DNA from: Candidatus Aenigmarchaeum subterraneum SCGC AAA011-O16
Lineage (GTDB): Archaea > Aenigmatarchaeota > Aenigmatarchaeia > Aenigmatarchaeales > Aenigmatarchaeaceae
Length of the DNA: 37,370 nt
Assembly (NCBI GenBank): GCA_000405245.1
Contig: ASMQ01000007.1
Location: 1 to 37,370, forward strand
Reading direction: 5' to 3'
This document shows, piece after piece, positions 1-37,370 of this stretch (position 1 is the stretch's first letter; each line of letters begins with the position of its first letter). The position numbers were made by a program, and so were the translations under genes. Under the pieces are notes generated by a model that had not been told where the DNA came from, ran no database searches, and saw nothing but the letters and a program-made list of their open reading frames with translations.

Positions 1-647
1 GTCACAATAAGTTTGAGAAAAAAGAGCTTGAAGAAGATTACGGTTATATTTTTGAGCCAGACCTTACAAAAGTTGAAATTGCCAGATCCTGGATAGATTT
101 TGTACAAGGAACCCTCCCAGAGCTTCCACACCAGAAGTTCGAAAGATATAAAAAAGAATTTGGCATATCTCCGGAATTAGCTACAGCCATAATAGGAGAT
201 TTGCAGCTCGCGCTATTCTATGAAAAACTTATTAAAAATATTGATCCCAAATTTGCAGCCACATGGATGAACATTCTAAAAAAGACTTTATATTACAATG
301 ATTTGAAGTTGAATCAGACCAAATTATCTGTTGAAGTATTTTCAAAAATTTTGAAAGCAATTAAGACTTCAATTTTATCTGATCGTGGGGCAGAGATGGT
401 TTTAAGAGAGTTCATTGAAAAACCAAAGAACATCGATGCGACTATCAAGAGGTATTCAAAAATAACCGACAAGGAAATAGAGGTTTTAATTAAAAAGGTA
501 CTTTCGAAACACAAATCTGCTGTAGAAAATTATAAGAAAGGAGATAAAAAGGCTTTGCAGTTTTTGATGGGTGAGGTCCTTAAGAAATCTGGCAAAAGAG
601 CGGATGCATCAGTTGTCAGAAAGATTCTTGAAAGAGAATTAAAATAA
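1..647 (+). CDS. GatB/GatE-family amidotransferase subunit, C-terminal fragment (GatB-like paralogue)
   Basis: This reading frame is open from the left edge, so the 5' part is cut off by the window. The visible ~214 residues begin with a segment reading EDYGYIFEPDLTKVEI and then LPELPHQKFERYKKEFGIS. This matches the GatB hallmark region (usually DYRYFPEPDLPPLEI ... LPELP) that closes the catalytic cradle. A helical tail and a C-terminal LMGEVLKKSG...AD motif follow, typical of the YqeY-like tRNA-binding tail of GatB/GatE. The family activates misacylated tRNA so that ammonia can convert Asp-tRNA(Asn) or Glu-tRNA(Gln). The segment looks more like GatB than archaeal GatE, because the PGAARMYPETD-type stretch of GatE is absent, but the N-terminal half that would settle it is missing. 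It is separate from the complete gatB 1.4 kb downstream and converges on the asparaginase-like gene. Confidence 0.8.
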   Translation, partial: HNKFEKKELEEDYGYIFEPDLTKVEIARSWIDFVQGTLPELPHQKFERYKKEFGISPELATAIIGDLQLALFYEKLIKNIDPKFAATWMNILKKTLYYNDLKLNQTKLSVEVFSKILKAIKTSILSDRGAEMVLREFIEKPKNIDATIKRYSKITDKEIEVLIKKVLSKHKSAVENYKKGDKKALQFLMGEVLKKSGKRADASVVRKILERELK

Positions 648-654
648 AGAAGAT

Positions 655-1977
655 TTAAGAATATCTGTCTAATCTTTGAAATTCAGCAACTTGTTGTGCT
701 GCTCTAGAGAAAGCATTATATCTCAAATTATCTGTCGGGTAAACTGACACCCCAGTTTTTTCCTTGTGTTGCTTCTTAAGAGCTCTGTCAGTTTCAGGAT
801 TTGGATCTAATTTTACTCCTGCCCAAAACATTGCCTTTGCAAAATCTAAAACATCCATTCTAGCTTGGCTAGCAAATTCTTCTAACTCTTTCATGTGAGC
901 CAAAACAAAATTTAATCTAACATACGCTTGTTCAGCTACCATGTCGCCTGACGTTACTGCACCAGCAAGTTGTAAGTGTTTACCAAGTTCGTATCCCTCA
1001 ATTAATTTTGTATAACTTCTAGGTTGTGTTGTGATAACAACCAATTTCCCTTTGTATGTAGCGTCTTCAATTACAGGTAATAGAGAACCTTCTTTAAAAC
1101 CAATTACATTGCCTTTATTGTCTTTAATGACACGCGTAGGAAGATTACCGGTTCCCAAAGCTTTTAGGACAAATCCTCTTTTTCTTGGTGTGTTCAAATA
1201 ACTTGCTAAATCATCAGGATCTGTTACAGGGTAAACTTCGCGAGGTGAAGCAACCCCACCATTAATGTTACCATCAAACTCGATTTTGCCAGGAGAATCT
1301 TTTATACGGACACGATCGCTGTCATGCACAACTATACTGTTCGGCGTCTCGTTTTGATTATGTTCTCGTGTAACTATTCCGAGTGGCCCATGATGAACAT
1401 TTTCAAATGCATCTAATGCTTCAGCATCAGCCTTTCTCACGTTTCTTGTATCAAAAACCTTTGAATTAAAGACAAGAACAGATTGTTGCAACTGTCTGAA
1501 TTCGGAGTTTCCAGGGACTTTAACTTCCGCAGGAAAAGTAGCAACATAAGCGGCTTCAGGTAAGTTTGTAAAGCCATCACTTTTAAGATTCAAGGTCTGA
1601 TCTTTATTTCTTAGGGGAATTTGTGCTCCGGTTGCAGCTACAGTTCTGTCTAAATGTTGTACCATATAAGATAATGCATCTACGGTGAAAGACAAACTAT
1701 CAGTCCCATGTGAAATCAAAACGCCTCTAGCTGGTTGAGATTTAGTCAAAACTTTAACGCATTCTTTAGCAATTTTTACCCAATCATCCATTACTGCATC
1801 AGAACTATCTTGCCTAAGAAAATGTTTGTCGACTTCAATATCAAATGCATCTCGAGGTATACGTCTATAAATAACATCTTCAAAATTAATTGGTTGGTCA
1901 GGAAGATCAGCGGTTTCCTCTTTAACCATATCTATTGTTCCGCCACAGTTCAGTACATACAATAATGGTTTTTCCAT
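655..1977 (-). CDS. asparaginase-family amidohydrolase (L-asparaginase or GatD-like)
   Basis: The product is about 440 residues of the type I/II asparaginase fold. Visible motifs are the first catalytic Thr loop NCGGTID near residue 14, the second catalytic motif ISHGTDSL near residue 90, GAQIPL, a VFDTRNVRK...GPLGIV segment as in bacterial asparaginases, and the C-domain GTGNLP and VVITTQP strands. The enzyme releases ammonia from Asn (asparaginase) or Gln (GatD). Archaeal GatD normally has an extra N-terminal domain before GGT; here GGT comes almost at the start, so an ordinary cytoplasmic asparaginase is equally likely. The neighbouring convergent GatB/GatE-family gene is the main reason to consider GatD. 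A GTG start at 1986 is possible; ATG 1977 fits a TTAAATATT box near 2006-2016 with a very short leader. Confidence 0.75.
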   Translation of the reverse strand: MEKPLLYVLNCGGTIDMVKEETADLPDQPINFEDVIYRRIPRDAFDIEVDKHFLRQDSSDAVMDDWVKIAKECVKVLTKSQPARGVLISHGTDSLSFTVDALSYMVQHLDRTVAATGAQIPLRNKDQTLNLKSDGFTNLPEAAYVATFPAEVKVPGNSEFRQLQQSVLVFNSKVFDTRNVRKADAEALDAFENVHHGPLGIVTREHNQNETPNSIVVHDSDRVRIKDSPGKIEFDGNINGGVASPREVYPVTDPDDLASYLNTPRKRGFVLKALGTGNLPTRVIKDNKGNVIGFKEGSLLPVIEDATYKGKLVVITTQPRSYTKLIEGYELGKHLQLAGAVTSGDMVAEQAYVRLNFVLAHMKELEEFASQARMDVLDFAKAMFWAGVKLDPNPETDRALKKQHKEKTGVSVYPTDNLRYNAFSRAAQQVAEFQRLDRYS

Positions 1978-2019
1978 ACCATTCACATTTATTATTATAA
2001 AGTAGTTAATATTTAAGCC

Positions 2020-3381
2020 TTACTTATTTAGCTTTTCCCTCAAGATGTCAAGTACTGTAGAAGGGTCTGCAGCCTTGCTTTTCTTTCTAACCTGACCCAT
2101 TAAATAGTTTATTGCTCCTTCATTTCCAGCCTTTATGTCTCTCACAGTATCAGGATTATCCTGTATGACCTGTATGACCAATCTATTCAAAGCGCCTTTA
2201 TCTTGTGTAACAACAACTTTGCCTAAATATGAAGTCACATCTCCTCCCTCATAGATAACTCTCCTCAAAACATCCTTCCCTTCATAAGCCGGTATCTCTT
2301 TTTCCCTCACAGAATTTATGATTTTAGCCAAAGCATCAGGTGTTAGTTTCGTTTCTGCTATGACGACTCCTTTTTGTTTCAAATGTTTTCTGACATCTCC
2401 GGCCAACCACTTTGCAACCTCTCTTGGCGGAGCTTCTGTAGAAGCTTGTTCAAAAAATCCTGTTAAAGTCGTGTCAAAAGCTATGGCTTTAGCAGTTTCT
2501 TCAGTCAAACCTAAACCGACATAACGACACGTCACCTCAAATGGGTTTGGTTTCATTCTTGCTCTGACCGCATCTATCATTCCGTCATTTATAACGATTG
2601 GAGGTATGTCAGGATCAGGAATGTATCTGTAATCCGCAAAAGTTTCTTTTGTTCTCAGCGAGACAGTTATCATCTTGTCATCCACAAATCCTCTCGTCTC
2701 TCTTTTTATCGGCTGTTTTCTCCTCCAAGCTTTCTCCTGTCTTTTAATTTCATAGAGAATAGCATAGTAAACGCCTGAAGATGAGTTGACGTTCTTGACT
2801 TCAACCCTCTCCACATTTCTTATAGAAACATTCGTGTCAGCTCTCATCGCGCCCGTTTCAGTTCTGAATCTCCCTGTGTATTGTATCAGGTCTGACAATT
2901 CATCCCAAAGTTTTCTTGCCTGCTCCGGAGATTTCATATCAGGATGGGTAACAATTTCTACGAGAGGAATTCCACACCTATTGTAGTCGACTTTTCCCTT
3001 CGCTAAGTCATACCTTCCAGGATCGTCCTCTAAATGAAGCTCATCAATTCTTACGCCCATGAACTCTCCGCCTCGTGCAACCGGCGTTGAAGTTTTCTGA
3101 TAACCGTTTGGCAGATCAGGATATTCGTAATGCTTTCTTTGAACTCGAATTTCGCTGCCTTTCAAAATATTAGAATTAAAAAGCAAAGCTAACTCTATAG
3201 CATTGTAAACTGCTTCTTCATTCACTGGCATTGGTTTGTTCCCTGGCAAACCAGTACAAACCGCACAAGTGTTTTCATTCGGTCTAGCTATCGCATAGTC
3301 AGTAGGGCAGTCACAATAGAGCTTTTGCCGTGTAGCCATTTGTGCATGAATCTCAAAACCTATTTTCAAATTTTCAACCAT
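2020..3381 (-). CDS. gatB: Asp-tRNA(Asn)/Glu-tRNA(Gln) amidotransferase subunit B
   Basis: GatB is the tRNA-binding and kinase subunit of the GatCAB amidotransferase: it phosphorylates the side chain of misacylated Asp-tRNA(Asn) (or Glu-tRNA(Gln)) with ATP, and ammonia from GatA then forms the amide. The ~453-residue product has the normal length. It shows the N-terminal EIHAQM start, the zinc-site CDC ... CAVC pattern, YPDLPNGYQ, and the DYRYIPDPDIPPIVI cradle motif. The C-terminal YqeY-like tail ends with LMGQVRKKS..ADPSTV. A GTG in frame lies 9 nt upstream, but ATG 3381 is preferred; it overlaps the gatA stop, so translation is likely coupled. It is the last gene of aspS-gatC-gatA-gatB. 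Confidence 0.96.
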   Translation of the reverse strand: MVENLKIGFEIHAQMATRQKLYCDCPTDYAIARPNENTCAVCTGLPGNKPMPVNEEAVYNAIELALLFNSNILKGSEIRVQRKHYEYPDLPNGYQKTSTPVARGGEFMGVRIDELHLEDDPGRYDLAKGKVDYNRCGIPLVEIVTHPDMKSPEQARKLWDELSDLIQYTGRFRTETGAMRADTNVSIRNVERVEVKNVNSSSGVYYAILYEIKRQEKAWRRKQPIKRETRGFVDDKMITVSLRTKETFADYRYIPDPDIPPIVINDGMIDAVRARMKPNPFEVTCRYVGLGLTEETAKAIAFDTTLTGFFEQASTEAPPREVAKWLAGDVRKHLKQKGVVIAETKLTPDALAKIINSVREKEIPAYEGKDVLRRVIYEGGDVTSYLGKVVVTQDKGALNRLVIQVIQDNPDTVRDIKAGNEGAINYLMGQVRKKSKAADPSTVLDILREKLNK

Positions 3382-4738
3382 TGTAACCACGATTCAAACT
3401 TTCAAATACTCCCATTGCTCTGAACATTGTAGCTTCTCCTAGTCTAGGAGCTTGAACTTGCAAACCAACAGGTATGCCGTCCACCTTCCCTGCAGGCACG
3501 ACGCCAGCAGCGATTCCTGCAAGGTTTGGCGGTATCGTGAGTAAATCATAACCGTACATATCCAAAACAGAAATATCCTCGCCTATTTTGTGAGGCAGTT
3601 TCGGAACTGTCGGAGAAACTATCACATCGCATCGCTGGAAAGCTTCGGTGTAAGCATCTCTGATTATTCCCCTAACCTGCAAAGCCTTTTTATAATATTT
3701 CCCTATGACTTCCTGCTGACTTATGTGACGTCCAATTTCAATTCTTCTTCTCACTTCATCCAAACAAACATCTTCTATTTTATGCCCGTATCTTACTCCA
3801 TCAAACTTTCTTGTAGCTGAAAAAAATTCAACATAAACTATAGGATAATAGGACATGAGAGCCTTTTCGACAAAAGGAAGATCTACAGAAACAACCTGAG
3901 CGCCTGTTTCAGCTACAAACTTATCCAAACTTGAATTTATTACAGAATTTATTCTAGGCTCAGTAACATCTTCAAATTTCTGAGATACGCCTATCCTTAG
4001 CCCTTTCACATCTTTTGGTTTTTCGATTTCAGTTTGTACTGTTGTGCATTCTCTAGGATTATAACCGTGAATCACATCCAAAAGCAATTCAGCGCCTTCG
4101 ACATCTCTCGAAAAGGGTCCAATCTGATCTAAACTCATCGCAAGATCTATCAACCCTTCTCTTGGAACTAATCCATAGGTCGGTTTAATACCGACAACCC
4201 CGCAGTGCGATGCAGGATTTCTTATAGAACCTCCGGTATCAGAACCTAAAGCCAAATCACACATTCCAGCTGCAACCGCTGCAGCTGAACCAGCACTGGA
4301 ACCACCTGTTATGTATCCCGGAGCAGAAGGATTTTTTGTTGGACCAAAAAAACTTTGTTCTCCAGAGCTTCCGCATGCAAATTCATCCATATTTGTCATG
4401 CCGATTATGATTCCATCTGCTTCCTTTATTCTTCGAATGACTTCCGCATCATAGGGTGCGACATAATTTTCAAGAGTTTTTGAGGCGCATGTTGCTCTGA
4501 AGCCTTCTACGTTTATGTTTGATTTGATTCCAAGAACAAGTCCTGCTAGTTTACCGCCGTTGCCCTCCTGAAGCTTGCGATCAATTCTTCTTGCTTGTTC
4601 AAAGGCATATTCTGGATTGAATTCAATATACGCGTTAAGATTTGGATTCAGTCTTTGGATTCTTTCTACATATTGGGCGACATTGTTCTCTGCAGTCACT
4701 CCACCCGCTCTCAGTGTTGATAATTTTTGTGCAATCAT
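3374..4738 (-). CDS. gatA: Asp-tRNA(Asn)/Glu-tRNA(Gln) amidotransferase subunit A (amidase)
   Basis: GatA is the glutaminase/amidase subunit that hydrolyses Gln or Asn and channels ammonia to GatB. The 454-residue product carries the amidase-signature catalytic triad: Lys72 in LGIKSN, the cis-Ser147 in GGSSAGSAA, and Ser171 in GSDTGGSIRNPA, with the spacing expected for GatA. A C-terminal GIPVGLQVQAP segment is also typical. The start ATG overlaps the gatC stop (ATGA), and the 3' end overlaps the gatB start, so A and B are translationally linked. Nothing is missing compared with the family. Confidence 0.97.
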   Translation of the reverse strand: MIAQKLSTLRAGGVTAENNVAQYVERIQRLNPNLNAYIEFNPEYAFEQARRIDRKLQEGNGGKLAGLVLGIKSNINVEGFRATCASKTLENYVAPYDAEVIRRIKEADGIIIGMTNMDEFACGSSGEQSFFGPTKNPSAPGYITGGSSAGSAAAVAAGMCDLALGSDTGGSIRNPASHCGVVGIKPTYGLVPREGLIDLAMSLDQIGPFSRDVEGAELLLDVIHGYNPRECTTVQTEIEKPKDVKGLRIGVSQKFEDVTEPRINSVINSSLDKFVAETGAQVVSVDLPFVEKALMSYYPIVYVEFFSATRKFDGVRYGHKIEDVCLDEVRRRIEIGRHISQQEVIGKYYKKALQVRGIIRDAYTEAFQRCDVIVSPTVPKLPHKIGEDISVLDMYGYDLLTIPPNLAGIAAGVVPAGKVDGIPVGLQVQAPRLGEATMFRAMGVFESLNRGYNG

Positions 4739-4956
4739 AATTTGATCCTCTCAGTTAAGACATTGCCTTTGCTGTCTTTCCTTGGTGCCAGTTCAATAAT
4801 TTTAGAAGAATATGTTTTAGGTTGGGGCTGTCCGTCGCTTCTCAAAACATTAGTCAAGTCTATTCCGTAAGAGGTTTCAGAATGCTCCGGAATTCCTTCC
4901 AAGGCTTTTGAAAACTCATCCAGTATCTGTTTTGCAGCTTCTTCATATTTCGTCAT
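4735..4956 (-). CDS. gatC: short GatC-like amidotransferase subunit C
   Basis: A protein of about 73 residues lies exactly between aspS and gatA, the usual place of gatC in archaeal aspS-gatCAB operons. GatC is a small belt-like subunit that wraps and stabilises GatA-GatB. Identification rests on position and on the C-terminal pattern NVLRSDG ... LAPRKDSKGNVLTERIKL, which resembles the LREDxx ... NAPxxxxG(x)xxV tail of GatC. The N-terminal helical part is shorter than in bacterial GatC (about 95 residues). An in-frame TTG at 4965 lies directly after the aspS TAG stop; the ATG 9 nt further on is the more likely start. The stop codon overlaps the gatA start. Confidence 0.75.
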   Translation of the reverse strand: MTKYEEAAKQILDEFSKALEGIPEHSETSYGIDLTNVLRSDGQPQPKTYSSKIIELAPRKDSKGNVLTERIKL

Positions 4957-4965
4957 AAGAATCAA

Positions 4966-6258
4966 CTAAGGCGTTAGTCTTTTTTTGTCCCTGGGGAACA
5001 GAACAACTTCTCTGATATTTGCAACTCCGTAAGTCTGGGCCACTAATCTATCCAGACCTAAGCCTAGACCGCCATGCGGAGGCATTCCATATTTGAAAGC
5101 GTCCAAGTAAAATGCATATTTCTCAGGGTCCACATGTCTTTTTTCAAAAGCAGCCTTCAGCATTTTATAATCATGTATTCTTTGTCCACCAGTCACAATC
5201 TCGACTCCGTTTTGAAGCAAATCAAAACTTCTGGTCAGTTTAGGATCTTTTTCGTTAGGCATCGCATACAAAGGTCTTAACTCGACAGGAAAATCTGTTA
5301 AGAAAACGAAATTACCTTTGCGTTCACTCTCTGCCCATTTACCGATGACTTCTTCACCTCTAGAGCTAAGGTCATCCCCAAAATCCAAACTCAAACCAGC
5401 CTGGTTTGCAATCTCGTATGCTTCCTTCATCGGCAACCTTACAAAAGGAATTTGAGGAACAGTAATTTCTACACTATAGTTTCTTCCGTTTTCCTTAAGA
5501 TCTCTAAATGAGTCCTGCAATACTCTTTCAGCCATTTGCATAACGTCATCTTCGGTCTCAATAAAACTCATTTCAAGATCAACGCTTGTGAACTCGTTAA
5601 GATGACGTGTAGTATCATGTCTTTCAGCTCTGAATGCCGGGGCGATTTCAAAAACTCTTTCTAAGCCACTGGCCATCATTAATTGTTTGTAGAATTGAGG
5701 ACTTTGCGCTAGGTAAGCGTCCCTTTCAAAGTATTCTATAGGAAATAAATTTGATCCGCCTTCAGTAGCTGCAGCCACTATTTTGGGTGTATGAATTTCC
5801 ACAAAACCGTTTCTTCGTAAATTTTGTCTAAGAGAATCAGTAAGATCGCTTCTCATTTTAAAAATATTAGCTGTTTTTGGGTTTCTGAGGTCCAAATATC
5901 TGAATTCAAGTCTTTTGTCGATGTCAGGTCTTTTTGTTCTGTCTTCCAAATGGTCCAGAGGCAATGGTGTCGGATATTCACATTTTGCTACGATATTTAC
6001 ACCAGAAACCACAAACTCATAGCCTGTTGGGGCTCTCCTATCTTCCTTAGCGTGACCCTGGACGTTTACGACATCTCCTATATTTAGAGCATCAAAATCC
6101 GTCTTCCTATCTTTAAAAACGACTTGAACCTCGCCGCTTCTATCTTTTACATAGATAAAAGAGGTTTTACCTATGTCTGTTTTAGCAGTAATCCAGCCGC
6201 TGATAGAACCCCCCTTTTCGCCTAAATTAGTAATATCACTAATCAAAGTTCGTTTCAT
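4966..6258 (-). CDS. aspS: aspartyl-tRNA synthetase, archaeal type, probably non-discriminating
   Basis: AspRS charges tRNA with Asp. The 430-residue product has the archaeal/eukaryal class IIb layout: an N-terminal OB-fold anticodon-binding domain (SGWITAKTDIGKTSFI, residues 20-35), a hinge, and the catalytic domain with motif 2 FRAERHDTTRHLNEF and motif 3 GGLGLGLDRL, ending in LFPRDKKRLTP. At positions that separate discriminating from non-discriminating archaeal enzymes, Pro77 (RAPTGYEF) replaces the Lys of Asn-excluding enzymes, and Thr24 lies where they have Trp. Known studies associate this Pro with relaxed recognition of tRNA(Asn). With gatCAB directly downstream, the enzyme probably makes Asp-tRNA(Asn) as the transamidation substrate. 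It is the first gene of the operon. Confidence 0.96.
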   Translation of the reverse strand: MKRTLISDITNLGEKGGSISGWITAKTDIGKTSFIYVKDRSGEVQVVFKDRKTDFDALNIGDVVNVQGHAKEDRRAPTGYEFVVSGVNIVAKCEYPTPLPLDHLEDRTKRPDIDKRLEFRYLDLRNPKTANIFKMRSDLTDSLRQNLRRNGFVEIHTPKIVAAATEGGSNLFPIEYFERDAYLAQSPQFYKQLMMASGLERVFEIAPAFRAERHDTTRHLNEFTSVDLEMSFIETEDDVMQMAERVLQDSFRDLKENGRNYSVEITVPQIPFVRLPMKEAYEIANQAGLSLDFGDDLSSRGEEVIGKWAESERKGNFVFLTDFPVELRPLYAMPNEKDPKLTRSFDLLQNGVEIVTGGQRIHDYKMLKAAFEKRHVDPEKYAFYLDAFKYGMPPHGGLGLGLDRLVAQTYGVANIREVVLFPRDKKRLTP

Positions 6259-6280
6259 AGTTACTATTTAATAGTGAGCA

Positions 6281-6290
6281 CTATTTAAAG
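6281..6290 (-). promoter_or_regulatory. TATA box of the aspS-gatCAB operon
   Basis: On the minus strand this reads CTTTAAATAG, centred about 28 nt upstream of the aspS ATG. That spacing fits a leaderless or nearly leaderless archaeal transcript. The 79-bp gap is shared with the divergent flavoprotein gene and contains the near-repeats ctatttaatag and ctatttaaag. Confidence 0.6.
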
Positions 6291-6306
6291 GTTCCACGAT
6301 TCATAA

Positions 6307-6315
6307 ATTTTAAAT
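6307..6315 (+). promoter_or_regulatory. TATA box of the FNR-like gene
   Basis: An A/T box (ATTTTAAATA) is centred about 26 nt before the ATG at 6338, so transcription would begin at or next to the start codon. Confidence 0.5.
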
Positions 6316-6337
6316 ACTTCTAAAACGTTTTGGTAGT

Positions 6338-7063
6338 ATGACAGTAACGGTAATGCCATTTAAAGTAAACTACGTAAAACAAGAGACTTTTGATGTAAAA
6401 ATTCTCAAATTAGTAAGCGAAGAAGGCAAAAAAATAGTCTTTATTCCAGGCCAGTGGATTTCCTTATGGCTTTTGAAAGAAGATGGAAAACCTAAAGAAT
6501 CAAGGCCTTATTCCATATCATCCGCGCCTACGCAAAACGACCATTTAGAACTGACCATAAAAGTAAAAGGTAATTTCACTCAGCAGGTTGATAAACTAAT
6601 AGAAGGGAGCAGAATTGGTGTTGCAGGTCCTTATGGAAAGTTTTGCTATGAGGATAAAATGAAAGATATTGTCATGATTGCAGGCGGAGTAGGCATTGCT
6701 CCTTTCATGAGCTACTTGAGGTATATTAACGACAAGCATTTACCCACCCATGCAACTCTATTGTTCACAAACAGGACGCCTGAAGATATTATTTTTCATA
6801 AAGAACTACAGGAATTGCAAAGGAAAAATAGTAATTTCAAGACTGTTTTTACTATCACAAGACCGGAGACTTCTCATGACTGGAACGGTCATACTGGAAG
6901 AATTAATGATGAAATGATAATGAAACATATTCCGGATTTGAAAAATAAGATTTTCTTCATTTGCGGAGCAAACCAGATGTGCTTTGATATTACTAAACTT
7001 TTAATTCAAATGGGGGCCCCAGCAGAAAATGTGAAGAAAGAATTGTTTGGAGAGTTTGCTTAA
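6338..7063 (+). CDS. ferredoxin-NAD(P)+ reductase-like FAD oxidoreductase
   Basis: The 241-residue product has a complete FNR-type module. The FAD-binding beta-barrel carries RPYS (residues 56-59) and the GPYG phosphate loop. The nucleotide-binding domain follows with GGVGIAPFMS, TNRTPEDI and a CGANQMC segment near the C terminus, where the family keeps a CG motif at the hydride-transfer site. There is no 2Fe-2S domain, so it must pair with a separate carrier. A ferredoxin lies 340 bp away and a Rieske protein further on. The likely reaction is electron exchange between NAD(P)H and an iron-sulphur protein in the cytoplasm; the true partner is not shown by the sequence. Confidence 0.9.
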   Translation: MTVTVMPFKVNYVKQETFDVKILKLVSEEGKKIVFIPGQWISLWLLKEDGKPKESRPYSISSAPTQNDHLELTIKVKGNFTQQVDKLIEGSRIGVAGPYGKFCYEDKMKDIVMIAGGVGIAPFMSYLRYINDKHLPTHATLLFTNRTPEDIIFHKELQELQRKNSNFKTVFTITRPETSHDWNGHTGRINDEMIMKHIPDLKNKIFFICGANQMCFDITKLLIQMGAPAENVKKELFGEFA

Positions 7064-7064
7064 G

Positions 7065-7373
7065 CTAGCCTCGAGTAAAACCTAATTTTTCCATATTAAT
7101 CTCAAATTCACTTTTAATTTTTTCCAAGCCAGTTTTAAAGGGCAAAGCATTGTTGGTTACTATATCTATGTTTATACCGTCTTTTACTTTTTCAATAACT
7201 AATTTTGAAGTCCAGATCTCCTCTGTCCCACTGACAAATTCAAATTTTTTCGAGTTGTTCAGGGTGCTTATGACACCTTCAAAATTTGGACAATCCCAAC
7301 AGCCCTTAACAGATTTTTTGTAGACATCAAAAACTGTGTTGAAAACTGTAGGTGTGAGACGCTTTCCCATCAT
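7065..7373 (-). CDS. unassigned small protein with a CxxC motif
   Basis: I do not recognise this family. The 102-residue product is soluble and mixed alpha/beta in character, with a CWDCPNFEG segment near residue 25 that could bind a metal. Its second half has alternating strands (SKLVIEKVKDGINIDIVTNN) and a C-terminal helix. The stop is 1 bp from the end of the FNR-like gene on the other strand, so the genes are convergent. It lies 25 bp downstream of the ferredoxin gene in the same direction and could share its transcript. Confidence 0.65.
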   Translation of the reverse strand: MMGKRLTPTVFNTVFDVYKKSVKGCWDCPNFEGVISTLNNSKKFEFVSGTEEIWTSKLVIEKVKDGINIDIVTNNALPFKTGLEKIKSEFEINMEKLGFTRG

Positions 7374-7398
7374 GCTAATGAATTAGCAGAAAGAGCTT

Positions 7399-7665
7399 TT
7401 AAGACTTTGGATGGATTACTTCTCCGGTGTCAAGGTTAATGATTCTAATAACATTCACAGGACAGACTTGAGCAGATTCCAAAGCTATTTCGAAGTCATC
7501 CGCTTCAATTATTCTTTCATGCAAAGAATTGTCAGCATTTCTTTTGCCTTCTATTAAATCGACTTTCCCGTCCTCTTTCAATTCCCAGAACTTGGGAGCC
7601 ACAGCCATGCAAGCAGCCGCTCCGATGCACTCATTTCTGATCAATTCGATTTTGAATCTCGCCAC
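7399..7665 (-). CDS. single-cluster ferredoxin (3Fe-4S or 4Fe-4S type)
   Basis: The ~88-residue product has the short archaeal/actinobacterial one-cluster ferredoxin pattern: CIGAAAC near the N terminus and AQVCPVNVI near the C terminus. CIGAAAC is C-x5-C; the usual middle Cys of CxxCxxC is replaced by Ala, which favours a 3Fe-4S cluster. An acidic AVAPKFWELKEDGKV stretch lies between. It is a probable electron carrier for the nearby FNR-like enzyme. Possible starts are TTG 7677, GTG 7674 and GTG 7665; GTG 7665 is chosen because a GGTGA ribosome-binding site sits 5 nt before it. The 5' end overlaps the upstream corrinoid-binding gene by 35 bp. Confidence 0.88.
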   Translation of the reverse strand: MARFKIELIRNECIGAAACMAVAPKFWELKEDGKVDLIEGKRNADNSLHERIIEADDFEIALESAQVCPVNVIRIINLDTGEVIHPKS

Positions 7666-8422
7666 TGTATTCACCAAAAATTTCTGGTTGTATTATCTCA
7701 GCTAATATTTTTAAACCTTCTGTCAGTCTAGGACCTGGTCTGCTGAAGAGACTGTCATTGACTGTGAAAATCTTATTGTCTTTAACAGCTCTTAATTTTT
7801 GCCATCCTTCTCTTTGAAGAATCGTTTCTTTCTTAGTTCCGTATTGAGTAGTGATTATTATATCTGGATTGAATTTTACAACATCTCCAGGTTTTATAGG
7901 ATTGCTTCTTGTATTCTTAGGAGAGAAGCTAACTCCACCAGCTACTTCAATCAAATCTGGAACCCAATTCCCGAATGCTGTCGGCGGCTGGGGCCATTGT
8001 TCAAAATAAACTTTCTTCTTTTTTGCATTTTTTACTTTTACTTTTACTTTTGTATCATTAATAGCTATCTCCATATTTCTCACAATATCGCTCGCCTCAT
8101 CCACCTTGTCTACAAAATCTCCGATTTCAACAATGCTTTCTAGGACATCATTCAAACTTACAGGATCGAGATGCTTAATATTCAATTTCATCTCTTCCAA
8201 CTTGAGAATAAGTGGTTGTTGCACTATGCTTGATGTCAAAACCAAATCAGGCTTAAGTTTTTTAACAGCAGCAAGATTGATATCAACCCATCCGCCGACC
8301 TTCTTTATTCTTTTAGCCTCTTCAGGATAATCGCAAAATGTTGTATTTCCGACTATCTTGTTTCCTAGACCCAAGGCAAAGAGTATTTCTGTGTTGCTGG
8401 GAGCAAGTGACACTATTCGCAT
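7631..8422 (-). CDS. BtuF-like corrinoid/metal-chelate binding protein without signal peptide
   Basis: The 263-residue product is a class III periplasmic-binding-protein fold (BtuF/FhuD type). It starts RIVSLAPSNTEILFALGLGNKIVG and continues with KVGGWVDINLAAVKKLKPDLVL, the signature of vitamin B12-binding BtuF-like proteins. The second lobe contains WVPDLIEVAGG and RPGPRLTEGLKILAEII. No signal peptide or lipobox precedes the fold, and no BtuCD permease genes adjoin, so it is probably cytoplasmic. Such signal-less homologues are common but not well characterised. A cobalamin adenosyltransferase 1.7 kb away on the same strand supports a B12 link by inference only. Confidence 0.85.
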   Translation of the reverse strand: MRIVSLAPSNTEILFALGLGNKIVGNTTFCDYPEEAKRIKKVGGWVDINLAAVKKLKPDLVLTSSIVQQPLILKLEEMKLNIKHLDPVSLNDVLESIVEIGDFVDKVDEASDIVRNMEIAINDTKVKVKVKNAKKKKVYFEQWPQPPTAFGNWVPDLIEVAGGVSFSPKNTRSNPIKPGDVVKFNPDIIITTQYGTKKETILQREGWQKLRAVKDNKIFTVNDSLFSRPGPRLTEGLKILAEIIQPEIFGEYSGEIQNRIDQK

Positions 8423-8456
8423 AAAACATTATTAATGGGTAGATAAATATAGTTTT

Positions 8457-9233
8457 ATGGTCGATTCGTCTAGTCTTTTGAAAGACTGGCTATGGAAAGA
8501 TATATACAAAATAATGATACTGGTTCTAATCGTTCTAAGCATGTACTCCGGAACAGTCTATTTTGGTCTGGATAAGACACTGCCACAATTGATTGTAGCG
8601 GTTTTGACAGCAGTTATTGCCGATGGAGCCATAAAATATTTCAAAACTAAAAAATTTGTTTTCTCAAAGTCAGCAACCATATCCGGTCTTTTTGTAGGAA
8701 ACATTCTTGCTGTAGGGGAAGCCTTTCATGTCGTGATAATCGCTGCGTTGTTGGCCATACTCTCAAAGCATATAATAAAAATAAAAGGGAAGCATATTTT
8801 TAATCCAGCATCTTTTGGTTTGGTTTCAGTAATCTATATCTTCGGTGCGGCTCATGCGTGGTGGGCTTCAAGGGAGTTTTTAGCTGTTTTAATTTTAGGT
8901 CTGTATGTTGTCTACAGATTCGAAAGGTTTCATCTTGTCCTTGCTTATTTGGTTTCGTATGCTTTGATGTTCTCCGTATTCTCTTTATTTGCAGGCCAAA
9001 ATCCTTCCGGTATACTAGGACAGCTGCTAGATCCGACTCTTTTATTTTTCACGTTCTTGATGCTCATAGAGCCGAAGACTTCTCCATTCACAACTAAAGG
9101 TAGAATAGTTTTTGGAATTGTTGCAGCATTCTTTACGTTTGCTCTGCCTTTTGTCTATACTTTTAATTTAATACCTTTTAACCTGTTACTTGCAAACCTC
9201 ACAACGCCGATTATAAACAAATATGTTAGATAG
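8457..9233 (+). CDS. RnfD/NqrB-like integral membrane protein
   Basis: The 258-residue hydrophobic product has about 7-8 predicted membrane helices. It shows the RnfD/NqrB family landmarks SATISGLFVGNIL, GKHIFNPASFGLV and a late FFTFLMLIEPKTSP segment. RnfD and NqrB are subunits of ion-pumping NADH:ferredoxin or quinone oxidoreductases that carry covalent FMN on a Thr of an SGAT-like motif. That motif is absent here and the protein is about 90 residues shorter than RnfD, so FMN attachment is doubtful. No other Rnf/Nqr subunit adjoins. The gene starts 34 bp from the divergent BtuF-like gene. It may be a stand-alone flavin or redox membrane protein. Confidence 0.78.
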   Translation: MVDSSSLLKDWLWKDIYKIMILVLIVLSMYSGTVYFGLDKTLPQLIVAVLTAVIADGAIKYFKTKKFVFSKSATISGLFVGNILAVGEAFHVVIIAALLAILSKHIIKIKGKHIFNPASFGLVSVIYIFGAAHAWWASREFLAVLILGLYVVYRFERFHLVLAYLVSYALMFSVFSLFAGQNPSGILGQLLDPTLLFFTFLMLIEPKTSPFTTKGRIVFGIVAAFFTFALPFVYTFNLIPFNLLLANLTTPIINKYVR

Positions 9234-10078
9234 CTATTTTATTGCATTATGAATCTCATCTATTAAATCAGTTGTTACTGCAGACTCCCCATATTTTTTA
9301 ACAGCGAGGGTGCCTGCTAGTCCGTTGACAAAAGCTGCTCCGCAAGCAGAAATAAAAGTATCGACTCCTCTAGCCAAGTATGCTCCGCAAATTCCAGCTA
9401 ATGTATCGCCCATCCCGCCGACAGTCATTTTAGGGTTTCCGCTTTTATTCAAAACAATCTTATTTCCATCAGAAATAACATCAACGTGTCCTTTCAACAG
9501 TATGACATTTCCTATTTTCTTTGCTTCATGTCTAACAGAACGGACACGATCCCCTACTTCATTCAAAACCTTGAAGCCTGACAATTGTCGAAATTCATCT
9601 GCATGCGGAGTTAACACACATGTTTTCTTTGTCAGTATCGCTTTCTTATCGGAAACAGCTCTGATGGCATCAGCGTCGATGACCATCGGTAATTTGACCT
9701 TTTCAATTAGCTCTATAATTGCTTTTATTGTATCGTTTTCTCTCCACAACCCTGGACCGATTACAACAGAATTTGGTTTAATTTCCTCTACAAAAGATAA
9801 AACTTTTTTGACATGCGACGGAATAAGTTTCCGTCCTTTCAACGGTTCAGTTATCAAAAGCGGAGAGAAGTTTGCAGCAGTGTCTGCAGCCCGCTCCGGA
9901 GCGATTATGTAGACAAGGTCTGCTCCAGCTCTGTATGCTGACATTCCAACAAAACATGGAGAGCCTGTGTGTCTCTGGCTTCCGCCAACAACAAGAACCT
10001 TTCCAAAATTTCCTTTATGTACCCATAAAGGTCTTTTCTTGTAAATTTTTTTAAAATATTTTTTGAAACAAATTCCAT
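9234..10078 (-). CDS. nnrD: ADP/ATP-dependent NAD(P)HX dehydratase (NnrD/CARKD type), apparent -1 frameshift
   Basis: This repair enzyme dehydrates hydrated NAD(P)H using ADP or ATP. The main frame (from about 10046 downward) encodes GNFGKVLVVGGS..HTGSP, AGADLV, VIGPGLW, VIDADAI, LTPHADEF and the nucleotide loop TVGGMGDTLAGICGAY, all ribokinase-fold NnrD landmarks. That frame has no ATG/GTG/TTG before the essential GGS strand; the first ATG (9944) would delete it. The ATG at 10078, immediately after the upstream adenosyltransferase stop, gives MEFVSKNILKK and then must move -1 at an A7 run (plus-strand T7 at 10046-10052) to join. The phase is A-AAA-AAA. Either one A is missing from the assembly or slippage occurs. 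The N-terminal epimerase domain found in bacterial fusions is absent. Confidence 0.85.
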
Positions 10079-10621
10079 TTATTTCACCGGAGTTTCTGAA
10101 ACACCTTCATTTTGATTGGCAAGCAAAGCCAAGACAAAAAGGAGTGCTGAAAGCCTATTAACATAGGGAACTACGTGATTATTAATTTCCTCTTTTTCAG
10201 ACAAAGCAATTATTGCTCGCTCAGATCTTCTGCAAACCGCCCTAGCGACATGCAAACAGGAAGCAGTTATAGTTCCTGCAGGTAAAACAAAACCTTTCAG
10301 AGGCTTTAGCCTGCTCCAAATTTTATCTATTGCTTTCTCCATATCATCTATTTGGTTTTTTGAAACTCTTTTTATAGGCTTCGGGGTTTTAGCATCCAGG
10401 GGTGTTGCCAAATCTGCTCCGATCGTGAATAAATCTTGTTGTAGGTTTTCAATAATAGAGTCTATTTCATTGTCTTTGTTAAAAGATCTAGCTAAACCTA
10501 TGAAGGAATTCAGTTCATCCACGCAACCATAAGCTTCCACCCTCAAAGAATGTTTCTTAACTCTTTTACCACCGAAAAGACTAGTCTCTCCTTTATCTCC
10601 TGTCCTTGTGTAGATTCGCAT
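10079..10621 (-). CDS. pduO: PduO-type cob(I)alamin adenosyltransferase
   Basis: The enzyme transfers the adenosyl group of ATP to cob(I)alamin to make coenzyme B12. The 180-residue product starts MRIYTRTGDKGETSLFGG, the ATP-binding N terminus of the family. It continues with VDELNSFIGLAR, the QQDLFTIGADLATP helix and the C-terminal VLPAGTITASCLHVARAVCRRSERAI signature. An upstream in-frame ATG at 10666 would add a hydrophobic tail over the Rieske gene end and is rejected. The gene sits 31 bp after the Rieske gene, and its stop is directly followed by the dehydratase ATG, so the genes DUF2203-Rieske-pduO-nnrD form one operon. Confidence 0.93.
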   Translation of the reverse strand: MRIYTRTGDKGETSLFGGKRVKKHSLRVEAYGCVDELNSFIGLARSFNKDNEIDSIIENLQQDLFTIGADLATPLDAKTPKPIKRVSKNQIDDMEKAIDKIWSRLKPLKGFVLPAGTITASCLHVARAVCRRSERAIIALSEKEEINNHVVPYVNRLSALLFVLALLANQNEGVSETPVK

Positions 10622-10652
10622 GTATAATATACCAAAACAGAGAATAAAAATA

Positions 10653-10955
10653 TTAAACTTCAACAAAAACTTCGGAGCCTTGAACTTTTACATTGTATTT
10701 CTTGACTTTAATCGTAGGTATGTTCATGGACTGTCCTGTCTTTACATCGTATCTCCATCCATGCCAAGGGCATGTCACGACATGCTCGTCCAAAAAACCC
10801 TCTCCTAAAGGACCTCCCATATGCATGCAGGTGTTGTCTATTGCAAAAAATTTTCCATCAGCGTTGAAAAGCGCGATTGTATTCTCCCCTGCCTCAACAA
10901 CTTTGCCTTGTCCAGGCTCCAATTCATTGACATTAGCGACTTTTACAAAAGGCAT
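10653..10955 (-). CDS. Rieske [2Fe-2S] ferredoxin
   Basis: The 100-residue product is a single soluble Rieske domain. The two cluster-binding motifs are complete: CMHMGG (C-x-H) near residue 43 and CPWHGWRYD (C-x2-H) near residue 62, with the intervening GEGFLDEHVV loop. There is no membrane anchor and no oxygenase domain, so it resembles stand-alone Rieske ferredoxins of the NirD/BphF class. It is a small electron carrier, possibly for the FNR-like enzyme. Its ATG overlaps the stop of the DUF2203 gene (TAATG). Confidence 0.94.
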   Translation of the reverse strand: MPFVKVANVNELEPGQGKVVEAGENTIALFNADGKFFAIDNTCMHMGGPLGEGFLDEHVVTCPWHGWRYDVKTGQSMNIPTIKVKKYNVKVQGSEVFVEV

Positions 10956-11308
10956 TATTCTAACACCTCTTCATTCATCAAATCTTCTATAGGCAACCTA
11001 CCAGCATATCCTTTACCCGTTTCATGCCAGTATTTTATTTCATCTTCTCCAAATTTCCAGCACAAATAAACAAATTCGCCATCATCATCAAACAGAAAAT
11101 CAACTAAACCCTGGTTAAGGTCCTTTACAAAACATCCCATTCTTTCTATTTTTTTGACTTTCTTTTCAATCTCCTTTTTATAATCAAAAAGTTCTTTTGT
11201 CACAAATTTTGATGCATTAATTCTTTTATTTGAGTTAGAAATCCTTACAAAAATTTCTGATAGCTCGCCTATAAGGCTGTTTGCTTCTTCGACGGTAAAA
11301 GTTTTCAT
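10955..11308 (-). CDS. DUF2203 family protein
   Basis: The ~117-residue product matches the DUF2203 pattern as I recall it: an N-terminal MKTFTVEEANSLIGELSEIFV helix, a long charged helix, then GCFVKDLNQGLVDFLF, YLCWKFGEDEIKYWHE and GYAGRLPIEDL. The function is unknown; the conserved Cys, Trp and His residues hint at a ligand or metal site but do not prove it. A GTG at 11317 is in frame, but the ATG at 11308 begins the conserved part. It is the first gene of the operon with Rieske, pduO and nnrD. Confidence 0.88.
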   Translation of the reverse strand: MKTFTVEEANSLIGELSEIFVRISNSNKRINASKFVTKELFDYKKEIEKKVKKIERMGCFVKDLNQGLVDFLFDDDGEFVYLCWKFGEDEIKYWHETGKGYAGRLPIEDLMNEEVLE

Positions 11309-11375
11309 TGATTTCACTGTTGTCCTTTTAATAAATTAAGAATTAACCTATATTTAAAGGAATTTTATAAGAAAA

Positions 11376-12818
11376 TTAGTATAGTTCGCGCATTTTGAGC
11401 CATTTCTCCCAGGAATTTGCTACACCTTCAGCTTTTTGGGCTGCAATTCCTAGGTATAAAGAGGGATTTTGAACTATTTCCATCTGTCTTGGAGTAAACC
11501 TTTGAAGATACGGCTGTAAATTAGGATTATTCAATACAATATCTAGTAATGGTTTTCCTGTAGCGACCGACTCATCCACCAAAGTGCCAATATATTTATG
11601 GGCGTCCGGATAACCGTAAGTAGAAAGCAAAAGTTGGAGTGGCTCTGCCACTATTTTGTCCGCGCTCATTGCAAAATTTCTAGCCATATTATGAGGATGT
11701 GTTCTTAGATTTGTGGAAACTCTTGTTGCTCTTCTTACCGCATAATCAAAACGCATCAAAACGTCCGGAACATACCTTTGTGATGCAGAATTGGTTAAAT
11801 CGCGTTGGTGACTTGACTTTTGATCTAAATGCATTGTAATGATAAAAGGCATCGTCGCCTTATACAGACTTTGTATATTTTCTAATCCCACAGGATTTGC
11901 TTTGTGCGGCATTGTAGAAGATGTTGACACATCTTTTCCTCTTGGCTGCCCAACCTCCCCTATTTCAGGTCTCATCAAATTTCTCATGTCATCTGCCCAA
12001 TTATCCATAACCGCAAAAGTACTAACCACATAGTGTATCAAGTCTGTTAGTGGTTCTGGTTGAGTAATTTGTGTAGAAATTTCAATTGGCCCTAACTCTA
12101 ACTCCGCTAACACCTCTCTTTCAAAATTTTCTGGGTCGTCAACAAATAATGAAGATGCATTATAAGCGCCCACAGCACCAGAAAATTTACCTTCCAAAGA
12201 ATTGGCGGCTTCCTTTGTATGCAGGATCCTGTCTCCAAATCTACTTACATACCAAGCCATTGCAGCTCCAAAGGTCGTTGGTTCAGCATGCTGTAAATGT
12301 GTTCTTCCTATCTGTATTGTATCTTTTTCATTTCTTGCCATCTCTATCCACAATTTCTCGAGAGAGACCATGTCCGGAATTATAACTTTATTAAAAGCAT
12401 CCGTGTATCTGAGTGCATTAGCAGACTCAACAATATCAAATGAAGTTGCGGTTTTGTGGACAGCTGTTTTTGCCTCGCCACTAAGCCTCTTTCTTATCAT
12501 GTTAACTTGAGCTATAATATCATGACCTGTCCTTCCTTCCTCTTCATAAACCTCAAGTGCTTTAACTTGTTCGGAGGCTCCGTGAATTTCTTCAGCTACC
12601 TGTTGACTGATAATCCCTCTTTTTGCTAATACAGTAGCTAATGCTGCTTCCACTCTTGATTTGTATCTGATAAATGCTGTTTCTGATAAAAAGGGTCTTA
12701 AAGGATAGATCCAGTGTTTGTTTACTTTATCCCACTCTTTAACTTCATATCTGTAATCTGTAGGAGAAGTAAGATCGAATACAGAAACCATTTCCTCAAT
12801 CGGTCCTTCTTCGGGCAT
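11376..12818 (-). CDS. purB: adenylosuccinate lyase
   Basis: The enzyme acts twice in purine synthesis: SAICAR to AICAR plus fumarate, and adenylosuccinate to AMP plus fumarate. The 480-residue product belongs to the fumarase/aspartase superfamily. It shows GRTGHDIIAQV near residue 95, the IGRTHLQHAEPTTFG catalytic segment and the signature STSSTMPHKANPVGLENI near residue 300. It is slightly longer than the common ~450 residues. The ATG at 12818 has no competing upstream start. The amidophosphoribosyltransferase gene lies 0.4 kb away on the same strand, with a plus-strand gene between, so they are neighbours but not one transcript. Confidence 0.95.
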   Translation of the reverse strand: MPEEGPIEEMVSVFDLTSPTDYRYEVKEWDKVNKHWIYPLRPFLSETAFIRYKSRVEAALATVLAKRGIISQQVAEEIHGASEQVKALEVYEEEGRTGHDIIAQVNMIRKRLSGEAKTAVHKTATSFDIVESANALRYTDAFNKVIIPDMVSLEKLWIEMARNEKDTIQIGRTHLQHAEPTTFGAAMAWYVSRFGDRILHTKEAANSLEGKFSGAVGAYNASSLFVDDPENFEREVLAELELGPIEISTQITQPEPLTDLIHYVVSTFAVMDNWADDMRNLMRPEIGEVGQPRGKDVSTSSTMPHKANPVGLENIQSLYKATMPFIITMHLDQKSSHQRDLTNSASQRYVPDVLMRFDYAVRRATRVSTNLRTHPHNMARNFAMSADKIVAEPLQLLLSTYGYPDAHKYIGTLVDESVATGKPLLDIVLNNPNLQPYLQRFTPRQMEIVQNPSLYLGIAAQKAEGVANSWEKWLKMRELY

Positions 12819-12900
12819 AGAAAAAGAATGTCAGAAAAAGGATTTAAACCTGTTTTAGAAAGCTTTATATTTTTATTTTCTTATTATAAGGGCAGATACA

Positions 12901-13269
12901 ATGCCAAAAGAAAAATTAGATAGAATAGATCAGATGGCTAAAGAACTGGGTTTTAAACCAGCCAGTTCTTCCGAACAAGGGAGTTTGCCTCCTTATGTCA
13001 GAGGGGATGTAACAGTTAGAGTTTACGTGCATACAGGAAATGGTTATCATTTTGCAGTGGACGGAAAATTAGTTAATGGCAAAACACCAGAAGAAGAACC
13101 AAGAATAGAACTTGGTGGACATATTTTTGTGGGCCATAAAGATTATGGATTTTTGGACTCTATGACACTATCGCAAGGTTTTGATGAACTACAAAAACAA
13201 ATCATGTCAGGAATGTCTGGCGGATACATGAGTTTCATGGAAAGGAGAAAAGCTAGAGAGAAGTCTTAG
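12901..13269 (+). CDS. unassigned conserved-looking soluble protein
   Basis: I do not recognise this 122-residue protein. It starts with a charged helix (MPKEKLDRIDQMAKELGF), has a strand-rich middle (VTVRVYVHTGNGYHFAVDGKLV, PRIELGGHIFVGHKDYGF), and ends in a Met/Gly-rich helix with a basic tail. The middle could be a small beta domain. The gene is divergent from purB, with an A/T-rich box (ttatattttt) about 30 nt before the ATG. Its end overlaps the purF 3' end by 17 bp in convergent orientation. Confidence 0.75.
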   Translation: MPKEKLDRIDQMAKELGFKPASSSEQGSLPPYVRGDVTVRVYVHTGNGYHFAVDGKLVNGKTPEEEPRIELGGHIFVGHKDYGFLDSMTLSQGFDELQKQIMSGMSGGYMSFMERRKAREKS

Positions 13270-14746
13270 TGGGTTTTGCTTCATAGGGTCGCTGACCGTC
13301 AACTTCTTGGCCAATGAGTTTTTCAGCCAATGGTATAAGATCTTTGGGATAGCCTGAAGGGAAAGGATATCTTATACAACCTGTGCAAATATCAGGACCT
13401 AATCGTCTTTCGATCTCTGCAATATCAGCATATCCTATTGAGTTCACATCAAGCTCTTCGCGTATTTGCTTCATATCTTTCATTTTTCCATCCGGATTGA
13501 GAGCAAAAAATTGTGTCGACGTGGTCATATCAATTCCTAAATAGCATGGTCCAATATGTGGCGCACAGCCAATTCTCAAATGCACTTCCGTAGCGCCCTT
13601 TCCTCTAATTTTTTTGATAATCTTTTTCATTGTTGTTCCTCGCACAATACTGTCATCAACTACAACAACTCTTTTTTCATTTACAACAGGTTTGATGACT
13701 TTTATAGAATCTACTGTGCTTTCCCTCTCAACTTTTGAAAGTATGAAGGAACGATCTGTTCTAACTTTCATAAGACCTTCTTGGTAAGGTATCCCGCTCC
13801 TAAGTGAATAGCCTGCAGCCAATCTTCTCCCAGAATCTGGCGGAGCAATTACAACATCCGCTTCAACAGGATATTTATCCGCTAACCACATTCCTAAATT
13901 ATGCCTGACATCATGCACTAGTCTGCCTTCAATTGTAGAATCTGGCCTTGCAAAATAAATCCATTCAAACATACAGTTTGCTGGTTTTCCCTCCATTAAT
14001 TTCCTTTCAACAGGAGCTTCACCTTGCCTTATGACTATCATCGTTCCAGCCGGAACATCTTTAACATATTCGTAGCCTATGGTATCTAAAACGCAGGTTT
14101 CCGAAGCAAAGCACCATCTATCTCTTTCTTCACTTCTTCCAAGAACCAGAGGCCTTATTTTTGCAGGATCGGTCATTGCAAAAAGGGTAGGTTTTCTTTC
14201 AGTCATATTCAGAAAAACAGCAGAATATGCACCTTGTGCATCTTCCATCACTTTTTTACCTGCGGCAAAGAGGCTTTCTAAATCCATTCTCCCATTCGCA
14301 TCTAGATAATTAGCAAAAGGTATTAGCAAGGCTTGTATGTCGTTGTCGTTTCTCGGCTTTCTCCAGCTCTTTGATAGAACATCAGCTACGTTCACTATAT
14401 TTCCGTTGTGTACTCCAGCCAAAAAAGGTACAGAAAGATATTCTGGTTGAGCATCTTTTAATAGTCTTTTGTAGTGCCCTGTTGTCGCATATCTATTGTG
14501 GGCAATGCCAACTGTTCCAGGCAAATAATCTAGGCTTTCAGGATCTTTGAAAGAAGGCTTTACAAAATCATAAAGTCTACCCACACCTTTTCTGTCGTAA
14601 TGGTTACTGCCATCGAAAGTCAGAATTCCTCCAGAATCATGTCCTCTGTGATCAATTCCCTCCAAAGAAAAATACAAATCAGCTATTATGTCATCCTGTC
14701 CTATTATTCCTACAACTCCACAGTGTGGTCTCGCCTCAGAAAACAT
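13253..14746 (-). CDS. purF: amidophosphoribosyltransferase
   Basis: PurF catalyses the first committed step of purine synthesis, PRPP plus Gln to phosphoribosylamine. The 497-residue product has an N-terminal Ntn glutaminase domain: CGVVGIIG with Cys9 as the expected nucleophile after removal of an eight-residue propeptide, and HRGHDSGG. A phosphoribosyltransferase domain follows with the PRPP loop VVVVDDSIVRGTT. A late DICTGCIRYPFPSG motif is also typical. The start ATG has a long TATA-like box (TTTAAAATATATATAC, 14765-14782) about 29 nt upstream. It is convergent with the small unassigned gene. Confidence 0.97.
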   Translation of the reverse strand: MFSEARPHCGVVGIIGQDDIIADLYFSLEGIDHRGHDSGGILTFDGSNHYDRKGVGRLYDFVKPSFKDPESLDYLPGTVGIAHNRYATTGHYKRLLKDAQPEYLSVPFLAGVHNGNIVNVADVLSKSWRKPRNDNDIQALLIPFANYLDANGRMDLESLFAAGKKVMEDAQGAYSAVFLNMTERKPTLFAMTDPAKIRPLVLGRSEERDRWCFASETCVLDTIGYEYVKDVPAGTMIVIRQGEAPVERKLMEGKPANCMFEWIYFARPDSTIEGRLVHDVRHNLGMWLADKYPVEADVVIAPPDSGRRLAAGYSLRSGIPYQEGLMKVRTDRSFILSKVERESTVDSIKVIKPVVNEKRVVVVDDSIVRGTTMKKIIKKIRGKGATEVHLRIGCAPHIGPCYLGIDMTTSTQFFALNPDGKMKDMKQIREELDVNSIGYADIAEIERRLGPDICTGCIRYPFPSGYPKDLIPLAEKLIGQEVDGQRPYEAKPTKTSL

Positions 14747-14831
14747 GCCTTAAAGATGGTGACATAAGTATATATATTTTAAATCTCTTCGAAACAACAG
14801 TTTATTAAAAGTAAAATTTTATCTATTTCAT

Positions 14832-14923
14832 GGGCCTATAGCTCAACTTGGACAGAGCGAGTGGCTTCGGCTTTTAAAGAAAGGAGAAACCACCAGATGG
14901 GGGTTCAAATCCTCCTAGGCTCG
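14832..14923 (+). tRNA. tRNA-Arg (TCG) with an 18-nt intron at 37/38
   Basis: The acceptor stem GGGCCTA pairs with TAGGCTC, with discriminator G and no encoded CCA. The D stem is GCTC/GAGC, the T arm GGGGG-TTCAAAT-CCTCC. The anticodon stem GTGG/CCAC encloses the loop CTTCGG-A with anticodon TCG (14867-14869). The 18 nt at 14871-14888 interrupt the loop at the canonical position after base 37. Removal leaves 74 nt. Confidence 0.93.
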
Positions 14924-14975
14924 CTTTATATTTAGAAGTAGCATTGACTGCTGAATAACATAATCCGGTTTTAAT

Positions 14976-15086
14976 TTACATACTGCAGCCGCAGTCGCAC
15001 ATTCCCTTGTGGTCATGATGACCGCAGATGGAACACATTTTACTCATTTTGCTGGATGTCTTGGATGCATGTTTTCTTCTCTTCAT
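14976..15086 (-). CDS. 36-residue Cys/His-rich mini-protein
   Basis: This gene is very short but well supported. The ATG (15086) is preceded by a good ribosome-binding site, AGAGGT, 7 nt away, and an A/T-rich box (aaacatataag) lies further upstream. The product starts with a basic MKRRKHASKTSSKMSKM leader and ends with CSICGHHDHKGMCDCGCSM, giving five Cys and three His in 17 residues. The CxxC and CxCxC pattern suggests a zinc or other metal site; the N terminus could bind nucleic acid. I do not recognise a named family. It lies between tRNA-Arg and tRNA-Glu, on the opposite strand. Confidence 0.7.
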   Translation of the reverse strand: MKRRKHASKTSSKMSKMCSICGHHDHKGMCDCGCSM

Positions 15087-15178
15087 CAGATAACCTCTAA
15101 AATTTTATTGGTTTTGCTGCCTTATATGTTTAGCGTCCACAACAAATTTAAACAATCTAAATCCTATTTAACTTACAC

Positions 15179-15253
15179 GCTCCCATCGTCCAGTCCGGTC
15201 AAGGACATCGGCTTCTCAAGCCGGTAACATGGGTTCAAATCCCATTGGGAGCA
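15179..15253 (+). tRNA. tRNA-Glu (CTC)
   Basis: The acceptor GCTCCCA pairs with TGGGAGC, discriminator A, followed by an encoded CCA (15254-15256). The D stem is GTCC/GGAC. The anticodon stem TCGGC/GCCGG closes the loop TTCTCAA, anticodon CTC. The T arm is ATGGG-TTCAAAT-CCCAT. There is no intron. The rhomboid gene starts 5 nt after the CCA. Confidence 0.96.
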
Positions 15254-15260
15254 CCAAAAA

Positions 15261-15878
15261 ATGATTGTTATGAAACTTTATGCTCTATTCTTAGTTTTAA
15301 TTTGTATAGCAGTTTTCATTCTTCAGAATATTTTTCCTATAACGGACTCTTTATCATTAGTTTCTTCTCAAGTCTTGAACAGGCCTTGGACTTTGATAAC
15401 ACACATGTTCTTGCACGCTAGTGTTTCTCACTTGTTCTATAACATGATTGCTTTAGGATTATTCGGGTTAATTTTAGAAAATATTATAGGGAGTAAAAAA
15501 TTCCTTATTGTATATTTTGTTAGCGGATTGTTCGCTGGCTTGGGCAGCATTCTGTTTTATCAAGCTTCTATAGGAGCTTCAGGCGCGATATTCGGGATTT
15601 TGGCAGCTTTAGGAGTTTTAAGACCCAGAATGGTGGTGTATGTGAGTTATGTCCCTATGCCTATGGCTTTGGCTGTTGTTTTGTGGGCCGGCGGAAACAT
15701 ATTTGGGCTATTCTACCCAACAGAAGTTGCATATGCAGCACATTTATTCGGTTTAATCCCTGGACTTCTTTATGGATTATTTCTAAGGAAAAATTTTAGG
15801 GAAAAAATAAAGAGAAAGGAAAAAGATGAAATAGACGAAGCATCTTTAAAAAGATGGGAAGAAAAATACATGAAATAA
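15261..15878 (+). CDS. rhomboid-family intramembrane serine protease
   Basis: The 205-residue product has six predicted membrane helices and a charged C-terminal tail. Catalytic features are all visible: the HxxxN motif HLFYN (His57, Asn61), the nucleophile motif GASGAIFG (Ser107) and the catalytic His161 in YAAHLFGL. The minimal six-helix form with no extra domain is usual in prokaryotes. The enzyme would cut membrane proteins within or next to their transmembrane helix. The start ATG is only 5 nt past the tRNA-Glu CCA; a second ATG is three codons later. A presenilin-like protease lies 1.2 kb downstream. Confidence 0.94.
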   Translation: MIVMKLYALFLVLICIAVFILQNIFPITDSLSLVSSQVLNRPWTLITHMFLHASVSHLFYNMIALGLFGLILENIIGSKKFLIVYFVSGLFAGLGSILFYQASIGASGAIFGILAALGVLRPRMVVYVSYVPMPMALAVVLWAGGNIFGLFYPTEVAYAAHLFGLIPGLLYGLFLRKNFREKIKRKEKDEIDEASLKRWEEKYMK

Positions 15879-15900
15879 TATTTTTAAGCCCAAGAAAACA

Positions 15901-15955
15901 GTTCCAAAAGCATTGATCACAGGAATGGAAACAGAGCTTTAATAACATTTGGAAC
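15901..15955 (+). other. stem-loop in the leader of the hydrolase gene, possible structured RNA
   Basis: A perfect 8-bp inverted repeat, GTTCCAAA (15901-15908) and TTTGGAAC (15948-15955), encloses about 39 nt. An inner AAAGC/GCTTT pairing is also possible. A TATA-like box (ATATTTTTAAG, 15878-15888) lies about the right distance before 15905, so the stem would form the very 5' end of the transcript. The ATG of the hydrolase is 12 nt beyond the stem. It may be a structured leader or a small RNA; no known class is recognised. Confidence 0.4.
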
Positions 15956-15967
15956 TTATTGTATTTT

Positions 15968-16525
15968 ATGGCAAAAAGAATTTTTGTAATTCATGGTTGG
16001 GAAGGAGATCCTAAGAATGGATGGTACCCCTGGTTAAAAACTAATTTAGAAAAGAAAGAATTTACAGTCTTTGTTCCTGAAATGCCAAATACTTATCACC
16101 CTCAAATGGATGAATGGTTAGAGCATTTGAAAAAGATTGTTGTGCAGCCAGATGAAAATTGCTATTTCATAGGTCATAGTTTAGGCTGTATAACTATTCT
16201 TAGATATTTAGAAAGCTTAAAAGAGAATCAGAGAATTGGTGGTGCTATATTCTTTGCTGGCTTTACTGATGATTTAGGTTATAAAGAACTTAGCAACTTC
16301 TTTGTAAAAACTATACAATGGGATAAAATAAGACCTCATTGCAGAAAATTCATCGCTATACATTCTGATAATGATCCGTATGTGAGCTTGAAGTACGGAG
16401 ATATTTTTAAGAAGAAGCTAAATGCAGATGTCATTGTTCAACACAATATGAAACATTTTAGCGCTGATGACGGAATAACCGAACTGCCAATCGCACTGGA
16501 TTCTATTTTAAAAATATCGAAATAA
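15968..16525 (+). CDS. RBBP9/YdeN-like alpha/beta hydrolase
   Basis: The 185-residue product is a small serine hydrolase of the RBBP9/YdeN group. The N-terminal KRIFVIHGWEGDPKNGWYPWL motif and EMPNTYHPQMDEWL are typical. The nucleophile elbow is GHSLG, the acid lies in SDNDPYVS, and the catalytic His in KHFSADDG. The substrate is unknown for this family. An in-frame TTG at 15959 is possible, but the ATG at 15968 begins the conserved strand. The leader contains a strong stem-loop. Confidence 0.9.
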   Translation: MAKRIFVIHGWEGDPKNGWYPWLKTNLEKKEFTVFVPEMPNTYHPQMDEWLEHLKKIVVQPDENCYFIGHSLGCITILRYLESLKENQRIGGAIFFAGFTDDLGYKELSNFFVKTIQWDKIRPHCRKFIAIHSDNDPYVSLKYGDIFKKKLNADVIVQHNMKHFSADDGITELPIALDSILKISK

Positions 16526-16538
16526 GTATATTTCATAT

Positions 16539-16641
16539 GCCGACGTGGCAGAATCAGGTTATTGCGCTAGATGCTTGAAAGCAGGCGAATCTCGAAAACT
16601 AGTGCCCTCTGGGCGTGCAGGTTCAAATCCTGCCGTCGGCG
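16539..16641 (+). tRNA. tRNA-Ser (CGA) with a 19-nt non-canonical intron
   Basis: The acceptor GCCGACG pairs with CGTCGGC, discriminator G, no encoded CCA. A long variable arm (GCCC-TCT-GGGC) marks a Ser/Leu type tRNA, and the T arm is GCAGG-TTCAAAT-CCTGC. A good anticodon arm appears only if 16571-16589 is removed. CTAG (16567-16570) plus T (16590) then pairs with ACTAG (16598-16602), closing the loop CTCGAAA with anticodon CGA. That puts the intron between positions 30 and 31. The intron itself contains TGC-TTGAAA-GCA, which mimics a Ser(TGA) anticodon loop. The mature length is 84 nt. Confidence 0.85.
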
Positions 16642-16673
16642 CCTCTTTATAAGAATAAAGCAGAATATAATTT

Positions 16674-17060
16674 ATGAAAACAATCAAGCAGTCTGTAATT
16701 TTCAAAGCAACCCCTCATGAAGTTTATGAGGCTTTGATTGATTCAAAAAAGCATTCGAAGTTTACTGGTTCTAAAGCAAAAATTGATCGAAAAATTGGTG
16801 GAAAATTTACAGCATACGACGGTTGGATTAAAGGGAAAAATCTTGAGCTTGTACCAAACAAAAAGATTGTCCAAGCTTGGAGGGGCGACGATTGGCCGGA
16901 GAATCATTATTCTAAAGCCGTTTTCTCATTGAAAAAAGTCAAAGAAGGTACACGTCTAGTCTTTACGCAGACTGGAGTTCCAGATAAATGTTACAAAGAC
17001 ATAAGTGAAGGCTGGCACGAACATTATTGGATTAAAATGAAGGAAATGCTTGAAAAGTGA
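16674..17060 (+). CDS. SRPBCC / AHSA1-like domain protein
   Basis: The 128-residue product has the START/Bet v 1-like AHSA1 layout. It begins KTIKQSVIFKATPHEVYEALIDSKKHSKFTG, then GGKFTAYDGWIKGKNLELVPNKKIVQAWRG. The end is TRLVFTQTGVPDKCYKDISEGWHEHYWIKMKEML. The fold binds hydrophobic ligands or helps chaperones; the specific role is unknown. It begins 32 nt after tRNA-Ser and ends 4 nt before the presenilin-like gene ATG, so the two are probably cotranscribed. Confidence 0.9.
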   Translation: MKTIKQSVIFKATPHEVYEALIDSKKHSKFTGSKAKIDRKIGGKFTAYDGWIKGKNLELVPNKKIVQAWRGDDWPENHYSKAVFSLKKVKEGTRLVFTQTGVPDKCYKDISEGWHEHYWIKMKEMLEK

Positions 17061-17064
17061 TACA

Positions 17065-17931
17065 ATGCTCAGCGATTCAAACAGGACCGTTGCCATTTTT
17101 ACCTTGATTTTTCTAGCAACAAACCTCTTAGGTTTGTATACAGGCTTACAATATTTCTCCGGAGTGCAAACAGGACAGCTTGCTCCGGTTGTAGAAAACC
17201 CGCAAAATGTTGAAAACTCTTTTATTTTCTTTTTTCAGATAATGATCGGGACAGTCATTCTAATACTGGCTATAAGATTCTGGGGAAAGTCAATAAAATT
17301 TTTTGAAGCGTTTGCAGTATTTTTTGCATCCCTGATTGTCTTTGATAGCCTATTTCCTGTACTAATCTACTCTATTCCTATGAGCCTTGTTTTGGCAGCA
17401 TTACTGACCGCGTGGAAAATGCTTAGACCTACTCTTCTAAGTCAGAATGTAGCAGTCATTTTCTCCGGAGCAGGCATAGGGGGATTGATGGGAGCATCCC
17501 TGGGAATTTTTCCTATAATGGTTTTTATGATCCTACTCTCAATCTACGATTTCATAGCAGTCTTCATAACAAAGCATATGGTCTACATTGCAAAGGAAGT
17601 AACAAAAACACCTACAGCTTTTACTGCTGCTGTGCCAACAAATTTCAAAAACATAGCATCCTTTAAAGGGACACCTTCTAAAGGCGGTAGAAAACTTGGA
17701 CGTGTATTCCAATTGGGCGCAGGAGATATAATAATCCCTTTGATGTTTTTTGTTTCTGTTGCAGCGAACGTTAATCTTGCTAGTTCCGTTTTTGTTTTAG
17801 TTGGTTCAACCTTAGCTTTGATATTTTTGATAGGCTATGTGGCAAAAAAAGCAAAAAGACCCTTGCCTGCGCTCCCGGTTCTGGTCTTTGGAAGTTTTGC
17901 AGGCTTTCTGATTTCCCTTCTAATCCTCTAA
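17065..17931 (+). CDS. presenilin-like A22-family intramembrane aspartyl protease
   Basis: The 288-residue product has about nine hydrophobic helices. The catalytic pair of presenilin/signal peptide peptidase homologues is present: Asp162 in SIYDFIAVF and Asp221 in QLGAGDIIIP (GxGD). The PALP motif (LPALPVLVFG, residues 267-276) is near the C terminus. Archaeal homologues cut membrane helices, for example signal-peptide remnants. The ATG at 17065 is preferred; an earlier ATG at 17050 lies inside the SRPBCC gene. It is the second intramembrane protease in 2.7 kb. Confidence 0.93.
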   Translation: MLSDSNRTVAIFTLIFLATNLLGLYTGLQYFSGVQTGQLAPVVENPQNVENSFIFFFQIMIGTVILILAIRFWGKSIKFFEAFAVFFASLIVFDSLFPVLIYSIPMSLVLAALLTAWKMLRPTLLSQNVAVIFSGAGIGGLMGASLGIFPIMVFMILLSIYDFIAVFITKHMVYIAKEVTKTPTAFTAAVPTNFKNIASFKGTPSKGGRKLGRVFQLGAGDIIIPLMFFVSVAANVNLASSVFVLVGSTLALIFLIGYVAKKAKRPLPALPVLVFGSFAGFLISLLIL

Positions 17932-17968
17932 ACAATAAATTTTTATATAGGCTTTGTGAATAATATTC

Positions 17969-18394
17969 ATGCCAGAAACGGCGAAATGTAGCAATTGTGG
18001 CCTTTCTAAAGACAAGCTAATTAAACTGGGTGAAATATATTTCTGCGAGGACTGCGCAATTAAGCAGCAACCTTTTGCTGCAAAATTTGAATCTAGAGAC
18101 GTGGGTCTTTTAACAGAAAAATTACAGCATACTAGAAACTTTGAGCAGGAAATAAAACTCGCCATAGGGCATGTCTGGATGGATTCTGTTAGCGTTAACC
18201 AAATGAACGAGTTTAGCCAGAAAATGAACCAGAAACTTATGGAACTGAATCAAAGAACTGAGGAAATGAAGATAGGAATGTCAGAGATTGAAAAGATGAA
18301 AATGGAGCTTTCTGAGCTTCGAGAAAATATTTTAGCTGCCAAAAAGAGAAAAAGTGTAAAAATAAGAAAAGCGAAAAGAAAAAGGAAGAAGTAG
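17969..18394 (+). CDS. zinc-ribbon coiled-coil protein with basic tail
   Basis: No named family is recognised. The 141-residue product begins with a four-Cys zinc ribbon (CSNCGLSKDKLIKLGEIYFCEDC, residues 7-29). A long Met/Glu/Lys-rich coiled coil (about residues 75-120) follows, and it ends with a very basic RKAKRKRKK-type tail. Such an arrangement suggests binding to nucleic acid or ribosomes, but that is inference. A TATA-like ttttatatagg lies about 30 nt before the ATG. Confidence 0.8.
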   Translation: MPETAKCSNCGLSKDKLIKLGEIYFCEDCAIKQQPFAAKFESRDVGLLTEKLQHTRNFEQEIKLAIGHVWMDSVSVNQMNEFSQKMNQKLMELNQRTEEMKIGMSEIEKMKMELSELRENILAAKKRKSVKIRKAKRKRKK

Positions 18395-18450
18395 GGTAAT
18401 TCTGAAGAGTTTTAAGTATATAAATTGTTTAATAGAATAATTTGTTCTAT

Positions 18451-18536
18451 GCGCCGATAGTCTAGCGGTAGGATACAAATCGAAAGAGTAGAACCTTGCC
18501 AAGGTTGCGGCCCGGGTTCAAATCCCGGTCGGCGTA
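18451..18536 (+). tRNA. tRNA-Gly (GCC) with a 15-nt non-canonical intron
   Basis: The acceptor GCGCCGA pairs with TCGGCGT (G1-T72 wobble), discriminator A, followed by an encoded CCA (18537-18539). The loop TTGCCAA has anticodon GCC. The 3' strand of the anticodon stem, GGTTG, needs CAACC; this appears only when 15 nt are removed from CAAATCGAAAGAGTAGAACC. Because AA is repeated, the cut could be at 27/28, 28/29 or 29/30. The mature length is 71 nt. Confidence 0.88.
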
Positions 18537-18570
18537 CCATATTTTTAAATAGTGGCATCCTATTTTGTAC

Positions 18571-18660
18571 ATGCCAAAGATTGGAGCATCAAATAAAAGT
18601 CAGTACAAGTATTCTAGAAGGAAAAAGATTAGGAAAAAAAGACAATTCAGAGTCAGATAA
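18571..18660 (+). CDS. 29-residue very basic mini-protein
   Basis: A TATA box (TTTTTAAATAG, 18542-18552) lies about 24 nt before the ATG, giving a leaderless transcript directly after tRNA-Gly. The product begins MPKIGASNKSQYKYSRRKK and ends RKKRQFRVR, with about 12 Lys/Arg. It resembles tiny basic ribosomal proteins in composition, but I cannot assign a family. It lies between the tRNA-Gly 3' end and a second copy of that 3' end (18678-18696), which could mean it arrived with a small integrated element. Confidence 0.55.
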   Translation: MPKIGASNKSQYKYSRRKKIRKKRQFRVR

Positions 18661-18677
18661 TTTCAAACTTATCTTAC

Positions 18678-18696
18678 GTTCAAATCCCGGTCGGCG
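18678..18696 (+). repeat. 19-bp direct copy of the tRNA-Gly 3' end
   Basis: GTTCAAATCCCGGTCGGCG is identical to 18516-18534 in tRNA-Gly, covering the T loop, T-stem strand and acceptor strand. The copies are 162 bp apart. No tRNA 5' half accompanies the second copy. Such tRNA 3' duplications are typical of att sites left by site-specific integration; only the 29-residue ORF lies between. Confidence 0.8.
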
Positions 18697-18769
18697 ACCC
18701 TTACTTATAAATATCAAAACGTACCAAAACAATTAAATATTAATTCCTTGAATACTATACAGTGATTTG

Positions 18770-19240
18770 ATGGCTCTTTTTGGCATGGGAAAGAAACGGA
18801 GTGAGGAATTGGGCGAAATAAAACGGATGGTCTCTCCGACAAACTTTGAAATCCCTGTTGAAGAAATCTTGCCTGAAACCTCGTCTTCTCAAATTTCAGC
18901 GTTAGAGACTGCTCCGCCAAAGACAGCTCCGCTCTTTGTCAAGGTTGAACGCTACAAAGAGATGCTTGATAATGTTCAAAAGATGAGAACACTCCTAACA
19001 GACATAAGCCGAATCATTTCTTTGAGAAGAGATCTGGAAGGCTTAAGGGGACATACGGATGAATTGCTGCAAAAAACAGTGGAGGAATTCGAGGGGATGA
19101 TATCCCAAATAGATAGAGACCTTGCAAGGCCACAGTCTGTAGAACCTTTGATGATGCCCTCTAGAAAAACTGATGCATATTTGGCTGATTTAGAAGAAGA
19201 ACTCAACAAGCTTCAATCCCAATTGAGAAGGCTTCAATAA
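18770..19240 (+). CDS. unassigned coiled-coil protein
   Basis: The ~156-residue product is soluble. It has a short Gly/basic N terminus (MALFGMGKKRSEE), a Pro/Ser/Thr-rich low-complexity stretch (residues about 35-60), and two helical coiled-coil parts (VERYKEMLDNVQKMRTLL and YLADLEEELNKLQSQL). No catalytic motif is seen. An in-frame TTG lies one codon earlier; the ATG at 18770 is preferred. A two-helix membrane protein gene follows 9 nt later and may be cotranscribed. Confidence 0.75.
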   Translation: MALFGMGKKRSEELGEIKRMVSPTNFEIPVEEILPETSSSQISALETAPPKTAPLFVKVERYKEMLDNVQKMRTLLTDISRIISLRRDLEGLRGHTDELLQKTVEEFEGMISQIDRDLARPQSVEPLMMPSRKTDAYLADLEEELNKLQSQLRRLQ

Positions 19241-19249
19241 AACGGTTTT

Positions 19250-19467
19250 ATGATGAAAGATACACAGATGCGTGAAAAGGCTTTAATAATAGTAGGAGTT
19301 ATTTTAGTGGTAATTGGATTAATTACAGGAACTTTTACAACATCGCAAAGTATTTTTTTGGTTTGTTCAAAACAACCTCTGCTCCGTATGGACAATACAT
19401 GTTCCCCTTGATCATTGTAGGAATTGTTCTGATAGTAGCTGGCGCTCTCATGTGGAGCAAAAAGTAA
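19250..19467 (+). CDS. small two-helix membrane protein, apparent -1 frameshift
   Basis: The frame from ATG 19250 encodes a hydrophobic helix (ALIIVGVILVVIGLITG) and then FTTSQSIF. It would soon end in an unrelated tail. At a T7 run (19353-19359) a -1 move continues as FGLFKTTSAPYGQYMF, then a second helix PLIIVGIVLIVAGALMW and SKK stop. The joined ~72-residue protein is a natural-looking two-helix hairpin with a GAL/GI-rich core. Either one T is missing from the assembly, the gene is decaying, or slippage at T-TTT-TTG occurs. The family is not recognised. Confidence 0.6.
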
Positions 19468-19505
19468 GAATTTATTTAAACTACAAAACCTCTTTCTTTA
19501 AACAT

Positions 19506-19626
19506 GCGGAGGTGGCCGAGCCAGGTCAAAGGCGCTAGGCTTAGATGTCTAAGAGCGAAGCTCAGAAGCTTGGCTGAGAAACCTAGTCCCTCAGTGGGTT
19601 CGTAGGTTCAAATCCTACCCTCCGCA
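19506..19626 (+). tRNA. tRNA-Leu (TAG) with a 35-nt intron at 37/38
   Basis: The acceptor GCGGAGG pairs with CCTCCGC, discriminator A, encoded CCA (19627-19629). The anticodon stem CTAGG/CCTAG (19535-19539 and 19582-19586) closes CTTAGA-A, anticodon TAG. The 35 nt at 19546-19580 follow base 37; the intron starts TGTCTAAG, which pairs with the CTTAGA of the loop as expected for an archaeal splice motif. A long variable arm and a GTAGG-TTCAAAT-CCTAC T arm complete it. Confidence 0.94.
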
Positions 19627-19662
19627 CCAATTTTAAATAAGTTAATAAACCAAAGTTGTATT

Positions 19663-20127
19663 ATGGATCTGAAAGACCTGAAACGATTTGTGCAAGAAAT
19701 TGTAAAAAAAGCAAGCAATCTGAAGGATAAATACACCTCTGAGAAAAAAGCGCCTGTTAACTACGCTTGTGTTTTTTGTCAAAACGATGAGCAATACAAT
19801 AACTTAGTGGCGCTTACACAAAAGATTGGCAACGTGGTCGAGGAAACACCAACTGGTCAATTATTTCATATTCAACCATTAGATACGATTGCCGGAAATC
19901 TTCGGTTATTAAAAATCCGAAAACTGGATGCAACAAGACCAGAGCTAGGAGATGCTGATTTTACGGTTTCAGATTATCCTGAATTCAAAAAGAAACATTT
20001 GTCACAAAAAGGGTTCAAATTAATAGTTCGCAAAAACTTTGAGATGATTGAACTAGTAGATCCCAAATTCAATGTAAGAGCATACTTTTCGAACCCGCCC
20101 CTGAACAAACAACTCGGGATTGAATAA
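19663..20127 (+). CDS. conserved protein of unknown function
   Basis: The 154-residue soluble product contains the stretches LRLLKIRKLDATRPELGDADF, FTVSDYPEFKKKHL, and EMIELVDPKFNVRAYFSNPPL. I recall similar strings in uncharacterised proteins of small-genome archaea and bacteria, but no function is known to me. The first 35 residues are a basic helix (DLKDLKRFVQEIVKKASNLKDKY) and could bind nucleic acid. An ACVFCQND segment has two Cys. The gene starts 34 nt after tRNA-Leu CCA. Confidence 0.82.
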   Translation: MDLKDLKRFVQEIVKKASNLKDKYTSEKKAPVNYACVFCQNDEQYNNLVALTQKIGNVVEETPTGQLFHIQPLDTIAGNLRLLKIRKLDATRPELGDADFTVSDYPEFKKKHLSQKGFKLIVRKNFEMIELVDPKFNVRAYFSNPPLNKQLGIE

Positions 20128-20444
20128 CATTGAGCATTAGTAATCAATCGGGTTCGAATGCTGGTTCAAATATCATGCACAGCACTTTTCTACTCAAAAG
20201 TAACCATAGAAATAGTGAAAAATAGAGTTATAAATTTCTATATAAAATAATAGTAATCTTTAAATAATTCTACGTAACAAGAATTGTTTGCTTTCAAAAA
20301 ATGGGGGTGTTCTTATGGCACGAAAAAGGAGACGAGAGGAATCTGAAGAAACGCAGGTCTGATTCTACCCTAGTTCAATGTTTCGTTTGTCATCGACTTC
20401 TTATTTTTTAAATCCGTCTACGGCATATTATATAGCTATAAGAT
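20128..20444. other. intergenic region with one possible tiny gene
   Basis: No normal-size gene lies here. Near 20155-20180 are two T-arm-like strings (gggttcgaatgc and ctggttcaaat), but no tRNA can be folded around them. A clear TATA-like box (CTTTAAATAATTC, about 20256-20270) precedes the tiny ORF at 20315, and an A/T-rich stretch before tRNA-His serves its promoter. Confidence 0.5.
20315..20362 (+). CDS. possible 15-residue basic/acidic peptide
   Basis: A TATA box about 50 nt upstream and a GGGGGTG ribosome-binding-like string 6 nt before the ATG favour expression of MARKRRREESEETQV. An overlapping 36-codon frame from ATG 20301, containing CFVCH, is the alternative. Neither is recognised, and the transcript could instead be a small RNA; a T-rich tract follows at about 20400. 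Confidence 0.25.
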   Translation: MARKRRREESEETQV

Positions 20445-20516
20445 GGCCGCTATAGTGTAACGGCAGCATGCGAGCCTGTGGAGCTTAAGGTCTGGGTTCA
20501 AATCCCAGTAGCGGCC
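20445..20516 (+). tRNA. tRNA-His (GTG)
   Basis: An extra 5' G (20445, position -1) precedes GCCGCTA, which pairs with TAGCGGC; the discriminator is C, so the G(-1)-C73 pair diagnostic of tRNA-His is present. The loop CTGTGGA has anticodon GTG, and the T arm is CTGGG-TTCAAAT-CCCAG. There is no intron. The DedA-like gene ends 2 bp beyond on the other strand. Confidence 0.95.
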
Positions 20517-20518
20517 CC

Positions 20519-21088
20519 TCATAATAAACTTTGTCCTAAAGTCGCTATTATCAGAAGACCAGTGAAATTGGCAGCATATGAAAATATTAAAAATTTCTTC
20601 CCTTTTAGTCCTGCAATCGCCATAAGCGCGACACCGAGTTCGTCTGGCAACGGCGAAGCAACCACAAGAAATGCAAGCACTGGAATAGATATGTGGAACC
20701 ATTTTATTGTCTTGAGGGAAAGAAATTTGTTTTCCACCCTTTGAACTTCTTTATGCAGTTTCCTTTTTGTTATTATAAAAATAATAGAATCGCTAAAGGC
20801 AGATCCGAAAGCCCCGAGAAAAGCTATAAGAAATGGGTTTAAATCTGATCCTAGAACAAAAACAGCTGCTGTAGCCGGTACGGTTGTGATCGTGTAAGAA
20901 TAAAATGCTCCTACAACTAAAGCACCAAGATAGCCCCAGTTGCCACCCTCTTCGATAAAAAGCCTAAGATTGTCTAGATACGGGGGCGTTAAAGAAATAT
21001 AAGCTAAAATTATGGAAAAGAGGAAAAGTATTAGATTTTCATATCTCAGTTCAATTTCCAAGACTTTTTTCAGAAGCTTCTGTGGCAT
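20519..21088 (-). CDS. DedA/VTT-like membrane protein
   Basis: The 189-residue product has about five hydrophobic segments. A GALVVGAFYSYTITTVPATAAVFVLG re-entrant-like stretch, FLGAFGSAFSDSIIFIITKRKL, and VASPLPDELGVALMAIAGLK resemble the VTT (SNARE-associated/DedA) family of small scramblase-like or transport membrane proteins. The similarity is clear in the last segment and weaker elsewhere. The start ATG is 4 nt after the P-type ATPase stop, so they form one transcript, suggesting a shared membrane or ion-homeostasis role. Confidence 0.72.
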   Translation of the reverse strand: MPQKLLKKVLEIELRYENLILFLFSIILAYISLTPPYLDNLRLFIEEGGNWGYLGALVVGAFYSYTITTVPATAAVFVLGSDLNPFLIAFLGAFGSAFSDSIIFIITKRKLHKEVQRVENKFLSLKTIKWFHISIPVLAFLVVASPLPDELGVALMAIAGLKGKKFLIFSYAANFTGLLIIATLGQSLL

Positions 21089-21092
21089 TCAA

Positions 21093-23719
21093 TCACTTTT
21101 TAATGAAAAACTTCCATATCTCGACAGCAATCAAAACTATCGAAGATACAATAAGAACATCAGTCCAGTCAGATAAATCTAGAGGGACTGTTCCAAACAA
21201 AACCTGGAGCTGTGGTAAGTAGACAACTGCCAATTGCAAAACAACCGATGAGGCAATCGCTAAAAGTAACTTTTTGTTGGAGAACAAACCAACTTTGAAA
21301 ACAGAATATTTCAAAGATTTGGAATTAAGAGCGTTGAACATCTCAGCCATAACCAAAGCTGTGAAAGCTATCGTTTGCGCCTTTTTCACTCCATTGCTCA
21401 ATTCAAAAATAAAGTTCCAAAGACCTACGAAAGCCATTAAAATTCCAACAACAATAATAAACTTGATAGATTCTTTTGTTATTATCTGCTCTTTCGGGTT
21501 TCTGGGTTTTCTTTTCATTATGTCTGGATCAGGAGGTTCGAAGCCCAAAGCTAAAGCTGGGAGACCGTCAGTCAAAAGATTCAGCCATAAAAGCTGGACT
21601 GCAATCATAGGCAAATACGGAGTGAGAAAACTTCCTATAAACATTATTAAAATTTCTGCTGAATTACTTGACAACAAATAAGTTATGAATTTTCTTATGT
21701 TGTCATAGATTATTCTGCCCTCTCTAATAGCATGGACAATCGAAGCAAAATTGTCGTCTGCAAGAACCATGTCAGAAGCTTCTTTAGCGACATCACTTCC
21801 TTTCAAGCCCATTGCAATTCCTATCTGAGCTTTCTTTAAAGCGGGAGCATCATTAACACCATCTCCAGTCATAGCAACAATATGCCCTTTTTTATTGAAT
21901 GCATTAACAATCCTTACTTTATGCTCCGGAGTGACTCTTGCGTAAATAGAAATATTTTCAACAATCCTTTCTAAATTCTCATCGTTCATTTCATCCAATT
22001 CTACTCCAGTCAACGCTTCGCCACTCATCCCCAATTCTTTTGCAATAGCCATTGCAGTAGCTTTATGATCTCCTGTAATCATCACAACTTTAATTCCGGC
22101 CTCCTTGCAAACATCCATGGCAGGTTTGACTTCAGCCCGCGGTGGGTCTATCATTCCCATAAGACCGACGAAAATCAGCCCGTCTTCAACTTTTTTGATG
22201 TCATATTTTTCTCCCAATTCTTTGTAGGCAAAGCCCAAAACCCTCAAAGCTTGCTCCGCAAGTTTTTGATTCTCATCTAGAATTTTCTTTTTTTCAGACT
22301 CGGTTAAAACAGAAATCCTCCCGTCCCTGTATACCCTATTACATACAACCAAGACACCCTCCGGAGCACCTTTCGTGTATGCAATCAATCCGTCTTTTGT
22401 TTTATTCACTGTGGTCATTCTTTTTCTAGTGGTATCAAATGGCACTTCATTGACTCTCGGATTTTGCTTCCCTAAATTTTCAGGATTAAAACTTTTTTGA
22501 GCGACAACAATCAGAGCACCTTCAGTCGGGTCTCCGATTACTCTCCATCCCTCATGATCCTGCAAAGTTGCATCGTTGCACAACGCTCCGATTGAAAGTA
22601 AAAGATTCAAAGACCTGTCATTTTTAATTTCTGTTTTTCCTAAAAAGAATTTTCCATCAGGAACAAATCCTTGCCCGGAGACATCGATCGTTGCCCCATT
22701 CAAAAAGATTTTTTTAACAGTCATCTCGTTCTTCGTGAGTGTTCCCGTCTTGTCTGCACAGATGACAGTTGTCGATCCTAAAGTTTCCACTGCTGCCAAT
22801 CTTCTTATCAAAGCGTTTTTCTTAGCCATTCTATGCAGACCGATTCCGAGCGTTACCGTCATGACTGCGGGCAGACCTTCGGGAATCGCCGCAACAGCCA
22901 AAGCAACTCCTGTTATAAACATGTCAAGAAGAGGTCTTCCATTAAAAAATCCGATGACAGTTACAACACCAGAAATAATTATAATGGCGATTCCTAATTG
23001 CTTTCCAAAATGCCCTAATCTTTTTTGCAGCGGAGTTTCCTCCTCTTTCTCTTCAATGAGCTTTGCAATTTTCGCCATCTCAGTGTTCATTGCAGTGTCG
23101 ACAACGACTCCTGTGCATCTACCGTAAGTGATGACTGTTCCGGAGAAAAGCATGTTTTTCCTTTCTGCAACCGGCATTTTTTCTTGTAAAACTTTCAATT
23201 CTTTTATCACTGGAGTGGATTCTCCGGTAAGGATAGATTCGTCAACCTGCAGATTCGCAACCTCTGTCAGCCTGATGTCCGCAGGAATCCTGTCCCCTTG
23301 TTCCAAAAACATCACGTCTCCGGGAACAAGCTCTCTTGAAGAGACTTGAGTCTTTTTACCATCCCTTAAAACAACTTTCAAATCGGTTTTCACAATTTTT
23401 TTCAAAGCCTCTATTACTTTTTCTCCTTTGTACTCCTGAACAAAACCAAAAATAGCATTGATTATGACTATTGCCAGAATAGCAAAAGCATCCAGAGCGC
23501 TCCCGACAAAATAAGAAATCACGGCAGAGATAATCAAAATTACTACAAGGAAATCCGTGAATTGTTTTATGAAAAGTTTTATCACACTTTCCTTTTTTCC
23601 TGCAATTCATTCAAACCATATTTCTCTAAACGTTTTTTTGCCTCAGAATTTGTCAGACCGTTTTCGCTTGTCTCTAAATTTTTAAAGGTGTCTTGCAAGC
23701 TTAAAGCGTGATAATTCAT
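21093..23719 (-). CDS. P-type Ca2+-transporting ATPase (type IIA, PacL-like), apparent -1 frameshift near the N terminus
   Basis: The main frame encodes a complete pump: TGEST (A domain), PEGLPAVMT (M4 ion site), phosphorylation motif DKTGTLT, KGAPEG (N domain), TGDGVNDAPALKKA (P domain) and NLLTDGLPALALG (M6 ion site), a type IIA Ca2+ ATPase set. It appears to start at 23585, but upstream in another frame ATG 23719 gives the expected cation-ATPase N domain (NYHALSLQDTFKNLETSENG ... EAKKRLEKYGLNELQEK). That frame hits TGA after KRKV. A -1 move at the A6 run (plus-strand T6, 23593-23598) joins NELQEK to KESVIKLFIKQF, exactly as the family reads. The joined length is about 875 residues, normal for the family. 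One missing base in the assembly is the simplest explanation. Confidence 0.93.
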
Positions 23720-23770
23720 GATAAGTATTGTCAACCCTTATAAAAATCCTTTTTTGTCAGGACAGAAAGA

Positions 23771-23778
23771 TTTAAAAG
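23771..23778 (+). promoter_or_regulatory. TATA box of the 16S rRNA transcript
   Basis: TTTAAAAG within agaaagATTTAAAAGTG is the best box upstream of 16S rRNA. Transcription would start near 23797-23803, giving a leader of about 170 nt with the structured elements described below. Confidence 0.55.
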
Positions 23779-23801
23779 TGATAGATAGGGCTATTTATAG
23801 T

Positions 23802-23884
23802 GTAAGAAATTAATTTTCTTACGCTGTGGGCGTTATATTTCGAGTGAGCGTTCGCTCTCTATGAAAAAATTGTTCCACCACAGC
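23802..23884 (+). other. structured 5' leader of the 16S transcript
   Basis: Two strong hairpins follow the predicted start. GTAAGAAA/TTTCTTAC (23802-23822) forms a perfect 8-bp stem. Then GCTGTGG (23823-23829) pairs with CCACAGC (23878-23884) around an inner GAGCG/CGCTC hairpin. This is more structure than a plain spacer needs and may be a separate small RNA or a processing element; no known class is recognised. Confidence 0.45.
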
Positions 23885-23915
23885 TGAAAATGAGGATGAA
23901 ATGTATGGTTTTGTC

Positions 23916-23947
23916 TGATGTGTGGAATGTGGAAATATAGTGACAGA
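23916..23947 (+). other. 16S rRNA processing stem, 5' strand
   Basis: TGATGTGTGGAATGT (23916-23930) is the exact complement of 25581-25595, and TGACAGA (23941-23947) the complement of 25565-25571. Together they form an interrupted long helix around the 16S, as in archaeal pre-rRNA cleaved at a bulge-helix-bulge by the splicing endonuclease. The 3' strand reaches 3 bp into the neighbouring pilin-like gene. Confidence 0.8.
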
Positions 23948-23972
23948 AGCAGGGAATGTGTTTTCTTCGTTA

Positions 23973-25555
23973 ATTCCGGTTGATCCTGCCGGAGATCACT
24001 GCTATCAGGTTCCGACTAAGCCATGCGAGGCGTGAGCTATCTGGGCTCGCCGAACTGCTGAGTAACACGTAGTTAACCTGACCTCAAGTAGGGGATAATC
24101 TCGGGAAACTGAGGCTAATACCCTATAGTTGTGAAATGCTGGAATGCGTTCACAGCGAAATCTACGGAGCTTGAGGATGGGACTGCGACGTATCAGGTTG
24201 ATGCGAGTGTAAAGTACTCACATGCCTATAACGCGTAGGGGTTATGAGAGTAAAAGCCTCCAGATGCCTTCTGAGACATGAAGGCAGGTCCTACGGGACG
24301 CAGCAGGCGCGAAACCTTTCCAATTCGTTAGCGCGTGAGAAGGGGAGCTTGAGTGGTTATGCAATGCATAACCTTTTCTCTTGTCTAAAAAACAAGGGGA
24401 ATAAGTGGTGGGCAAGACGGGTGCCAGCCGCCGCGGTAATACCCGCGCCACGAGTGGTGATCTCGTTTATTGGGTCTAAAGAGAGCGTAGCCGGTCTGAC
24501 AAGTCTCTGGTGAAATCTGGCAGCTAACTGTCAGGCGTGCTGGAGATACTATCAGGCTTGGGAGCGGGAAAGGATGGAGGTATTCCACGGGTAGGAGTTA
24601 AATCCTTTAATCCGTGGAGGACCACCAGTGGCGAAGGCGTCCATCCGGAACGCGTCCGACGGTGAGGCTCGAAAGCGTGGGGAGCAAATGGGATTAGATA
24701 CCCCAGTAGTCCACGCTGTAAACGATGTCCCTTTGGTGTTGCATTCTCTACGGGAGACTGCAGTGCCGGAGCGTAGGTGTTAAAGGGACCACCTGGGGAG
24801 TACGGTCGCAAGACTGAAACTTAAGGGAATTGGCGGGGGAGCACACAAGGGGTGGAGGCTGCGGTTCAATTGGATTCAACGCCGGACACCTTACTCGCGC
24901 AGACAGCAGAATGAAGGTCAGCCTGACGGGTTTACCAGACAAGCTGAGAGGTATTGCATGGCCATCGTCAGCTCGTACCATGAGGCGTGCCGTTAAGTCG
25001 GTTAACGAGCGAGACCCACACCACCAGTTGCAATCACAATCCCAGGAGAAATCCAAAAGATTGTGAGCACTCTGGTAGGACCGCTGCTGCTAAAGCAGAG
25101 GAAGGAGTGGGCGACGGTAGGTCCGTATGGTCCGATTGCGCGAGGCTACACGCGGCCTACAATGGTTAGGACAATGTGATGCCACTCCGAAAGGAGGAGC
25201 TAATCACCTAAACCTAGCCCTAGTTCAGATTGAGGGCTGCAACTCGCCCTCATGAAGCTGGAATCCCTAGTAAGCGAACGTCATAATCGTTCGCTGAATA
25301 CGTCCCTGCTCTTTGCACACACCGCCTGTCAAGCCATGCGAGTAGATTTTTGGTGAGGCTTTTCCTCTTAGGAAAGTCGAGCCAAAGATTTGCGAGTGGG
25401 GCTAAGTCATAACAGGATGTGCAGCAATTCATTTTGTCTCAATGATTGAAGAAAAGGCGGATGGCTTTTGCCATAAACGAGGTGAAAAGAGAGATTTTTG
25501 CTGGCATTCTATGAGAAGGTAGCCCTACTGGAAGGTGGGGCTGGATCACCTCCTT
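23973..25555 (+). rRNA. rrs: 16S rRNA (archaeal) with one intron-like insertion
   Basis: The 5' end ATTCCGGTTGATCCTGCCGGA and the 3' end CTGGATCACCTCCTTA are both present. Conserved inner strings include GTGCCAGCCGCCGCGGTAAT, ATTAGATACCCCAGTAGTCC, AAACTTAAGGGAATTGGCGG and CACACCGCCTGTCA, and the archaeal signature is clear. Total length is about 1583 nt, about 100 nt more than usual; the excess is one block at 25414-25515. Helix 45 keeps the GGAA loop for dimethylation and CCTCC for Shine-Dalgarno pairing. No 23S or 5S gene follows; a protein gene on the other strand begins at once. Ends are accurate to a few bases. Confidence 0.97.
25414..25515 (+). other. 102-nt intron in 16S rRNA, between C1501 and A1502 (E. 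coli numbering)
   Basis: Within the universal AAGTCGTAACAAGGTAGCC region the gene reads AAGTCATAAC, then 102 extra nt, then AAGGTAGCC. A bulge-helix-bulge fits well. Exon CATA pairs with intron TATG as the central 4 bp, with bulges ACA and AGA. The intron ends GGATG/CATTC pair, and an inner CAGCAA/TTGCTG stem extends the helix. Cutting AC^A and AG^A joins the exons to the conserved sequence exactly. There is no ORF in the insertion. Confidence 0.8.
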
Positions 25556-25592
25556 AATATTTAATCTGTCACATTCCAAAACATTCCACACA

Positions 25593-26510
25593 TCATTTTG
25601 CTATTATTCTGACGTCATCAAAATACGTATTCAAACCTGGAACAGAGGGAACCCAATATTTATACAAATACATACTGTCATCTGGAGGCACAGCTGGATC
25701 AGAATATGTAATGGCTAAAACATCATTCAAATAAACCTTTATGGTTTGCCCGATAGCTTCGACCCTCACATTTACAAAAGTGTTGACTGTATCGCCTGTA
25801 TACGAGTAGGAACCTACATATTCTGTTCCGCTTTTATACAAAAATAAAGTAGCTAGATTAGCAGCGCGAGTGTGCAACGGAGTAGCATATGTTCTCCTAA
25901 ATCCTGCCCCAGCCCAGCCACCAATATCTTGTTTTATTTTATACTCAAGCACAAAATCCTTGAATCCTATGTTTAAAGGACTGGAAGAACCGTTTCCGGA
26001 AATTCTATAAATTTGATTGGTAACGTTAAACATTCCAGAAATTATTTTCCACCCTCTATCATCTCCATCGTTAAAGTCATCGAAAAAAACTATCTTTGGC
26101 ATTACGCCTGTTTTTGAAGAAGAGACTCCGCCGATAGTTGAGACTCTGAACTTTCCAGTTTTGTTTGCTATATCGCCGAATTTTGTTACTCCGTAAACAG
26201 AAAAAAACCCTACATCCTTTTCAGTCAGGACGGATTTTTCTGAAGTGAAAACAACAGGCGAATCCTCAAAATATATACTGAAGTTTGATAAGTTCCCTTC
26301 TCCGAGATTTCTCACATAAATGTTGTTGTCAGCAATAGATTCGATTCGTAAGGCGACTCTTGTTCCCTCAATAACCTTCTCTGTCTGTTCCGCTCCGGTT
26401 TCTGTTGTTGTTTTCACGACTCCAGTAAACCATATGTAGGCTGTTGCAACCAATGCCACAGAAATTAGCAAAATAACTATTACTGATATAAGTGCGGATA
26501 CAGCTTTCAT
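25593..26510 (-). CDS. pilin-like protein with a lectin-type C-terminal domain
   Basis: The 305-residue product starts MKAVSALISVIVILLISVALVA, an archaeal type IV pilin/archaellin N-terminal helix with almost no leader. A beta-rich domain follows (IESIADNNIYVRNLGEGNL, typical of archaeal pilins). From about residue 140, FDDFNDGDDRGWKIISG begins a concanavalin-like/LamG-type domain ending TYFDDVRI. The second domain commonly binds carbohydrate, so a surface adhesin is likely. It begins far from, and converges on, 16S rRNA; its last 3 bp are part of the rRNA processing stem. tRNA-Ala lies just upstream on the same strand. Confidence 0.82.
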   Translation of the reverse strand: MKAVSALISVIVILLISVALVATAYIWFTGVVKTTTETGAEQTEKVIEGTRVALRIESIADNNIYVRNLGEGNLSNFSIYFEDSPVVFTSEKSVLTEKDVGFFSVYGVTKFGDIANKTGKFRVSTIGGVSSSKTGVMPKIVFFDDFNDGDDRGWKIISGMFNVTNQIYRISGNGSSSPLNIGFKDFVLEYKIKQDIGGWAGAGFRRTYATPLHTRAANLATLFLYKSGTEYVGSYSYTGDTVNTFVNVRVEAIGQTIKVYLNDVLAITYSDPAVPPDDSMYLYKYWVPSVPGLNTYFDDVRIIAK

Positions 26511-26547
26511 ACAGAATTATTCGCAGTTCTTAAATAAAGGTTTAATG

Positions 26548-26631
26548 TGGACCAGACGGGATTCGAACCCGCAACCTCCACCTTTCCTGTAAAAATGCAA
26601 GGGTGGCGTCATTCCGTTAGACCACTGGCCC
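26548..26631 (-). tRNA. tRNA-Ala (TGC) with a 12-nt intron at 37/38
   Basis: On the minus strand the acceptor GGGCCAG pairs with CTGGTCC (G3-T70 wobble, the Ala identity pair), discriminator A, no CCA. The stem CCACC/GGTGG closes CTTGCA-A, anticodon TGC. The 12 nt TTTTTACAGGAA (plus 26584-26595) interrupt at 37/38. The T arm is GCGGG-TTCGAAT-CCCGT. The mature length is 72 nt. Confidence 0.95.
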
Positions 26632-26668
26632 GTGTTAGAAATTAGATACGAATTCAATTTAAAGCTTA

Positions 26669-27154
26669 TTAAATTTTGTGGACTTTTAATGTATCTGGAG
26701 CAATCTTTCTACCGATAGACTCCATCCTGTCTAAACCTACTTCTTGTAAAGATAAAGGTAATGAAAGCTTTGCTTCTTGAAGCGCTTTATCCCAAGGTAG
26801 AAGATTTTTATGCCAATGATCAGGGATCATCAAACCTGGATCAAATTCTATTTGCAGAACGTTTGGAGCATTATAAGCTTTTCTTAGCAATTCTGCTGCC
26901 ATATTTTCTGCTAGTATCATGTCCTCTATGAGATAGAATCCTCTATAAATAAAATCAACCGGAGAAGAAGGTTTAACACCTTTGAAATTAGTTTTATAAT
27001 AATGTCTTTTTGTTGTTATAACAAATAAATCAGAATTTACAGGAAGTCCTTGAGGTTGATATTTGGAAACTATTAATCTCGTTTCCTTGGTTTCAGAAAT
27101 TTGAACATAACTTATCGAACCTTCCTCTATCTGGCAAAAAGAATCTTTAGACAT
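26669..27154 (-). CDS. unassigned soluble protein
   Basis: I do not recognise this 161-residue protein. It has no signal or membrane segment. The middle is strand-rich (TRLIVSKYQPQG, DLFVITTKRHYYKTNFKG, VDFIYRGFYLIEDMI), then helices and a conserved-looking IPDHWHKNLLPWDKAL with two His and two Trp. The gene follows Alba on the same strand with a 34-bp gap and could share its transcript. Confidence 0.72.
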   Translation of the reverse strand: MSKDSFCQIEEGSISYVQISETKETRLIVSKYQPQGLPVNSDLFVITTKRHYYKTNFKGVKPSSPVDFIYRGFYLIEDMILAENMAAELLRKAYNAPNVLQIEFDPGLMIPDHWHKNLLPWDKALQEAKLSLPLSLQEVGLDRMESIGRKIAPDTLKVHKI

Positions 27155-27188
27155 AGCTAAAGATTAAATAAAAAAGAATTTAAGCTTG

Positions 27189-27479
27189 TTATTTATTTCT
27201 TCCAAGAATGATCTCTATGCTAGAGACGTTTAGTTTATCTCCCTGTTCTGATTCAACTTGCTCTGTTCCTATGTTCACTCCTTTAATGGTAGCATCTGTC
27301 AAAAACTTGTTTCTCAATATCTCGGCTACATCCACAGCGTGCGAAATTGCTCTGCCTCTCGCCTTTAAAATAACTTCAGACCTTCCATCATTGAATTGCG
27401 TCACGCAAGCAAGAACATAGCTCATAGCAGGTTTTTTGCCAACAAAGACTACATTACTATCTGGATTTCTATCTGCCAC
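27189..27479 (-). CDS. albA: Alba DNA/RNA-binding chromatin protein
   Basis: The ~97-residue product matches Alba. It shows [21 protein letters not shown], where the Lys-Lys pair contacts nucleic acid, and then [24 protein letters not shown]. The C-terminal strand reads [10 protein letters not shown]. Alba coats archaeal DNA and binds RNA. A GTG at 27488 is in frame, but GTG 27479 has an AGGTG ribosome-binding site 6 nt before it and begins VADRNPDSN. It lies 20 bp after a pilin-like gene on the same strand. Confidence 0.95.
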
Positions 27480-27499
27480 TACTAACACCTAATTTATTT

Positions 27500-27865
27500 T
27501 TACTGAATACCGGGACAGCTGCATTGAATTTTACATTCTCTATCTGTCGGAGCACCTGTCCAATCTCTGCATAAGGTAAATAGATTGTCTGTTTTGTATC
27601 CTGAACCCCACTGAGCAGGATTACTCGTATAGTTTATACCACCGCTTCTATCTGCATCAAAATTGACTGGGATTGTTGTTGTGTTTGTTGTTCCACAGTT
27701 TCTCTGAAGTAATTGACTGCAAGCATTGTTTTTTGCAGCTGTTAAACTGATACCTGCCGAACTGCCTATGAATCCGCTCGTATACAACGCCACAAGTCCT
27801 AACAAAACTATGACTGCAATAGCTACAACCACTAGAACGTTTATCGGAAGTTCGACGCCTTTCAT
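27500..27865 (-). CDS. Cys-rich pilin-like protein with EF-hand-like loop (paralogue 1)
   Basis: The 121-residue product starts MKGVELPINVLVVVAIAVIVLLGLVALY: a two-residue leader, Gly, a conserved Glu and a hydrophobic helix, as in archaeal class III signals. After the helix come six Cys. The loop FDADRSGGIN resembles the first half of an EF-hand/dockerin calcium loop. The end is ECKIQCSCPG. The same order (C-x6-C, FDA loop, C, C-x-C) is found in the next two genes, so these are tandem duplicates. It probably forms a short secreted, disulphide-bonded pilus subunit. Confidence 0.8.
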   Translation of the reverse strand: MKGVELPINVLVVVAIAVIVLLGLVALYTSGFIGSSAGISLTAAKNNACSQLLQRNCGTTNTTTIPVNFDADRSGGINYTSNPAQWGSGYKTDNLFTLCRDWTGAPTDRECKIQCSCPGIQ

Positions 27866-27914
27866 TGAATCACTTGCTTAATTTCTTATATAAAAACCTA
27901 AATATAAAGATTCA

Positions 27915-28289
27915 CTATCCTGGACAGCCGCAAACTCTGACTAGACAGACATTTTTGAATTCAGGCCTAACGGTTCCAGTAGGATTATCCCAGGTCACTG
28001 GACCACTATAGAAATAATAGCAGATTGCCGTAAAGTTGTCTGGATTCTCATTCACGTTTCCATTTTTGTTTGCATCAAAATTCTCCACAGGAATTTTTTG
28101 TGCTGTGCTTGGATCTGAACAGAAAGACGGGTTTATTTTGGTACAGGTGGCTTTTGTAGCAGCCTGTAAATTCAAAGATTGACTGCTGGGATTAAAGGCG
28201 CCCAGAAGTAAACCGACAACTGCGAGGAGAACAATAACACCAACCACTATAAATATTACAGTATTTATCGGAAGTTCGGAACCTTTCAT
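27915..28289 (-). CDS. Cys-rich pilin-like protein with EF-hand-like loop (paralogue 2)
   Basis: The ~124-residue product starts MKGSELPINTVIFIVVGVIVLLAVVG, a pilin-type helix. The mature part shows TCTKINPSFC, the loop FDANKNGNVN, then IC, VC and a terminal VCGCPG, matching its neighbours. ATG 28289 directly follows the stop of the upstream paralogue. An ORF start at 28307 would overlap it and add an unconserved FVVVK, so it is rejected. Confidence 0.8.
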   Translation of the reverse strand: MKGSELPINTVIFIVVGVIVLLAVVGLLLGAFNPSSQSLNLQAATKATCTKINPSFCSDPSTAQKIPVENFDANKNGNVNENPDNFTAICYYFYSGPVTWDNPTGTVRPEFKNVCLVRVCGCPG

Positions 28290-28290
28290 T

Positions 28291-28650
28291 TTAACAACCA
28301 CAAACATTTTGTTTACATTGAGTTATGTTAGCTCCATAATAACATTTGCAAAGCATATATAAATTATCGCTCGCTGGCGACGCTTTATTGCCACAACCAT
28401 CTGTTCCCGAAGCTGAATCAAGCTGCCCGTCTTTATCTGCATCAAAATCGCTGATTAAAATATTTTGCGGCTCTACAGAGCAACCTTGAGAAATGAGTTT
28501 GTTGCATGCACTTGTTTTTGCATCTATCAGACTCAAGCTTCCTACTCCAGGCTGTATGCCACCTGACACAAAAGCAACAATCACAAAAAGAACAATTACT
28601 GCTAGGAGAATTATTATTAATGCATTTATTGTCAATGATATTGCTTTCAT
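28291..28650 (-). CDS. Cys-rich pilin-like protein with EF-hand-like loop (paralogue 3)
   Basis: The 119-residue product starts MKAISLTINALIIILLAVIVLFVIVAF. Lys-Ala replaces Lys-Gly at the presumed cleavage site. It has eight Cys, with SACNKLISQGC after the helix and NVCGC at the end. The loop FDADKDGQLD is the best calcium-type loop of the three (Asp at positions 1, 3, 5, 9). An extra TDGCGNK insertion adds a Cys. It is 8 bp downstream of the 346-residue pseudopilin-like gene. Confidence 0.8.
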   Translation of the reverse strand: MKAISLTINALIIILLAVIVLFVIVAFVSGGIQPGVGSLSLIDAKTSACNKLISQGCSVEPQNILISDFDADKDGQLDSASGTDGCGNKASPASDNLYMLCKCYYGANITQCKQNVCGC

Positions 28651-28658
28651 TTCAAAAC

Positions 28659-29696
28659 CTATGATGGAGTAGTTAGCGCTGCTAAAAATTTCAGTTTCAA
28701 GTAATCATATTTTATCGTTCGTCCGAAATTATCAATAATTGCGGTCGACGGATTATAAACTATGCAGTCGTAGTCCCCTCTCGGCAAACAGCTTTTATCC
28801 TCTATCATAAATTCCGCATCGCCGCCGACTGGATTTATTTCGAAGTTTATTCCAGGGTAAAAGACCTCTAAAACGTTTTCAAACTCATCCCCCACATCCG
28901 AGAAGGTTGCTCCGGCAAGCCTTCCGTTTTTATTTGTCAAACCACAGTCGAAAACCGTTTTAATCAGATTCTGGACTGGAATATAATAAAACCCGTCTCC
29001 AGGATCCGAGCCTTCTGCAATAGACTGGAAAGAACAACCCGTTTGAGGTGCTCCGGAAACAGTTTTAACATCAAACCTCGAATTCGGAGTTTTAATGTCA
29101 CCTTGAGTAAAAGCAACTCTAGATTTTAGAATCTTATATTTCTCATTTTCAAAGAGTTTTCTTCCTATTTGAAAAAGTTTGAAGTATGAAGAGGCTGCAG
29201 TCTGATCCAAAACAATATTCACGTCCGCTTTCCCATCAATGTTAGAATCAGCAAACACTATTCTCTGCGTTCCGGAGACCTTGAAGCATTTTGAATTCAA
29301 AAGATTAGAAGGCTCACAAGGGTCGATAATAATGTTTTTGTCCAGGAAATTTAAAGTCCTGCCTTCGAAATTCCCGTTTTTAATACCTGAAGGCAAGATT
29401 AATGAAATTCTATTAGATAAAGAATTCTCTGCATCTGAAAGCGTCGGTTTACTTATGTCCCATAAAACCTCATTTTGCCCTTCTAAATAAGCCGCTTGCT
29501 CCCCGATAGGTTTTGTAGCTTCGTCAACCGTCTTTCTATAGAATTGTATTTCGTTCGTGAAAGATGTCGCCAATTCTCCTCTGAGAATGTTTATGTTTTC
29601 TTGTGCCCCGCCACCTTTTGTTAAAAGCCAGAGTACGAAAGCGGATATCAAAAACAAAACTATTCCTGTTATCGGTATCACTATGCCTTTTTTCAT
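28659..29696 (-). CDS. large membrane-anchored pilin-like protein
   Basis: The ~345-residue product starts MKKGIVIPITGIVLFLISAFVLWLL, a single N-terminal helix of pilin type, then a large extracytoplasmic part rich in Asp, Asn and aromatic residues with seven Cys (for example PCEPSNLLNSKC, GDYDC). A segment FADSNIDGKADVNIVL near residue 150 again resembles a D-x-D/N-x-D-G loop. No enzyme motif is seen. ATG 29696 follows the previous stop; the earlier in-frame start at 29708 overlaps. It could be a minor pilin or tip protein. Confidence 0.72.
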   Translation of the reverse strand: MKKGIVIPITGIVLFLISAFVLWLLTKGGGAQENINILRGELATSFTNEIQFYRKTVDEATKPIGEQAAYLEGQNEVLWDISKPTLSDAENSLSNRISLILPSGIKNGNFEGRTLNFLDKNIIIDPCEPSNLLNSKCFKVSGTQRIVFADSNIDGKADVNIVLDQTAASSYFKLFQIGRKLFENEKYKILKSRVAFTQGDIKTPNSRFDVKTVSGAPQTGCSFQSIAEGSDPGDGFYYIPVQNLIKTVFDCGLTNKNGRLAGATFSDVGDEFENVLEVFYPGINFEINPVGGDAEFMIEDKSCLPRGDYDCIVYNPSTAIIDNFGRTIKYDYLKLKFLAALTTPS

Positions 29697-29697
29697 A

Positions 29698-30228
29698 TCA
29701 ACCAACAATGTACTCCAATACGCCTTCGTTCTGTGGAGAAAAAATCCTCAGAGAGACCTTCTGCAACCTTATTCTGTCTCTATTTCTCAACTGGTCTAAA
29801 TCTTTAGCATCCCAAAAAATCGGATGATTGTTGCCGCTGATTTTTAGATTCAGCAGAAGTATTTTGTCGCCTTTAGGCCAAACACTCAAAACTTTTGTTG
29901 AGGCATCTTTCAAATCTACAAATTCACCGTTGATGTAGATTTTGTCAACAGAATTCTGTGTCACGGCTTGGGTTAAAATCGTTTTAATTGGAATTTTTTT
30001 GTTAGAATTCGTTTGATAAATGCTTTCTAGAAAAGCTAGCATTGTGTATTCATGCTTGATAGGTAGAAAAGCTGTTTTGATTGTCAGAAAGAACTGCACC
30101 TGCCCTGTAAGGTTTTGTGACACGTTTTTTACGAATATTATTAATCCTCCTAGTAGGTAGCCTGTGGCAATCAGGAAGATGAGGGCTATCAATTCTCCAA
30201 TGAGTGTTATGCCTTTTCTGCTTTTCAT
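29698..30228 (-). CDS. pilin-like protein with GITLIGEL motif
   Basis: The ~176-residue product starts MKSRKGITLIGELIALIFLIATGYLLGG. The KG-ITLIGEL sequence recalls the G-FTLIEL prepilin motif, with Glu at position 6 after the presumed cleavage site, followed by the pilin helix. The rest is a soluble domain with no Cys and no known motif. ATG 30228 comes right after the stop of the previous gene, supporting coupled translation; earlier in-frame starts would overlap it. Confidence 0.75.
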   Translation of the reverse strand: MKSRKGITLIGELIALIFLIATGYLLGGLIIFVKNVSQNLTGQVQFFLTIKTAFLPIKHEYTMLAFLESIYQTNSNKKIPIKTILTQAVTQNSVDKIYINGEFVDLKDASTKVLSVWPKGDKILLLNLKISGNNHPIFWDAKDLDQLRNRDRIRLQKVSLRIFSPQNEGVLEYIVG

Positions 30229-30229
30229 A

Positions 30230-30703
30230 TTAACCAACATAAATTGTAACAATAACAGGCACGATATCTCCAGTAGTTTTTTTGAGGACTGCGGGAATTT
30301 CTTGAAACAATTCCTTGCTTATAGCGTCTGGTTTTAAATTTGAATCAGCTCTATATCCGAACTCGTGAATCAAACCGGTTTTTTGCTCGGTAATAGAAAC
30401 AAGTATATTTTTATTATAAGAAAGGCAACTCGGATTTTGGTTTGTAATACTTGCAGATTCCCTATTGACATCCACTTCATCAAAAAACGCTTTTATTGGG
30501 AAACTATCCTTGGCTTTTGCCATTAAGCATGGAGCACCCATCACAGACTCGCTTACAAGCAAGACTTCTTTTTTAGGTTGGTTCAACTCCAGAGTCGCTG
30601 AATAGTGTGTCACTGAAAAAAACACTGCAAGAAGGGTTATGGCCATAAAAATTACTTCAAGAACTTTCAGAAAGACTCCGAATTCCTCGCTTATTCCTTT
30701 CAT
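30230..30703 (-). CDS. pilin-like membrane-anchored protein
   Basis: The 157-residue product starts MKGISEEFGVFLKVLEVIFMAITLLAVFF: KG, acidic residues, then a hydrophobic helix. The exterior domain has two Cys (GAPCLM, PSCLSY). Its start codon overlaps the stop of the upstream gene (ATGA). No family is recognised; position and N terminus place it among the minor pilins of this operon. Confidence 0.72.
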   Translation of the reverse strand: MKGISEEFGVFLKVLEVIFMAITLLAVFFSVTHYSATLELNQPKKEVLLVSESVMGAPCLMAKAKDSFPIKAFFDEVDVNRESASITNQNPSCLSYNKNILVSITEQKTGLIHEFGYRADSNLKPDAISKELFQEIPAVLKKTTGDIVPVIVTIYVG

Positions 30704-31143
30704 GAACTCTTCCTCACTACTATCGTTAATTGATTCCCTGACTTTCTAACCAGGACTTTTTGTTCAGTTGTGGAATCTGTTAAGTTCAGAATTGTCTGTG
30801 ATATCATAATTCCTGGATAGCGGATGAAAGAAGTGTATGGCTGTATTTTGGTATAAAATACGGTTTGTGGACTCTGTGTGACATTCATAAAATTAAGAGG
30901 GCTCAACTGCACTGTGTGACTCGTCTTAATGCTAATACCGAATTCAGCGTCCCCCGGAACGTTCATTGTGGCCACAGAAAACGTAGCCAGCTCGTTCTGC
31001 AGAAGATTCGGATCAAGTTCCGCAAGAATGCTCAAGGCATTGAACACGATTCCCTTTCCAAAAGCTGTGCTAACAAGAACAACCATGAGTATAAGTCCGA
31101 TAAGAATGAAAATTATGGTCTGCGACTGGCCTTTTTTAGTCAT
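30700..31143 (-). CDS. first pilin-like gene of the operon (KKGQSQ type)
   Basis: The 147-residue product starts MTKKGQSQTIIFILIGLILMVVLVSTAFG, close to the archaeal class III signal KKGQ-x-S, with presumed cleavage after Gly. The mature domain has no Cys and is beta-rich (FGISIKTSHTVQLSPLNF, KVLVRKSGNQLTIVVRKSS). It is divergent from the EF-hand membrane protein across a 75-bp promoter region and leads a run of seven same-strand pilin-like genes. Confidence 0.75.
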   Translation of the reverse strand: MTKKGQSQTIIFILIGLILMVVLVSTAFGKGIVFNALSILAELDPNLLQNELATFSVATMNVPGDAEFGISIKTSHTVQLSPLNFMNVTQSPQTVFYTKIQPYTSFIRYPGIMISQTILNLTDSTTEQKVLVRKSGNQLTIVVRKSS

Positions 31144-31218
31144 ATCTTTTATTCTGTTTTCTTGATATAAATGTTTTTAAAAGAAAGGTTTATAAGGGTT
31201 CTGGAACAAATTTTATTT
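31144..31218. promoter_or_regulatory. divergent promoter region
   Basis: For the minus-strand pilin operon, ACATTTATATC lies about 26 nt before ATG 31143. For the plus-strand gene, GGTTTATAAGGG (about 31183-31194) lies about 30 nt before ATG 31219. Both fit archaeal TATA spacing with short or no leaders. Confidence 0.6.
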
Positions 31219-32217
31219 ATGACAAACGCTCTCATTGTTGAAACTGACAGAGTTCTAGCTAGAGGTGAGGCTTTACTAGGAATGTATGATACCACACAGG
31301 AAGCTGTGAGTAGAGGCCATAAGGTTAGGGGAGCCTGGCTGACTGTCGGTGACATTTATAGAGCGCAGGGAGTAGATTTTGACGGTCCTTTTGTTGATAG
31401 AAAAAGTATGGATGCGTATGTAAGAAGTCCTGGTGATCTGGAGTGGATTATAGATTATGCTAGACAGCAAAAAAATATGCAGGATGAAGTAACATCTAAC
31501 TATCGCGCATTTATGGAGATACCTCAGGAGCAACCAGTAGAATTGAATCCTCCTCTAGAAACTGTAGGCAAACGCAGTCTCATAGACACCATAATGGCTG
31601 AATTTGTAGCTAACGCATTTCCTATTATTTCAGTTGCAGGCATGGTTTCTAATTTTGACCCTCAAGTCATGGGCAGAACGCAATCTGCTTTAATGGAAGA
31701 AGCTGTTAGAAAGCATACTCAAGGAACGCCGTCCATGTCTAAAATAGCATTAGGCGGTGCAATCGCTGCAGCTTTAATTTTGGGTGCTACTGGTTATGTT
31801 GCTCTTAAAAGTCAAGTTGGTGGCAACAATGGTGGCGGAGGAAACGATGGGAATCCAAATGCAAAAACCATAAAAGTCTACGATATTCAAGGGGAGTATT
31901 GTGACCCTAGCAAACAAGGTGTTGATGACAGATATTATCATTTTGATATAACTGAATTTAGGGATTTGAATCGTAATGGCCGAGTAGATTTTGGAGAACT
32001 CTATCATTATTTTGCAGGATTAAGTCCGTATTGTCAATCAGATTATTCTGGAGCGCCTTACCCTTCAACATTCAAATTTGAAGGACAGCAAGTATCAAAT
32101 GTCAGAGTAGCTTATCTTGCTATTAATCCTAATGATAAAGTTACTCTTGTACCGGACGATCCTGCGCAACACGGCTTTCAGGTTTTAGTCCCAGAAATTA
32201 TAAGTGTCCAGCATTAG
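31219..32217 (+). CDS. single-helix membrane protein with EF-hand outside
   Basis: The ~332-residue product begins MTNALIVETDRVLARGEALLG and has an N-terminal, apparently cytoplasmic, helical domain of about 170 residues. One membrane helix follows (IALGGAIAAALILGATGYVAL), then a Gly/Asn linker and a C-terminal domain. That domain holds a complete EF-hand loop, DLNRNGRVDFGEL, with acid or Asn at positions 1, 3, 5 and Glu at 12. Three Cys lie around it. It probably senses or uses calcium at the surface. It is the only plus-strand gene in this cluster and ends 1 bp from the giant gene. The TATA box supports ATG 31219 over the upstream ATG 31171. Confidence 0.75.
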   Translation: MTNALIVETDRVLARGEALLGMYDTTQEAVSRGHKVRGAWLTVGDIYRAQGVDFDGPFVDRKSMDAYVRSPGDLEWIIDYARQQKNMQDEVTSNYRAFMEIPQEQPVELNPPLETVGKRSLIDTIMAEFVANAFPIISVAGMVSNFDPQVMGRTQSALMEEAVRKHTQGTPSMSKIALGGAIAAALILGATGYVALKSQVGGNNGGGGNDGNPNAKTIKVYDIQGEYCDPSKQGVDDRYYHFDITEFRDLNRNGRVDFGELYHYFAGLSPYCQSDYSGAPYPSTFKFEGQQVSNVRVAYLAINPNDKVTLVPDDPAQHGFQVLVPEIISVQH

Positions 32218-32218
32218 T

Positions 32219-35200
32219 TTACGGTACTTCTGTAGCAGGCGGACCAAACGTCAAAGCTGGAGACTGATCGATAATTGCTGTGGCATTCAAGTTAAGGCCT
32301 TTGTTTCCTCTTGCAGGCCAAGACAATTCAGTATCTCCGAAGTATTGCAAAGCAAAACAAAGATCTGGGACAAACCTGCCTAAACCGCTGCTAGTTTTTG
32401 TCACTCCTTTTCCTACAGCTCCTCTTAAAGCAGTTTTTGCTCCAGCTTTTGCCGCACCTTTCGCGCCGAAAGATGCTATTGTTGTCAAAATATCGCAACC
32501 GTCCGAAGCTTTGTACCATGTGTAATAGCCCCATTTACTCCCTCCAACAGTATCTGTAGTGTCACCTTTACCTGCTGCAATCATCCCACCTGTGTAAATG
32601 CCTGCCGCAGCATAGAAACAAGACTTTACAGCAACACCTGCTCCAGTTCCTAAACTTGCAGCTGTCACAGCTGCTGTACAAGCTGTAGCTCCACCTAAAG
32701 CCACACCCCATGCGGCAGAAACAAAATCGTTTTTACTGTCTTCGCCCCACACCAAAGTTTTATCAGCATAACAGAAACTCGAATATTCGGTCCCATCAGA
32801 AGTTTTGAATTTCCAGTCAAGCTGCGGATTATTTTTATTAATATTGTTCAACTTATCAACAGAAACGTAAATCTGGCCTCCATTCTTCCAGACCTTGGCC
32901 ATACCAAAACAAGGACTTACTGAATAAAATATAGGATTCTCCTGAACACTCGGGTACATCAAAGATGTCTGTATAAAGGTCGGTGGAATTAAAAGTCTGC
33001 TTGCGTCCATTTTCGGTCTCCAGACTCTGACAGTTGTGTCTGTTATATTCAAAGGATAAACTACCGCATCGCCTTGAACAGACAGAACCAAAGACTTCCC
33101 GGAACCTTGCTGAATACTTGCTGCAATATCCTTTTGCAATTGTCTGTCTGAGTAAGGAGCAAAACCAAAAGAAATTGGTCCTCCGAATAATGCTCCAACA
33201 GTTAGTTGTTGTTCATCCAACAAGAGAACCCTTTTTGTAAGTCTCGCGACATGACTAGGTGAACTAATAACACTGCTTTCAATTTTTCCTGTAAGAAAAT
33301 CAACAAATCTTGCCTGTTCTTGTTCATTAACTCCTGAAATCATATTGTTAAAGTATCTCTCATACAGAGAATTGGTGTACTTCTCTATCCTACCAGGCGT
33401 GTATGCACCATGGAAAAATCTACGCGCATCGCCCTTTGCAGAGTTGAACAAATATCTCAATTCTCCGAAAGCTTTCAAATCGCGGATATTGCCTCTACTA
33501 TCTAGTAAATCACCTACAAGCAGACTCCTTACGCCTCTGGCTTCTTTTGTTTTAATCCAATCTGTAAATTCTTCAAAATTTTGAAATGCTTTTGGCGAAC
33601 TTGAATCAAAACGATCAATATAATTATCCACAAGAAGCCTTTCACTGAATTTTACTCTTTTCAATCTCATGTCGTCAGGAATAATCATTAAAAGTTTATT
33701 GTCTTTTGTGAAAGCTGTTTCCTTGGCCAAATATTTGGAAAAGTCATTCATATTAAACTCTTCCCTTCCAAGTCTTTTCCTTAATTTTGCTAGCAAAGCA
33801 TTCGAAAATTCTTCACTCCATGCTTTCTGAACCATTTGTTTACATTTGGCAGAATTGCCGATACAGACTTTAAAAAATGTAGTCATAAGTCTGTCTATGT
33901 CTCCTTTATCCGCAACTACATTACTAATATCGCCGCCAACTCGTGCGATTCCAGTGGCTCGCCACACTTTATACCGCTGATGGACATCCTCTCTGACATC
34001 CTTAAGCCGTCTGATTGGATGCGGCACATTCCCCCAGAATTTTCCCAGTACACCTACTCTTCTTCTATCCAACCATCTTTGGAATGTCGTTGGTGCATAG
34101 AACACTTTCTCAAGAATTGCTCTATCAGATTCTGGAAGCATGTCCAAAAAATTTCTAACTGCTCTCCGATTCTCTGGAGCAATTAGCAATCTACCAAACT
34201 TATCTGTTTTTTCTACTCCAGTCTTAGCATTTACTTCAACAAATTTCATAATTTTTCCTGCCACAGTTAAACTGTCAGCAGCTTCGTTTGCGGATTCATC
34301 TAAAACTATTTGATAACCCGAGTGACGAATAGATTTTATCCATTTGACATGAGTCCATGCACTTAAAAGTGCATTATCTAGATTCGCGGCTGATCCAGGT
34401 GGGAAAGCGTTGGGATAGTCGTTAATAACTCTTTTTAAAAACTGATCCTTCCTTGACGCTTCATCAAGATATGTTGGATTTTTCTTTATGTCATTCCAGA
34501 TATTTTGCAATTCTCTACTAATTTGTCTAGAGTTTTTACCTTCTGCTTCCGCTATGTGGCCAATCTGCACTTTCAACGTTCTACCCAAAAGTTTCTGTCG
34601 CACCTCTTTGAAACGTGTGGTAGCATCAACCTTTCTAAAAAAATTTGCAACCTTAATCATTGCTTTGCCTAGCCGACCCAATTTCTCTATCGCAAATCTA
34701 CCAAAAACAATAGGGTAGGCAAGCCCCTTTACGGCAGTAGAAAAACCGAATTTAACAATTTTTGGACCAAATCTTAAAGCACCATAAAAAAGAAGAGCTG
34801 AGCCTGCTCCACCAGACCACGGATAATTTTCACCCCAAGGAGCCCACCAAGCAGCATCTGCTCCAGGAGGCAGCTCATAAAACAATTGATATCTTGGAGT
34901 AGCTCCTAGTGCTCCAGGGATAGAATTTATTAGAGATGAAACAGGTCCTCCTATCAGAGGTGTGTCCAGATTTATAGGATTGAACCTTATATCCTCTTGA
35001 CAAAGTTTTATCGGAACAGCCTCAAAGTATGTTTTGTCTTTGGAATTTTCGAGACTCGGTTCTTTAGTTGATGAAGGAAAAGGTGGATAGCCATCGCTGC
35101 CGACCTTGTTTATTGCCCCTTGCAGTTGAAGAGCAGTCTGATTTGCAAATTCTATGCAATCCGAAGAAACTGCAATCTTTGCAAGAATAGTTATGCCTAC

Positions 35201-35266
35201 AGCAGCAATCACTACTCCAATCAAAACTCTTATTACATCAGAGATGACTTCTCCTTTTTCTACCAT
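32219..35266 (-). CDS. giant (1015-residue) membrane-anchored protein
   Basis: I do not recognise this family. The N terminus MVEKGEVISDVIRVLIGVVIAAVGITIL resembles its pilin-like neighbours (KG, acidic residue, helix). Other hydrophobic parts lie near residues 150-195 and in a Gly/Ala-rich stretch near 870-920 (VALGGATACTAAVTAASLGTG). The large middle (about 200-720) is basic, helical and soluble-looking with many Arg/Lys. A beta-rich part follows (QGDAVVYPLNITDTTVRVWRP). No catalytic motif is visible. It follows the 100-residue pilin-like gene with no gap, so it belongs to that operon and may be a scaffold or effector of the surface system. Confidence 0.7.
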   Translation of the reverse strand: MVEKGEVISDVIRVLIGVVIAAVGITILAKIAVSSDCIEFANQTALQLQGAINKVGSDGYPPFPSSTKEPSLENSKDKTYFEAVPIKLCQEDIRFNPINLDTPLIGGPVSSLINSIPGALGATPRYQLFYELPPGADAAWWAPWGENYPWSGGAGSALLFYGALRFGPKIVKFGFSTAVKGLAYPIVFGRFAIEKLGRLGKAMIKVANFFRKVDATTRFKEVRQKLLGRTLKVQIGHIAEAEGKNSRQISRELQNIWNDIKKNPTYLDEASRKDQFLKRVINDYPNAFPPGSAANLDNALLSAWTHVKWIKSIRHSGYQIVLDESANEAADSLTVAGKIMKFVEVNAKTGVEKTDKFGRLLIAPENRRAVRNFLDMLPESDRAILEKVFYAPTTFQRWLDRRRVGVLGKFWGNVPHPIRRLKDVREDVHQRYKVWRATGIARVGGDISNVVADKGDIDRLMTTFFKVCIGNSAKCKQMVQKAWSEEFSNALLAKLRKRLGREEFNMNDFSKYLAKETAFTKDNKLLMIIPDDMRLKRVKFSERLLVDNYIDRFDSSSPKAFQNFEEFTDWIKTKEARGVRSLLVGDLLDSRGNIRDLKAFGELRYLFNSAKGDARRFFHGAYTPGRIEKYTNSLYERYFNNMISGVNEQEQARFVDFLTGKIESSVISSPSHVARLTKRVLLLDEQQLTVGALFGGPISFGFAPYSDRQLQKDIAASIQQGSGKSLVLSVQGDAVVYPLNITDTTVRVWRPKMDASRLLIPPTFIQTSLMYPSVQENPIFYSVSPCFGMAKVWKNGGQIYVSVDKLNNINKNNPQLDWKFKTSDGTEYSSFCYADKTLVWGEDSKNDFVSAAWGVALGGATACTAAVTAASLGTGAGVAVKSCFYAAAGIYTGGMIAAGKGDTTDTVGGSKWGYYTWYKASDGCDILTTIASFGAKGAAKAGAKTALRGAVGKGVTKTSSGLGRFVPDLCFALQYFGDTELSWPARGNKGLNLNATAIIDQSPALTFGPPATEVP

Positions 35267-35569
35267 TCAACCACCTAAACAAAAAGATGAAATATCGCTT
35301 ATTCCTAATTGGTCTGCCAAAGTTTTCATGTCAGGATATTGTGTAGTTCCTTGTGCTTTAACAGCACATTTGATTTGCATCAGACCTGCTGGGCTTGTTG
35401 GTTTTCCTTGTGCAGCCCACACTGTGCAACAATTCCTTAAATCTTGTTGAGAGACTGTCACTTCCAAAGTTCCTTTGCTTCTTCCAATAATATAAATCCC
35501 GATAGATAGAATTATAATCCCTATTATTATCAGAATCATCGTCGATGTTGCCAGTTCAATAGCTTTCAT
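35267..35569 (-). CDS. small Cys-containing pilin-like protein
   Basis: The 100-residue product starts MKAIELATSTMILIIIGIIILSIGIYIIG, a pilin-type helix with Glu at position 5. The short mature part has LRNCCTVW, IKCAVK and a terminal SSFCLGG (four Cys). The ATG overlaps the stop of the previous gene (ATGA). Confidence 0.75.
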   Translation of the reverse strand: MKAIELATSTMILIIIGIIILSIGIYIIGRSKGTLEVTVSQQDLRNCCTVWAAQGKPTSPAGLMQIKCAVKAQGTTQYPDMKTLADQLGISDISSFCLGG

Positions 35570-35883
35570 GATATCACAGGATTACATCTATTATTACATA
35601 TGTTGGTGCAAATAGTTTTGCTTTTTGCAGCGCCAGTACTTGTAGGGGTATCGGGTTGTGGATAGGCATCTTGACAACTTTGCTGAATCCCTGGCCCTAA
35701 ATTGTTATCGTAATAAACACCGGAGCACTGCTCCTTTGCCCAATCGCCACACTTGAGAATGAAAGTATCAATAGCGCCTGATTGCTCTCCGGAGCCTTTT
35801 GCACGACCGGAAAACCATAATAGGACTGCAATAAGTGCTACGACAAGAACAGCAACCACCAGAATTTCAACAAAACCTTTCAT
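35566..35883 (-). CDS. small Cys-rich pilin-like protein
   Basis: The 105-residue product starts MKGFVEILVVAVLVVALIAVLLWFSG. Seven Cys are spread over about 70 residues (LKCGDWAKEQC, QQSC, TICTNICNNRC). Cys spacing near the helix (KC...EQC) resembles the three tandem pilins, but the Asp loop is replaced by YYDNNLGPG. Confidence 0.75.
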   Translation of the reverse strand: MKGFVEILVVAVLVVALIAVLLWFSGRAKGSGEQSGAIDTFILKCGDWAKEQCSGVYYDNNLGPGIQQSCQDAYPQPDTPTSTGAAKSKTICTNICNNRCNPVIS

Positions 35884-35918
35884 ATGGAATATTTTGAGAA
35901 TCTGACTAATAAACCTTT

Positions 35919-36089
35919 CTAGAAATTTAAAAGATTAGCCAGGTAAGCTAAAAAAGTTTTTATGGGTCCTTGGAAGAGGTATGATATTGCAGTCAGACCA
36001 GTGACCACCACAAGCAATGCAATAAACAAATAGAACAATTGCCACTCTGTAAATCCTTTATGATGCGGACGTGCACTTGTTTTCAACAC
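35919..36089 (-). CDS. short single-helix protein of the pilin cluster
   Basis: The ~56-residue product has a 14-residue polar start (with RPHHKG), then the helix FTEWQLFYLFIALLVVVTGL and an amphipathic end. The GTG at 36089 is chosen because GGAGGT lies 7 nt before it; other starts are further upstream and lack this. It overlaps the 3' end of the Cys-rich gene by 32 bp. The KGFTEW segment recalls the KG cleavage context of the neighbouring pilins, with a longer leader. Confidence 0.6.
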   Translation of the reverse strand: MLKTSARPHHKGFTEWQLFYLFIALLVVVTGLTAISYLFQGPIKTFLAYLANLLNF

Positions 36090-36348
36090 ATTTTTTACCT
36101 CCACAATCTTTATCCTCCAAGCATCCGCAAAAATAATTCCCTGAATTAATATTTATGCAAAGACTCCCATCACTATTTTCCTTGCATTCATCAGAGCTTT
36201 GACATCCTCCTAAGCTAGGTGCATTCTCTTCCCCCCCTGAAGTAGAAGATGTCGGGGCTGAACCTCTGAAAATAGAAAGAAGAACCCCCACAGTAATAAC
36301 CACGATCACAACAGCGCCAAGCGTCTCAACAGATATGTCTCCTTTCAT
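36058..36348 (-). CDS. pilin-like protein with Cys-rich module
   Basis: The 96-residue product starts MKGDISVETLGAVVIVVITVGVLLSIF, matching the class III pattern KG-x-x-S-x-E-x-L. A Ser/Gly/Thr linker leads to a compact module with eight Cys (GCQSSDECK, SLC, FCGC, DKDCGGKKC, NKC). The module looks like small disulphide domains of secreted eukaryotic and bacterial proteins; no specific family is claimed. Confidence 0.75.
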   Translation of the reverse strand: MKGDISVETLGAVVIVVITVGVLLSIFRGSAPTSSTSGGEENAPSLGGCQSSDECKENSDGSLCININSGNYFCGCLEDKDCGGKKCVENKCTSAS

Positions 36349-37370
36349 TTATTCACCACAAAAAGCTATTAAAGGTCTCAAAGGTCTTTTCCAAGGTAAA
36401 TTTTTTGTAGGGTCGGTTGGATGTTTGAAAGGTTCGTATTGAAACCACATCCTGACTGTCAAATCACCGGAACAGATGTCATCAGAACCGCAATCCCAGA
36501 GCATATATTTATAATTTGGGTTGTAGATATAACCCTGTGGATTAAAATCACAACCCATATTTTCTAGTCCAGGATAAGGAACACCTCGCCACGATTTAAT
36601 TGTTATCCCTGCATTATTATTTTTACTTAACCACTCAACACCGATCTCCTCAGAAACAGCAGGGAAGACACTGTCTGACCACTCTCTAAATCCTGTTTGG
36701 ATAGCTGTTTTAATTTCATCGACTGTGTAGTCTTTGTCTAACTGAAATCTAAATGGGTTATACTCAATAATCTGCCAATGATATACTCGCGCGTATGTAT
36801 TCGAAAACAACAGCCCCTGGTCATCGTTGTTATCTGTTACTGTATAGAAATTCAAAGGGTTGAATTGTCTGAAAAAGTCCAACAACTCTATGATTCCTGA
36901 TTGCGTGGTGTCTGAAAAAGAGTCTTGAGAGCAAACATTAATGTTGAACTGACAATTCTGCGTTTCCGTATTTAGCTTAGATAGTTTTATTTTTATATGC
37001 CCTGTGTTTGTACTAGAGATTTTCGCTCCATAAGAAATGTCATCCCAAAAGATTGTATTAGCCGTGCCATAATCAGGATTGCAATCGCTATAACGCATTC
37101 CGTATGCTCCGTTCTCAATATTATCTCTGCTTTCTATAGAAACTCTTAGTCTATCAAAATGGGAAGCTGTAGGGTCACCGATACTTCTTGCACAAACCCG
37201 ATTAACACTTTGTTGAAAACCTTGCGTTGGTAACCAGGCAACACTAGCAGGGTTTGTATCGCCATTTTTATATTTTATATGATACTGTGCCAAAAATGTA
37301 GGGTTCTCTGGCTTTGGAAATAAATTTGCTGCAGTGCAATCCGGGTCTCCATATTCATTTTGTGCATTGT
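36349..37370 (-). CDS. large secreted-type protein, 5' end outside window
   Basis: The frame stays open to the right edge, so the N terminus is not seen; the TTG at 37293 is only an internal codon. At least 340 residues are visible, rich in Asn, Asp, Tyr and Trp with paired Cys (NPDC, CSQDSF, GCDFNPQ, LWDCGSDDIC, IAFCGE), which suggests an extracytoplasmic disulphide-bonded protein. No domain is recognised. It ends immediately before the Cys-rich pilin ATG and leads the same operon. Confidence 0.75.
   Translation of the reverse strand, partial: NAQNEYGDPDCTAANLFPKPENPTFLAQYHIKYKNGDTNPASVAWLPTQGFQQSVNRVCARSIGDPTASHFDRLRVSIESRDNIENGAYGMRYSDCNPDYGTANTIFWDDISYGAKISSTNTGHIKIKLSKLNTETQNCQFNINVCSQDSFSDTTQSGIIELLDFFRQFNPLNFYTVTDNNDDQGLLFSNTYARVYHWQIIEYNPFRFQLDKDYTVDEIKTAIQTGFREWSDSVFPAVSEEIGVEWLSKNNNAGITIKSWRGVPYPGLENMGCDFNPQGYIYNPNYKYMLWDCGSDDICSGDLTVRMWFQYEPFKHPTDPTKNLPWKRPLRPLIAFCGE

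Follow-up and report, generated by a model that had tools for sequence, protein, structure and literature searches.

A bulge-helix-bulge intron at position 1501 of an Aenigmatarchaeota 16S rRNA gene, with a C/D-like module complementary to its host rRNA

Introduction

Thirteen intron loci, spanning positions 374 to 1391, have been described in archaeal 16S rRNA genes (Jay and Inskeep 2015, PMC4496867). The introns at these loci, found in Thermoproteales, Desulfurococcales and Aigarchaeota, have a bulge-helix-bulge (BHB) motif at a conserved 16S site, interrupt "universal" primers, and include both small and LAGLIDADG-encoding versions. The intron described here resembles them in these features. 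It lies in the window, that is, the whole 37,370-nt stretch of DNA analyzed, which forms contig 7 of a genome of 429 kb and 42% completeness. It differs from the published introns in belonging to another phylum, Aenigmatarchaeota, and in its site, since no published locus falls at 1499 to 1502; moreover, most of the Aenigmatarchaeota introns contain a conserved module antisense to 16S, and nested introns occur. LAGLIDADG-bearing archaeal rRNA introns have counterparts in larger introns at or adjoining this site in three relatives, whereas the window intron has no open reading frame (ORF). The original prediction of the intron knew of no described archaeal intron at this exact site, and the site is indeed absent from the loci of PMC4496867 and from the literature searched. 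That search, limited to open-licence papers, returned nothing on 16S introns in Aenigmatarchaeota, on primer 1492R in connection with introns, or on C/D guides in rRNA introns; as far as we could find there, introns at the 1492R-site end of the archaeal 16S gene were not known before.

An intron-borne guide has a precedent in the archaeal tRNA-Trp intron, which harbors a box C/D guide RNA (D'Orval 2001; Singh 2004; both cited in PMC7994747). In both systems, a BHB intron also serves as an RNA of the C/D type directed against its own transcript. Here, in contrast, the host is 16S (and tRNA-Ser), the targets are the decoding center and the anti-Shine-Dalgarno sequence, and the boxes of the window intron are degenerate. 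Stand-alone C/D sRNAs have been predicted to target A1408 in Sulfolobus acidocaldarius and Nanoarchaeum equitans, and C/D sRNAs have also been discussed as rRNA chaperones (Dennis 2015, PMC4644070). The same base is the target of one version of the Aenigmatarchaeota module (family f22 and tRNA-Ser introns), with the difference that here the guide is carried by an intron. In bacteria, C1402 is 2'-O-methylated (PMC11542601).

Results

The 16S gene, on the forward strand like all window features given below, starts at 23973 and ends at about 25556. The archaeal small-subunit covariance model (Rfam RF01959) matches it with 1394 bits, the 3' end of the match being drawn into the insert, where it stops at 25437; the real 16S tail, GGATCACCTCCTTA, is at 25543 to 25556. 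Between GTCATAAC (C1501) and AAGGTAGCC (A1502; E. coli numbering) lie 102 extra nucleotides, 25414 to 25515, as had been predicted, and the continuity of the exons is borne out by relatives without an intron. Three of these (L065, L066, and L070) have an uninterrupted AAGTCATAACAAGGTAGCC, the very sequence expected after splicing in the window, and standard cuts in the window gene yield GTCATAACAAGGTAGCC, which is also theirs. Because the intron and exon 2 both start with A, the boundary is ambiguous by one base, and 25415 to 25516 would be possible by sequence alone. BHB motifs are cut after the second bulge base, here AC|A and AG|A, and this rule fixes the boundary at 25414 to 25515. Exon 1 (E. 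coli 1 to C1501), delimited by RF01959 and the intronless relatives, thus occupies 23973 to 25413, and exon 2 (A1502 to the 3' end, with helix 45 and the anti-Shine-Dalgarno), read from the sequence, occupies 25516 to 25556.

The predicted splice motif consists of a central helix in which CATA (25408 to 25411) pairs with TATG (25510 to 25513), flanked by the bulges ACA (25412 to 25414) and AGA (25514 to 25516). An exon helix (GGCTA, 25400 to 25404, with TAGCC, 25520 to 25524) lies on one side, and an intron-side helix (GGATG, 25415 to 25419, with CATTC, 25505 to 25509) followed by an inner stem (GCAGCAA, 25421 to 25427, with TTGCTGG, 25498 to 25504) lies on the other. The definition of a BHB is met: two 3-nt bulges on opposite strands are separated by a 4-bp helix, and the cuts rejoin the exons. 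The folded intron region is more stable than its shuffles (z = -2.5). Across ten introns, all 40 cells of the central helix are canonical, with both-side changes at two of the four pairs and the variants CATA/TATG, CGTA/TACG, and TGTA/TACA. Helix cells were counted on hand-segmented sequences, a procedure that leans towards structure; one row was wrongly placed in a MAFFT alignment of the introns, which was left out of the helix counts. Since the central helix covaries across ten introns, the insert goes beyond chance.

The alternatives to a small BHB intron were also considered at the level of sequence. An Rfam search of 25395 to 25530 gave no match up to E = 1, so that neither a group I catalytic core nor any other known RNA family was found there, and no LAGLIDADG ORF was found in the window intron, 102 nt leaving no room for one. 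Comparison confirms the insert as an archaeal BHB intron in 16S at S1501|1502, while its splicing is inferred, there being no RNA data. The boundaries, motif, and site of the original prediction are all supported, and independently confirmed by related genomes, a comparison that it had proposed.

The primer 1492R finds no target in the window at up to 3 mismatches, and the spliced sequence would retain two mismatches to it. The expectation that the intron would make the organism invisible to PCR surveys holds for 1492R on DNA; for PCR in general it was overstated, since other primer pairs are unaffected by the intron.

When 156 genomes of the phylum were scanned with a pattern, homologous introns of 104 to 121 nt turned up at the same site in relatives (G001, G002, G004, G006, G007, G009, G010, and G027), and hand reading added G012 (141 nt) and the second intron of G109 (36 nt). 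Same-site introns occur in families f1, f3, f4, f6, and f11. A second site, S1499|1500, lies two bases earlier and is used, with a GTCG/CGAC-type helix, in families f8, f10, f16, f17, f20, f27, f28, and f32; an Rfam scan of one S1499 intron gave chance matches only. Further introns were found near 1490 to 1495 (L082, L084, L087, L090, L093, and L100). Tiny introns of about 31 nt are present at about 1494|1495, between GCTAAG and TCGTAA, in L087, L090, L093, and L108. By manual count, 38 of 63 genomes with a readable 16S 3' end carry one or more introns in the stretch from about 1490 to 1502, and the 1490s/1499/1501 region of 16S is a phylum-wide intron hotspot in Aenigmatarchaeota. The original prediction had touched on neither this hotspot nor the intron module complementary to 16S. 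Both S1499 and S1501 introns are present in G109 (L048/L127) and G012 (L128). In these nested arrangements the S1499 intron interrupts the 5' strand of the S1501 BHB, from which we infer that it is removed first.

Outside the phylum, no insert of about 80 to 141 nt was seen at the site in 236 archaea, and when about 85,000 species genomes were scanned for inserts of about 80 to 115 nt, the real matches were confined to Aenigmatarchaeota. Six of eight loci from that scan (in Haloferax, Halorubrum, Tatumella, Noviherbaspirillum, Arthrobacter, and Streptomyces) were rejected as repeated 16S ends at contig ends. Two loci from the phylum scan, L047 and L058, were likewise discarded, being chance matches outside rRNA. 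A separate 16S insertion is frequent near E. coli 1362 (about 25286 in the window), in G001, G012, G017, G031, G036, G041, G047, and G057. It is not among the published loci (PMC4496867), and one example, L093, contains AATGGCTTGAC.

Larger introns at or adjoining the site encode LAGLIDADG_3 proteins in G090 (L085), G146 (L117), and G052 (L096), and homing therefore probably seeded the site. G138 (L113, 208 to 502, minus strand) has a group I intron in its archaeal 16S at about 1499 to 1500 (Rfam RF00028, 70 bits), occupying the site where its relatives have BHB introns. The splicing endonuclease is encoded in 55 of 59 relatives; it was not found in the window's own genome, which is only 42% complete. 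Fibrillarin is present in 59 of 59 genomes, the window's own included, and the window contains several tRNA genes whose length could accommodate introns.

The interior of the window intron has the layout of a C/D-like module. Its putative terminal stem pairs TCTC (25437 to 25440) with GAGA (25491 to 25494) and encloses, in order, a box C-like AATGATTG (25441 to 25448), a degenerate RUGAUGA whose position is conserved in relatives; antisense element 1, AGGCGG (25455 to 25460), complementary to CCGCCT at 25322 to 25327 (E. coli 1399 to 1404); an apical hairpin, ATGGC-TTTT-GCCAT (25461 to 25474), in place of a D'/C' loop; antisense element 2, GAGGTGA (25479 to 25485), complementary to the anti-Shine-Dalgarno TCACCTC at 25546 to 25552; and a box D-like AAGA (25487 to 25490), which is UUGA or AUGA in most relatives. 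The order of stem, AUGA-type box C, RGGCRG-type element, hairpin, RGGUGA, NNGA-type box D, and stem recurs in nine introns of families f1, f3, f4, and f6. All 32 cells of the terminal stem are canonical in eight hand-segmented introns, with all four pairs changing on both sides. The window intron does not satisfy the definition of canonical boxes (RUGAUGA and CUGA closing a k-turn stem), its boxes being AAUGAUUG and AAGA, nor that of a guide of at least 9 bp beside a D or D' box, its pairings being 6 and 7 bp. The module is missing from the S1501 introns of G076 and G109 (34 to 36 nt) and of G027, and some introns here are 31- to 50-nt hairpins without it.

Element 1 tracks 1399 to 1404 of its own host: CCGCCU is matched by AGGCGG in the window's genome (G000), G002, G009, and G012, CUGCCU by AGGCAG in G001, G004, and G007, and CUGCCC by GGGCAG in G006. 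G010 falls outside this common register, with GACAGGC matching 1401 to 1407. In S1499 introns, GAYGGGCR matches 1400 to 1407 and ends in G where the host has C1400 and in A where it has U1400, the LAGLIDADG intron of G052 being the exception. Over both intron groups, positions 1400 and 1404 give 54 cells, of which 52 are Watson-Crick; the permutation mean is 30, and none of 20,000 permutations did as well. The permutation overstates independence, the species being related; we count a minimum of two independent changes at position 1400 and one at position 1404. In a 16S tree, U1400 arises in separate places; the tree is distorted by other introns in its rows and was used only for this point. 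Position 1400 is normally a highly conserved P-site base. Within the rRNA, 1404 follows 1497 (U-A or C-G), and therefore rRNA, BHB, and module change together. At 25327 of the window, C1404 is U, compensated by A1497, and relatives have C or U at 1400.

Element 2, RGGUGA and mostly GGAGGUGA, has 6 to 9 nt complementary to the anti-Shine-Dalgarno in nine of nine introns. For the window intron alone, both matches occurred together in 1 of 2,000 shuffles (0.05%), with targets picked after the data had been seen. Its pairings extend over only 6 and 7 nt, and matches of that kind are common over a whole 16S; it is the comparison that lends significance.

Family f22 has the module as a canonical C/D RNA, reading GAUGAUA, guide AUGGCUUGACU, CUGA, AUGAUGA, guide GGAGGUGAA, and a D box such as UUGA. 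The f22 16S introns have 9 to 10 bp to 1405 to 1414 and 8 to 9 bp to the anti-Shine-Dalgarno, and both they and tRNA-Ser introns meet the full definition (all four boxes, C, D', C', and D, together with a guide to rRNA no shorter than 9 bp). The boxes could be read directly in L078, L080, and L136, the last with the same guide sequences. Modules of the f22 type are located near 1490 in G076, G081, and G037 (f19), at 1499 in G070 and G072, and in helix 45 insertions in G051, G073, G075, G080, and G082. In L138, L139, L140, L143, and L145, the C/D module sits in insertions inside helix 45 that adjoin the dimethyl-adenosine loop. The module is also present in tRNA-Ser(UGA) introns of f14 and f22, and a variant with an added CGGCGG, complementary to 1399 to 1403, occurs in tRNA introns of several families and in a tRNA-Ser-like gene of the window's genome (L129). 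Genes of the tRNA-Ser type whose introns contain a C/D-like RNA directed at 16S 1399 to 1413 comprise L129 (1430 to 1620; G000:C12), L130 to L136, L142, and L149 to L158. Copies of GGCTTGACTCTGA outside 16S were at one point taken for 23S rRNA, an assignment rejected when reading showed tRNA introns; in the tRNA loci as they stand before splicing, ARAGORN predicted no tRNA that extends across the module. Under the N+5 rule, A1408 is the base indicated by the f22 guide, C1402 by the S1499 element, and C1535 by the anti-Shine-Dalgarno guide; in S1499 introns, GGGC and the NUGA box lie a constant distance apart, one that points at C1402.

Discussion

The best explanation, which we hold with moderate confidence, is that the insert is a BHB intron whose module pairs with 16S 1399 to 1404 and with the anti-Shine-Dalgarno, holding both immature until the intron is removed. 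The BHB, the exon continuity, the relatives of the intron, and the way element 1 covaries with 16S can be read from the genomes; splicing, pairing in the cell, and the purpose of the module are inferred, without RNA evidence for either splicing or the module. The splicing endonuclease would cut the intron out and RtcB would join the exons, and a circular intron would probably be released, as inferred from known archaeal BHB splicing. In mature 16S, the pairing partners of 1399 to 1407 are the exon bases next to the intron. Such pairing would compete with the BHB, and the module therefore most likely holds the 1399 to 1407 strand and the 3' tail immature. By pairing with the 5' strand of upper helix 44 (1399 to 1404) and with the anti-Shine-Dalgarno of its own transcript, it would keep strand and tail in a splicing-competent, translation-inactive form until the intron leaves, freeing the exon strand for the BHB and keeping the unspliced subunit from initiating.

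It is conceivable, if unlikely, that the window intron is instead an active box C/D methylation guide, like that of the archaeal tRNA-Trp intron, its sRNP acting in cis or after excision to 2'-O-methylate 16S bases, which by the N+5 rule would be C1402 for S1499 introns, A1408 for the f22 and tRNA-Ser type, and C1535 for the anti-Shine-Dalgarno guide. The complete boxes and 9- to 10-bp guides of f22, the constant GGGC-NUGA spacing that points at C1402, which bacteria methylate (PMC11542601), the prediction of A1408 as a C/D target in two other archaea (PMC4644070), and the presence of fibrillarin all speak for such a role, and for f22 itself methylation is the natural reading, though not shown. 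In the window intron, however, both guides fall below the 9-bp cutoff of PMC4644070. Its D box is AAGA, its box C is degenerate, and a D' box is missing. We also know of no methylation in the anti-Shine-Dalgarno. With boxes so degenerate and pairings so short, we rank a pairing or chaperone role above methylation for this intron. Somewhat more doubtful still is that it is a plain, worn-down mobile intron without function, its complementarities incidental or mere remnants. Short ORF-less 16S introns are common in Thermoproteales (PMC4496867), the three LAGLIDADG_3 introns make the site a homing target, and the bare hairpins noted above get by without a module; against this, the drift seen elsewhere in the intron has spared the stem, the registers, and the antisense elements, element 1 changes along with the host 16S, and tRNA-Ser introns share the module in its canonical form.

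That the 102 nt are retained in mature rRNA, as an expansion segment at the helix 44/45 junction, cannot be excluded by RNA data, none existing, but is very improbable: the BHB covaries and the exons rejoin exactly, introns at slightly different sites (1499 and 1501) each have their own BHB, and retention would push the strands of the decoding center apart. An assembly or binning artifact comes to mind because the genome is a MAG and the same pattern was produced by contig-end duplications in six unrelated genomes; homologous introns in independent assemblies of relatives, including JAFCDY010000030.1 and JAHLMR010000010.1, leave it hardly any credence.

Beyond the holding role favored for the window intron, we tentatively suggest, at somewhat less than even confidence, that the phylum keeps a portable C/D-type RNA, carried by 16S introns at several sites in the decoding center and by introns of tRNA-Ser, whose pairing targets are helix 44 and the anti-Shine-Dalgarno of 16S. 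In 16S, the intron would act on its own rRNA, coupling its removal to folding or methylation of the decoding center and blocking translation by unspliced subunits. The nested 1499 and 1501 introns predict an obligatory order of splicing. The end of the archaeal 16S gene that hosts these introns contains the 1492R site, and their frequency in Aenigmatarchaeota biases full-length 16S surveys against the phylum. What the introns seem to carry are RNAs directed at rRNA that follow the sequence of the host's own 16S; this offers a direct way to test whether introns in archaeal rRNA can come to be useful. If this is true, these would be a rare case of rRNA introns with a job in ribosome making, extending the idea of the tRNA-Trp intron to rRNA.
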